Below are positions 1 to 47,601 of a DNA stretch of 47,601 nucleotides, one piece after another; the first letter of the stretch is position 1, and each line of letters opens with the position of its first letter. The DNA is taken from positions 1 to 47,601 of the forward strand of contig JADZCJ010000042.1 of NCBI GenBank assembly GCA_020851635.1. The letters run 5' to 3'. The position numbers were made by a program, and so were the translations under genes. The DNA comes from Anaerolineae bacterium. GTDB lineage: Bacteria > Chloroflexota > Anaerolineae > UBA4142 > SHND01. The notes beneath the pieces were generated by a model, which searched no databases, was not told the origin of the DNA, and saw only the letters and a list, made by a program, of their open reading frames with translations.

Positions 1-200
1 TGGACATTTCCAGAACTGACACCCATGCAAGCGGATGTCATAGAACGGCTACGCTTCGCTCCGCCCCAAATAACGTTGATGCTTTCATGAAATTGTTAAG
101 ATTCAGTCAACCCTTGAATACAGGCTTAGCTAGAGTTTTACATTCCGTTTGTCTTGTCTTGAAAGATCGTTAAGCCGGGAGCGCGAAACTCGAGGCGAAA
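1..200. other. Upstream region of the pst operon
   Basis: This stretch holds no convincing gene. It should contain the promoter of pstS. AT-rich segments lie at about 80-145, including TTGTTA at 93-98 and TTGAAT at 114-119, but I could not fit a clear -35/-10 pair or a recognisable Pho box. The phoB gene in the same operon makes phosphate control likely, but no operator is demonstrated here. Confidence 0.3.
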
Positions 201-1226
201 ATGTTCAAGACAAACACGATAATCGTTCCGATTCTTGCGACGCTGGTCATTGCTGCCGTCTCGGCGTGTTCCCCTGCGGCGGATTCGACACAACCAACTG
301 TTGTCGTCGCACAACCTGTTATCCCCGACACATTTCCGGGTGCGCCCTCGATTGAATTGGCAACTGCCAACACGTTGAGCGGGCAAATTCAAATTGACGG
401 TTCGTCCACTGTATACCCTGTCACCGAAGCAGTCGTTGAAGAGTATCGGAAAATGCAACAAAACGTCAGAGTTACTGTGGGCATCAAGGGCACAGGCGGT
501 GGGTTCCAGGTCTTGTGTTCTGCAAACCTCGCCGAGCGCACCTCCATTCAGAACGCTTCGCGCGCCATCCAACCCAAAGAGGCGGAACTCTGCAAGGCGG
601 CGGGGATCGAATATACAGAATTCTTGATCGGTCTGGACGGTTTGACGGTGGCGGTGAATCCCGCAAACGAATTTGCAACATGCTTGACTGCCCAGGAACT
701 GAAAACGATCTGGAACATGGGCAGCACAGTCAACAACTGGAGCCAGGTGCGAGCCGATTTTCCGGACCAGCCCCTGACATTGTATGGACCGGGCACGGAC
801 AGCGGGACTTTTGATTTTTTTACCCAAGCGATCAACGGCAAAGCAAAGCAGTCCCGCGCTGATTTCACCGCCTCGGAAGATGACAACACATTGGTACAAG
901 GGGTCGCGGGCGACGAAAATGCGCTCGGCTACTTTGGGCTGGCGTACTATTTCGAAAATACCGACAAACTCAAGGCGCTCGAAATTGATGGTGGCAGCGG
1001 TTGCGTCCCCCCGAAATTCCAAACGATTGCAGATGGGACGTATGCGCCGCTGGCGCGCCCGCTGTATATCTATGTCAACAACGCCGACTTGAAACGTCCG
1101 GAAGTTTTTGATTTCACGGCTTTTTATCTCTTGATCGCCAAAGAACTTGTGGACGAAGTGGGTTATGTGAATGTGGCGGATGAGGTCTATGGCTCCGGTT
1201 TGAGCGCGCTCAGCCGGCTGAGATAG
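201..1226 (+). CDS. pstS: Phosphate ABC transporter substrate-binding lipoprotein PstS
   Basis: This protein captures phosphate outside the membrane and hands it to the PstCA channel. The first 22 residues form a lipoprotein signal peptide ending in a lipobox (Val20-Ser-Ala-Cys23), so the mature protein is anchored by a lipidated Cys23. The PstS family motifs are visible: GSSTVYPV near residue 67, which contributes phosphate-binding Ser/Thr, and GTDSGTFDFF near 197. The length of 341 residues is normal for the family. It is the first gene of pstSCAB-phoU-phoB-phoR. A 282-base gap to pstC, containing small hairpins, may let the binding protein be made in excess over the membrane parts, as is common for ABC importers; that last point is inference. 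The ribosome-binding site is weak (GAGGCG upstream of the ATG). Confidence 0.95.
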   Translation: MFKTNTIIVPILATLVIAAVSACSPAADSTQPTVVVAQPVIPDTFPGAPSIELATANTLSGQIQIDGSSTVYPVTEAVVEEYRKMQQNVRVTVGIKGTGGGFQVLCSANLAERTSIQNASRAIQPKEAELCKAAGIEYTEFLIGLDGLTVAVNPANEFATCLTAQELKTIWNMGSTVNNWSQVRADFPDQPLTLYGPGTDSGTFDFFTQAINGKAKQSRADFTASEDDNTLVQGVAGDENALGYFGLAYYFENTDKLKALEIDGGSGCVPPKFQTIADGTYAPLARPLYIYVNNADLKRPEVFDFTAFYLLIAKELVDEVGYVNVADEVYGSGLSALSRLR

Positions 1227-1354
1227 ACGCGGTCAGCAGGGACCGCAGCCGTATGGCACAAGCGCGCCGGGCAATCGCCCGTATTCCGTGTAGCTTGATT
1301 GACTAACACATCGAAACGCGAATTTCGCCAAACTGCGGCTTGGCACGAATCATT

Positions 1355-1371
1355 GTTACGCTTTGCGTAAC
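1355..1371 (+). other. Small hairpin between pstS and pstC
   Basis: A 7-bp perfect stem (GTTACGC / GCGTAAC) with a TTT loop lies in the gap after pstS. No T-run follows, so it is more likely an mRNA-stabilising or processing hairpin than a terminator. A second, longer-range inverted pair, AAACGCGAAT at 1314-1323 and ATTCGCGTTT at 1409-1418, encloses it. Confidence 0.35.
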
Positions 1372-1508
1372 GACGAATAAAGATCAAAATTAGCCCAAAT
1401 TCGCGCAGATTCGCGTTTTCCTCCGAGTTGTCAAGACAGAGTTTGTCAGCTCATTAAGCTAGTTGGAATACCGGTTCCCGGCGCCCCGATTTTTTGGAAA
1501 AGAAAGGC

Positions 1509-2450
1509 ATGTCAGCAAAATCTTTTGCGCGGCGACAAACTATCAAATCCATCGAATACTCCATGGTTGATGCGCGTCGAGTGTACGAACGTCTCATCGC
1601 CGCCGCGCTCTTGGTGTGTGCGGGAATCTCTATCCTGACGACGGCAGGCATCATCGGCGTTCTGATTTTCGAGACGATTGAATTTCTGCGCGAGGTGCCC
1701 TTGTCTGGCTTTATGCTTGGAACTGTCTGGACGCCGTTGTTTGAACCTGCGCAATTTGGTGTGCTTGCGCTTGTAGTCTCGACCGTCGTAATTTCTTTGT
1801 TTGCAATGCTCGTTTCGCTTCCGCTTGGTTTGCTGGCTGCCATCTATCTGAGTGAATATGCTTCGCCCAAGACGCGCGGGATTCTGAAACCCGCGTTGGA
1901 AATCCTGGCAGGAGTTCCAACGGTTGTGTATGGATATTTTGCGCTGACCTTTGTCACGCCCTTGCTGAGGGAATTTCTTGCGGACATGCGGGTCTTTAAC
2001 GGCTTGACCGCCGGGTTGGTCATGGGCATTATGATCATTCCGATGGTCTCTTCCTTGTCCGAAGATGCCATGAACGCCGTGCCGCAATCTCTGCGTCAAG
2101 CTGCGTATGGGCTTGGCTCGACCAAACTCCAAGTCACACTGCGCGTGGTCCTCCCCGCGGCGCTGTCCGGCATCGTCGCCGCCGTGGTTCTTGCAATGTC
2201 GCGCGCCATTGGCGAAACAATGATCGTCGCCATAGCCGCGGGGCAGAGCACAACGGTCCAACTCAACCCGCTTTACCCGATGGAAACCATGACCGCGTAT
2301 ATTGCGCGCGTATCTCTGGGTGACAATCCGCAAACCAGTCTCGAATTCAAGACTATTTTTGCCGTCGGCATGTTGTTGTTTTTGATCACGTTTGGCTTGA
2401 ATCTCGTCAGCCAGCGAGTGCTTGCCAAGTATCGCGAGGTGCATCAGTGA
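1509..2450 (+). CDS. pstC: Phosphate ABC transporter permease PstC
   Basis: This is one of the two membrane-spanning subunits of the high-affinity phosphate importer. About six hydrophobic segments are visible, and the cytoplasmic loop that docks onto PstB has the ABC permease signature region around residues 198-240 (for example [19 protein letters not shown] and [15 protein letters not shown]). The ATG at 1509 is preferred because a purine-rich GGAAAAGAAAGG lies just before it. An in-frame TTG at 1494 would add five residues, and an ATG at 1563 is also possible. The stop codon overlaps the GTG start of pstA by 4 bases, which suggests translational coupling. Confidence 0.93.
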
Positions 2451-3352
2451 ACGAGGTAGAGCTGTTTGCCGCGCAGCGGCGTGTTGAGCAGCGCAAGCGC
2501 ACAGGCGAGATTTTCGAGTGGCTCGCCCTGACCGCGACGATCATCGGATTGTTTTTTCTGGGGCTTTTGATTGCAGATACCTGGATCAGGGGCGCGGGCT
2601 GGCTGGATTGGCAGTTTCTGACCAGCTATCCTTCGCGACACCCGGAAAACGCGGGGATTCTCGCGGCGTTGGTCGGCTCGGTTGTGCTGGTGACGCTGAC
2701 AGCCATCATTGCCTTTCCGATAGGCGTCGCCGCCGCGATCTATCTCGAAGAGTATCCCGCACAAGGTTGGGTGACGCGGCTGATTCAGACCAATATTGCC
2801 AATCTCGCGGGCGTCCCCTCGATTGTGTATGGTTTGCTCGGGCTTGCCATCTTTGTGCGTTCGTTTGGGTTAGGGCGCAGCATTCTGGCGGGTGCGTTGA
2901 CGATGAGTCTGCTCATTCTGCCCATTATTATCATCTCGGCGCAGGAATCCATTCGCGCGGTGCCGTCCTCGATTCGTCAAGCATCACTTGCCCTCGGCGC
3001 GACGCGATGGCAGACTATTTGGAATCATGTCCTGCCGATGGCGCTGCCCGGCATTCTGACCGGCACGATTTTGGCGCTCTCGCGCGCGCTCGGCGAAACC
3101 GCGCCCTTGATCACGATTGGCGCGCTCACTTTTATCGCCTTTCTGCCTGTCGGTCCGACGTGGCCCTTTGTGGACGCGCAGAGCGCGTTCACTGTTTTGC
3201 CAATTCAGATTTTTAATTGGACCTCCCGCCCCCAAGCCGAGTTTCGAGACCTGGCAGCTGCCGGGATTATTGTGCTGCTCGCCATTTTGCTTGGCATGAA
3301 CTCGATTGCAATCCTGCTGCGCAACCGCCTGTCGAAACGCGCTGCATATTGA
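2447..3352 (+). CDS. pstA: Phosphate ABC transporter permease PstA
   Basis: This is the second channel subunit of the phosphate importer and pairs with PstC. The 301-residue protein has about six membrane segments. The conserved cytoplasmic coupling loop is visible as [20 protein letters not shown] followed by [15 protein letters not shown]. Translation starts at a GTG within the 4-base GTGA overlap with the end of pstC, so the two permease chains are probably made in equal amounts. A 116-base gap separates it from pstB; no terminator was seen there. Confidence 0.93.
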
Positions 3353-3468
3353 TCCGGACCGAATCTTTTAATCTGCCGCGGCGCAACGGGTAGGAACCCG
3401 TCGGACAGCGGACAAAGGGCAAGACGATTTGAACGGTCGAACCGAGAACTGAGACAATACGAAAAACC

Positions 3469-4434
3469 ATGATAACATCACCAACACAGATACAAATCAC
3501 AAGCCCTCAAAAACACAGCCGCACGGGGGATGGCTCGATTGACCTCGTCGCCGCCACATCCACCGATTTTGTGGGGTTGAGGACTGACCCGGAAGCGCTC
3601 CCCTCGAGCTTGTCAGGTATCAAGAGCCAGAATTTTGGGGGTGCCAAACCGGCGAGTCTCACCGCTGAATTTCAAGTATCAAATCTGAACATGTTTTACG
3701 GTTCGGCTCAAGCGCTCAAAAATGTCAATCTCGAGATCTATCAAAGGCAAATTACTGCCATCATTGGTCCGTCAGGATGCGGCAAGAGCACGTTTCTGCG
3801 TTGTTTTAATCGCATGAACGAACTGATTCCGAACACGCGCATCGAGGGTCAAATTCTGTTTCGCGCCCAAGACCTGTATGCGCCGAATGTTGATCCTGTC
3901 GCCGTACGCAAAACCATCGGCATGGTGTTTCAAAAACCGAACCCGTTCCCCAAATCCATTTTTGACAATGTCGCCTATGCCGCACAGATCAACAACATCA
4001 AGGGCAATCTCAAGGAGATTGTCGAGCACGCACTGATTCAGGCGGAATTATGGGGAGAGGTCAAGGACAAGTTGAAACAATCGGGGCTGGCGCTGTCGGG
4101 GGGGCAGCAGCAGCGCCTCTGCATTGCGCGCGCCCTTGCCGCGCAGCCCGAAGTGATTCTCATGGATGAGCCGTGCGCGTCCCTCGATCCGATTGCGACC
4201 CTCCGCATCGAAGAGCTTGTGCGCGACTTGAAAAAGGAATTTACCATCGTCATTGTCACCCACAACATGCAGCAAGCGGCGCGTCTTTCGGACTATACGG
4301 CAATGATGACGATCACAGAACAAGAAGAAGGCAAGCGCACCGGCACCGTCATCGAGCACGGTGAAACGCGCCATCTCTTTACCAAACCCCGAGACTCGCG
4401 CACCGAAGACTATATCACGGGGCGTTTTGGATAA
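3469..4434 (+). CDS. pstB: Phosphate ABC transporter ATPase PstB
   Basis: This is the ATP-hydrolysing subunit that drives phosphate import. The nucleotide-binding domain starts at about residue 68 and has a Walker A motif (GPSGCGKST, residues 100-108), an ABC signature LSGGQQQ at 209-215, a Walker B VILMDEP at 229-235, and a switch His in the [10 protein letters not shown] segment. PstB proteins are usually about 250-270 residues. This reading frame has about 65 extra N-terminal residues of low complexity, rich in Ser, Thr, Gly and Pro. The ATG at 3469 has no good ribosome-binding site, so the true start may lie downstream, for example at a GTG near residue 35. The core identification is firm; the start is not. 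Confidence 0.93.
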
Positions 4435-4457
4435 AGTCGCATTGCGGGGAGGACGGT

Positions 4458-5144
4458 ATGCCGCGCACAAACCTGGATATCGAGTTGTCGAATCTCAAAT
4501 TGCAATTGCTGGAATATGGCTCCCGGGTCAAGGACGTCATCGGATATGGTATGGATGCGCTCAAGACGCGGGACCGCGCAATGGCAGAATCCATCATTCA
4601 GAATGACGCGCGCCTGAACGAGACCCGCTATGCGCTCGAGGAGCAGTGTTATTCACTGCTTGCCACTCAATCCCCGATGGCACATGATTTGCGCGACATC
4701 ATTTCCATTTTGTTGATTGCCATCGAGTTGGAACGGATTGCAGACCACGCCAAGAACCTGGCTGAAATTTGTATCTTTATGGGGAACGAGCCACTGCTGA
4801 AACCATTGATTGACTTGCCCCGAATGTCCGAGCTATGTCAGCTCATGCTGAGCCGCGCTCTGGACGCTTTTGCGCGCGGGGACGCCGAAGCGGCGCAAGC
4901 GGTCGCCGCTATGGACGATGAGATTGACAGTCTATACAAACAGGTCTTGCGCGAATTGATGAGTTGTATAGTTCAAGACCCGCACGCTTTTACCCGCGCC
5001 ATGAATCTCTTGTTTGCGGGACATAACCTCGAGCGCGCCGGCGACTGTATTACAAACATCGCCGAGCGCGTTATATACGCCAAGACGGGCGAGCTGGCGG
5101 AATTGAATGTGGAAGAGCCGGTTTCCGCCGTCACCTTGAAATGA
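4458..5144 (+). CDS. phoU: Phosphate signalling and transport regulator PhoU
   Basis: PhoU is a cytoplasmic, all-helical protein that links the Pst transporter to the PhoR kinase and keeps the Pho regulon off when phosphate is plentiful. The 228 residues contain the two expected PhoU three-helix repeats. The metal-binding type motif appears in each: ELERIADHAKNLAE near residue 94 and NLERAGDCITNIAERV near residue 193. It follows pstB by 23 bases with a GGGGAGGA ribosome-binding site before the ATG, and its stop overlaps an in-frame ATG that could begin the next gene. Confidence 0.95.
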   Translation: MPRTNLDIELSNLKLQLLEYGSRVKDVIGYGMDALKTRDRAMAESIIQNDARLNETRYALEEQCYSLLATQSPMAHDLRDIISILLIAIELERIADHAKNLAEICIFMGNEPLLKPLIDLPRMSELCQLMLSRALDAFARGDAEAAQAVAAMDDEIDSLYKQVLRELMSCIVQDPHAFTRAMNLLFAGHNLERAGDCITNIAERVIYAKTGELAELNVEEPVSAVTLK

Positions 5145-5227
5145 GAACGTTAATGCTGCAGAAACCGAAAATTCCTGATATGGCGACAAAACGATCTCCA
5201 CAGGGCGAGCGCACTGCGCGGGTTGAT

Positions 5228-5899
5228 ATGACAAAACTATTGCTCGTCGAAGACGATGAAACGCTGCTGGAAACGCTCTCGTTCAACCTGACGCGCGAGG
5301 GCTATGAGGTCATCCGCGCCGCGGATGGCGTAATCGCCCTTGATCTGGCGCGCGAACACAACCCCGATCTGATCGTACTCGATGTGATGCTGCCCGGGTT
5401 GGACGGCTTGACCGTCTGCCGGACGCTGCGCCGCGAGACCAAGGCGCCCATCGTCCTGCTGACCGCGCGGAGCAGTGAAGTTGACCGCATTGTGGGTCTC
5501 GATTCGGGCGCGGACGATTATGTCGTCAAGCCGTTTTCGCTTGGGGAACTGCTGGCGCGGCTCCGCGCCGTCCTGCGCCGGGGGCAGCCCCGCTCTGAAA
5601 CCAAACTACAGTCGGGCGACTTGATTCTCGACCTCGTCGGGCACCGGGCGACCCGAGACGGTAAAAACTTGAACTTGCCGCCCAAAGAATTTGATTTGCT
5701 CGCCGAATTGATCCGGCACCGGGGCGCGGTTTTGACGCGCGATTTGCTTTTGCAGCGTGTGTGGGGGTTTGATTTTGCAGGCGATTCGCGTACAGTGGAC
5801 GTACACATTCGCTGGCTGCGCGAAAAAATCGAAAATGATCCCGCCAACCCCGCACGGATCGAAACTGTGCGCGGATTGGGTTACAGGTTTTCCGGTTGA
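5228..5899 (+). CDS. phoB: Phosphate regulon response regulator PhoB (OmpR/PhoB family)
   Basis: This is a two-domain transcription factor. Counting from the ATG at 5228, the receiver domain has the acidic pair Asp9-Asp10 (VEDD), the phospho-acceptor Asp52 in LIVLDVMLPG, Thr79 and Lys101 (VVKPF). The C-terminal winged-helix DNA-binding domain ends with the typical SRTVDVHIRWLREKIE and VRGLGYRF segments. An in-frame ATG at 5141, overlapping the phoU stop, would add 29 residues ahead of the receiver domain. I prefer 5228 because the family begins right at this sequence, although the 5141 start would fit translational coupling. Its place between phoU and a histidine kinase gene makes PhoB the natural reading. 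Confidence 0.9.
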   Translation: MTKLLLVEDDETLLETLSFNLTREGYEVIRAADGVIALDLAREHNPDLIVLDVMLPGLDGLTVCRTLRRETKAPIVLLTARSSEVDRIVGLDSGADDYVVKPFSLGELLARLRAVLRRGQPRSETKLQSGDLILDLVGHRATRDGKNLNLPPKEFDLLAELIRHRGAVLTRDLLLQRVWGFDFAGDSRTVDVHIRWLREKIENDPANPARIETVRGLGYRFSG

Positions 5900-5921
5900 G
5901 ACGCGCATAGGAATCAACACG

Positions 5922-7094
5922 GTGCAGATTCTTTTCGGGGCGGCGATTCTTGTCATCGTCGTCCTCGCTTTTTTTGCCTGGCGTCTGAAACAACACGCTG
6001 ACGAAATCGAATATGCTGCCTCGCGGTTGGAGCTGCGCTGCTCGGCGCTGGAGCTCGAACGCGCCGCGCTCGACCAGAAATTATCGGCGTTCACGCAGGT
6101 CACATCGGACGGCATCGTTCAGGTGGACGCGGCTGATACGGTGGTGTATATGAACGCAACCGCGCGCGCTTTGCTCGAGTCCGCGGATGAGGTCAATCGC
6201 CCTCTCGGACAATTGACGTGGGGATATGATTTGCAGCAGCTGGTCAATCAGGTTTTGGGCGAAACCGCCGGAACCATAAGTCAGACGGTGGTCAAAGGAG
6301 AGCGCGCCTTTCGGGTGACGGCGGTGGCGATGGGGGACGAGGAAGAGCGCGGGGTTTTGCTCGGCATTGCCGAAGTCACAGAGCTCCAACGACTCGGCCG
6401 CGCGCGCCGCGAGTTTGTTGCCAATATTTCACACGAACTGCGCACGCCCGTCACATCGCTGCAGCTCTTGTCAGAGACACTGACCGGTGATGTGTTGGAC
6501 GACAGGGCGATGGTCGTTGATATAATCAACAAGACGCGCGTGCAAATAGACCTGCTCAAGCAGTTGACGGATGAATTGATGGATCTGGCTCTGATCGAGT
6601 CCGGTCAAGCGCCGATTCGTCTGGTCAGCGTCTTTGCGAGTGAACTTGTGAATGACGCACTCACGCCGCTGCGTCCCCAGATCGAGCGCAAGCATATTAC
6701 ACTAGAGACGCACATCCCGCCGGACATGGAGGTGCTTGCCGACGCGCAGGCAATCCGCAAGGTGATCGGCAATCTCACGCACAACGCAATCAAATTCACC
6801 CCCCCCGACGGACGGATTACGATTCGCGCGGTGTGGCGCAACGAAGGCGCGGATGTCGAAATGTCAATTCAAGACAGCGGCACCGGAATCCCCCGGGAAG
6901 ATTTGCCTCGTATCTTTGAGCGTTTTTACAAAGTGGACCGCGCCCGCACGCGAGCGCAGGGTGAATTGCGCGGCACGGGGTTGGGACTTGCCGTTGCCAA
7001 GCACATGGTCGAAGCCCACGGCGGCAAGATTTGGGCAGAGAGCGTGCAGGGTAAAGGGTCCACGTTTTACTTTACGCTCCCGTCCGGTGAATAG
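5922..7094 (+). CDS. phoR: Phosphate regulon sensor histidine kinase PhoR
   Basis: This is the membrane kinase partner of the PhoB gene immediately upstream. From the GTG at 5922 the protein has 390 residues: one membrane segment (about residues 2-20), a short helical linker, a PAS-type domain (about 55-155), a HisKA domain with the phospho-acceptor His171 in VANISHELRTPVTSL, and an ATP-binding domain with N box NLTHNAIKFTP, G1 box DSGTGIP and G2 box GTGLGLAVAKHMVEAHGG. The GTG start has an AGGA ribosome-binding site about 9 bases upstream. There is only one membrane helix and no outside sensor domain, which fits phosphate being sensed through Pst and PhoU. Confidence 0.9.
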   Translation: MQILFGAAILVIVVLAFFAWRLKQHADEIEYAASRLELRCSALELERAALDQKLSAFTQVTSDGIVQVDAADTVVYMNATARALLESADEVNRPLGQLTWGYDLQQLVNQVLGETAGTISQTVVKGERAFRVTAVAMGDEEERGVLLGIAEVTELQRLGRARREFVANISHELRTPVTSLQLLSETLTGDVLDDRAMVVDIINKTRVQIDLLKQLTDELMDLALIESGQAPIRLVSVFASELVNDALTPLRPQIERKHITLETHIPPDMEVLADAQAIRKVIGNLTHNAIKFTPPDGRITIRAVWRNEGADVEMSIQDSGTGIPREDLPRIFERFYKVDRARTRAQGELRGTGLGLAVAKHMVEAHGGKIWAESVQGKGSTFYFTLPSGE

Positions 7095-7134
7095 ACAAAG
7101 AAACGACGGACCGTCCGGCGCATAGCAGACTCAT

Positions 7135-8232
7135 TCAACCGTCCTTTTTGCCCTCGAGCGCCTGCGCGTACACCGACATCACCCGATCTACCATCTTTTC
7201 GACCGTGAATTCTGCCGCCACCCGCTCTTTGCCTGCCGCGCCCATCCGTGCGCGCAGGTTTGCATCATGCAGCAAGCGCGCGAGCGCGTCCGCCAACGCT
7301 TGCGGATTCTTTGGCGGAACCACCAGCCCCGTATGCTCATTTTGATTGACCCACGCGACCCCTGTATTCACATCGCACGAAACTACAGGTTTTCCCGCCG
7401 CCATCGCCTCAAGCTGCACCAGCCCGAACGCTTCGCTTCGTTCCGAACAGGGTAAAACAAAGATCTTGCAAGCATCATAATATGCGGGCAACTCTATATC
7501 GCTCACTTCTCCCGCCCAAACCACGCGCGAGCCGACACCCACCGCCTGCGCCAGCTCTTTCCACCGTCGCTCCATTGGTCCGATGCCCACGACGGTCAAC
7601 GTGACATCCGGCAAGATTGCCAGAGCTTGCAGCAAATAATCCAGGCCCTTGTAATAGCGGAGTCGCCCGACAAACAACAGATCGGTGGCGGGTAGTTGAT
7701 TTTCTCGCGGCGGCGGTCCGGGCGGCGGTGAAGCGAGCGGCACCACGACGGTCTTGCTGCGCCATCGGCGCAAGATGGGCGACGACTCGATATAGTTGGG
7801 GCTGGATGCGAGAATGGCATCCGCGCGGTTCAGCACCTGATGCAAAAGCGGTGTGTATAGCGCGCCCGACAGCTTTTGGCGCACGATGTCGCTTTGATAC
7901 GAGAGCGCCATCGCGCGGCTCTTGCCAAAGAAATAGTACGCCATCTCGCCAAACGGGTAGGGGGACTGTAGATGCGTCAGGTCAGCTTGCAGCTCGGCCG
8001 CGCGTCTGAACATTTCGAAACTGAACGGCGCGGACGATAGTTCGGACATGCGCCCAGCAAAGATGATGCGAACCCCGTTCAGCATTTCTATGCGGGTCTT
8101 GCGATCTCGACCTGTCACCAGCACCGTTACATCGTGCCCGCGCGCGGCTTGCGCCTCGGCAAGCAGTTTGACGTGATTTTCTATTCCGCCGAGGACGGGA
8201 TAATAGTCCTTGTAGATGTGCAGAATTTTCAT
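7135..8232 (-). CDS. GT4 family glycosyltransferase (last gene of the glycan operon)
   Basis: This is a cytoplasmic, retaining GT-B glycosyltransferase of 365 residues that moves a sugar from a nucleotide-sugar donor. The N-terminal glycine-rich acceptor loop reads YPVLGGIENHV. The C-terminal donor-binding half has LLFVGRLRYYKGLDYLL and the EX7E motif in SEAFGLVQLEAMAAGKPVV. The ATG at 8232 overlaps the stop of the previous gene by 4 bases; longer upstream in-frame starts would run into that gene. Its sugar donor and acceptor cannot be told from sequence; the N-terminus resembles mannosyltransferase-like GT4 members. It is the last gene of the minus-strand polysaccharide operon and faces the end of phoR. 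Confidence 0.88.
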   Translation of the reverse strand: MKILHIYKDYYPVLGGIENHVKLLAEAQAARGHDVTVLVTGRDRKTRIEMLNGVRIIFAGRMSELSSAPFSFEMFRRAAELQADLTHLQSPYPFGEMAYYFFGKSRAMALSYQSDIVRQKLSGALYTPLLHQVLNRADAILASSPNYIESSPILRRWRSKTVVVPLASPPPGPPPRENQLPATDLLFVGRLRYYKGLDYLLQALAILPDVTLTVVGIGPMERRWKELAQAVGVGSRVVWAGEVSDIELPAYYDACKIFVLPCSERSEAFGLVQLEAMAAGKPVVSCDVNTGVAWVNQNEHTGLVVPPKNPQALADALARLLHDANLRARMGAAGKERVAAEFTVEKMVDRVMSVYAQALEGKKDG

Positions 8233-9350
8233 TGCGTCAATGTCGCGCGATAGACCTGCAGGGTCGCCTGCGCTGTGCGGCCCCATGAGAATTTGGCTGC
8301 CTGCGCGAGCCCGCGCTTTCGAAGCGCTGCCCGCAGATCAGTATCTTGCAAAACGCGAGACACGGCTTCCGCGATTGCCGCAACATCGAAAGGGTCAAAC
8401 AACAGAGCCGCATCACCGACCACTTCCGGAATTGCCGAAACATTCGCGCAAACCACGGGGGTACCGAGCGCTATGGCTTCAAGCGGCGGCAGTCCAAAAC
8501 CCTCATGGAGCGAAGGAAATACAAATGCGGTTGCTCCGCTCAACAACGGCGCGACATCGGGTTCCGCAATGTCATGTCGGAACAGCACGCGCTCTTGCAT
8601 CCCATGCTCTCTGACAAAATCAAGCGCCTGCGGGTAACGTGCATCCCAGTGACCCGCAATCACCAGAGCCGCATCCGTCTTGACACGCGCAAATGCCTCG
8701 ACCAACCTCGCCAGATTCTTGTGTGGTTTATTGATGCCCAGATACACGATATAGTTCGGCGGAAGATTCAGCGATGCCCGCACGCGTTCGATTGTTTGGA
8801 GTGATGGGGGCGCAGAGAGTGAAAACGCGGCGGAGGGGACGACCGTTAGCTTGGAGGATGGGAGGCGTAGATGCGTCATCAGGTCAGCGCGCGCGGCATT
8901 CGAGACCGTAATGATGTGTGCCGCTCGCCGCGCGACAAGTTGATGGAGGGCTCGATAGACGAACCGTTTTGCCGCGCCCGGCATCGCTTCCGGAACGACC
9001 AGCGGCGTGACATCGTGCAGCGTGACGACGGTCGGGAGCGGGAGGGCATAGGGTAAGGCGTAATATGGCGAATGATAGAGCGCCGCATCTCGTAGCAGCA
9101 TGCGGTCAAAAGCGAGTGTCTGTTCACGAGCTGAAAAAGCGTTCGCTGGGAACGGTTGCAGATGGATGTTTGGTTGTGCGCCAAGTCGGGCGAGGTCAAA
9201 CCGGGTGTTTTTCGCGTTCGGGTTATACAAAACGCGGAAATTATCCTGCGGTGCTTGCTGCGCCAGCGCCAGCGCGAGATTGTAGGCATAGCGCCCAATT
9301 CCCCAAAAATGGTCTTGCATCGTGCGCCCGTCCAAGACAAAGTTGCTCAT
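8229..9350 (-). CDS. GT4 family glycosyltransferase
   Basis: This 373-residue GT-B enzyme has the N-terminal loop DHFWGIGRYAYNLALAL and a donor-site EX7E motif in HEGFGLPPLEAIALGTPVV. The segment NVSAIPEVVGDAALLFDP is the usual GT4 nucleotide-sugar contact region. It closely resembles the next two GT4 genes upstream in layout and in the C-terminal 70 residues, so the three probably arose by tandem duplication and now add successive sugars of one repeat unit; that role is inference. It has 4-base ATGA overlaps with both neighbours. Confidence 0.88.
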   Translation of the reverse strand: MSNFVLDGRTMQDHFWGIGRYAYNLALALAQQAPQDNFRVLYNPNAKNTRFDLARLGAQPNIHLQPFPANAFSAREQTLAFDRMLLRDAALYHSPYYALPYALPLPTVVTLHDVTPLVVPEAMPGAAKRFVYRALHQLVARRAAHIITVSNAARADLMTHLRLPSSKLTVVPSAAFSLSAPPSLQTIERVRASLNLPPNYIVYLGINKPHKNLARLVEAFARVKTDAALVIAGHWDARYPQALDFVREHGMQERVLFRHDIAEPDVAPLLSGATAFVFPSLHEGFGLPPLEAIALGTPVVCANVSAIPEVVGDAALLFDPFDVAAIAEAVSRVLQDTDLRAALRKRGLAQAAKFSWGRTAQATLQVYRATLTQ

Positions 9351-10483
9351 TTTCCGGGGTTCAATCGCTCATAAACTGACAATGTCTCGCGCGCGGCACG
9401 TTCCCAAGTGAACTGTGCCGCTTGCTTTAGCCCCCTGGCTCGCATCTCGCCTCGCAGTGCGGCGTCGGACAAGACGCGCTGTAGCGCCTGCGCCAATCCA
9501 CCGATATCGCGCGGGTCGAGCAGAATTCCTGCTTCGCCAACCACTTCGGGCAGGGACGACGCATTGGAGGAAATGACCGGCGTGCCGCACGCCATCGCTT
9601 CCAAAGGAGTCAACCCAAACCCCTCGTAGAGCGACGGAAAGGCAAACACCTCGGCGAGGTTAATCACAGCAGGCACGTCCTCACTCTCGACCCAATCCGT
9701 TAAAATCACGTCCCGCGTCAATCCAAGCTCCGGTATCCGTTTCAGCGTCTCCCCGTACAACCACCCTTTGCGCCCCATGACGACCAGGGGCGGCGTATTG
9801 GGCATTTCCTCACGCAGTTGCGCGTATGCTTGGATCAAGGTGATCAAATTCTTGCGCGGCTCGATGGTGCTGAAAAATAGAATAAAGCGCGCGGGCAGTT
9901 TGTGTTTGACGCGGACGCGCTCCAGTTGTTCCCGGTCCTCGATCGGGCGAAACTTGGAGTTGACTCCTTCATAGATCACTATAATTTTGTCGGCAGGGAT
10001 TCGCATCACGCGCGCCACATCGCGCCGCGTATTTTCTGAAACGGCGATCACCGCGTCGGCGCGCTGCATAAATTTCGGCAGCATCAAATCGAGGAACCAA
10101 CGATTGAGCGGAAGATGATACTGGGGAAAGAAACGAAAAATAATGTCATGGATTGTAAAAACTGTGCGGGTGTCCCGGAGCGGCGGCAAGAGGTGATCCG
10201 TGCCGTGAAAGATATCGCCTCGCGGCAGTCGTCCATCCAGATTGCGGTGGGTGAAATATGCCAGCAGCACACTCATGCGCCACGGTTTTGCGCTCAACGG
10301 CACACGGAATGTGTCAAGATCGGATAGCGCGCCGCCGGGTTTGATCTCGTGTGCTGCATAATACAGTCCCAGATAATTGTGCTCTGGCGCAATTTGACGC
10401 ATCGCCTCCAGGAGCTCGCCCGAGTATCTGCCCAGCCCGGCGTGCTTGTGCAGGTATGGCGAAATATCCAGTGTGATACGCAT
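9347..10483 (-). CDS. GT4 family glycosyltransferase
   Basis: The start at 10483 gives 378 residues beginning [21 protein letters not shown], where the KHAGLGRY segment is the acceptor-side glycine loop. The C-terminal half shows FILFFSTIEPRKNLITLI and the EX7E motif in [19 protein letters not shown], then [19 protein letters not shown]. The start codon overlaps the previous stop by one base (TGATG). It is most similar within this window to the genes at 8229-9350 and 10483-11571. The specific sugar is unknown. Confidence 0.88.
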   Translation of the reverse strand: MRITLDISPYLHKHAGLGRYSGELLEAMRQIAPEHNYLGLYYAAHEIKPGGALSDLDTFRVPLSAKPWRMSVLLAYFTHRNLDGRLPRGDIFHGTDHLLPPLRDTRTVFTIHDIIFRFFPQYHLPLNRWFLDLMLPKFMQRADAVIAVSENTRRDVARVMRIPADKIIVIYEGVNSKFRPIEDREQLERVRVKHKLPARFILFFSTIEPRKNLITLIQAYAQLREEMPNTPPLVVMGRKGWLYGETLKRIPELGLTRDVILTDWVESEDVPAVINLAEVFAFPSLYEGFGLTPLEAMACGTPVISSNASSLPEVVGEAGILLDPRDIGGLAQALQRVLSDAALRGEMRARGLKQAAQFTWERAARETLSVYERLNPGK

Positions 10484-11571
10484 CAAGGTCTGACTGTCTC
10501 GGTAGGGGAGACGAGCTGATGATAAACTTGTGCGGTTGCCTTGGCGGAGCGCTCCCACGTAAAGAGTGACGCGCGTTCCAAGCCGCGCAGCCGCAGCTCT
10601 TGGCGCAGTCTGATGTTGGCAGAGAGCGTGCTCATGGCATGAGCAAAGTTGGTGACGTCGTTTGGTGGGATGAGCAGTCCGGCGTCGCCGATCACTTCGG
10701 GCAGGGACGAAGCATTGGAAGCGATGACCGGAACGCCGCACGCCATCGCTTCGAGAGGCGTGAACCCAAACCCTTCATAGTGAGAGGGAAACACAAACGC
10801 CGTCGCGAGATTATAGACGAACGCCATGTCTTTATCCGGAACATAATCGAGGAATTGGATGCGGTCCAGTCCGATTGCGCGCGCTCGGGCATACAAAGTC
10901 TGATAATTCCAACCGCGTTTACCCACGATGACCAGATGTTCGGGCATGTGAGGCGCAATATGCTCGTACGCGCTCAGCAATGTATCTATCCCTTTGCGCG
11001 GTTCCAGCGTGCTGACAAATAGAAAATACCGTTCGGGCAGCAAGAGCCGCGCGCGCGCCGCGTCGAGCGTCGGAACATCGCGAATGAGACTATAACACGG
11101 GTCAAGTCCCGCCGGAATGACGCTGATCTTGTGCGGATGAATTCCCGTCAACCGCACCACGTCGCGTTTGGTATGCTCGGAAAGGGTGATGATATGGCGC
11201 GCCGCGCGGAATGTGAATGGCAGATACTTGCTCCAATAAAAGCGAGACGCGGGGGGAAACGATTTGGCAAACAAGATGCCGATCAAATCCATGACGGTGA
11301 GAACGACGGGAACGCGGCTCCGCAGGGGGGCAGCAAAACCGGTCAGATGAAGCAGGTTGGCGCGGGTCGCCTCTGCCAGGCGGGGCAATACGCGTTGCTC
11401 GCGCAGGATGCGGTAATCGGTCCGCTGTTCCACATTCGCATTGTCATCCAACTCGATGGTCTTGATTTCCGGGCAGAATTTGCCAAGCGCGTCAAGCAGT
11501 GATGCCGTATAGACACCGATGCCTGTTTTGCGACCGCGCGTGGAACTGGTATCAAAGGCAACGCGAATCAT
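10483..11571 (-). CDS. GT4 family glycosyltransferase
   Basis: This 362-residue GT-B glycosyltransferase starts at 11571 ([20 protein letters not shown]), where the ATG overlaps the methyltransferase stop by 4 bases. The glycine-rich loop [13 protein letters not shown], the donor-domain start [17 protein letters not shown] and the EX7E motif in [19 protein letters not shown] are all present. The [19 protein letters not shown] segment is nearly the same as in the gene that follows it, again supporting recent duplication. It is expected to work at the inner face of the membrane on a lipid-linked glycan. Confidence 0.88.
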
Positions 11572-12296
11572 TTGACCGCCCATGCAAGATAAAAAAAGCC
11601 GAGTTGTTCTGCCAGTGGGGTGCCGTCCCACCGTGTCCACAGGTTTTGATGGCGAAAACTCCAATCGCGGAATGTTGGAAACCTGCGGACCAGACCGAGA
11701 GGCGGGACAACGCCCGATGCTACGATCCGAATGTCGCGCAATACGGCCGCCTCAAGCCATGCCGCGATTTCGCGTCCGTTATATGGATACTCGTCCGTAA
11801 CATTCCGCGCCATGCCGCGCAAATACATGCCCATCCGCAATATCGAGAATTTCAGAGGCGCAACGTCGGAAAAAAAGATACCACCCGAACGAATGACCCG
11901 GGCCATCTCTACCACAATTGGTGTAGGGTCCTGAAAATGTTCCAACAATCCGGTAGAAAACACGGCATCAAATGTCTCGTCGGCAAAGGGTAGATGAAAC
12001 GCATCCGCCTGACCAAGCGCTCCCGAGACCTTGACCGCGTCAAAATTTCTCTGCGCTGCCAAAAGCGCGTGCCACGATAAATCTACCCCTGTCACGCGCG
12101 CCCCGCGTTCGGCAACCAGCGCCGCAAGTTTTGCCGAACCGCACCCCACTTCGAGCGCGCGCGCGTTCCCGGGTAATCGCTCCATCAAATAATCGCGTTT
12201 GATGTAATCGGTCAGCAGCCAGACGTCGCGTTCCAGAATCGTTGTCTCGACCTGTTTCCAACTCGCGTCCCAGCTGAGCTGTGATTCGTCCTTCAT
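11568..12296 (-). CDS. Class I SAM-dependent methyltransferase in the glycan operon
   Basis: This 242-residue protein has the SAM-binding glycine motif ALEVGCGSAKLAALVAERG (about residues 47-65), the acidic end of strand 2 (VTGVDLS), and the motif III-like segment FDAVFSTGLLEHFQDP. This is the Methyltransf_11 pattern. Because it sits between GT4 genes with ATGA overlaps on both sides, it probably O-methylates a sugar, or caps a growing chain to fix its length. The substrate is not visible in the sequence; a methyltransferase acting on something unrelated to the glycan cannot be excluded. Confidence 0.82.
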   Translation of the reverse strand: MKDESQLSWDASWKQVETTILERDVWLLTDYIKRDYLMERLPGNARALEVGCGSAKLAALVAERGARVTGVDLSWHALLAAQRNFDAVKVSGALGQADAFHLPFADETFDAVFSTGLLEHFQDPTPIVVEMARVIRSGGIFFSDVAPLKFSILRMGMYLRGMARNVTDEYPYNGREIAAWLEAAVLRDIRIVASGVVPPLGLVRRFPTFRDWSFRHQNLWTRWDGTPLAEQLGFFYLAWAVK

Positions 12297-13405
12297 GCGT
12301 GTTCCAGCATGTCCAAAATCATTCGTTCGCCCTGTGCGACGTTTGCGCGGGCATCATAGTGGGTCATGGCAAAGGCGCGCCCGGCTTGGCCCAACGCGCG
12401 AGCGCGCTCCGGATTGTCGAGCAATGCGAGCAGGGCGTTTGCCAGTTGGATAGAGTCATTTTCATCAACCAGTATGCCCGCCACGCCGTCGGGCACATAT
12501 TCCGGTATCGCCCCGCTGCGTGTCGTAACAATTGGCACACCGGATGCCATTGCTTGCAGCGCGGATACGCCGACCTGTTCCGCCCATTTTGGGGTTGTCA
12601 CCGATGGCGCGCAAAAGACGTCTGCGCGCCGAAAAAAATTCGGCACCTCCCGATTTTTGACTGTTCCCATCAATTCGATCGAGTCCGCCAGCTCGCGTCG
12701 CTTTATTTCTACCGACAGGTCTGCGCGGGCGGGTCCGTCGCCCAGCATAATCAGGCGGAGATCGTCATGCTTTTGCCGAATATGGGCAAACGCATCGAGG
12801 AGCACAAACACTCCTTTTTCATGGTGCAAGCGTCCGACAAACAAGACCGTCAACGGGGCATCCGGCGGGCGCGATGCGCGCGGGAAAAACTCGTGCATTT
12901 CTACTCCCCACGTGCCCCACATCGCGCGCGCGACCTTGTCACGCTCTGCGCCGCATCTCAAGACATTTTCATACGCGCCGTTGTTGAGCACAATAATCTT
13001 GTTTGCGCGGGTGAACAAACTCGCGAGCGCCCGTCTCAGCAATGCCGCACGCGGTCTGCCAAATCGGATATCGAGCGGACGATTTTCAAAGGTGACGACG
13101 ACGAGTGCGGCTCTAGTTTTTCGCGCTGCGTTCAGACACGCCCACAAAAAGGGTTGCGTATAGAACGAGAACGGTTCGACGCTCTGAATCACATCGGGTG
13201 TGGCTTGCGCCAATTGACGATAGAGGTCGAGCGGCGATGTATAGTGATGCAGGGTCGAATCAAAATCCGCCCGCGTCAGGTCTCCATAGACCGCTTGTTT
13301 GTAAAAATGCCGCAGCTCTAGCCGTGTGAAATGGACAAGCGGGGTGAGCAAATCGCGGCGGATTCCGATGCTCACCATCGCGAGACGCGGCTTGCGGTCG
13401 CTCAT
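12293..13405 (-). CDS. GT4 family glycosyltransferase with a variant EX7E motif
   Basis: This 370-residue protein starts at 13405 (MSDRKPRLAMVSIGIRRDLL), in a 4-base overlap with the GT2 gene. The donor half shows LTVLFVGRLHHEKGVFVLLDAF, LIMLGDGPARADL and a segment AEQVGVSALQAMASGVPIV. In most GT4 enzymes the last segment reads E-x7-E; here the second Glu is Gln (E-x7-Q). The N-terminal domain lacks the usual GG acceptor loop and is the most divergent of the five GT4 proteins in this operon. The fold assignment is firm; activity and sugar are unknown. Confidence 0.82.
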   Translation of the reverse strand: MSDRKPRLAMVSIGIRRDLLTPLVHFTRLELRHFYKQAVYGDLTRADFDSTLHHYTSPLDLYRQLAQATPDVIQSVEPFSFYTQPFLWACLNAARKTRAALVVVTFENRPLDIRFGRPRAALLRRALASLFTRANKIIVLNNGAYENVLRCGAERDKVARAMWGTWGVEMHEFFPRASRPPDAPLTVLFVGRLHHEKGVFVLLDAFAHIRQKHDDLRLIMLGDGPARADLSVEIKRRELADSIELMGTVKNREVPNFFRRADVFCAPSVTTPKWAEQVGVSALQAMASGVPIVTTRSGAIPEYVPDGVAGILVDENDSIQLANALLALLDNPERARALGQAGRAFAMTHYDARANVAQGERMILDMLEHA

Positions 13406-14373
13406 GCAATCATCCGCCGACGGCGTGTGACCAACCCTTCGACCACTCGCACCCCCCAGCGAGTCTTGCTCAGATAAAGGTCGAACAAGGTAACCCCGAT
13501 CACACGCGCGGCCGAACGAATCGGATTGCCGTGCGCGCGAATGGCGCGCCATAAATAGGGCATCGCCTCGCGGACCGCGCCAATCGCCAGAAAGCGGATG
13601 CCCACGCCCATATAGACATTTCGCAAAGCGAGCGATTGGACGGCGCGGGCGGACGGCGGAACGTTCGGGCGCGCGTAATAATCCTGAATCAGGCGCACGC
13701 GGTCCAATATCACGTGACGATACAAGTGTGAGCGCTTGCCCGTCAGACTGGTGGGATGCATGCGATACCGTGCAAGAATCTCATCATGATAGGCAAATTT
13801 CGTAATTTCCGCCATCCGGACCCACAAGTCCCAATCTTCGTTGGCGAGCAAGTTTTCATCGAACCCACCCACCGTTTCGACACAGCGGCGCCGAAAGAGA
13901 CAGGCGAGTCCGCAGATGCAGTCGTCATACAACAGACTGGCGAGCGCATCCTCCGGAAATTTCATGTCTGACCCGAGGATTTGCGGCTGGGCGTGCCCTT
14001 GTTCGCTCATGGCTTGGGCACGCGCATAGACCAACCCGAGCTCGGACTTGCCATCAATCAGGGGCAAAAGGGTTTTGAACAGGTGGGGCAGCCACACGTC
14101 GTCCGAGCCGATCATCGCGACCAGTTCACCGCGTGCGGCGCGCCACGCCGTATTCAGTGCTTTGCTGACGCCTCCGTGTTCTCGGTAAATGTAGCGAATT
14201 CGCGGGTCGGCGATACTCGCGACCCGCGAGCATGTTTCGTCGGTCGAGCCATCATCCACCACGATCAATTCAAAATCGCCATAACTCTGTGCCAATACAC
14301 TTGCAATCGCCTCACCGATATAAGTGGCGCGGTTAAAAGTGGGTAAAAGGACGCTGATGCGCGGAATAGGCAT
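13402..14373 (-). CDS. GT2 family glycosyltransferase
   Basis: This is an inverting GT-A enzyme of 323 residues. The sequence begins PRISVLLPTFNRATYIGEAI, has the nucleotide-binding VVDDGSTDET segment near residue 38, the metal-binding acidic motif in VAMIGSDDVWLP, and the catalytic-base ANEDWDLW segment typical of family 2. The ATG at 14373 is 10 bases after the aminotransferase stop. No membrane helices are obvious, so it is a soluble or peripheral transferase rather than a synthase. It is the only GT2 enzyme in the operon and may add a differently linked sugar. Confidence 0.88.
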   Translation of the reverse strand: MPIPRISVLLPTFNRATYIGEAIASVLAQSYGDFELIVVDDGSTDETCSRVASIADPRIRYIYREHGGVSKALNTAWRAARGELVAMIGSDDVWLPHLFKTLLPLIDGKSELGLVYARAQAMSEQGHAQPQILGSDMKFPEDALASLLYDDCICGLACLFRRRCVETVGGFDENLLANEDWDLWVRMAEITKFAYHDEILARYRMHPTSLTGKRSHLYRHVILDRVRLIQDYYARPNVPPSARAVQSLALRNVYMGVGIRFLAIGAVREAMPYLWRAIRAHGNPIRSAARVIGVTLFDLYLSKTRWGVRVVEGLVTRRRRMIA

Positions 14374-14383
14374 AGCATTAGCT

Positions 14384-15475
14384 CTAGCCGGCAATGGCAC
14401 GGATCGTCTCGACAATTTTTTCGCGGTCGCCCGAGTCAAGCGCCGGGTGGGCCGGAATTGAGACGACCTGTTGGGAAAGCATCTCTGCCTCCGTCAGGCG
14501 AACCCTCGCCCACGCGTTGTCGCGCAAATAAGGATACTCGTATACGGGCTGGGGGTAATAGATCGCCGAGCCGATGCCGCATGCGTCGAGGGCGTTGATA
14601 AATTGTGCGCGCGTCAGGGCGAATTCGGGCAAAAGGCGCAACGTGTATTGATGATAGACATGGGTGCGGCGCGGAAGAACGCGCGGGAGCACAAGCCCTC
14701 GAATGTTGATGAGATGGTCATCAAAATAGCGCGCGTTCTCCTGTCGCAGACGATTCATTGCATCCAGACGCGCCAATTGTTTGATGCCGATGGCGGCGGC
14801 AATTTCCGTCAAACGCAAGTTATAGCCCAGTTCCCGGTATTGATACCGTTTTTGCATGCCGTGATTCAACAGTCGCCGCGCTCTGTCCGCGATTTCATCC
14901 TCATTCGTCGTCAACATGCCGCCCTCGCCGGTGGTCATGTTCTTGGTCGCGTAAAAAGAAAAGCAGCCGCTCCCGAATGTCCCCGCAAATTTTCCGTCAT
15001 AGGCCGCGCCATGCGCCTGACAAGCGTCTTCGATAATCACCAGATTGTGACGATGGGCAATGTCGTCTAGTTCCGCCATCTCAGCCATTTGTCCATAAAG
15101 ATAGACGGGAAGGACCGCTTTGGTGTTTGGAGTAATGGCAGCTTGGACCTGCGCGGGATCGAGGTTGAAACTGCCGTCAACGTCCACCAGCCGCGGCGTC
15201 GCGCCGACATACAGAATCGCGTTGATCGTGGCGATGAATGTAAAGGCGGACGTGATTACCTCATCGCCCGGACCGATGCCATGCGCAAGGAGGGCGAGAA
15301 AGAGCGCGCTCGTGCCGCTGTTGCACGCGACGGCGTGGCGCACGCCGACATAGCGGGCAAAGGCGTTTTCAAATTCGCGCACCACGGTTCCCTGCGCCAA
15401 TTGTCCCGAACGCAAAACCGCCAGGACCGACTCTGCCGTATCCTCCAGGAATGCGGGTTGCGAAATACGAATCAT
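14384..15475 (-). CDS. DegT/DnrJ/EryC1 sugar aminotransferase
   Basis: This PLP-dependent enzyme transfers an amino group to a nucleotide-linked keto sugar. It has 363 residues from the ATG at 15475, which overlaps the previous stop by 4 bases. The family landmarks are ACNSGTSALFLALLAHGIGPGD, the PLP-contact EDACQAHGA, and the Schiff-base lysine in SFYATKNMTTGEGGM. The same operon encodes a Gfo/Idh/MocA oxidoreductase. A pair of this kind makes 3-amino sugars in known pathways (GnnA/GnnB or WlbA/WbpE type: oxidation at C3, then transamination). That pairing is inference from context. Confidence 0.9.
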   Translation of the reverse strand: MIRISQPAFLEDTAESVLAVLRSGQLAQGTVVREFENAFARYVGVRHAVACNSGTSALFLALLAHGIGPGDEVITSAFTFIATINAILYVGATPRLVDVDGSFNLDPAQVQAAITPNTKAVLPVYLYGQMAEMAELDDIAHRHNLVIIEDACQAHGAAYDGKFAGTFGSGCFSFYATKNMTTGEGGMLTTNEDEIADRARRLLNHGMQKRYQYRELGYNLRLTEIAAAIGIKQLARLDAMNRLRQENARYFDDHLINIRGLVLPRVLPRRTHVYHQYTLRLLPEFALTRAQFINALDACGIGSAIYYPQPVYEYPYLRDNAWARVRLTEAEMLSQQVVSIPAHPALDSGDREKIVETIRAIAG

Positions 15476-16236
15476 GTCTCTTTGCTCTTGCAGTTCGCGA
15501 TCATTGTCCAACCCAACTGCCGCAGGATGGGCGTGTTTGCGAGATGATCTTCGAGCCACTGCAGCATTGCAACGAGTCGCGGAGATTGGACATTGATGAA
15601 AAATTCGTCAAAAGGGTAGGGCACGAGAAAATTCGCATAGGCAACGCGGTCAATGCGATACATACATTCGAGCAGCCGCCGAAACTCTGAACTCGTGTAT
15701 TCCGTGAGATGCTCGTTGAACGTGTAGCGACGAACGCGTCGTTTGATTCCATAGGCGACGTTCATCGGCGACCGGCGCGAGGGTGTTGTGGCAACCATCT
15801 CGCCGTCCTGTCGCAAGACCCGAGCCGTCTCACGCAGCGCTTGCGCCGCGTCGGGTAGATGCTCAAGGACCTCGGTGCAGAGAGCCTTGTCGAACGTTCG
15901 GGGGGCAAACGGTAGATTCGCCGCGTCGCAGCAGACATAGCCGACCGCGTTTGCGCCCGTCGCGCGTGCCCTGTCCAAGCCGGTGAGTGAAATATCAATC
16001 AACACAGCGTGCGCGCCTGCGGCAGAGATCTGCCGACTATAAAATCCGCTGCCCGCGCCCACATCCAGGACCCAACTGCCTGCGCGGATGGGCGCGAGCG
16101 CGTCGAGTACAGCATTGCTGCGCGCGCGATAGAAAAAGCGTTTGTAGCGATTTTGGTTTTCATAGGTCAGCGCCAATTCGTCGAGCGTTTTTGCCTTGCG
16201 CTCGTAATACGCGCGCAGTTCATTCCCGGTCGGCAT
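15472..16236 (-). CDS. Class I SAM-dependent methyltransferase
   Basis: This 254-residue protein has the SAM-binding motif WVLDVGAGSGFYSRQI, the acidic VLIDIS segment and the Methyltransf_11 core FDKALCTEVLEHLPDA. Its C-terminal 90 residues are longer than in the minimal fold and probably form the acceptor site. The ATG at 16236 overlaps the end of the ATP-grasp gene by 17 bases; a shorter start would reduce the overlap but no better one is clear. It is likely to modify an amino sugar or its acyl group in this operon, or the lipid carrier; the substrate is unknown. Confidence 0.8.
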   Translation of the reverse strand: MPTGNELRAYYERKAKTLDELALTYENQNRYKRFFYRARSNAVLDALAPIRAGSWVLDVGAGSGFYSRQISAAGAHAVLIDISLTGLDRARATGANAVGYVCCDAANLPFAPRTFDKALCTEVLEHLPDAAQALRETARVLRQDGEMVATTPSRRSPMNVAYGIKRRVRRYTFNEHLTEYTSSEFRRLLECMYRIDRVAYANFLVPYPFDEFFINVQSPRLVAMLQWLEDHLANTPILRQLGWTMIANCKSKET

Positions 16237-17299
16237 CGCTGCTCAACGGACCTGCCCACTCATTTGCGCGCACCAGTTTGAAACCCATATCCACCATCCG
16301 CACCCAGTACAGACCTTGTCCCAACACATTATAACGCGGGAGCGGAGGCGTTTGTTCGCCGAATGCCAGCCGGACATACAAATAAGGCATATTCAACCCC
16401 GCCGCAGAAAAAAAATTGCTGGTCGTAAAAAAGCGTCCAGCGTTGATCTCGGTAACACAGGGCACCCCTTGCGTGTTTTCCTTCAAATCCACAGAGTAGA
16501 TGCCGTTCGCGAGCGCATCCACCGCGCGAACTGCCCGCGCGGCAATTTCGTTTACGTCATCGCGGCTGACGGTGCGCGCAATCGAGGGCGTCGAAGTCTG
16601 CCCGCTCGCTGTCAGTTGCCCATACAGATATTCGATTCGTTCGCGCGCCTGGGACGTGACCAATTCGCCGTTGTGCCAGAGACCTGAAAAGGCAAACTCG
16701 CGTCCCGGCAGAAACTCGGATGCCATAAAGTCGCCCCAACCGACGCCGCGCATGTCCGCCCAATATTCGATCCAGGCGCGGGCATGGTCTACCCGGCGCA
16801 CGGGCAGAGCTGCCCGTGACCCCGCACCGCGCGTCGCGCGCAGCCACACGCGGTCGGCGCGCGCGAGCAGGGCATCCAGAATCGGCGGCAAATCTTCTGC
16901 GGCATTTACCGGAAAGGATTGGGCGACCGGAACGCCACGGTCTTGCAGCGCCTGCGCGAACGCCAATTTGTCCTGACACAGTTCGATCGCCGAGCGCGAG
17001 GGCAGAAACAGCCGCGCCGGGATCTCGTCACGGCGCGCCGAGAGGACCGCGACCTCGGAGTCGGGTTGGGCATGAACCATGTCAATCTCTCGCGCTTTGA
17101 TGAGCCGGTTCAACTCGCTCACAAAATTGTGATCGCTTGCCCGCGGCAGCAGATAGCTTTCTTGCGCATCCGCCAGCGCGAGGTGGAACGGGCGCACATC
17201 CGCGCCGATGATGTAAAACGGTTCGGGCGCCATCCGAAGCGATGCTACGAAATTGGAGGACGCGGACCCGCCCGCGCCCGTGACGAGGATTCGCTTCAT
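16220..17299 (-). CDS. ATP-grasp ligase (carbamoyl-phosphate-synthase-like)
   Basis: This 359-residue protein starts with a Rossmann-like segment (RILVTGAGGSASSNFVASL) and continues into an ATP-grasp core. Visible parts are the dinucleotide-type start, SRSAIELCQDKLAFAQALQ where the Lys begins the ATP-binding lid, LRATRGAGSRAALPV as the glycine-rich loop, ASEFLPGREFAFSGLW, and the metal-binding VTEINAGRFFTT near the end. ATP-grasp enzymes join a carboxylate to an amine or thiol through an acyl phosphate. In a glycan operon beside an amino-sugar aminotransferase it may attach an amino acid or other carboxylate to the sugar amine. That substrate is inference. It overlaps the Gfo/Idh gene by 4 bases. 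Confidence 0.8.
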   Translation of the reverse strand: MKRILVTGAGGSASSNFVASLRMAPEPFYIIGADVRPFHLALADAQESYLLPRASDHNFVSELNRLIKAREIDMVHAQPDSEVAVLSARRDEIPARLFLPSRSAIELCQDKLAFAQALQDRGVPVAQSFPVNAAEDLPPILDALLARADRVWLRATRGAGSRAALPVRRVDHARAWIEYWADMRGVGWGDFMASEFLPGREFAFSGLWHNGELVTSQARERIEYLYGQLTASGQTSTPSIARTVSRDDVNEIAARAVRAVDALANGIYSVDLKENTQGVPCVTEINAGRFFTTSNFFSAAGLNMPYLYVRLAFGEQTPPLPRYNVLGQGLYWVRMVDMGFKLVRANEWAGPLSSDADRE

Positions 17300-18285
17300 G
17301 GCGTCGCCAGAGATTCTTCGATTCGCTCGACCACGCGCAGCACCTCACAGCCGACGCGCCCCGTGACTAGCGGCGCGCGCCGTTTTGCGACGGCATCCGT
17401 GAAATCGAGCAGCTCGTTCCGCAAAGGTTCGGCAGTTGCGATCGGCGCCACCGTCCGCTGGGCGTCTCCAAACCGCACGACAAATTCGCCGAAATTGTTG
17501 TATTCCCGTTCTCGGGTGCTCTCCAGGATTTCCAACTTTTGGGTTACATAATTCAGCTCGGCGTGTCCGCCGTCGCCCGTGACAGACAGCGTCCGGACTT
17601 TGAGGGGCGTGATCCAATTGACCTGCACAAAGCATCCCGCGTTGCCGTACTGTAAAAAGATTTCGGCGTGGTCGTAGCGGTTCGTCAAGAGCGCGTAGCC
17701 CGCGGTTGCGTGGACGACGCGCGGAGTCATTTCGAAAAAATAGTTGAGTACGTCAATATCATGCACGGCGAGGTCCACAATCACATCCGCATCCCGCACC
17801 TGCGGCGGCATGACCCCCACGCGCCTGGCGATCACAGAAGAGATGTTGCCGAGCGAACCATTTTGAACGCGTCGTCGCAATTCCTGAACGGCAGGGTTGA
17901 ATCGCTCGATATGCCCGACCGCCAACGCAACACCGGCGCGCTCTGCGGTCCGGGTAATCTGTTCCGCTTGGGCGAAATTGGCTGCGAGTGGTTTCTCGAC
18001 CAGCAGGGCAATCCCGCGCCCAATGACCTCGAGCGCGACTGCCAAATGTTCACGCGTCGGCACGGCGACCGTGACGGCATCGAGCTGCTCGCGCTCCAGC
18101 ATTTCGCAGTAATTGGTATAGGCATTCACGCCAAATCGCGCTGCGACCGCCCCGGCACGCGCGGCGTCAGAATCAGCGACCGCGCGCAGAATTACATGAT
18201 CGAGTTGCGAATAGACACGGGCATGATGCAGTCCCATGTTGCCCACACCGATGACGCCTACGCGCAGGGATTTTTGCATGCTCAT
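17296..18285 (-). CDS. Gfo/Idh/MocA family oxidoreductase, probable nucleotide-sugar 3-dehydrogenase
   Basis: This NAD(P)-dependent enzyme has 329 residues. The N-terminal Rossmann fold shows RVGVIGVGNMGLHHARVY; the second landmark is LVEKPLAANFAQA, where the Lys contacts substrate; the third is VGHIERFNPAVQEL; and the catalytic region is DLAVHDIDVLNYF. The GHIERFNPAV and EKPLA arrangement is like that of UDP-N-acetylglucosamine 3-dehydrogenases. With the DegT aminotransferase of the same operon it could give a UDP-3-amino sugar. The ATG at 18285 is chosen; an ATG at 18279 is equally possible. Substrate assignment is inference. Confidence 0.85.
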   Translation of the reverse strand: MSMQKSLRVGVIGVGNMGLHHARVYSQLDHVILRAVADSDAARAGAVAARFGVNAYTNYCEMLEREQLDAVTVAVPTREHLAVALEVIGRGIALLVEKPLAANFAQAEQITRTAERAGVALAVGHIERFNPAVQELRRRVQNGSLGNISSVIARRVGVMPPQVRDADVIVDLAVHDIDVLNYFFEMTPRVVHATAGYALLTNRYDHAEIFLQYGNAGCFVQVNWITPLKVRTLSVTGDGGHAELNYVTQKLEILESTREREYNNFGEFVVRFGDAQRTVAPIATAEPLRNELLDFTDAVAKRRAPLVTGRVGCEVLRVVERIEESLATP

Positions 18286-18295
18286 TTGTTCAGTT

Positions 18296-19822
18296 TCAGG
18301 CGGGCGCACGATGTCGCAAAAGCCCCCACACATAGCGACCTCGTTCGATGGTCAATTGGGGTCGCATCACCAGCGTGATGCATGTATACACGACTATGGT
18401 CACAAATAGCTCTATCGCCAGCGAGATGACGAGCGGGAGCGCAACCGCATCGAGCTGATTTGCCGCAGGGAGCGCGATACCGAGCGTAAGGATGGCGGCA
18501 ATGGTGGGGACCACAAACGCTTCGCGCAGCGCCAATTGCGGCAGCGCGCGCCGCACAAAATAATACGTGACAATCAGCCCGACGAGAAATGCTATTCCCA
18601 CCCCGATAGCCGTGCCTACCGCGCCGAATTGCAGTGTGAGCGGCGCCGCTGCGAGCACGAGGGCAATCGCCTGACAGATGACAATCAAGGTTGTGCGCCG
18701 GGGATGACCCATCGCAATAAACAACGAACTCGCATCATCAATCAGAGGACGCAAGATGGAATAGGCGACGAGAAATTTGAGCAAAAGGGCGCTCGGCAGC
18801 CATTTTTCGCCAAATAAAAAGAGCACCAGATCGTCCGCCGACACAAACACTGCCAGCGCGATAGGCACTGCAACCGTTGTCACAATCCACAATGACATCT
18901 GCGCGGTCCGCGTCAGACGGACGAGGTCATTTTGTAGGCGGCTGTAGGCATAAAACGCGGTGCGCGTCAGGACACTGCCGACAAGAATAGAGGACCATTG
19001 GGCAATGCGATACGCCCGGTCGTAATAGCCGAGCGTTTCAAGTCCGACAAAGCGCCCCACCAGAAAATTGTCAAACTGATAGGCGATTGTGGCAAAAATG
19101 GTTGCCAGCCCAACAAAGATTCCAAATCGCAAAAACTGTTTTGCCAGTGCGCGCGAAAACGTCCAGCGCTGTCTCCAGATTGCGGGCAGGGCGCGCCGCG
19201 CCGTGTACCACAAACCGACGAGCAACAGCGCCGTATACAGCGCATTCTGTGCCAGTAATGCCCAATAGCCCCCATTGTTGAATGCGAGATAAAACGCGGG
19301 CACATAAGAGATTGGAAAGGCAATCGCAGTGACCAGACTGACACGTGTAAAGAGCAGCGCCTTGTCCAGCTGCACCCACGCGATCCCTTGAACCGAATCA
19401 ATCAGTCCCACACCGGCGAGCGCGAGCGTGACGATAATTACCGGTTCCGAATGTCCAAGGACCAAGAGGACCGGAACTGCCAAAATCGTCAAAAGCAGAG
19501 AAAGGACGCCTGTGGAAATGCTCAGCGCCGCAAACGTGCCGCTTGTCTCGGCATTGGTCTCTAGATGCTGGGCAAAGGCATAGTCAATGCCCGATTTGGG
19601 ACGCAGGTTGAGCAGTGAAAAGAAAAATGTGCCCAGGACAAAAATCCCGAAATCAGCCGGGGCGAGCTGGCGCGTAAGCACGAGATTGGCAAGAAAGCCA
19701 AACAAAAAAAGGAAATACGAAGAGAGCGCGACCGCTGCGCCGCCGCGCACGATGCGATACGCGAGAGGTGTTTCTGTACGCAGGGCGTTGATCTGGGCTG
19801 TGGAATCTTCAGGGGTCAACAA
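18296..19822 (-). CDS. Polysaccharide flippase (Wzx/MATE-like, MOP superfamily)
   Basis: This integral membrane protein of 508 residues has about 12-14 hydrophobic helices spread over its full length. The N-terminal part (GGAAVALSSYFLFLFGFLAN then LTRQLAPADFGIFVLGTFFF) is typical of the polysaccharide-export branch of the MOP family, which flips lipid-linked oligosaccharide from the inner to the outer face of the membrane. Its place near the head of the glycosyltransferase operon supports this. No polymerase (Wzy) or chain-length regulator is visible in the window, so the glycan may be transferred as a single unit, or those genes may be elsewhere. Confidence 0.87.
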   Translation of the reverse strand: MLTPEDSTAQINALRTETPLAYRIVRGGAAVALSSYFLFLFGFLANLVLTRQLAPADFGIFVLGTFFFSLLNLRPKSGIDYAFAQHLETNAETSGTFAALSISTGVLSLLLTILAVPVLLVLGHSEPVIIVTLALAGVGLIDSVQGIAWVQLDKALLFTRVSLVTAIAFPISYVPAFYLAFNNGGYWALLAQNALYTALLLVGLWYTARRALPAIWRQRWTFSRALAKQFLRFGIFVGLATIFATIAYQFDNFLVGRFVGLETLGYYDRAYRIAQWSSILVGSVLTRTAFYAYSRLQNDLVRLTRTAQMSLWIVTTVAVPIALAVFVSADDLVLFLFGEKWLPSALLLKFLVAYSILRPLIDDASSLFIAMGHPRRTTLIVICQAIALVLAAAPLTLQFGAVGTAIGVGIAFLVGLIVTYYFVRRALPQLALREAFVVPTIAAILTLGIALPAANQLDAVALPLVISLAIELFVTIVVYTCITLVMRPQLTIERGRYVWGLLRHRAPA

Positions 19823-19844
19823 AGGAGATGCAGGCGCCGGACAA

Positions 19845-20306
19845 CTATTCCGGGATCATTTCCTCAAATTGGGGCGAGGGACTATAGGGCTCGTTATTTG
19901 CATATGCGCGCATCGCAATGAGAAACTCTGTCAGATCGTCGAGACGGCGCTTGAGCACGCCATAGATCATCATGTGGTCGAGAACATCATATTCATAGAC
20001 CAGCAGGTTGCGCAACTCGACCATCATGGTCATCGAACTGACCAGAATGGGCGTCAGAATATTGTGGTCGCCGAGCGCCTGAAAGACATCATGATAATTT
20101 TCAGGTTCGCGCAATCCCTCGGCAATCAAAACCTGAATCCCAATCTGGATGCAGGCATCAATCGTCATGTGAAGCATCCGCTCGGTATAGCGCCGCAGCA
20201 TTTTGTTCTGCTCGAATGCCTCGAAATTCGCGGGTTGGATTTCGTGCAGGTCGGTCAAATACGCGGCAAGCGAATCGAGTTTGGTGTTCAGAGATGGGTT
20301 CATCAT
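19845..20306 (-). CDS. HepT-like (DUF86) protein with the catalytic His replaced by Tyr
   Basis: This 153-residue, all-helical protein matches the HepT family, which are HEPN-fold RNases of MntA-HepT toxin-antitoxin pairs. The helical pattern (ACIQIGIQVLIAEGLREPENY, then LVSSMTMMVELRNLLVYEYD) follows the family. The HEPN active site is R-x4-6-H, usually RNLLVHEY; here the codon is TAT and the sequence reads RNLLVYEY, so the catalytic His is missing while the following Tyr is kept. No MNT nucleotidyltransferase antitoxin gene is next to it. It lies 11 bases after udk and 22 bases before the flippase gene, in the same operon. It is probably inactive as an RNase and may have become a regulator or a binding protein; that is inference. 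Confidence 0.75.
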   Translation of the reverse strand: MMNPSLNTKLDSLAAYLTDLHEIQPANFEAFEQNKMLRRYTERMLHMTIDACIQIGIQVLIAEGLREPENYHDVFQALGDHNILTPILVSSMTMMVELRNLLVYEYDVLDHMMIYGVLKRRLDDLTEFLIAMRAYANNEPYSPSPQFEEMIPE

Positions 20307-20317
20307 GCGGCTGTTTG

Positions 20318-20941
20318 CTATCCTCTTGTTTCCAACATGTCGCGGACGCGCGCGACAATCACATCCACCCCCACGGTATTGAACCCGCCCTCGGGGAGAA
20401 TCAAGTCTGCGTAGCGTTTGGTGGGTTCGACAAACTCGAGGTGCATCGGGCGCACTGTTTCGAGATACTGGCGAATGACACTTTCGGGCGTGCGCTGGCG
20501 TTCGGTCATATCGCGCTGTAGACGGCGGATGAACCGCAGGTCGGCGGGCGCATCCACAAAGATTTTGACATCAATCAGATTGCGCAATGCCGCATCAACA
20601 AAAATCAGGATGCCCTCGACAAGGACCACCGGGCGCGCCTCGATGTGCCTGGTTTCGGACGTGCGAGTGAATCGGGCAAAATCGTAAACGGGCATTTCGA
20701 CCCCCCGCCCGGCGCGCAGCTCCAGCAGGTGGTGGACCAGCAGCGAGGTTTCCAGCGAGGCGGGGTGGTCATAATTGACCTGCAGCCGTTGTTCGAACGG
20801 CATGTCCGTTTGGTCGCAATAATAGGCATCGTGCTGGATCAGGACCATGCGCTCGTTGCCCACGCGCTCCATAATGGTCCGCGCAATCGTGGTTTTGCCC
20901 GACCCCGATCCTCCTGCCAAACCAATCACCAGAGGTCCCAT
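20318..20941 (-). CDS. udk: Uridine kinase
   Basis: This cytoplasmic enzyme phosphorylates uridine or cytidine to UMP or CMP in pyrimidine salvage. The 207 residues include a P-loop GGSGSGKT at positions 10-17, the DAYYCDQ substrate region near residue 38, VNYDHPASLE and a typical VYDFARFTR segment, then the lid residues FIRRLQRDMTERQR. Length is normal. The gene appears to head the glycan operon, and a TATAAT box ends only 8 bases before its ATG, so its mRNA is probably leaderless. UMP is the precursor of the UDP-sugars that the following genes use, but the link may be only co-transcription. Confidence 0.92.
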   Translation of the reverse strand: MGPLVIGLAGGSGSGKTTIARTIMERVGNERMVLIQHDAYYCDQTDMPFEQRLQVNYDHPASLETSLLVHHLLELRAGRGVEMPVYDFARFTRTSETRHIEARPVVLVEGILIFVDAALRNLIDVKIFVDAPADLRFIRRLQRDMTERQRTPESVIRQYLETVRPMHLEFVEPTKRYADLILPEGGFNTVGVDVIVARVRDMLETRG

Positions 20942-20949
20942 ACAAGGCC

Positions 20950-20955
20950 ATTATA
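20950..20955 (-). promoter_or_regulatory. -10 box of udk and the glycan operon, leaderless position
   Basis: A perfect TATAAT reads on the minus strand, with 8 bases between it and the A of the udk ATG at 20941. Transcription would then start at or beside the start codon. No good -35 box was found 16-18 bases upstream. Confidence 0.6.
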
Positions 20956-20974
20956 CAACGGTTGTGTAAAGCAC

Positions 20975-21003
20975 TTGACATTCCAAAGGGCGAACCGTAA
21001 TAT
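20975..21003 (+). promoter_or_regulatory. Sigma70-type promoter of the acyl-CoA ligase gene
   Basis: A perfect -35 TTGACA at 20975-20980 is followed after 17 bases by TAATAT at 20998-21003. The same pair and spacing occurs before the NurA gene at 32002. Transcription from here would give a leader of about 165 bases that contains the dispersed repeat at 21042-21142. Confidence 0.7.
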
Positions 21004-21041
21004 AACTCTTGAGCGTGTGCTTGGCGGTATTTGTTTGTTGC

Positions 21042-21142
21042 GCGTCAACATGAGATTGGGGCGGTGCGGTTCATCGCATCGAGGATCCAGTTTTATGCTC
21101 GGGCGCCGACGCTTGATTCGCCAATTTCATCATGTAGTTGCA
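21042..21142 (+). repeat. Dispersed structured repeat, copy A (in the leader of the acyl-CoA ligase gene)
   Basis: This segment is a relative of the element at 44015-44116. The core from 21085 has a 12-base block (ATCCAGTTTTAT) identical in both copies, then 40 positions with 8 differences by hand count, ending in ATTTCATCATGTAGTTGC. The left end, CAACATGAGA, also matches copy B. The ends form an imperfect inverted repeat here (ACATGA against TCATGT). It lies between the promoter at 20975 and the ribosome-binding site of the next gene. Confidence 0.7.
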
Positions 21143-21178
21143 TTGTCTGCCGACTCGTTCAACGAGGAAAGGAGCCGC

Positions 21179-22903
21179 ATGGATCGCGTTTGGTACAAAC
21201 ACTATGAAAAAGGGGTCCCTCCGACCCTGAACTACCCGCAAGTCCCACTTTTCAAGCTGTTGGATGACGCTGCTGCCGAATATCCCGACCGTCAGGCGAT
21301 GGTCTTTGGCGCGGTGGCGCACAAACTTCCCGGGCAGCCCTTGATGGATGCTTCCATGTCGTATCGCGAGTTTCGCGATGCCGTGAACCGCTTTGCGAAT
21401 GCGCTTGTCAAGATGGGCGTGAAAAAAGGTGACCGCGTTGCCATTTATTTGCCAAACTGTCCGCAGTTTGCCATCGCCTTTTACGGCACGCTCAAGGCAG
21501 GCGGAGTAATTGCTCCGGTCAACCCAATCTATACGCCGCGTGAACTAGAGTTCATTCTTCAAGATTCGGGCGCCGAGACGATAGTAGCGCTTTCACAGTT
21601 CTATCCCAAGCTGCAAGAGGTGCGCAGCAAGACGAAACTCAAGAATGTGATTGTTGCCAACATCAAGGAATATTTTCCGGGGATGCTCAAGACGCTGTTT
21701 ACGCTCGCGATGGAAAAAAAGGAAGGGCATCGCGTCGAGTTGGCTAAAGGGGACCACTGGTTTCAGGTCGTAATAAAAAATGAATCGTCGGTCGCGCCGA
21801 ATGTTGCGGTCAAGTCCGAAGATGACGCAGTCCTGCTATACACGGGCGGGACGACGGGCTTGCCAAAAGCGGCGCAGCTCACGCACGCAAACCTGCTTGC
21901 GAATGCGATGCAGCTGCGCGCATGGGTCCCATCCGCCAAAGAAGGCAAAGAAGCGTATCTGACCGCGCTGCCGATGTTTCACTCGTACGCCATGACGACC
22001 TGCATGAACAACTCGGTGATGCTCGCGGGCACAATGATTCTCATCCCGAACCCGCGTGATCTGGAGCACGTGCTCAAATCCATCGCCAAACACAGACCCA
22101 CCTTTTTCCCCGGTGTGCCGACCATGTACACTGCCATCAACAACAACCCTGCCACCAAGAACTATGATCTCAAATCCATTCGCGCATGTCTGAGCGGCGC
22201 GGCGGGTCTGCCGGTCGAGGTTGCCAAAAATTTCGAAAAAATGACTGGCGCGCGCCTCGTCGAGGGATATGGGTTGAGCGAGGCATCGCCCGTGGTCACG
22301 GCAAACCCGATCTTTGGGGAAAACCGGATTGGCACCATCGGCGTGCCTGTTTCCGACACCGATGTAAAATTGTTTGATGTAGAGACGGGCGAAAAAGAAG
22401 TGCCTGTTGGGACACCGGGTGAATTGTGCGTCAAGGGACCACAGGTGATGAAAGGATATTGGAACAAGCCCGAAGAATCCGCCAAAGCGGTGCGTGATGG
22501 ATGGCTGCATACGGGTGATGTGGCGGTGATGGATGAGGATGGGTATTTCCGCATCGTGGACCGTCTCAAAGAGATGATCATTTCCGGCGGATACAACATT
22601 TACCCGCGCGAAATCGAAGAAGTGCTCTATAGTCATCCTGCGGTGATGGATGCCGCGGCGATCGGTGTTCCCGACTCGTATCGCGGGGAATCGGCAAAAG
22701 CGTTTGTCGTGCTCAAGCCCGGTCAGACGGCGACCGCCGACGAACTCATCGCCCACTGCAAGCAAAATCTCGCGCCATACAAGGTGCCGCGAAGTATCGA
22801 ATTCCGCGATTCACTGCCCAAGACGCTCATTGGCAAGATTCTGCGACGTGAGCTGGTTGCGGAAGAAAAGCAAAAGATGGCGGCAGCCGAGACAAAACAA
22901 TAG
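21179..22903 (+). CDS. Long-chain fatty acid--CoA ligase (AMP-forming)
   Basis: This enzyme activates a fatty acid to its acyl-AMP and then acyl-CoA. From the ATG at 21179 it has 574 residues. An excellent ribosome-binding site (AGGAAAGGAG) ends 4 bases before this ATG, which decides the start against longer in-frame readings. The ATP-binding signature YTGGTTGLPKAA lies near residue 220, the second motif GYGLSEASPVV near 360, the hinge and Asp in WLHTGDVAVMDEDGYFRIVD, and the catalytic C-terminal Lys in LPKTLIGKILRREL. It resembles FadD-type long-chain ligases; chain-length preference is not readable from sequence. It ends at a strong terminator. Confidence 0.9.
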   Translation: MDRVWYKHYEKGVPPTLNYPQVPLFKLLDDAAAEYPDRQAMVFGAVAHKLPGQPLMDASMSYREFRDAVNRFANALVKMGVKKGDRVAIYLPNCPQFAIAFYGTLKAGGVIAPVNPIYTPRELEFILQDSGAETIVALSQFYPKLQEVRSKTKLKNVIVANIKEYFPGMLKTLFTLAMEKKEGHRVELAKGDHWFQVVIKNESSVAPNVAVKSEDDAVLLYTGGTTGLPKAAQLTHANLLANAMQLRAWVPSAKEGKEAYLTALPMFHSYAMTTCMNNSVMLAGTMILIPNPRDLEHVLKSIAKHRPTFFPGVPTMYTAINNNPATKNYDLKSIRACLSGAAGLPVEVAKNFEKMTGARLVEGYGLSEASPVVTANPIFGENRIGTIGVPVSDTDVKLFDVETGEKEVPVGTPGELCVKGPQVMKGYWNKPEESAKAVRDGWLHTGDVAVMDEDGYFRIVDRLKEMIISGGYNIYPREIEEVLYSHPAVMDAAAIGVPDSYRGESAKAFVVLKPGQTATADELIAHCKQNLAPYKVPRSIEFRDSLPKTLIGKILRRELVAEEKQKMAAAETKQ

Positions 22904-22906
22904 CTA

Positions 22907-22946
22907 CCAAAAAAAGCCACATTCGATTTGAATGTGGCTTTTTTGG
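22907..22946 (+). terminator. Rho-independent terminator after the acyl-CoA ligase gene
   Basis: A perfect hairpin pairs AAAAAAGCCACATTC with GAATGTGGCTTTTTT around a GATTT loop, directly after the stop codon. The A-run and T-run let it work in both directions. Confidence 0.9.
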
Positions 22947-23047
22947 CGATTCCTTTTGGATATTCGGCGCCGTTCAGTGTAAACTCGAGCAAGGCGCGGT
23001 CAAGACTTTTGGCTTGTAAGGCGGTAAACTGTCTGATACGCAAAGAA

Positions 23048-24190
23048 ATGCCATCTCTTTTTGTATATGTCCCATATTGCCCATCCATTTGCGCCTACTG
23101 CGACTTTAACGTCTATGCGCGGCGCGAGGACGAGTTTGACGCGTATGCTGACGCGGTGGTCCGCGAGATCGAGATAACCGCAACAACAATCCAATCCCCA
23201 CGTCTTGCCAAGAGTTTGGCGCTGGGCGGCGGGACACCGTCCGTTCTGAGTGAGGCGCAGCTGGGGCGAATTGTTGCCGCGGTGCGAGCACATTTCGAGT
23301 TTGTTCCGGACGCAGAGTGGTCAATTGAGGTGAATCCCGGCACGGTAGACCTGACCAAGCTGCGCGCCTTGCGCGAGATGGGGTTTGGGCGGCTTTCGCT
23401 GGGTGTCCAAACCTTTGATGACCGGCGCTTGGAGTCGTTCAATCGCAAACATACCGTCGCCCAGTCTTATGAGGGGTTCGAATGGGCGCGGGAGGCGGGT
23501 TTTGAAAACATCAATCTGGACTTGATTTATGGCTTGCCTGACCAGACCGCTGCCGACTGGGAAAAGACGCTAGAGCGCGCGTTGGCGTTTTGGTCTGAGC
23601 ATCTCTCGTTGTATGGTTTGCAGGTGGAAGAGCGCACGGTTCTGAAAAAGCAGATCGAGCGGGGTAAGGTCACCAAGCCCGACCCGGAGATCGCCGCGGA
23701 AATGTATGAGACGGCGGTGCGGGTCCTAGGCCGCGCCGGATTTACTCATTATGAAATCTCAAATTTTGCCCGTCCCGGGTTTGAATCGGCGCACAACAAG
23801 ACATATTGGCTTAACGAGTCGTATCTGGGGTTTGGCGCGGGCGCACACTCTTTTTGGCGGGGCGAGCGTTATGAGAATGTAAAATTGCCGCGGGTGTATT
23901 TGAGGCGCATTCACGAGGGCACACTGCCCATCGCGTCTCGTGAAACAATCTCGCGCCCGATGCAGATGGCAGAGACCGTGTTTTTGGGCTTGCGTTTGTC
24001 CGAGGGCGTTTCGTGGGCGCGCTTTAGTGACCGTTTTGGCGAGGATGCGCGCGTGGTCTATCGCGAGCCGCTCGAATTTCTGGCTGCGAGCGGAATGTTG
24101 GTGACCGATGACGAACGGATGCGGTTGACCGAGGAGGGGATGCTGTTGTCCAACCAACTGTTGTGGCGATTTTTGCCCGATGAAGACTAA
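23048..24190 (+). CDS. hemW: Radical SAM protein HemW (heme chaperone, formerly called HemN-like)
   Basis: From the ATG at 23048 the protein has 380 residues. The radical SAM cluster motif is Cys11-x3-Cys15-x2-Cys18 (CPSICAYCDF), followed by LGGGTPSVL for SAM binding. True oxygen-independent coproporphyrinogen oxidases (HemN) have a fourth Cys two residues after the third; here that position is Phe, which is the HemW pattern. HemW is known as a heme-inserting chaperone and does not oxidise coproporphyrinogen. The family segments NLDLIYGLPDQT and HYEISNFARPG are present. An in-frame start further upstream would overlap the terminator hairpin and is unlikely. Confidence 0.9.
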   Translation: MPSLFVYVPYCPSICAYCDFNVYARREDEFDAYADAVVREIEITATTIQSPRLAKSLALGGGTPSVLSEAQLGRIVAAVRAHFEFVPDAEWSIEVNPGTVDLTKLRALREMGFGRLSLGVQTFDDRRLESFNRKHTVAQSYEGFEWAREAGFENINLDLIYGLPDQTAADWEKTLERALAFWSEHLSLYGLQVEERTVLKKQIERGKVTKPDPEIAAEMYETAVRVLGRAGFTHYEISNFARPGFESAHNKTYWLNESYLGFGAGAHSFWRGERYENVKLPRVYLRRIHEGTLPIASRETISRPMQMAETVFLGLRLSEGVSWARFSDRFGEDARVVYREPLEFLAASGMLVTDDERMRLTEEGMLLSNQLLWRFLPDED

Positions 24191-24219
24191 TGCCGCGTCG
24201 TTGATGGCGCGGCATTTTC
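24189..24219. terminator. Terminator between convergent hemW and prenyl synthase genes
   Basis: The stem AATGCCGCG / CGCGGCATT encloses a 10-base loop and is followed by a TTTT run. It overlaps the last bases of both facing genes and can serve hemW; the A-rich left side is short, so its action on the other strand is less certain. Confidence 0.7.
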
Positions 24220-25225
24220 ATTTATCGCGATAGACGACCTGATGGATGAGCTTGTGCAGGTGGGTCAGCGCAGGGTGGCTAATGCCGGTCGCTTCGAGAG
24301 CGAATTGTGCCTGTCGCGCATAGGTCTCTGCCTGTCTGGTCGCTTGCGCGCGGGCATTGACTCTTGCGAGGAGCGCCTCTACGCGCTTGAAATCTTTGGC
24401 GGTCCACTTTTTCTTTGCATACAGCGTCCGCAGTTCCAGACCAGAGTCAGTCTGCATTGCATACAGCACGGGGTATGATTTTTTGCGGCTCAATAAATCG
24501 GCGTTTACGGGTTTGCCGGTAATCTTGGGGTCACCCCACAATCCAAGCACATCATCTGCAATCTGGAACGCAATCCCCAGATTCTCCCCATAATTGGCGA
24601 ACGTACGAAAGATTTTTGGGTCGTTTGTGCCATGCCGTGCGCCAATTTCACAGGCGGCAGAGAGCAGCGCCGCCGTCTTGCCCCGCACCATCTCGAGGTA
24701 TTGATCGGGCGTCACCTGGTCCGCGCGTTCATACGCCAGGTCGAGATACTGCCCTTGTGTCAGTTTGAGAATCGCGGAATTGAATGCGCGATGAATGCCG
24801 ACAAAGCGTTCGAGGGAAAGGCGCGCCGGCAGCTCGTCGAGCGCTTGCTGGGCGAGCACAAACATCGCATCACCCGCATTGATGCCCTGCGCCAGCCCCC
24901 ACACTTGCCACACGGTCGGCCGCCCGCGTCGCGATTCGCTGTTGTCCTGAATGTCATCGTGGATCAGCGAAAAATTATGAATCAGTTCGAGCGCAGCTGC
25001 GGCGGGCAGAGCGTCTTGCCACTTGCAACCGACTGCCTCGCACGACCACAGGCACAGGAGCGGTCGAATACGTTTGCCCGTGTCTGCGTGTGTCGCCTTG
25101 CCTCGCGCGTCTGTCCAACCCAGATGGTAATAGAATTGATTGAAAAATTCTGCGTATTCGGGACGGCGCACGCGAGTCAGCTCTCTGAGTTCCTGCTCGA
25201 TGGCAGTCAAATATTCTTGGGTCAT
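24218..25225 (-). CDS. Polyprenyl (geranylgeranyl/farnesyl) diphosphate synthase
   Basis: This prenyltransferase adds isopentenyl diphosphate units to an allylic diphosphate to give isoprenoid chains. The 335-residue protein has GKRIRP at 50-55, the first aspartate-rich motif Asp90-Asp91-Ile-Gln-Asp94, and the second at 224-225 (FQIADDVLGLWGD), where the usual fifth-position Asp is Gly. Phe85 lies five residues before the first motif, a position where aromatic residues in this family limit chains to about C15-C20. It is 22 bases downstream of the isopentenyl isomerase gene in one operon, so the pair supplies isoprenoid precursors for lipid carriers, quinones or carotenoids. Product length is inference. 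Confidence 0.88.
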   Translation of the reverse strand: MTQEYLTAIEQELRELTRVRRPEYAEFFNQFYYHLGWTDARGKATHADTGKRIRPLLCLWSCEAVGCKWQDALPAAAALELIHNFSLIHDDIQDNSESRRGRPTVWQVWGLAQGINAGDAMFVLAQQALDELPARLSLERFVGIHRAFNSAILKLTQGQYLDLAYERADQVTPDQYLEMVRGKTAALLSAACEIGARHGTNDPKIFRTFANYGENLGIAFQIADDVLGLWGDPKITGKPVNADLLSRKKSYPVLYAMQTDSGLELRTLYAKKKWTAKDFKRVEALLARVNARAQATRQAETYARQAQFALEATGISHPALTHLHKLIHQVVYRDK

Positions 25226-25247
25226 AAAATCCCGGTCGGTCCGATAT

Positions 25248-26282
25248 TTAATGCTTGTAAAGAAAAGGGGTGTCGCGCAGCGCGCTCAAATTTTCTGCGC
25301 CGATGCCAAACATGGCGACGCGTAACTGTGCCGCCAGTCCGCGGATGCCCAGAGTTGCTGCTTCGGACGAGACATCGGCAAGTTTCAACAGCGGTGAAGC
25401 AAGCCCGACCAGAGTTGCGCCGAGCGCCAGACATTTTGCAACATCTATGCCGTTGCGGATGCCGCCGCTGGCAAAGATGGGCAGTTCGGGCGCCGCGCGG
25501 CGTGCGGCAGCCAAACTCTCGGCGGTGGGGATGCCCCAATCCCAAAATGTTTCGGCAAGTTTCTGCAGTTCCGCGTTTGGCGCGCGTTTTGCCTCGACGG
25601 CTGCCCAGGAGGTGCCACCCGCGCCTGCCACGTCAATCGCCGCAACCCCTGCGTTCGCCAACTGGCGCGCGCATTGTTCGGAAATGCCAAAACCCACCTC
25701 TTTGACAACCACAGGGACACCAATGGCGCGGCAGACTTGATCAATTTTCAGGAGCAAGCCGCTCCAATTTGTATTACCATGTCCCTGGACTGCTTCCTGA
25801 ATTGGGTTGAGATGGAGAATCAGCGCATCCGCCCGGATCATTTCCACCGCGCGACGACATTCGTCCAGTCCATATCCGTAATTGAGTTGAATTGCCCCCA
25901 GATTGGCAAATAACAAAATGTCGGGCGCGAGGTCACGTACGCGGTAGGTTTGTGCGAGCGCAGGATCGTTGATGGCGGCGCGCTGCGAACCAAGCCCCAT
26001 GGCAATCCCGGTTTCTTGTGCCGCCGCAGCCAGATTGCGGTTGATGCGTTCCGCTTCGACTGCGCCGCCGGTCATGGATGAAACGAGCAAGGGAGCGCGC
26101 AGTGTCTTGCCAAAGAGCTGTTGGGTAGTTTCGATTTTGTCGAGGTCGAGCTCGGGGAGCGCCTGGTGGACAAACCGATATTGTTCAAGTCCCGTGCTGA
26201 CATCAAAAAACTGGACGTCTTGCCGGAGATTGATACTCAGGTGTTCCACTTTGCGGGCGCTGACTGTTGTTTCGTCGGGCAT
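25248..26282 (-). CDS. fni: Isopentenyl-diphosphate delta-isomerase, type 2 (FMN-dependent)
   Basis: This enzyme interconverts isopentenyl and dimethylallyl diphosphate using reduced FMN. The 344-residue TIM barrel shows [20 protein letters not shown], then [10 protein letters not shown] for FMN and substrate binding, [10 protein letters not shown] with the catalytic Gln and Glu, [20 protein letters not shown], and the FMN-phosphate site [18 protein letters not shown]. This is the type 2 enzyme common in Chloroflexota, Gram-positives and archaea and unrelated to the type 1 Nudix isomerase. It heads a two-gene operon with the prenyl diphosphate synthase, from an extended -10 promoter at 26312. 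Confidence 0.93.
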
Positions 26283-26311
26283 ACTCTTTTTTTCTCGTTT
26301 ATTTGCGGGTG

Positions 26312-26317
26312 ATTATA
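26312..26317 (-). promoter_or_regulatory. Extended -10 promoter of fni
   Basis: On the minus strand the sequence reads TGCTATAAT, an extended -10 element, 29 bases before the fni ATG. No clear -35 box was seen. Confidence 0.6.
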
Positions 26318-26435
26318 GCATAGGCGCTGACGAATCGGCGGAAAGGAGAGTTTGCGTCTCGTGTTGAGGCGCAACTTGTCAGCATAATCGGTGTTGTTTC
26401 TTGCAGTACTCGAGCAGTTTGATTGCGGCGCAACA

Positions 26436-26464
26436 TTGACGCCCGGTGTCAACGTGCATATACT
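26436..26464 (+). promoter_or_regulatory. Promoter of acpP
   Basis: TTGACG at 26436-26441 is followed after 17 bases by TATACT at 26459-26464. The acpP start follows 40 bases later, with a GGAGG ribosome-binding site at 26494-26498. Confidence 0.75.
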
Positions 26465-26504
26465 TGCCCGCATCATCCCCTAATCAATAACTTGGAGGCA
26501 GGCA

Positions 26505-26747
26505 ATGGATACTTTTGAGCAGGTCAAGGCGATTATTGTTGACAAATTGGGCGTAGACGAAGCCAAAGTCGTTCCGGCCGCGCGTTTTCGCGAAGATCTG
26601 GGCGCAGATTCGCTCGATCTGGTCGAACTGATCATGGAATTTGAAGAAAAGTTCGGCGGCGAAATCTCTGATGAAGAAGCCCAAAAAATCAACACTGTCG
26701 GCGAAGCCGTGACGTTCCTGGATACGCACAAGAAACCGGCGGCCTGA
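26505..26747 (+). CDS. acpP: Acyl carrier protein
   Basis: This is the small acidic carrier to which growing fatty acids are attached. The 80 residues include the phosphopantetheine site Ser36 in [10 protein letters not shown] and the typical helix 2-3 sequence [20 protein letters not shown]. It has a strong promoter and ribosome-binding site. No fatty acid synthesis genes lie beside it, so it is a detached acpP. Confidence 0.95.
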
Positions 26748-26878
26748 GAGTCACGACGCAGCTCGATTCGAGCGGCTTTTGGGATCGTCTGTAAACCGGA
26801 TTTGATCTCCAGCTTACATCAAGCCGATACGGTGAGCGAGCAAACCGGTTGCTGAAATCAAGATTCTTTTTGGCATGA

Positions 26879-26901
26879 GCCTCGATCCCATCGGGGCTTT
26901 T
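26879..26901 (+). terminator. Likely terminator after acpP
   Basis: GCCTCGAT (26879-26886) pairs with ATCGGGGC (26890-26897), with one T-G wobble, around a CCC loop and is followed by TTTT. It lies between acpP and the ATG at 26921, so it may also attenuate the next genes. Confidence 0.55.
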
Positions 26902-26920
26902 GCTGTTCATAGGGAGTGCG

Positions 26921-27268
26921 ATGGATGCGCGCGGAGTCCAACGACTTTTGGACAAGACATTTGGTATGGCTGAAACCGCAATGACGGTGGGGGGCAAGAC
27001 GGCTGAGGTTGCGCTGCGAGATGCGCGTTTGCCCGACGAGATCAAGAAAAAGCTGATTCCGTTGTATGGCGAAGAGGCACTGCGCCGCACGCTCAATTAC
27101 GCGGGTCTCGGGCTGGCGTTGTGCCGCGCCATCGAGGGTTCGCTGGATGACGATGCGGCGCGCGAACAACTCGAAGATTATCGGCTGCGTCTGCGCGCAA
27201 TCTATCAGGATGCCAGAGCGGCGTTTGACAAAGAGTTTGCCGACTCGCATGCTTTGGAGCTGCCGTGA
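26921..27268 (+). CDS. Small protein of unknown function, coupled to the next gene
   Basis: I do not recognise this 115-residue protein. It is mostly helical and charged, with no signal peptide, membrane helix or known catalytic motif. Two segments stand out: KTAEVALRDARLPDEIKKKLIP and a Leu/Arg-rich stretch LNYAGLGLALCRAIEGSLDD. The ATG at 26921 has an AGGGAG ribosome-binding site 5 bases upstream. Its stop overlaps the GTG start of the next gene by 4 bases (GTGA), so the two are probably co-translated and may act together. Confidence 0.65.
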   Translation: MDARGVQRLLDKTFGMAETAMTVGGKTAEVALRDARLPDEIKKKLIPLYGEEALRRTLNYAGLGLALCRAIEGSLDDDAAREQLEDYRLRLRAIYQDARAAFDKEFADSHALELP

Positions 27269-27741
27269 GCCCCGACCGTGTGCTGGTGGCGCAATACGTG
27301 GTGGACGATTGGCTCGCCGCGCTCAAGACGCGCGAACCCCGCGCGCTTGAACTGGCGCGTGCATTGGCGTTATCGCTGCCCGAAAATGACGCGACGCGGG
27401 CGCTGCAAGCAGCGGCGACCATGGCGGAGAATTCAATCCCTTTCGAAGTTTCGGATGCGGTGAGCGCCATGCTGGAAGATTCGCGCGTCAAGTACGAGGC
27501 ATTGACGGGTGGCGATTTTGTGCCCGTTGACCTGGCGAATCCAAATGTGTTGGCGTTCGAGCGCAATACGGCGCAAGAGCGGTTGTTGATCGTCAATAAT
27601 CTTGCGCGCGTATCACAACCCGTCAAGTTTCAAGCATATGCGGGGCGTGAAGGTTGGGACATTCTAAATCGAGTCGAATTTACATTCCCCACGCGCGCCC
27701 AGCTGGAGGCGTACGAGTTTTTATGGTTGATGCTTGAGTGA
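27265..27741 (+). CDS. Stand-alone alpha-amylase/trehalose-synthase-type C-terminal domain protein
   Basis: This 158-residue protein starts at a GTG in a 4-base overlap with the gene before it. From about residue 78 on it resembles the beta-sandwich C-terminal domain of trehalose synthase and other GH13 enzymes: GGDFVPVDLANPNVLAFER, then RLLIVNNLARVSQPVKF, and a final LEAYEFLWLML like the PYGFYW ending of that family. No GH13 catalytic barrel is present here or next to it. The first 77 residues are helical and unrelated to the barrel as far as I can see. It may be a carbohydrate-binding or scaffolding protein. The domain match was made by eye. Confidence 0.6.
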   Translation: MSPDRVLVAQYVVDDWLAALKTREPRALELARALALSLPENDATRALQAAATMAENSIPFEVSDAVSAMLEDSRVKYEALTGGDFVPVDLANPNVLAFERNTAQERLLIVNNLARVSQPVKFQAYAGREGWDILNRVEFTFPTRAQLEAYEFLWLMLE

Positions 27742-27755
27742 GGTCTTTATCGAAA

Positions 27756-27805
27756 GGCGCAAAAAAAGCAGGTGGCTGTGCTACAGCCACCTGCTTTTTT
27801 GCGCC
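27756..27805. terminator. Strong bidirectional terminator
   Basis: A perfect stem of about 23 bp (GGCGCAAAAAAAGCAGGTGGCTGT against ACAGCCACCTGCTTTTTTGCGCC, one extra A on the left) with a 3-base loop sits between two convergent genes. It can stop transcription from both sides. Confidence 0.92.
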
Positions 27806-27813
27806 GCGTTTGT

Positions 27814-29166
27814 TTATTGTTCGAGAGGTGGCGCCCAGTCTTGACCGAGAATGATGCGAATGTCGGCGTCGCGTTCGGTGGTCTGGTTGCGACGGATATT
27901 GGATTTTTCGACGTTGAACCGCTGCGCCAGCCAATCGAGAGTGGCGGGCTTGTCTGCCAAATCCACCAAAACAGTCTTGTCATAGTCACGCTTTTCGGCG
28001 TTACTGATCTGGACAACGTTAAAGCCGTTGGCGTTCAAGTAGCGTTTTGCCATGGCTGCGAGACCGTCTTTGTGTGTGCCGTTGAGAATGACGATGCGCG
28101 CGGCTTCTGCCTTGAGTGGCGAGATGGACACGGCGCTGGCGGGCTGTTTGCTTGAAAACATCTCTTGAATCAGCGCGCCGATCTTTTCGCGGTCGGGCCA
28201 CAGCACGTCGGCGCCGGTGTTGAGTCGGATTTCATAGCTCATGCTCAAGTCAATCGAGCGTGATTTGATATTGTCGGCGCGCACCTGGGCGATGGTCGGG
28301 GCGAGCGCCAGGATTTGCTGCGGCGGCATGTCGGTCTCGAATGCGTTGGCAAGTTGTGCCAGGAGCTGTGGGGCTTGAGCGATGGCGTTGATTTTGAGCG
28401 CCTTGTCCCGCGCCGCGAGAATCACTTGCATCTGACGCTTGGAGCGGTCAAAATCGCTGGTGGATTTGCGCGAGCGCGCATACTTGAGGGCGATGTCGCC
28501 ATTCATGTGCTGCCGTCCCGCGGGAATCTGCAGGTGCATGACCCCGTAATCCTCGGTGGGATATTCGGGGTCGTCAATCGCTTCAGGCACATCAATGTCA
28601 ATCCCGCCGAGCGCATCAATCAATCGGCGAAATCCGTCAAAATCCACCAGCACATAATAATGGATGGGGATGGCAAAGTTGTACTCGACCGTCTTGCGCG
28701 CGAGCGCCGGTCCGCCACCGGGATACTTGGACGAGTCACCGTAAAAGTTGGCGGTATTGATGCGGTTCTCGCCCGCTCCCGGCGCGGGGATGGGCACATA
28801 CAGGTCGCGCGGAATCGAAAGCATGCCCGCCGTCTTGGTCTGTGGGTCAAAGGTCGCCACGATCATGGTGTCGGTGCGCCAGGGTCCTTCTTCGCCCTCG
28901 CGGCGATCAATACCAAGCAGCAAAACATTGATTCGCTCGCCCGCTGCGACGTTCGGAGGCGGCGCAACGGTGGGCACAACCACCGGTTCTGCCGAAAGGT
29001 CCGCGATAATCGCGCTGACATTGGGCAGATTTGCGTTGGCGGTATAAGCGCGAATCGTGTCAAAGAAATAAAAACCCGCCAGGATGCCGCCGCACACAAA
29101 CATGGTGAACGCCATGCCGCCCAGCATCCAGACCAGAAAATTCATTGGAAAACGTTTTTGTTGCAT
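27814..29166 (-). CDS. LytR-CpsA-Psr (LCP) family protein with LytR_C domain
   Basis: LCP proteins move glycans from a lipid carrier onto peptidoglycan on the outer face of the membrane. The 450-residue protein has one N-terminal membrane helix (about residues 9-32), then the LCP domain with INVLLLGIDRR, WRTDTMIVATFDP, SIPRDLYVPIP, LVDFDGFRRLIDALGGIDI and ALKYARSRKSTSDFDRSKRQ, all with the expected Arg and Asp residues for pyrophosphate and metal binding. A LytR_C domain follows near residue 355 (IVILNGTHKDGLAAMAKRYL). This enzyme would be a fitting last step for the glycan made by the 7-21 kb operon. Together with the sortase it argues for a cell envelope with wall-linked polymers. Confidence 0.9.
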   Translation of the reverse strand: MQQKRFPMNFLVWMLGGMAFTMFVCGGILAGFYFFDTIRAYTANANLPNVSAIIADLSAEPVVVPTVAPPPNVAAGERINVLLLGIDRREGEEGPWRTDTMIVATFDPQTKTAGMLSIPRDLYVPIPAPGAGENRINTANFYGDSSKYPGGGPALARKTVEYNFAIPIHYYVLVDFDGFRRLIDALGGIDIDVPEAIDDPEYPTEDYGVMHLQIPAGRQHMNGDIALKYARSRKSTSDFDRSKRQMQVILAARDKALKINAIAQAPQLLAQLANAFETDMPPQQILALAPTIAQVRADNIKSRSIDLSMSYEIRLNTGADVLWPDREKIGALIQEMFSSKQPASAVSISPLKAEAARIVILNGTHKDGLAAMAKRYLNANGFNVVQISNAEKRDYDKTVLVDLADKPATLDWLAQRFNVEKSNIRRNQTTERDADIRIILGQDWAPPLEQ

Positions 29167-29202
29167 TCTTTACCTTGCGAACGGGCAGGGTCCCGTCGCG
29201 CG

Positions 29203-29208
29203 ATTATA
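29203..29208 (-). promoter_or_regulatory. Extended -10 promoter of the LCP gene
   Basis: TGCTATAAT on the minus strand ends 36 bases before the LCP start codon. As with the fni promoter there is no convincing -35. Confidence 0.55.
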
Positions 29209-29304
29209 GCACTCTCCCTCTCAAAGCATAGAATAGACGTCGCAGCATGGATTTCTGTTTCACCCCCTTTTCGTTCCTTACTGTCTCTGTTTTGTAACTT
29301 GTGC

Positions 29305-29310
29305 TAGAAT
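29305..29310 (+). promoter_or_regulatory. Extended -10 box before the 29320 gene, leaderless position
   Basis: TGCTAGAAT on the plus strand ends 9 bases before the ATG at 29320, so transcription would begin almost exactly at the start codon. Confidence 0.5.
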
Positions 29311-29319
29311 CGCTCCGTC

Positions 29320-30948
29320 ATGACTCTGCTTTTGGCGCTGCTACCCGTGCTGGTCCTGATGGGGGGCGCGTTGTTGGTATTTTTGCCTCTCCCGCTTTCC
29401 CCACGATATCGCTCACTGTTCTCGACCGTCGTCTGTGCGTTGTCTGCCGTGAGCTTGATTATTGCTGCGACGGGACCGGCTGCGCCGCAAACACTTTTTG
29501 CGGCAAATGAAGCGCTGCCCGCGCTCTCGTTCACGGTTCAATGGAACGGCGCGGCACTGCCGTTTGGGCTGTTTCTTTTGCTGGTTCTCGGCGTCCGAAT
29601 GTTTTATCGTCGCGCCCTGGATTCGCAATCCTTTGTGTTTGGCACCCTGGTGTCGGCGGCGGGGATTTTGTTGTTTTTTGCTTCGGACAATTGGACCACG
29701 GTCGCAACCGCGTGGGTCGTAGTGGAATTGGGCTTGCTGGCAATTCCATCCCAAGAGGGAGACACGCGCGAGGGAGCTGCTCGCGCGTTTGGGTTCAACC
29801 TCGTCGCGATCGTGACCTGGTTGACTGCGGGGATGGTGATCGCCAACGAAGGCGGCTCACTGCGCCTGGACGAGGCGGCGTTGCAGGGCAGTTCGGCGTT
29901 TCTTGTAATGCTCGCCGTTTGGCTTCGTACCGGGTTGTATCCGCTCCACGCTGCCGCGCCTGCCAACGCCGACACGATTGGATGGCGCATGGGGGTGCCG
30001 CTCTATCTGGGCGGTTACTTGATGATACGCCTGCTGCTGCAAACGCAAGGTCCGATGGCATTTGCAGCCGAAACGCAGATTCTCGCTGTGCTGGCAGTCG
30101 GCGCGAGCGCGCTGGTGGTCGTCGCGCAGCCGCACGGCGGAGAATCCTTTGTGTGGATGCTGCGCGCGGCAGGGGCGGCGTTGTTGCTGCTGCCCTTTTT
30201 TGTTGATGCGCGCGCGGCGCCCGCCATCGCTTTGTGGTTGACGCTGGGCGCATTTGTATTGTGTGTGTTTGTAGAGGTGGCGGGGCAATGGCGCGCCGAG
30301 TTGCCCCGTGTGCCATTGACGATGATCGTGTGGCTTGTTGTGGTGTTTATGATCGGCGCGCTGCCGCTCTCCCCGGCGTTCTGGGGCCGAGTCGGTCTGC
30401 TGTCGTCGGCGTACGCGCACCCGGGCGCTGCCATGTGGCTGGTCCTCGTCGCGACCACGTCGTTGGCGCTGGTGCCCGCCTGGCGCGAAGTATTTGCCAG
30501 CCGCGAGGTTGCGCCCAGAGCGCCAACGCTCACCGATTATGTCACGTTGGTGGTGTTGATTGCGGCAGCGTTGTTGGTGAACGGCGCGAGCGCATTTTTC
30601 CTGGCATCGTTTGGTCCTCCTATGCAGGTTTCGAACACGCTCGTCACCGACGCCCTTTTGCGCCCCGCCGATTTTGGCGCGCTTGTGTTCTTGTTGGCGG
30701 GGCTTTTTGTGCCGCCGTTGGCATCCTTTGAGTTGGCGCGGCGTTGGCACCGGCGCGCCAATTTGCTGCCCACACGCGCTTCCAATTGGATTGATCTGAC
30801 GCGGTTTGCAAACGCTCTCGACGGGATCTATCGTTTTATTCGCTTTCTGGTCCAACAATGCCTTGCGCTGCTCGAACAGCCGCCGATCGCGTGGGTCTTG
30901 TTTCTTGCGATCTGGATTGCGGTCTGGCTTCGCAGTTTGTCGGGATGA
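29320..30948 (+). CDS. Orphan Mrp/NuoN-like multi-pass membrane protein
   Basis: This 542-residue protein has about 14 membrane helices. It resembles the proton-pumping subunits of complex I and Mrp antiporters. A Glu lies in an intramembrane helix at WVVVELGLLAIP, corresponding to the TM5 Glu of that family. The stretch AVWLRTGLYPLHAAAPANAD lines up with the family's GKSAQxPFHxWLPDA segment, but the key lysine is replaced by Arg and the PDA ending is altered. No other complex I or Mrp genes are in the window. It may be a stray, diverged antiporter paralogue. The family match was made by eye and the transport activity is unproven. Confidence 0.65.
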   Translation: MTLLLALLPVLVLMGGALLVFLPLPLSPRYRSLFSTVVCALSAVSLIIAATGPAAPQTLFAANEALPALSFTVQWNGAALPFGLFLLLVLGVRMFYRRALDSQSFVFGTLVSAAGILLFFASDNWTTVATAWVVVELGLLAIPSQEGDTREGAARAFGFNLVAIVTWLTAGMVIANEGGSLRLDEAALQGSSAFLVMLAVWLRTGLYPLHAAAPANADTIGWRMGVPLYLGGYLMIRLLLQTQGPMAFAAETQILAVLAVGASALVVVAQPHGGESFVWMLRAAGAALLLLPFFVDARAAPAIALWLTLGAFVLCVFVEVAGQWRAELPRVPLTMIVWLVVVFMIGALPLSPAFWGRVGLLSSAYAHPGAAMWLVLVATTSLALVPAWREVFASREVAPRAPTLTDYVTLVVLIAAALLVNGASAFFLASFGPPMQVSNTLVTDALLRPADFGALVFLLAGLFVPPLASFELARRWHRRANLLPTRASNWIDLTRFANALDGIYRFIRFLVQQCLALLEQPPIAWVLFLAIWIAVWLRSLSG

Positions 30949-31090
30949 ATCAGATCCGAACCCGTTTTGCGTGATTGGAACAAATCCAAAATTCCATGCG
31001 TCCTATCCCCGTACGCACCAAATTATTTCGGTCGGGACAATGCGCCTCGGCGGAGGTCTGCGGGCTGTCCCGTTTCGTTCAGGAGGAGAT

Positions 31091-31849
31091 ATGATTCAGC
31101 GGTCCTTGAAAGTTTTTGGCGTCCTTGGACTTGCCGCGGCGCTGCTGCTTGCCGTTGTGGTATTGGCATCGCGCAGCGAGACTGTAAACGCCTCTGCCTC
31201 GGCTCAGACGGAATCTACCACAAAACGTGAAATCATCGTGTCGGGCACCGGGCGTGTGAGTGCGCCGCCCGACAAGGCAACCATCCAGATCGGTGCGCAG
31301 ATTACAACGCCGACGCTTGCGGCGGCGACCAAACAGGCGAGCGAGACCATGACCCAGGTGTTGGATGCGATCAAAGCAGTGGGTGTGAGCCCCGATGACA
31401 TTCAGACGAGCACCTATAGCGTGAATCCGATAATGAATTACAAGGAAGGCGAGCCCCCGACTGTGACCGGTTATCAGGTAATGAATATTGTTACCGTGAC
31501 GGTACGAGACCTGGCGAATGTGGGCAAGGCGCTCGATGCCGGAATGGGCGCGGGCGCAAATTATCTCGGAGGCATTTCGTTCGGCATTGCCGATTCCACC
31601 GCGCTCGAGAACGATGCTCGAACTGCCGCTGTCAAGAATGCAACTGCAATCGCGCAAACACTCGCCGACGCCGCAGGGGTCAAGCTGGGTCCCGTGATCT
31701 CGATCACCGAAGGCGCGGTCAGTGCGACGCCCATTCCGTTTATGGAAGGGCGCGTGATGGCAGCCGACGCGGCAAGCCCCGGACCTGTTGAAACGGGTTC
31801 GATGGAAATTGTCAAAAACGTTGTAATGAGATTTGAAATCGCGCAATAA
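31091..31849 (+). CDS. SIMPL domain (DUF541) secreted protein
   Basis: The 252-residue protein has an N-terminal signal or anchor helix (residues 7-27, VFGVLGLAAALLLAVVVLAS) and then a SIMPL domain: REIIVSGTGRVSAPPDKATI, a DDIQTSTYSVNPIMNYKEG segment, YQVMNIVTVTVRDL and the closing VVMRFEIAQ. SIMPL-domain proteins are periplasmic or surface proteins found across bacteria, and their biochemical role is poorly known. A strong AGGAGG ribosome-binding site stands 5 bases before the ATG at 31091, deciding this start against longer readings. A terminator follows. Confidence 0.88.
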   Translation: MIQRSLKVFGVLGLAAALLLAVVVLASRSETVNASASAQTESTTKREIIVSGTGRVSAPPDKATIQIGAQITTPTLAAATKQASETMTQVLDAIKAVGVSPDDIQTSTYSVNPIMNYKEGEPPTVTGYQVMNIVTVTVRDLANVGKALDAGMGAGANYLGGISFGIADSTALENDARTAAVKNATAIAQTLADAAGVKLGPVISITEGAVSATPIPFMEGRVMAADAASPGPVETGSMEIVKNVVMRFEIAQ

Positions 31850-31910
31850 CGCGCGGGGCTCGCGGCGGAAAACACCCTATGGGGCGGGTCCCGCCAAACA
31901 TTGGCAAGAC

Positions 31911-31946
31911 AAGAATCACGGCTTGCAGAGCCGTGATTCTTTTGTT
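31911..31946 (+). terminator. Terminator after the SIMPL gene
   Basis: AAGAATCACGGCT pairs perfectly with AGCCGTGATTCTT around a TGCAG loop, followed by TTGTT. It lies 62 bases after the stop codon. Confidence 0.85.
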
Positions 31947-32001
31947 GGTTTTGCCTAGAACACATGTTTCGTTCGGATAGAAATTATGTTCATTGATTTC
32001 A

Positions 32002-32030
32002 TTGACATCGAACAAAAGTGCGAGTAATAT
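32002..32030 (+). promoter_or_regulatory. Sigma70-type promoter of the NurA gene
   Basis: Perfect TTGACA at 32002-32007, a 17-base spacer, and TAATAT at 32025-32030. The pair is the same as in front of the acyl-CoA ligase gene. Confidence 0.75.
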
Positions 32031-32111
32031 TAGAGCAAATGTTCGTCCAATATTTTTAAGGTGAGGTGTGCGGTCATGGGGCAGGGTGGGACCCCCGCTC
32101 GTGGAGGCGAT

Positions 32112-33206
32112 ATGCCCGAAACGTTTATCGGACAATTGAATGAACGATTGACCAAAAAGCGCGACGAGCTCAAAAGCAGTCTGCATCAGGGCGGCGAACG
32201 AATTGACCCTCAATTGCGCGCGGCTGTCTTGTCGCACTGGCATTCACCACTGCCGCCCGGGTTGAATGGGAACAAACGTAAAGCGTATGCGATTGACGGG
32301 TCCCGCCGGCGCGCAAATCTGTCTAACGGCTCGACGGTCTTTGTTGCTCAGGCATTGATCATGGGCGAGGGCGTTAGCGAGCCGATCACGGACATTGAGA
32401 TTTTGCCCGGGACGGTGCGTCCCGAAACGATGGACCGCTTTGCCGACTTGATGCTCCGACGACTGGAAATCAACCTTGCCAGCGAGTATGCGGCGACAAT
32501 CCCCGAAGGCAGTATTCTCTATCTCGATGGCGCGATTTATGGCATGCTCCCGCAGCTGTATCCCCTGCGCGGCGAAAATATCCCCGAAGACCGCGACTAT
32601 GCCACCATGCTCTTGCAGGATTACCGCAACCTCTTTGCCCTCTGCGAGTCACGCAACCTTGCCCTCGTCGCCATCTCCAAGACGAACCGTCAAGCCCTCT
32701 TTTCTAGAATTCTCCAAATCCACATGAATCGCCACGAAATCGTAGAGATTTCCGACAGCGCACTTTTTGACGACTTGACCGAGCGCAAGATCGGCTATTC
32801 GACCCCGCTGCTCCTTGGACGCTACAGTTTCGAACAGGGCAAGTCAAGCGTTGTCATTCAGGATTTGGGGGTCGAAAAAGAGCCGGCGATTATTTCGTTT
32901 TATGTGCGGCTGGACGACATGGACGACGCGCTGCGGGTTGACCTTCCCGCTTGCTGCATTGGACGCGAGGAACGCATCGGCGACATTGATTGGAACATTA
33001 TGGAGCCGGAGAGCGCAAAGCCCATTGTGCAGCTGCTGGCGAGCGATTACGGCGGACTGCAAGTGTATAACGCGCTGCTGTATGTGACCGACCTCGAAGT
33101 CCGCCTGTCCAAAGACAAGATGTACAACATTTATCTGCCGATGGTCGCGGAAGTTTTGGGGGAAGAGCTGCGGATTGATCGCAGTGAACGGCGTTTTGTC
33201 GAGTAG
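32112..33206 (+). CDS. nurA: NurA domain nuclease
   Basis: NurA is a metal-dependent nuclease that works with the HerA translocase in resecting DNA double-strand breaks in archaea and some bacteria. The 364-residue protein (from the ATG at 32112, which has GGAGG 6 bases upstream) shows the first catalytic Asp in AYAIDGSRRR near residue 60, a second in ILYLDGAIYGML near 138, and a later acidic ISFYVRLDDMDD. Two upstream in-frame starts (GTG 32061, ATG 32076) lack such a site. No herA gene is in the window, so it stands alone here. Confidence 0.82.
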   Translation: MPETFIGQLNERLTKKRDELKSSLHQGGERIDPQLRAAVLSHWHSPLPPGLNGNKRKAYAIDGSRRRANLSNGSTVFVAQALIMGEGVSEPITDIEILPGTVRPETMDRFADLMLRRLEINLASEYAATIPEGSILYLDGAIYGMLPQLYPLRGENIPEDRDYATMLLQDYRNLFALCESRNLALVAISKTNRQALFSRILQIHMNRHEIVEISDSALFDDLTERKIGYSTPLLLGRYSFEQGKSSVVIQDLGVEKEPAIISFYVRLDDMDDALRVDLPACCIGREERIGDIDWNIMEPESAKPIVQLLASDYGGLQVYNALLYVTDLEVRLSKDKMYNIYLPMVAEVLGEELRIDRSERRFVE

Positions 33207-33243
33207 ACGACAGGGAATCCAACCCGATTGTTTCGGACATCGG

Positions 33244-33295
33244 AGCGAACCGCCGCTTTTTCTTGGATGGGGAAAGCGGCGGTTCGCTTGTTTTT
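33244..33295 (+). terminator. Terminator after nurA
   Basis: AGCGAACCGCCGCTTT (33244-33259) pairs perfectly with AAAGCGGCGGTTCGCT (33273-33288) around a 13-base loop and is followed by TTGTTTTTT. Confidence 0.9.
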
Positions 33296-33303
33296 TGATG
33301 TGG

Positions 33304-33309
33304 TAGAAT
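33304..33309 (+). promoter_or_regulatory. Extended -10 box for the RlmI-type gene
   Basis: TGGTAGAAT matches an extended -10 element. No -35 was found. The ATG it would serve is 68 bases downstream. Confidence 0.45.
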
Positions 33310-33377
33310 ACGGACAAATATCCGTTCCCCGAAAATCAACAGAGTGAGATGGTGAAATAATTGACGATCAACGAGCC

Positions 33378-34553
33378 ATGACCAGCGTCACCGTCAAGCC
33401 CGACCGCGTCAAAAAACTGCTCAATCAATATCCCTGGCTGTATGCGGATGAAATTGCCGAAATCCGCGGTGAGGCACAGCCCGGCGAAATCGTCGAGTTG
33501 GTCCAGGCGCGCGGTGATTTTATTGCGCTCGCTTTTTTTAACCCCGGCTCTCACATCGCTGCCCGCATCCTCTCGTACGACCGCGCCGAAAAAATCAACC
33601 GCGCTTTTTTTGAAAAGCGTTTGACGCGCGCGATGGCGCGGCGCATCGGTGCGGTCATCAATACCAATGCCATGCGGTTGGTGCACGGTGAAGCAGACCA
33701 GCTGCCCGGGCTGATTGTTGATCGCTTTGCCGATGTGTTGGTTGTCCAGTTTCGGAATGCCGGCGTCGAGCAGTTTCGCAAAGAGATCGCGCAGGCGCTA
33801 AAAAAATGCTTTTCCGCGAGTGGCGCATACGAGCGCAGTGACACACAGGCGCGCGAGGAAGAGGGGCTGGAGCCGCGCGTCGGTTTGTTGTATGGCGAGG
33901 TCCCCGAAGAAATCGAGATTTACGAAGACGATGTGCGTTTGCTTGTCAGTCCGCAGGTGGGACAAAAGACGGGCTTTTATTTGGACCAACGTGATAATCG
34001 GCGGCTGTTGCGCGGAATGATGGGGCCGGGCAGCCGTCTGTTGGATGTTTTCAGTTACACAGGGGGATTTTCACTGCACGCCGCAAAAGCGGGAGCTCAC
34101 GCGCTGGCGGTAGACAAAGACCAGATTGCCCTGCAACAATTGGAACGAAACGCGGGTATCAATGGTGTCAGCGCGCTCGTCGGCGCGCGCTGGGGTGATG
34201 CTGAAAAAGTCCTTGACCAGTTGGCGCGCGAAAAACGCACATTCACGCACATTGTGCTGGACCCGCCGACGCTCGCCAAGCACAAGAACGACGTGCCCTT
34301 TGCCAAGGGCCTGTTTACGCGGTTGACGTCAAGCGCACTGCAGCTGCTTGAACCGAACGGAGTTTATTTGCTCTCGACATGCGCCTATCACATCGGCGTC
34401 AATGATTTGATCGAGGCGGCGCGCATCGCCGCCAATGACCTGGCGCGCCGCGTCGAGGTCCTCACCGTCACCTATCAGCCCGCCGATCATCCGTGGGTGC
34501 TGCAGATTCCCGAATCGCTCTATTTGAAAACGCTGGCGCTTCGGGTCGAATAA
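33378..34553 (+). CDS. rlmI: RlmI-type 23S rRNA (cytosine-5) methyltransferase
   Basis: This 391-residue enzyme has an N-terminal PUA-type RNA-binding domain (about 1-75), a linker domain with VHGEADQLPGLIVDRFADVL, and a C-terminal SAM methyltransferase with the family hallmark GQKTGFYLDQRDNR near 195, SAM motif LLDVFSYTGGFSLHAAKAGA, HIVLDPPTLAKHKN (motif IV) and LLSTCAYHIG, which carries the catalytic Cys region. RlmI in E. coli methylates C1962 of 23S rRNA; the target here is inferred from family. The ATG at 33378 has only a weak ribosome-binding site. Confidence 0.85.
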   Translation: MTSVTVKPDRVKKLLNQYPWLYADEIAEIRGEAQPGEIVELVQARGDFIALAFFNPGSHIAARILSYDRAEKINRAFFEKRLTRAMARRIGAVINTNAMRLVHGEADQLPGLIVDRFADVLVVQFRNAGVEQFRKEIAQALKKCFSASGAYERSDTQAREEEGLEPRVGLLYGEVPEEIEIYEDDVRLLVSPQVGQKTGFYLDQRDNRRLLRGMMGPGSRLLDVFSYTGGFSLHAAKAGAHALAVDKDQIALQQLERNAGINGVSALVGARWGDAEKVLDQLAREKRTFTHIVLDPPTLAKHKNDVPFAKGLFTRLTSSALQLLEPNGVYLLSTCAYHIGVNDLIEAARIAANDLARRVEVLTVTYQPADHPWVLQIPESLYLKTLALRVE

Positions 34554-34572
34554 CTTGTGTTCTCACCGATAA

Positions 34573-34600
34573 TCAACAGTCCGCCACAAGCTGGTATAAT
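34573..34600 (+). promoter_or_regulatory. Promoter of the LON-domain/mobA/tatA/moeA set
   Basis: TATAAT at 34595-34600, preceded by TGG (extended -10), with a weak -35 TCAACA at 34573-34578 and a 16-base spacer. Only 14 bases separate the -10 box from the ATG at 34615, so the leader is very short. Confidence 0.6.
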
Positions 34601-34614
34601 TATCATAACAAGCT

Positions 34615-35292
34615 ATGGACATTCCCGAACGCGACCTACCTCTTTTCCCCCTGAAAACGGTGCTTTTTCCGCGGATGCCACTGCCGCTGAAAATCTTTGA
34701 ACCGCGCTACCAGGAAATGATGACCCGTTGCATACGAGACCGCATAGGGTTCGGCGTTCTGTTGATTGTTGATGGCGACGAGGTGGGGGATTCTCCCGAG
34801 ACTGTCACGATTGGGACGGTTGCGCGCATTGTGAGCGTAGACGAACAGGATGATGGGCAAATGCACATACTGACAATGGGTGTGGTGCGGTTTCGTCTAC
34901 TCAAAACGCACAATCATCACCCCTATCTGAGTGGGGATATCCAAGCATGGCACGACGAGATGGGAGACCCCAAGGCGCTCGGCAAATTAACCAAAGAGGC
35001 GCACAAGGCGTATATCAATTATGTCGCCGATTTGTCCGAATTGATGGACGAGGATGACCGCCCCGGGCAGATCGTCGCCCCGATGGACCCACAGGTCTTG
35101 TCCTATACCATCGCCGCAAATTTGCAGATTCAGAGCGAGGACAAACAGCGGCTGCTTGAAATCGAGACCGTCGAGGAACGGCTGGCGGTGGAATTGAAAT
35201 TGCTGGAAGCGGAACGCATTTTTCTGGGGCGGGTCAAACTAATGCGCGAGACGTTTGCGCGCAAAGATTTTGACAAGTTTAGCAATAACTGA
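34615..35292 (+). CDS. LON substrate-binding domain protein
   Basis: This 225-residue protein contains only the N-terminal substrate-binding domain of Lon proteases: LPLFPLKTVLFPRMPLPLKIFEPRY, then GFGVLLIVDGDEVGD and VGTVARIVSVDEQDDGQMHI-like strands, and a helical tail with YTIAANLQIQSEDKQRLLE. There is no ATPase or peptidase domain. Such short proteins are common and their function is not known; a chaperone or adaptor role has been suggested from the fold only. Its stop overlaps the mobA start by one base (TGATG). Confidence 0.87.
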   Translation: MDIPERDLPLFPLKTVLFPRMPLPLKIFEPRYQEMMTRCIRDRIGFGVLLIVDGDEVGDSPETVTIGTVARIVSVDEQDDGQMHILTMGVVRFRLLKTHNHHPYLSGDIQAWHDEMGDPKALGKLTKEAHKAYINYVADLSELMDEDDRPGQIVAPMDPQVLSYTIAANLQIQSEDKQRLLEIETVEERLAVELKLLEAERIFLGRVKLMRETFARKDFDKFSNN

Positions 35293-35966
35293 TGGTTGGC
35301 GAAACTCTGCCCGACGCAATCAAGGCGACCGGGATTGTGCTTGCGGGCGGCGCTTCGCGGCGCATGGGGCAAAGCAAGGCATGGATCGAACTGGGCGGGA
35401 GTTTTTTTATTGTGCGGGTGATCGAGGCGCTGCGTCGGGTCTGCGACCAAGTTTTGATTGTGGCGAACGACGCCGCTGAATTTCAATCGCTGGGGGCGAA
35501 TGTGACCCCCGACGAATTTCCCGGGACAGGGTCGCTTGGCGGCTTGTATTCAGGACTGAACGCGGCGAAAAATGAGCTCGCGATCGCCGTTGCCTGTGAC
35601 ATGCCCTTTCTCGATCACTGCGTCTTGAAATTTCTCATTTCGCTTTCGCCCGATTATGATATTGTTATCCCGAGCGTGCGGGATGGGCGTCACGCGGACA
35701 AACCGGGCGCTGCAGCGGATACAGCCAAGCGCAAGAGTCTGCACCCTCTGCACGCGGTCTATCGAAAATCGTGCTTGCCGCCCATGCGTCAAGCGATTGC
35801 CCAAAATGACCTACGCATGATTTCCTTTCATGACCGGGTGCGTGTGCGAATTGTGGAACAAATAGAATTGGAATCGTATGACCGAGAATTTTTGTCGCTT
35901 TGGAACGTCAACACGCCGCAAGAATTGGAGCGCGCAAACGCGCGGATAATGGACCAAGGAGTCTAG
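35292..35966 (+). CDS. mobA: Molybdenum cofactor guanylyltransferase MobA
   Basis: MobA joins GMP from GTP to molybdopterin to make the guanine dinucleotide form of the cofactor. The 224-residue protein shows the nucleotide-binding loop GIVLAGGASRRMGQSKAWIE near residue 14, FPGTGSLGGLYSGLNAA, and the Mg-binding Asp in AVACDMPFLD near 102. The remaining part is the expected NTP-transferase fold ending VNTPQELERAN. The sequence has an insertion (DKPGAAADTAKRKSLH) near residue 137. It is followed by tatA and moeA, so this set serves molybdoenzyme maturation. Confidence 0.88.
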   Translation: MVGETLPDAIKATGIVLAGGASRRMGQSKAWIELGGSFFIVRVIEALRRVCDQVLIVANDAAEFQSLGANVTPDEFPGTGSLGGLYSGLNAAKNELAIAVACDMPFLDHCVLKFLISLSPDYDIVIPSVRDGRHADKPGAAADTAKRKSLHPLHAVYRKSCLPPMRQAIAQNDLRMISFHDRVRVRIVEQIELESYDREFLSLWNVNTPQELERANARIMDQGV

Positions 35967-35967
35967 T

Positions 35968-36159
35968 ATGCCGAACATAGGTATTCCCGAATTATTGATC
36001 GTCCTCGTCATCGTGCTCGTAATTTTTGGCGCGAGCCGACTCACCGACATTATGGGCGCGTTGGGCAAAGGCGTTGCCGAGTTCCGCAAAGGCACGTCGA
36101 GCACCGATGAACCCGTCACGAAAGAAGAGAACAAGAACGAGACCCCCAAGAGCGTTTAG
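35968..36159 (+). CDS. tatA: Twin-arginine translocase subunit TatA/TatE
   Basis: This is the small pore-forming subunit that exports folded proteins. The 63 residues have one N-terminal membrane helix (about 7-21), the hinge FGASRL, an amphipathic helix DIMGALGKGVAEFRKG, and a charged tail. It starts 1 base after the mobA stop codon and ends 6 bases before moeA. Molybdoenzymes are frequent Tat substrates, which explains why it is found in a molybdenum cofactor operon. No tatC is visible in the window. Confidence 0.9.
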   Translation: MPNIGIPELLIVLVIVLVIFGASRLTDIMGALGKGVAEFRKGTSSTDEPVTKEENKNETPKSV

Positions 36160-36165
36160 GCGCGT

Positions 36166-37419
36166 ATGATTTCAGTTAAAGAGGCGCGTGCTTTTATCCT
36201 CAGCCACTTTGCGCCGCTCGAGGTCGAACGCGTGGACCTGCTGGATGCGCTTGATCGCGTTCTTGCAGAGGACATTGTTTCGCCCATCAACGTGCCACCC
36301 CATAACAATTCTGCGATGGACGGGTACGCCGTGCGCGCCGAAGATATTCAGGGGGCATCCAAAACCAGTCCCGTGCGTCTCAAGGTGATTGCGGACCTGG
36401 GCGCGGGCTATTTGCCCAGTGTCCGAGTGGAGCCGGGGACGGCGATACGTATCATGACGGGCGCGGTGGCGCCGCCCGGCGCGGATACGGTGGTGCGGTT
36501 TGAGGATACGTCTGAAGCAGTCGCCGAGAAAGCGTCCGGCAGGGGCAGTGGGACCGTCGAAATTCTCACCGCACCCGAGCGTGGCTCGAATGTGCGGTTG
36601 GCGGGAGAGGACATTCGCGCAAATCAGATGATTTTGGGACGAGGCGTGACGCTCCGTCCTTCCGAAATCGGCTTGCTCGCTTCGGTTGGCGCGGGCAAGG
36701 TGGCGGTGCATCGTCGCCCACGCGTGGCGATTCTCGCGACCGGCGATGAACTCGTGCCGATTGATGCGCCGCTGACCGAGGGCAAGATTCGCAATTCGAA
36801 CGAATACTCGAATGCGGCGGCTGTCATCAAGGCAGGCGGGATTCCGATTCGTCTGGGGATTGCCCGCGACAATATCGAGGATTTGACGCGGAAAATCCGC
36901 GAGGGTGTCGAGGCGGGCGCGGACCTGTTGATTACCTCAGCGGGCGTCTCTGTCGGAGACTATGACATTGTCAAGGATGTGTTGAATGCCGAAGGGGCAA
37001 TGCACTTTTGGCAGGTCAATATGAAACCGGGCAAGCCGCTTGCATTTGGGATGGTCGGCAAGACGCCGTTATTGGGGCTGCCCGGAAATCCCGTGAGCGC
37101 GATTGTCTCGTTTGAAACGTTTGCGCGCCCGGCGATTTTGACCATGCTCGGCAAGACGAAATTCGCGCGTCCTTGTGTCGAAGCGGTCCTGCTGGAAGGC
37201 TCGGAAAACACGGCGGGGCGTCTAAACTTTATTCGCGTCCATGTATCCCGCAACAGCGGAGGCGAATACACCGCCAGGACTACGGGCGAGCAGGGTTCAG
37301 GCATTCTCACGTCCATCGCGCGCGCGAACGGTCTCTTGGAAATGCCGCCCGAGGTCAAAGAATATCACGTCGGAGACCGCGTCAAGATAACGATGCTGGA
37401 TTACCCGGAAGAATCTTGA
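36166..37419 (+). CDS. moeA: Molybdopterin molybdenumtransferase MoeA
   Basis: MoeA inserts molybdate into adenylylated molybdopterin. The 417-residue protein has the N-terminal NNSAMDGYAVRAEDI segment, MTGAVAPPGADTVVRFE, the MPT-binding TSAGVSVGDYDIVKDVL near residue 258, and GLPGNPVSAIVSFE near 305, all expected for the family. The C-terminal domain IV is complete. It has a normal length and ends right at a strong terminator. Confidence 0.94.
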   Translation: MISVKEARAFILSHFAPLEVERVDLLDALDRVLAEDIVSPINVPPHNNSAMDGYAVRAEDIQGASKTSPVRLKVIADLGAGYLPSVRVEPGTAIRIMTGAVAPPGADTVVRFEDTSEAVAEKASGRGSGTVEILTAPERGSNVRLAGEDIRANQMILGRGVTLRPSEIGLLASVGAGKVAVHRRPRVAILATGDELVPIDAPLTEGKIRNSNEYSNAAAVIKAGGIPIRLGIARDNIEDLTRKIREGVEAGADLLITSAGVSVGDYDIVKDVLNAEGAMHFWQVNMKPGKPLAFGMVGKTPLLGLPGNPVSAIVSFETFARPAILTMLGKTKFARPCVEAVLLEGSENTAGRLNFIRVHVSRNSGGEYTARTTGEQGSGILTSIARANGLLEMPPEVKEYHVGDRVKITMLDYPEES

Positions 37420-37420
37420 G

Positions 37421-37468
37421 AAAAAAACAAGCGACGGCGCTTTCTCATCGCCGTCGCTTGTTTTTTAA
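37421..37468. terminator. Bidirectional terminator after moeA
   Basis: AAAAAAACAAGCGACGGCG pairs with CGCCGTCGCTTGTTTTTT around a 9-base loop, between convergent genes. Confidence 0.92.
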
Positions 37469-37475
37469 ACCTTGT

Positions 37476-37988
37476 CTACAATGTCCGGAGCAGTTTTCGC
37501 CCGCGCGATTTTACCGCGGGCGTTCCGTTTTTCATTTGCGCAATGATCCAATCGCGCGTCTCAGCGCGTAATGTCCTGTCCTGCTCTGCCAGATCGAACA
37601 TGGCTTGCAGCGAAAACGTGCGCACGATGCCGCTCTTGTCGTTGGCAAACGTCTTGAGGTGCGCGAACGCGCGGCGGCGCTCGCCGGGCGTCAGCGGCAC
37701 GCGCGGCAGCATCTGGCAATAGTGCCAGCGCACCTCCTGTTGTTCTATCAGTGAGACGTGCTCGAGCAAATCCTTTTTCCTGGGCGCCAACAAGTCAGGA
37801 CGGGCGCGCGTTACAGCTTCGCAGACATTCGCGGCGCGCATACGGACGCCGGGGTCCGCGCTTTTCCACATCGCGTCAAAGACGGGGTCGAACAGGAGAG
37901 GGTCCCGCAAAATCGCCCGCGCGACCTCGGCGGATTTGCCGATCGTGCGCCGGTCGCCGATGGCGAGGAGTTTTATAGGGTCCTTCAT
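37476..37988 (-). CDS. Small helical-repeat (HEAT-like) protein of unknown function
   Basis: This 170-residue protein starts at an ATG that overlaps the CPBP gene stop by 4 bases. It is built of repeated helical hairpins (LFDPVFDAMWKSADPGVRMR, then HLKTFANDKSGIVRTFSLQ), where the segment with DPGVRMRAA and KSGIVRTFS resembles HEAT repeats. It has no membrane helix or known catalytic motif. HEAT-like proteins bind other proteins or nucleic acids; a specific role cannot be stated. Confidence 0.65.
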   Translation of the reverse strand: MKDPIKLLAIGDRRTIGKSAEVARAILRDPLLFDPVFDAMWKSADPGVRMRAANVCEAVTRARPDLLAPRKKDLLEHVSLIEQQEVRWHYCQMLPRVPLTPGERRRAFAHLKTFANDKSGIVRTFSLQAMFDLAEQDRTLRAETRDWIIAQMKNGTPAVKSRGRKLLRTL

Positions 37989-38878
37989 CCCTCGGGGTGT
38001 TTGTCGTGTTTTCGGTCGAACAGGCGGAAAACAATCAAATAGAATGCTGCCGCAATGAGGATCAGAGTCGCAAGTCCAAAGGGCGCATCGAGGACAGGAT
38101 TCGTGAAAATGGCGGGTGTGGTCAGCGCCGAATCTTTGTAATTTACAGCAAGGGCGGCAAACATATTGTTTGCCGCGTGCGCGCCGAGCGCCAATTCGAG
38201 CCGCTGATCGCGCAATGTATAGAATGCCAGCACCGCGCCGGTGGCGAAATAATTGAGAAAAAGAAGCAGGGTGTTTTCGGGGTTGGAGAGCACTTCGGGA
38301 TTGAACATGTGCGGCAGTCCAAAGAGCAGACCATTTACGATGCACAACACAATCACATTGCGCGCGAGCCGTCCCGTGCCTTGCAGCCAGTATCCTCGAA
38401 AGAGCAGCTCTTCGGCGCTTGTTTGAATCGGCGTGAGGATGAGGATAAGGGGCAAAAAGCGCAGCCACTCGGCGGCGTTAAAGGTGAGTTGGGCGCGCTG
38501 AGGATAGATCGCAAATTCAATCAACTGCGCCAGCGCAACCAGCACAAGCCACGTCCCAAAACCGACACCCACGCGCGCCCAGGACATTTTTGGTTTGGGT
38601 GTGATCAGTGTGCGAAACGCGCGTTGATGGATGAACCGAATGGCGAGCCACACACCGAGCCAGATTCCAAAAAAACTCAGGTTGAGACCGAGATAATTCC
38701 AGAATGGGTCGCCGGAGCTTGTATCTCCCGTGAACGCCGCGCCGCTCAAGATCAAAAAAGGAGCTGCGACAAAACTGCCGAGGATGAGCCAGCAAAAAAG
38801 AATTAACGCCGTGCCGCCGATCCAACGACCTGCGCCATTCTTGCCCTGGTCCGATAATTCGAGGAATTGGTTGTTCAA
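37985..38878 (-). CDS. CPBP family intramembrane metalloprotease
   Basis: This 297-residue membrane protein has about eight helices. The catalytic residues of CPBP (Abi/CAAX protease-like) enzymes are visible: Glu156-Glu157-x3-Arg161 in SAEELLFRGYW, His190 in LLFGLPHMFNP, and His234 with nearby Asn in ALGAHAANN. Family members cleave prenylated proteins in eukaryotes; bacterial members have varied or unknown roles. Its ATG overlaps the tyrS stop by 4 bases, which makes co-translation likely though no functional link is evident. Confidence 0.88.
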   Translation of the reverse strand: MNNQFLELSDQGKNGAGRWIGGTALILFCWLILGSFVAAPFLILSGAAFTGDTSSGDPFWNYLGLNLSFFGIWLGVWLAIRFIHQRAFRTLITPKPKMSWARVGVGFGTWLVLVALAQLIEFAIYPQRAQLTFNAAEWLRFLPLILILTPIQTSAEELLFRGYWLQGTGRLARNVIVLCIVNGLLFGLPHMFNPEVLSNPENTLLLFLNYFATGAVLAFYTLRDQRLELALGAHAANNMFAALAVNYKDSALTTPAIFTNPVLDAPFGLATLILIAAAFYLIVFRLFDRKHDKHPEG

Positions 38879-40062
38879 TTCGTGTTCGAGAGTCTCACAA
38901 ACTTGCGCCGCCCCACACTCAGAATCCCTTCCGCAGGTGGGATGACAGCGTCGAGCGTTTTGATCCTGTCATCGTTCAATTTGACCCCGCCCTGTTCGAT
39001 CAACTGCCGCGCCTGGCTCTTGCTGGACGCGAATTTGGCGGCGACGAGCAGTTCGACGATTGGCATTGGCGCAGAGATGACAAAGGTTTCCATCTCGGTG
39101 GGCAGTTCGCGTTTGGAAAAGACGCGAATAAATTCGGCTTCTGCCTCGCGCGCTGCCGCCGCATTGTGAAACTGACGCACAATGTCGTACGCGAGTTTCA
39201 TTTTGATATCGCGCGGGTTGATGTTATTGCCTGCAAGCTCTCGTGTGTATTCTGTTACCTCGTCGGCGGGCAAGTCGGACGCGATGGTGAGATAGACGGG
39301 CAGGGCGGCGTCGGCGATTGACATGACCTTGCCATAGATATCGTTCGGCGAGTCATATACATCAATGGTATTGCCGAGCGATTTGCCCATCTTGGCGTTT
39401 CCGTCCGTCCCGGGCAGCAGTGGCACCAAAAACACTTCCTGTGGACGTTTGCCGCGTCGTTCCTGCAGCTGGCGTCCCGCCAGAATGTTGAACTTTTGGT
39501 CCATCCCGCCAAACTCGACGTCCGACTCGATAGCAATCGAATCATATGCTTGTAGAGCCGGGTAGAGTAGTTCAATCAGGGTCAGCGCCTGCCCCGATTC
39601 CCAGCGTTTGCGAAAAGTCTCGTGCGCCATCATATCCGCAAGCGTGAACGTCTTGGCAAGGTGAAAAACATCGTCCAATTTGAATTTGCCGAACCATTCG
39701 CTCTGCCAGCGCACCTCGGTCATATCCTTGTCCACGATCTTGAAAAACTGGTCCATAAAGGTGCGCGCATTTTCGCGCGTCTCTTCGTATGATAGCATTT
39801 TGCGCGCCTGGTCCTTGCCGGACGGGTCGCCAATTTGAGCAGTCCAATCGCCAACAATCAAAATGACGTGATGCCCCAATTCCTGAAACTGACGTAATTT
39901 GCGGATACCGACCATGTTGCCGATCGTCAAAAGCGGACGCGACGGGTCGAACCCCATTTTGAGGCGCAGCGGTTTTCCTTCTGCGATGCGCGCGCGCAAT
40001 CCGGCTTCAGAAATAATTTCCGCAACGCCGCGCGAGAGAATTTGATCTAGAGACATTGCCAT
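38875..40062 (-). CDS. tyrS: Tyrosyl-tRNA synthetase with an unusual HIGH motif
   Basis: This class I aminoacyl-tRNA synthetase charges tRNA-Tyr. The 395-residue protein keeps the family context: KMGFDPSRPLLTIGNMVGI at the first signature, LIVGDWTAQIGDPSG, QAYDSIAIESDVEFGGMDQ for tyrosine recognition, the second signature KMGKS, and a C-terminal S4-type RNA-binding domain (SSKSQARQLIEQGGVKLND). The first signature is normally HIGH or HLGH; here it reads TIGN, so both histidines that help adenylate formation are replaced. I read the codons on the minus strand again and they are unambiguous. The start may be 40062 or 40056. Confidence 0.88.
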   Translation of the reverse strand: MAMSLDQILSRGVAEIISEAGLRARIAEGKPLRLKMGFDPSRPLLTIGNMVGIRKLRQFQELGHHVILIVGDWTAQIGDPSGKDQARKMLSYEETRENARTFMDQFFKIVDKDMTEVRWQSEWFGKFKLDDVFHLAKTFTLADMMAHETFRKRWESGQALTLIELLYPALQAYDSIAIESDVEFGGMDQKFNILAGRQLQERRGKRPQEVFLVPLLPGTDGNAKMGKSLGNTIDVYDSPNDIYGKVMSIADAALPVYLTIASDLPADEVTEYTRELAGNNINPRDIKMKLAYDIVRQFHNAAAAREAEAEFIRVFSKRELPTEMETFVISAPMPIVELLVAAKFASSKSQARQLIEQGGVKLNDDRIKTLDAVIPPAEGILSVGRRKFVRLSNTN

Positions 40063-40117
40063 AACCGTGACATGGATTCACCGGAAAGAGGGTGTGGTGT
40101 GCGAGACCGAGCCGCGC

Positions 40118-41080
40118 TCAATTCTTGACGACGCTAATCAATTTGGCATGAATCACCCAGCGATAGGTGTTGCCCGCCAATGGGTTGGACTTGCCATTCC
40201 AGCAGGTGAGTAATGTCAGCGTTGGATCGGGCGTGTCGCCCATAATCTGCCGGGCGTTCTGGATGCGTACACTCAACGGTTCGCCCGCTTCCTTGACCGG
40301 AAAGGTTTCGCGCACCTGCCAGTGTTGTGTCTTGCCATCCTCTGTGACGATGCGAATCTCGTCACCGATTGCCAGATTCCAGAGTCCGGCAAAAACGCCC
40401 AGACCGAATTCATTTGGCGCGCGCAGATTGTGATGTCCCGAGAGCACCGCATTGCCATTTTCGCCCGGTTGGGCGGACGAAATCAAGTGTCCGACGGCAT
40501 CATAGGGCACTTGCCAGTCGGTGATGAATTGCCCTCCCTGCTGAAAGGTCAGGTACTCGGCCGGCTTGACCCCCAAATCCATGTTCAGCTTGGGAATCAT
40601 CAAACGCGCGGCGGGTGAGCCATCACCGCGACGGACGCCCGAGACAATTGGGATCGCCGCATTGGCTGCGGGGACGCCGATGACTGGCGTCGCATGTCCC
40701 GGTCCGCTCGCGGGCGGATTGGCGGGAGTAGGCGCGCGAGGTAACAGCGAGACCGCGGTCGCCGTCGCGAGGACTCGCTCAACCTGGGTCTCGTTCGGCT
40801 GAACCGGCGTGGCGTGAGCCGGGACCGGCGTCACACTGGGAGAGAGCTGCTTGGCATCGAGCGATGGAACCGAGAGTACAGCGCCGGTCCCCGCACGCGC
40901 GGGCATCAAAGCAACGGGCGTGGTGGTCGCTTGTCCGCCCAGATTTTGACCGGGAATTTGTGCCGTCAGCTCGATTTCCAAACGCCGCAGAGAAATATAA
41001 GCAAAGGCAGCATATGCGAGAATGACGACTCCTGCGAGCGCCATAACGGCGCCAATGATACGAAGGGCTTGTTTAGGCAT
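40118..41080 (-). CDS. Sortase (class D/E-like)
   Basis: Sortases anchor proteins to the cell wall by a Cys-based transpeptidation. The 320-residue protein has an N-terminal membrane helix (about 8-29), a Pro/Thr/Ala-rich linker of about 120 residues, and a C-terminal sortase domain with LMIPKLNMDLGV at 160-171, the catalytic His in VLSGHHNLR (216/217), Cys293 in LLTCW and Arg307 in NTYRWVI. The long linker is unusual for the family but common in envelope proteins of this phylum. A TATAAT box ends 8 bases before its ATG. Confidence 0.88.
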   Translation of the reverse strand: MPKQALRIIGAVMALAGVVILAYAAFAYISLRRLEIELTAQIPGQNLGGQATTTPVALMPARAGTGAVLSVPSLDAKQLSPSVTPVPAHATPVQPNETQVERVLATATAVSLLPRAPTPANPPASGPGHATPVIGVPAANAAIPIVSGVRRGDGSPAARLMIPKLNMDLGVKPAEYLTFQQGGQFITDWQVPYDAVGHLISSAQPGENGNAVLSGHHNLRAPNEFGLGVFAGLWNLAIGDEIRIVTEDGKTQHWQVRETFPVKEAGEPLSVRIQNARQIMGDTPDPTLTLLTCWNGKSNPLAGNTYRWVIHAKLISVVKN

Positions 41081-41088
41081 TGTGTCGG

Positions 41089-41094
41089 ATTATA
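41089..41094 (-). promoter_or_regulatory. -10 box of the sortase gene, leaderless position
   Basis: TATAAT on the minus strand is separated from the sortase ATG by 8 bases, so the transcript should begin at the start codon. The -35 region is weak. Confidence 0.6.
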
Positions 41095-41120
41095 TGGGAA
41101 AACGAGCATCGGCGGAAATT

Positions 41121-41149
41121 TTGCCAATGCGCAACACATACGCTAGAAT
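41121..41149 (+). promoter_or_regulatory. Promoter of alaS
   Basis: TTGCCA at 41121-41126, a 17-base spacer and TAGAAT at 41144-41149, each matching 5 of 6 consensus positions. The leader to the ATG at 41253 is about 95 bases and holds a GGCGC-GATT-GCGCC hairpin; no T-box element was recognised. Confidence 0.7.
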
Positions 41150-41252
41150 CCCTTTTTGCAATTCCAGCCGCAGCGCCCGCACGCATAAACCATTTTGCAG
41201 GCGCGATTGCGCCGGCGGGGAGCTCTATCAAGTTTTTGGATATTGATGGCAT

Positions 41253-44021
41253 ATGTATCGAACTTCTGACGAGATTCGAAAATCATTCAAAGAATTTTTT
41301 GTCAAGCGCGGGCACGCGTCGGTGCCCAGCTCGTCGCTCATTCCTGCCGGCGACCCAACCCTGATGTTTGCCAATTCGGGAATGGTGCAGTTCAAGGACT
41401 TGTTCTTGGGCGTGGAAAAGCGCGCCTACACGCGTGCCACCACAGCGCAAAAAGCTATGCGTGTGTCGGGCAAGCACAATGATTTTGAGAACGTGGGTCC
41501 CTCACCGCGCCATCACACCTTTTTCGAAATGCTCGGCAATTTTTCGTTTGGTGACTATTTCAAAAAGGATGCGGTCCAATATGCCTGGGATTTGCTGGTA
41601 AACGAGTGGAAACTCGACCCACAGCGGCTCTGGTTCACCGTGTTTGCAGGCGATGAGAGCATTCCCGGCGACACGGAAGCTATCGAGTTGTGGAAAAAGG
41701 TCGGCGCAGACCCCACGCATATTTTGAAATTCGGCGCAAAAGACAATTTCTGGCAAATGGGCGAGACCGGTCCCTGCGGTCCAAATTCGGAAATTCACTA
41801 TTATCGCGGCGAGCATCCCGAGGACCCGCAGTTCAACCGCAGCGAATATGTGAATGGCGACGGCGAGGAAATCATCGAATTGTGGAACCTCGTCTTTATG
41901 CAGTTCAACCGCATCAAGGTCGGCGAGGACAAATATGTGCTCGAGCCGCTGCCCAAGCCGTCTGTGGATACAGGGGCAGGGCTGGAACGCATTGCGGCGA
42001 TCATGCAGGGCAAACTGTCCAATTACGAGACAGACCTATTCATGCCCATTATCGAGACCACGCGCCAGTTGTTGAATCGCCCCGATGATGACTATGACGT
42101 CGAAAAGCGGGGCGTCTCGTATCGCGTCATTGCAGACCATGCGCGCGCGGTGACCTTTCTGATCGCCGATGGCGTGAACCCCAGTAATGTGGGACGCGGT
42201 TATGTGACGCGTCTGATTCTGCGCCGCGCAGCGCGCCATGGACAGCTGTTGGGTTTCACCGAGCCGTTCCTGGACCGGGTCATTCCGACCGTGATCGAGG
42301 AGATGGGCGAGGAATACCCCGAGCTTTATCAGGAACGTGAGCGAATCCTCAAGGTCGCGCGCGAGGAAGAAGAGAAGTTTCTTGCCACTTTGCGCGTCGG
42401 CTCGAACATGCTCGACGAAATCGTTGCGGGTCTCAAGGCGCAAGGAACTACCCGGATTTCCGGCGAGGCGGCGTTCAAGCTCTATGATACCTACGGTTTT
42501 CCTCTTGAATTGACGCTGGAAGTGGCGCGCGAGAATGAGATGTTGGTGGATGAAGCCGCGTTCAGGACGGCGATGGAACAAGCCAAAGCCACCTCGCGCA
42601 AACTCTCCGCCACGGGCAAAATGGACGGCGCGGCGTATCAAAACACACGCGAATTGTATGACGCGCTCCATGCGCGCGCCGCGCTCCCGCAGGGCGGTGT
42701 GGTCTACAATCCCTATCAGGGAACAAAAGTAGATACGCGCGTCGTCGGGATTGTGCGCGATGGTGAATTGGTAGATGAACTGGCAACCGGCGAGCGTGGG
42801 CAGCTGGTGCTTGCCGAGACTTGTTTCTATGTCGAGAGTGGCGGTCAAATCAGCGATACGGGCAGTATCTATCATTTGAGGAAAGATGCCGTCACCTTTC
42901 GCGATCCGATCGAATGGAATTTCCGCGTGGACGATACACGGCAGCCGGTGCCCGGCTTTATCGTGCATATCGGCGAGATGTTCAAAGGCACAGCTCGAGT
43001 GAATGATACTGTCGTCGGGCAGGTGGATGCTGACCGTCGCGCGAATATCATGCGCAATCACACGGCGACCCATCTTTTGCATGCCGAGCTGCGCCGAGTT
43101 CTGGGGACACATGTGCATCAGGCGGGTTCGCTTGTCGCGCCGGACCGATTGCGTTTTGACTTTACGCACACCAAACCCGTCACGGCGAACGAGCTATCCG
43201 AAATCGAATCGTCGGTCAACGCGGCGATTTTCAATAATGATTCGGTCGAGCCGCAAGTCCTGCCCAAAGACGAAGCGATTGCGCGCGGCGCAATGGCGCT
43301 TTTTGGCGAAAAGTATGGCGATACAGTCCGCATGGTCGAAATCCGGGACCCGAGCACGGCAGACACCATCTCGCGCGAACTGTGCGGCGGCACACACGTC
43401 GGTCAAACGGGGCAGATCGGCTTGTTCCATATTGTTTCAGAAGGTTCGGTCGCTTCGGGGGTCCGCCGCATCGAGGCGGTCTCGGGAGCGGCGGCATACG
43501 CCGAACTGCGAAAGGGAGTCACCCGGCTTGAACATCTTGCCAATCAGGTCAAGGTGACACCCGACCAGTTGGAACAAAAGATCGCGACCCTGTTGGAGCA
43601 ATCGAACGCGCAGGACAAGGAAATTGCGCGGCTCCGACGCGAGCTCGTCAAGCGTCAGGGCGAAAATGTGGATGATTTGGTCACGCAGGTGGATGGGGTG
43701 CGCGTATTGACGCATATTGTGGACGCGCCCAACCAGGACTTGCTGCGCGAACAGAGCGACTTTTATAAAAACAAGCTCGGCTCGGGCATTGTGGCGCTCG
43801 GCGCGGTCATCAATGAAAAACCGAGTCTGATCGTGGCGGTTACGCCCGACCTGATCGAACGCGGTTTCGACGCGCAAAAGATTGTGCGCGCCTCGGCTCC
43901 GGTCATGGGCGGCGGTGGCGGCGGCAAGCCCTCGCTGGCACAAGCGGGCGGCAAGGACGCGTCAAAACTGCAGCAGGCGCTCGATGAGGTCGTCAAGGTG
44001 GTAACCCGGGCCGGCTACTAG
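41253..44021 (+). CDS. alaS: Alanyl-tRNA synthetase
   Basis: This class II synthetase charges tRNA-Ala. The 922-residue protein has a full catalytic domain (YRTSDEIRKSFKEFFVKRGH at the start, FANSGMVQFKDLFLG, HHTFFEMLGNFSFGDYFK, and the class II motif 3 region TGAGLERIAAIMQGK), the C-terminal editing domain with the zinc ligands HTATH and CGGTHVG, and a DHHA1 domain near the end (GGGGGGKPSLAQAGG). The ATG at 41253 has no Shine-Dalgarno sequence. The last codons and stop lie inside the left arm of a 20-bp inverted repeat (see 44015), an unusual arrangement. Confidence 0.95.
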   Translation: MYRTSDEIRKSFKEFFVKRGHASVPSSSLIPAGDPTLMFANSGMVQFKDLFLGVEKRAYTRATTAQKAMRVSGKHNDFENVGPSPRHHTFFEMLGNFSFGDYFKKDAVQYAWDLLVNEWKLDPQRLWFTVFAGDESIPGDTEAIELWKKVGADPTHILKFGAKDNFWQMGETGPCGPNSEIHYYRGEHPEDPQFNRSEYVNGDGEEIIELWNLVFMQFNRIKVGEDKYVLEPLPKPSVDTGAGLERIAAIMQGKLSNYETDLFMPIIETTRQLLNRPDDDYDVEKRGVSYRVIADHARAVTFLIADGVNPSNVGRGYVTRLILRRAARHGQLLGFTEPFLDRVIPTVIEEMGEEYPELYQERERILKVAREEEEKFLATLRVGSNMLDEIVAGLKAQGTTRISGEAAFKLYDTYGFPLELTLEVARENEMLVDEAAFRTAMEQAKATSRKLSATGKMDGAAYQNTRELYDALHARAALPQGGVVYNPYQGTKVDTRVVGIVRDGELVDELATGERGQLVLAETCFYVESGGQISDTGSIYHLRKDAVTFRDPIEWNFRVDDTRQPVPGFIVHIGEMFKGTARVNDTVVGQVDADRRANIMRNHTATHLLHAELRRVLGTHVHQAGSLVAPDRLRFDFTHTKPVTANELSEIESSVNAAIFNNDSVEPQVLPKDEAIARGAMALFGEKYGDTVRMVEIRDPSTADTISRELCGGTHVGQTGQIGLFHIVSEGSVASGVRRIEAVSGAAAYAELRKGVTRLEHLANQVKVTPDQLEQKIATLLEQSNAQDKEIARLRRELVKRQGENVDDLVTQVDGVRVLTHIVDAPNQDLLREQSDFYKNKLGSGIVALGAVINEKPSLIVAVTPDLIERGFDAQKIVRASAPVMGGGGGGKPSLAQAGGKDASKLQQALDEVVKVVTRAGY

Positions 44022-44116
44022 CGCAACAACATGAGATCGCATAGTGGAGTATCCAGTTTTATAACTCGCGCGCCGGCACTCGACTCGGCGATTTCATCAT
44101 GTTGTTGCGCTAGTAG
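44015..44116 (+). repeat. Dispersed structured repeat, copy B, with perfect 20-bp inverted ends
   Basis: CTACTAGCGCAACAACATGA (44015-44034) is the exact reverse complement of 44097-44116. The centre (44051-44110) matches the repeat at 21085-21142, including the 12-base block ATCCAGTTTTAT. A smaller hairpin (CGCCG/CGGCG) lies in the middle. The left arm covers the last two alaS codons and its TAG stop. A further direct copy of TAGCGCAACAAC follows at 44114-44125, so that sequence flanks the element in direct orientation. It could be a miniature transposable element or a structured RNA. Confidence 0.75.
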
Positions 44117-44210
44117 CGCAACAACCAATTGAAACGATGCTTGCATTCGAAAGCTATGCTGGTATCGTCTTGTCAGATACTTCCCCGCCTCGCTCCCCGT
44201 TCGTTTTTCT

Positions 44211-45719
44211 ATGAATGATCAAATTATAACGCTCGACAAGAACGATACTATCCTGCAGGTCCACTCTAAAATTGAATGGTCCGACGGACGGCGAATCATC
44301 CTTGTCGTTCCGCGCGGCGCCAGGGCGTTGGATGCAGAGCACGAGATGAGACTGCTGCGGCGCTGGGCGGACGAGTATGATGTTCAGGTCGCATTGGTCT
44401 CGACAGCGTACGATGTGAACGAACTGGCGCCTCTTGCCGGGCTGCCGGTTTACTCGTCTGTGGAAAAGGCGGAATCGAGTGAATGGCGCTGGCAACATGA
44501 GGTTGGCAAGTCTGTGCTTGCGCGCTCGACGCCGCTGGACCCCGACGAACCAAAACCATACAAGCCGATCCTTGACCGGCTCGGATTGGCGGGCATCAAA
44601 TTGCTCTTGACCGTTTTGTTGTTTGGAGTAGCCGTTGTCATTCTGGCGGGGACCGCTTCGATTCTGGTTCCGAGCGCGCGCATCACAATAGTGCCCGAAT
44701 CTATCTTGATTAGCGAGTCGGCAGAGGTGATCCTGGATCCCGCTGTCACGACCATAGACCATATCAATGCAATCCTGCCTGCCGCCAACTATCGAGAGGA
44801 AATAAGCGGCACAGTGACCGTCAACACTACACGCCAAGCCACCGCGCCTGCAGAACACGCCACAGGCACTGTCACATTCAGCAATTTGCAGGGCACCGAG
44901 GCGCTCATTCCCATGGGGACGGTTGTTGCGACGACGTCGGGGTTGACACAGCGTTTTTCAACCACAATCACGTCAACCCTGCCCGCGGGTTTTAACGCGC
45001 GCGCCGATGTGCCGGTGCGCGCCATCAAGCCCGGACCCGAGGGCAATGTCCGCCCGCTGCAGGTCAATTTTATTGAAGGTCCCTTGTCGGCGCAGGCGCG
45101 CGTAGTCAATTTGAACGGCATGGGGGGTGGCTCAATCAAAGAGGTCAACATTGTTTCCTTTGACGACCGAGCGACTGCGCGGACAGAGCTGCATGCTGCC
45201 CTCAAACAAAAATCACTCCAAGTCCTGCAGAACGCGGCGGAGGAAAACCTGTATGTTGTCCCCGCGTCGGTCGAGGTGATTGTGCTCGGCGAAGAGTGGG
45301 ACCACCTGGTGGATGACCCATCCGACACCTTGACTCTGAAAATTGACGCGGTTGCAAGCGGAACCTATGCCGACCTGCGAGATTTTGAATCGTTTGCCGA
45401 GCGTCGCCTACAGGGTAAAATACCGCAGGGATACAAGATGCTTCCCGGCACGCTGCGGGTTGAGGCGGACCCGAATGCGCGCACCGAGGGCAGTTCGGTC
45501 ATCCTGAGAGTGCGGGCAGCGCTTTTGGCGACACCGATCATTGATCAATCCAAACTGCTGCAAGACCTGAACGATTTGCCGCTCGCCAAGGCGAGCCAGG
45601 AATTACAGTCCCGCGTTGACCTGGCGAAACCGCCCAAAATCGAAATCACGCCTTCCTGGTGGTCGCGTATGCCCTTTCTGGGGTTTCGCACCGTGCTCTT
45701 TGTCGAGACACCTCAATAA
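44211..45719 (+). CDS. Membrane protein with a baseplate-J-like domain
   Basis: This 502-residue protein has a cytoplasmic N-terminal part of about 125 residues, one membrane helix (about 128-152), and a large outside part. The outer part has the baseplate J/gp47-like pattern IPMGTVVATTSGLTQRFSTT followed by ARADVPVRAIKPGPEGNV and later beta-rich segments. This domain is otherwise known from phage tail and contractile injection baseplates. There are no other phage genes here, and it stands directly before ruvX and mltG, so it is a chromosomal envelope protein. Its function is not known. Confidence 0.75.
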   Translation: MNDQIITLDKNDTILQVHSKIEWSDGRRIILVVPRGARALDAEHEMRLLRRWADEYDVQVALVSTAYDVNELAPLAGLPVYSSVEKAESSEWRWQHEVGKSVLARSTPLDPDEPKPYKPILDRLGLAGIKLLLTVLLFGVAVVILAGTASILVPSARITIVPESILISESAEVILDPAVTTIDHINAILPAANYREEISGTVTVNTTRQATAPAEHATGTVTFSNLQGTEALIPMGTVVATTSGLTQRFSTTITSTLPAGFNARADVPVRAIKPGPEGNVRPLQVNFIEGPLSAQARVVNLNGMGGGSIKEVNIVSFDDRATARTELHAALKQKSLQVLQNAAEENLYVVPASVEVIVLGEEWDHLVDDPSDTLTLKIDAVASGTYADLRDFESFAERRLQGKIPQGYKMLPGTLRVEADPNARTEGSSVILRVRAALLATPIIDQSKLLQDLNDLPLAKASQELQSRVDLAKPPKIEITPSWWSRMPFLGFRTVLFVETPQ

Positions 45720-46139
45720 ATGCGATTTCTTGCGTTGGATGTGGGTAACAAGCGTGTGGGGGTTGCCGTTGGCAGTAGTGAGGCACGGATTGCCACCCCC
45801 CTGACCGTGCTCAAGCGCCGGACCATCGAGCAGGATGTCGCCGCGCTTTTGAAACTCGTCGGCGAATATCAAGTCGAGCAGTTGGTTGTTGGGCTGCCGC
45901 GCAACGCGGACAACACGCCAAGCAAACAGGAACAACTGACCCGTCATTATGCAGAGCAGCTGCAGACCGCGCTGGGTTTGCCCATCATCCTTTTTGACGA
46001 GCGTTACTCGACCGCGGCGGCGATGCAGATTCAACGGTCACGCGGTCTGGATGAAAAGCGCGGGCGCGCCACGCTCGATGCAAACGCGGCGGCAGTGATC
46101 TTGCAAGAGTTTCTTGATTCGTCCGGGACCGAGGGCTAG
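45720..46139 (+). CDS. ruvX: RuvX/YqgF, putative pre-16S rRNA nuclease
   Basis: This 139-residue RNase H-like protein is also called Holliday junction resolvase-like. In E. coli it helps process the 5' end of 16S rRNA. The first acidic site is Asp7 in LALDVGNKRVGVAVG, followed by VVGLPRNADNTPSKQ, FDERYSTAAA, and the final Asp in LDANAAAVILQEFL. It starts immediately after the previous stop codon. Confidence 0.92.
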   Translation: MRFLALDVGNKRVGVAVGSSEARIATPLTVLKRRTIEQDVAALLKLVGEYQVEQLVVGLPRNADNTPSKQEQLTRHYAEQLQTALGLPIILFDERYSTAAAMQIQRSRGLDEKRGRATLDANAAAVILQEFLDSSGTEG

Positions 46140-46185
46140 CGCACGGCGCTTGCGCAATGCTAGCTTCCGGTCTCGATTTTCTCTG

Positions 46186-47394
46186 GTGAAAGATCTCGTA
46201 CGAGCTTTTGTCAAGCTGATTATTATATTTGCCGCGCTGATGATCGTCGGCGTTGTGGTCCTCTATGGTTATCGCATGGCGTTTCCGCCGCAAAGCAGCG
46301 CCTCGACCGCCGCGATCAATTTGCCGCAAATTGATTTTGGACGGTGCGGCGCGCCGGGCGATTCGGGACTCGACCCCACCGATTTGGCGTATTCGTATCA
46401 ATTGGAGCAATACAAGGACTTGATGGACAAGCCCGCCAGTGCTGACAAGGGCGAGGTGAACTTTATCGTTCAAGAGGGGGAATTTCCCGCCGACGTCGCA
46501 ACACGTCTGGAACGCGAAGGATTGATCGAGAATTCGGACGCATTCATTTTGCTTTTGAAATGTCGGCATGCCGCAGAGCGGATTCAGGCGGGCGACCACA
46601 TCATGCGTCGCAACATGACGATGGATGAAGTGATTCTCTCGCTCCAGCGCGGCACGACGCGCGGGGTTGCGATCATCATTCGTCCCGGCTGGCGCGCCGA
46701 ACAGATCGCCGAGTATCTCGACACGGTGAACTTGCCGCAGTTTGACAAGGACCAATTTATGGAAATCGTGAGGTCCGGCGACGCCGAATACTCGTTCTTG
46801 CAAGACCGCAAAGCCAACGCCTCACCCGGGCTGGAGGGTTTTCTTTTCCCCGACACTTATCAGGTGCTGCAGGCGATTGACACCAAGCAATTGGTGAACC
46901 GGCTGCTTTATGAATTTGACCAACGGGTGACGCCCGATATGCGCGCCAAAGCGCAGGAGCAAGGACTGACCCTGCAAGAGGCGATTACACTCGCTTCGAT
47001 TGTCGAGCGCGAAACCGTCAAGCCGGAAGAAGCACCGTTGATTGCAAGCGTTTATCTGAACCGCATCAAAGCGCAGACTTATCTCAATGCGGACCCGACG
47101 GTGCAGTACGCCATCGGCTATGTGCCCGAGACACAACAGTGGTGGAAAACGCCTGTCACTCTCGCCGAATACCAGCACGTTGATTCGCCTTATAACACCT
47201 ATTTGTATCCCGGTTTGCCGCCGGGCCCAATTGCCGAGCCAAGTATGAATTCGATCCAAGCAGTCCTTGAACCCGCCGTGACCGATTACTTTTACTTTTT
47301 GGCGACCGGCGATGGTGGTCATGTCTTTGCGCGAACACTCGAAGAGCACACGGCAAACCTTGCCAAGTACGGATACGAAGTGCCTTCGCAATAA
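46186..47394 (+). CDS. mltG: Endolytic transglycosylase MltG
   Basis: MltG cuts nascent glycan strands of peptidoglycan and sets their length. The protein has an N-terminal membrane helix (about residues 8-28), a LysM-like segment (FIVQEGEFPADVATRLEREG) and the YceG domain with the catalytic Glu in EAITLASIVERETVKPEEA, then LNADPTVQYAIGY and NTYLYPGLPPGPIAEPS. The GTG at 46186 gives 402 residues beginning just before the membrane helix; an in-frame TTG at 46114 overlapping ruvX would add 24 residues. Neither has a strong ribosome-binding site. Confidence 0.9.
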   Translation: MKDLVRAFVKLIIIFAALMIVGVVVLYGYRMAFPPQSSASTAAINLPQIDFGRCGAPGDSGLDPTDLAYSYQLEQYKDLMDKPASADKGEVNFIVQEGEFPADVATRLEREGLIENSDAFILLLKCRHAAERIQAGDHIMRRNMTMDEVILSLQRGTTRGVAIIIRPGWRAEQIAEYLDTVNLPQFDKDQFMEIVRSGDAEYSFLQDRKANASPGLEGFLFPDTYQVLQAIDTKQLVNRLLYEFDQRVTPDMRAKAQEQGLTLQEAITLASIVERETVKPEEAPLIASVYLNRIKAQTYLNADPTVQYAIGYVPETQQWWKTPVTLAEYQHVDSPYNTYLYPGLPPGPIAEPSMNSIQAVLEPAVTDYFYFLATGDGGHVFARTLEEHTANLAKYGYEVPSQ

Positions 47395-47601
47395 TGAAAA
47401 TCCTGATGCTTTCGTGGGAATTCCCGCCGCATCTCGAAGGCGGCTTGGGCGCTCATGTTTCAGAGCTGGTGCCCGCCCTTGCCGCGCAGGGAGTTGATCT
47501 GACAGTCCTTGCCCCTGCATGGAAGGGCGGGGACCCGGTTGAGAAAATCCATGACGCGACGGTGGTTTATCGGATCGAGCCGCCAGTGCGCGTGTTGACC
47601 A
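47394..47601 (+). CDS. GT4/GT5-type glycosyltransferase, partial (cut by the window end)
   Basis: Only the first 69 residues are in the window. They begin KILMLSWEFPPHLEGGLGAH, the N-terminal glycine loop of glycogen-synthase-like and GT4 enzymes. The ATG overlaps the mltG stop by one base (TAATG). Whether this is a glycogen synthase or another glycosyltransferase cannot be decided from this piece. Confidence 0.75.
   Translation, partial: MKILMLSWEFPPHLEGGLGAHVSELVPALAAQGVDLTVLAPAWKGGDPVEKIHDATVVYRIEPPVRVLT

Follow-up and report, generated by a model that had tools for sequence, protein, structure and literature searches.

The window considered here, a stretch of 47,601 nucleotides from an Anaerolineae bacterium, includes a uridine kinase gene on the reverse strand, a long-chain acyl-CoA ligase gene and alaS. 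The TTGACA/TAATAT promoter, the ribosome-binding site and the ATG (21179) of the ligase gene are all present in the sequence as an initial annotation had described them, and its estimate of a leader of about 165 bases agrees with the length of about 165-170 bases derived here. The best of the NCBIfam long-chain-fatty-acid--CoA ligase models stay below their cut-offs for this gene, and one subfamily model exceeds its cut-off. Within the ligase leader, and again at the end of alaS, lie two copies of a repeat that we term F1. The relevant features are:

20975..21003, plus strand: ligase promoter, TTGACA (20975-20980) and TAATAT (20998-21003) spaced by 17 bp
21034..21145, plus strand: F1 copy A in the acyl-CoA ligase leader; degenerate, of a sub-family with an extra mini-hairpin of 15 nt, both ends eroded
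21179..22903, plus strand: long-chain acyl-CoA ligase gene (PF00501, PF13193), behind copy A
44015..44113, plus strand: F1 copy B, an intact palindrome CTACTAGCGCAACAACATGA...TCATCATGTTGTTGCGCTAG (DNA fold z -7.3)
44019..44021, plus strand: TAG stop codon of alaS (ORF 41253-44021, alaS by TIGR00344), made up by the first bases of copy B
44110..44125, plus strand: partial second F1 left end CTAGTAGCGCAACAAC, recognised by its sequence; it abuts copy B and shares its CTAG

The relationship between the two copies, first noticed in the initial annotation, holds, and only their limits had to be shifted slightly, to about 21034-21145 for copy A and 44015-44113 for copy B. The identical block of 12 bases is ATCCAGTTTTAT, the common left end is CAACATGAGAT, and the estimate of about 80% identity corresponds to 79.5% over a local alignment of 73 columns, with a score that was reached by none of 1000 shuffles of copy A. 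A covariance model matches copy A at 21033-21148 with 62.3 bits, copy A itself being part of the training set. Its membership in the family is independent of this training, because the 15-nt mini-hairpin is common to copy A and three further copies (L024, L028 and one on contig C46), with 82-85% identity over about 97 columns including the insertion (0/1000 shuffles); for the copy on C46 the identity is 84.7% over 98 columns. The arrangement of copy B with its partial second left end recurs in a tandem F1 pair on contig C80.

Copy number, ends and insertion sites of F1

The genome that contains the window (5.8 Mb, 144 contigs) was searched for further copies. BLAST with copy B recovers 41 full or near-full places. 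The covariance model, which the initial annotation had proposed as a check and which was built from 31 copies, finds at least about 62 strong copies with unrelated flanks at E < 1e-6, plus weaker ones; the number is a minimum, as the scoring covered 150 candidates. In the genome there are 95 occurrences of the 12-mer GCAACAACATGA and none of its reversed control; solo matches to the 12-mer had been considered as ends of larger transposons, and they are instead fragments, decayed copies or chance. F1 copies are imperfect palindromes of about 95 bp, those of the copy A sub-family being longer at about 110 bp. Their consensus is close to CTAGTAGTGCAACAACATGAGATTGCGTAGTGGAGTATCCAGTTTTATAACTCGCGCGCCAGCACTTGACTCGGCAATTTCATCATGTTGTTGCACTAG, and they are dispersed on many contigs. 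Thus, F1 is non-coding, multicopy, dispersed and shorter than about 300 bp, and it is bounded by the terminal inverted repeats TAGTGCAACAACATGA / TCATGTTGTTGCACTA, as is characteristic of a miniature mobile element (MITE). Several contigs (C5, C108, C24, C55, C70 and C131) end about 90-130 bases beyond F1 copies. Two of them, C5 and C108, have exactly 127 identical bases in common, resembling an assembly-graph overlap, which indicates that F1 breaks the assembly or that strains differ there.

The ends of the element read CTAG-TAGTGCAACAACATGAGATTGC and GCAATTTCATCATGTTGTTGCA-CTAG. Comparison of 39 intact copies gives C-T-A-N-T-A as left flank and T-A-G as right flank. Almost every copy has TA on both sides, CTAG is frequent, and the flanks beyond are unrelated. 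The base that follows CTA is the same on both sides in 22 of 35 copies, compared to 15.5 expected, with exceptions such as CTAA/CTAG and CTAA/CTAT. Judged from this agreement and its clear exceptions, the target duplication would comprise at least TA and at most four bases; it can be bounded only between TA and CTAG because the sister species, at about 76% identity, are too distant to provide most exact empty sites. The single good empty site is that of C22:46923, where the sister genome G004 reads AGTATAGTCG compared to GGTCTAG-F1-CTAGTCC here.

The location of F1 is strongly biased, with nearly all copies being intergenic. Inside ORFs of at least 200 codons we find 3 of 61 copies, compared to 77% of random positions; these ORFs are mechanical, and copy A counts as inside one only through a spurious extension of the ligase ORF in the upstream direction. 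Neighbouring genes are convergent around 17 copies and divergent around 8. About one third of the copies coincide exactly with the stop codon of an adjacent gene, which stays intact. In about twenty cases the copy has its first bases precisely on the stop of a long ORF, which is TAG or occasionally TAA; alaS is one of these. At alaS, C22:46923, C22:55491 and the right side of the C38 copy, the sister genes end on the corresponding residue or very close to it; in particular, alaS orthologues of the sister species do so without F1. Hence, these stops are native and no truncations. On C38 both neighbouring ORFs had seemed to end on the element, and alignment with sister sequences suggests that the left ORF is spurious. 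Since F1 starts with G, an insertion at the TA of C-TA-G in a TAG stop restores TAG. Special targeting of stop codons was considered and rejected. CTAG is rare outside F1, with 86 sites in a 263-kb sample (16 at stops, 36 intergenic, 34 in ORFs), and given this distribution the share of F1 at stops is about that of CTAG availability after loss of in-gene insertions.

Two further repeat families were seen in the vicinity of F1 copies. F2 is a palindrome of about 97 bp (CTAGCAGGTTGTCGGAG...CTCCGACAACCTGCTAG) that always lies within CTAG (L020:1595-1692, L010:1596-1693, L002 and about a dozen more) and abuts F1 in many of the copies retrieved, with CTAG in common; no autonomous partner of F2 was found. 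F3 is about 190 bp long (TATTCC...GGAATA), is, like F2, flanked by TA and directly abuts F1 in several copies. One F3 copy is located in the window at 1282-1470 and is 88-97% identical to copies on C64, C121, C119, C109 and C68.

Multicopy F1 is found only in this species. Elsewhere, the searches recovered no more than one terminal fragment in G004 and a palindrome of distant similarity in G002, the class-wide search giving nothing beyond weak matches in two sister species. The exact F1 end is found in none of about 85,000 other genomes plus viral contigs, a set from which near records of the window genome are possibly excluded. Four sister species (G001, G002, G004 and G005, about 73-77% DNA identity) retain a TTGACA..TAAAAT promoter and the same succession of kinase and ligase genes, the boxes being matched by eye from the leader sequences because the MAFFT leader alignment is poor in the intergenic part. 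F1 is absent from the ligase leader in all four, and it is not found behind alaS in any of the five sister species compared. Thus, copies A and B are both insertions.

A probable IS630-type partner and competing readings

The IS630-type DDE_3 domain occurs at seven places in the genome. One of them, on contig C107, is an IS630-family transposase (NF033545 with 129.5 bits at a cut-off of 100, PF13358 plus helix-turn-helix domains) that lies between CTAGTACACTAACTTGATGAGAATGCGGGGTTGAG and, reversed at the other end, CTAGTACTCCAACATTATGAAATTGCGGGGTC. Without gaps, the ends of this transposon match those of F1 at 27 of 35 and 26 of 32 positions (0/100,000 shuffles), and an inner block, ATGARAWTGC, has the same distance to CTAG in both. 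F1 therefore has its ends in common with an autonomous-type IS630-family transposon. G004 also has this transposon, ends and CTAG flanks included, at a different site. None of the remaining IS630-type genes (L129, L130 and L132-L135) has ends like those of F1. F1 is therefore best read as a MITE of the clade represented by the C107 transposon.

In both genomes the transposase gene is split into two frames with a run of A at their junction (L131:1380-1400, L140), and the copy in G004 has an additional stop. The two-frame arrangement suggests programmed frameshifting, and it could be decay. The candidate transposon is a single copy in the genome and, with its gene split between two frames, may be inactive. 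It also departs from F1 in the terminal 12 bases, so the true partner of F1 may be a lost sister transposon. An F2 copy also lies beside the IS630 transposon in L131, at 2093. In a further genome, G228 (C232, C138, C372, C446, C340 and C311), several short matches of 85-88% identity are confined to the final 30-37 residues of the transposase, which would fit internally deleted derivatives of the IS630 transposon peculiar to G228.

With a probability of about 0.88 we regard F1 as a MITE derived from an IS630-type transposon and mobilised in trans. F1 would retain about 35 bp from each end of such a transposon, and an IS630-type transposase, probably of the C107 type, would recognise the common sub-terminal block (around ATGARAWTGCGGGGT). 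IS630 elements probably prefer TA within CTAG. F1 would insert at TA, preferably within CTAG, and duplicate at least TA. Copies would survive mainly between genes and on TAG stops, because an element starting with G restores TAG. Copy A would have landed downstream of the ligase promoter, where it is decaying, and copy B on the stop of alaS.

For the repeat, the initial annotation had offered two alternatives, an RNA acting in cis and the insertion of a miniature mobile element into a leader. The mobile-element proposal is well supported by dispersed copies with unrelated flanks, terminal inverted repeats, TA or CTAG at the insertion sites, absence in sister species and the IS630-type ends; the RNA proposal is not supported. 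That F1 would be a leader or 3'-end RNA element, conserved or spread for its structure, seems highly improbable. Judged by position, copy A is transcribed as a leader, and the intact copies give a strong hairpin whose right arm bears a constant bulge of 3 nt. Copy B is a nearly full-length palindrome (z -7.3 as DNA, -8.3 as RNA), and in the alignment of 31 copies 96.3% of the stem cells pair, with 4 of 27 pairs changed on both sides. A long hairpin is, however, what an inverted repeat gives. The covariation term of the 31-copy alignment is only -0.2 kcal/mol, and the most variable pair (columns 11/114) is U-A in 15, C-G in 6, U-G in 6 and C-A in 4 copies; with 4 of 31 copies mismatched, the two arms mutate largely separately. 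Copy A has lost most of its terminal pairing and its fold is not clearly better than those of shuffles, an Rfam scan of the window gave no match, and the sister ligase leaders are without F1. Neighbours and orientations of the copies vary, convergent pairs being commonest among opposed ones. Thus, neither a known RNA family nor conserved pairing in a conserved gene context was found. The best reading of copy A is a decaying insertion downstream of the ligase promoter, probably devoid of a regulatory role; such a role is possible, though unsupported. It is very unlikely that copy A was co-opted in the leader, where it might act on RNA stability or translation, or that selection shaped the stop-restoring ends of F1 for safe landing over and above the preference for CTAG.

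Other types of mobile element account for the data less well than an IS630-derived MITE. CTAG on both sides of many copies would also fit a MITE that depends on a different type of transposase and duplicates the 4 bp CTAG, IS5-like as proposed for MITEPsy1, whose insertions follow CTAG or YTAA and duplicate 4 nt (PMC3189936), the likeness to IS630 then being convergent or old. We consider this very unlikely because both ends resemble, without gaps, an IS630 transposon that is itself flanked by CTAG in two genomes, and the fourth flank base differs between the sides in several copies (CTAA/CTAG, CTAA/CTAT). Palindromic, dispersed and extragenic copies are equally in line with a REP/REPIN-like repeat moved by RAYT, a Y1 transposase, and the genome does encode one RAYT-like Y1 gene (contig C44; L103:1068-1854). 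This gene, however, bears a different repeat, several REP-like hairpins GCCAATCTCCCGATTGGC within its coding sequence, and F1, with its CTAG/TA flanks and IS630 ends, is not found near it, which makes this origin scarcely credible. Integron attC sites are marked by RYYYAAC/GTTRRRY boxes, cassette arrays and an integron integrase. By eye, the corresponding box of F1 would read GTTGCAC, unlike GTTRRRY, and the copies are dispersed.

Significance and comparison with known elements

A literature search for such a family in Chloroflexota brought up no paper, and F1 is apparently new to the literature. An apparently undescribed MITE family together with its likely IS630-type partner is thus added in a Chloroflexota genus. 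F1 is an ordinary kind of element, and the structured leader of the ligase gene is explained without a new RNA. The family illustrates that an element inserting at CTAG, which is rare in this genome, can spread among packed genes via TAG stops that stay intact. It also calls for caution, since a palindromic repeat in a leader may mimic a riboswitch until other copies and empty sites are examined.

ERIC and Correia elements are short, palindromic and extragenic as well, and are said to insert at TA and, in places, to be transcribed; F1 differs from them in sequence, length and hosts. REP/REPIN sequences with RAYT are likewise dispersed extragenic palindromes, a trait in common with F1, but the RAYT-like gene of this genome has its own, different hairpins. 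MITEPsy1 of Pseudomonas syringae resembles F1 in its length of 100 bp, its inverted ends and its insertion at CTAG (or YTAA) (PMC3189936). It has been ascribed to an element of IS5 type that duplicates 4 nt (PMC3189936), whereas the ends of F1 match an IS630-family transposon. The closest known system in anatomy, and by analogy probably also in its working, is the RUP element of pneumococcus. RUP is about 107 bp long, has ends like those of IS630-Spn1 of the same genome and is present in about 100 copies; it is extragenic, over-represented between convergent genes and predicted to form a hairpin when transcribed (PMC3049150). Length, IS630-like terminal inverted repeats, multiple extragenic copies, the bias for convergent genes and the hairpin are thus common to both. 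The two elements come from different phyla, and a relation in sequence is neither seen nor expected. RUP, unlike F1, is AT-rich relative to its host, and F1, in contrast to RUP, abuts other TA-flanked repeats and is often located on TAG stops.
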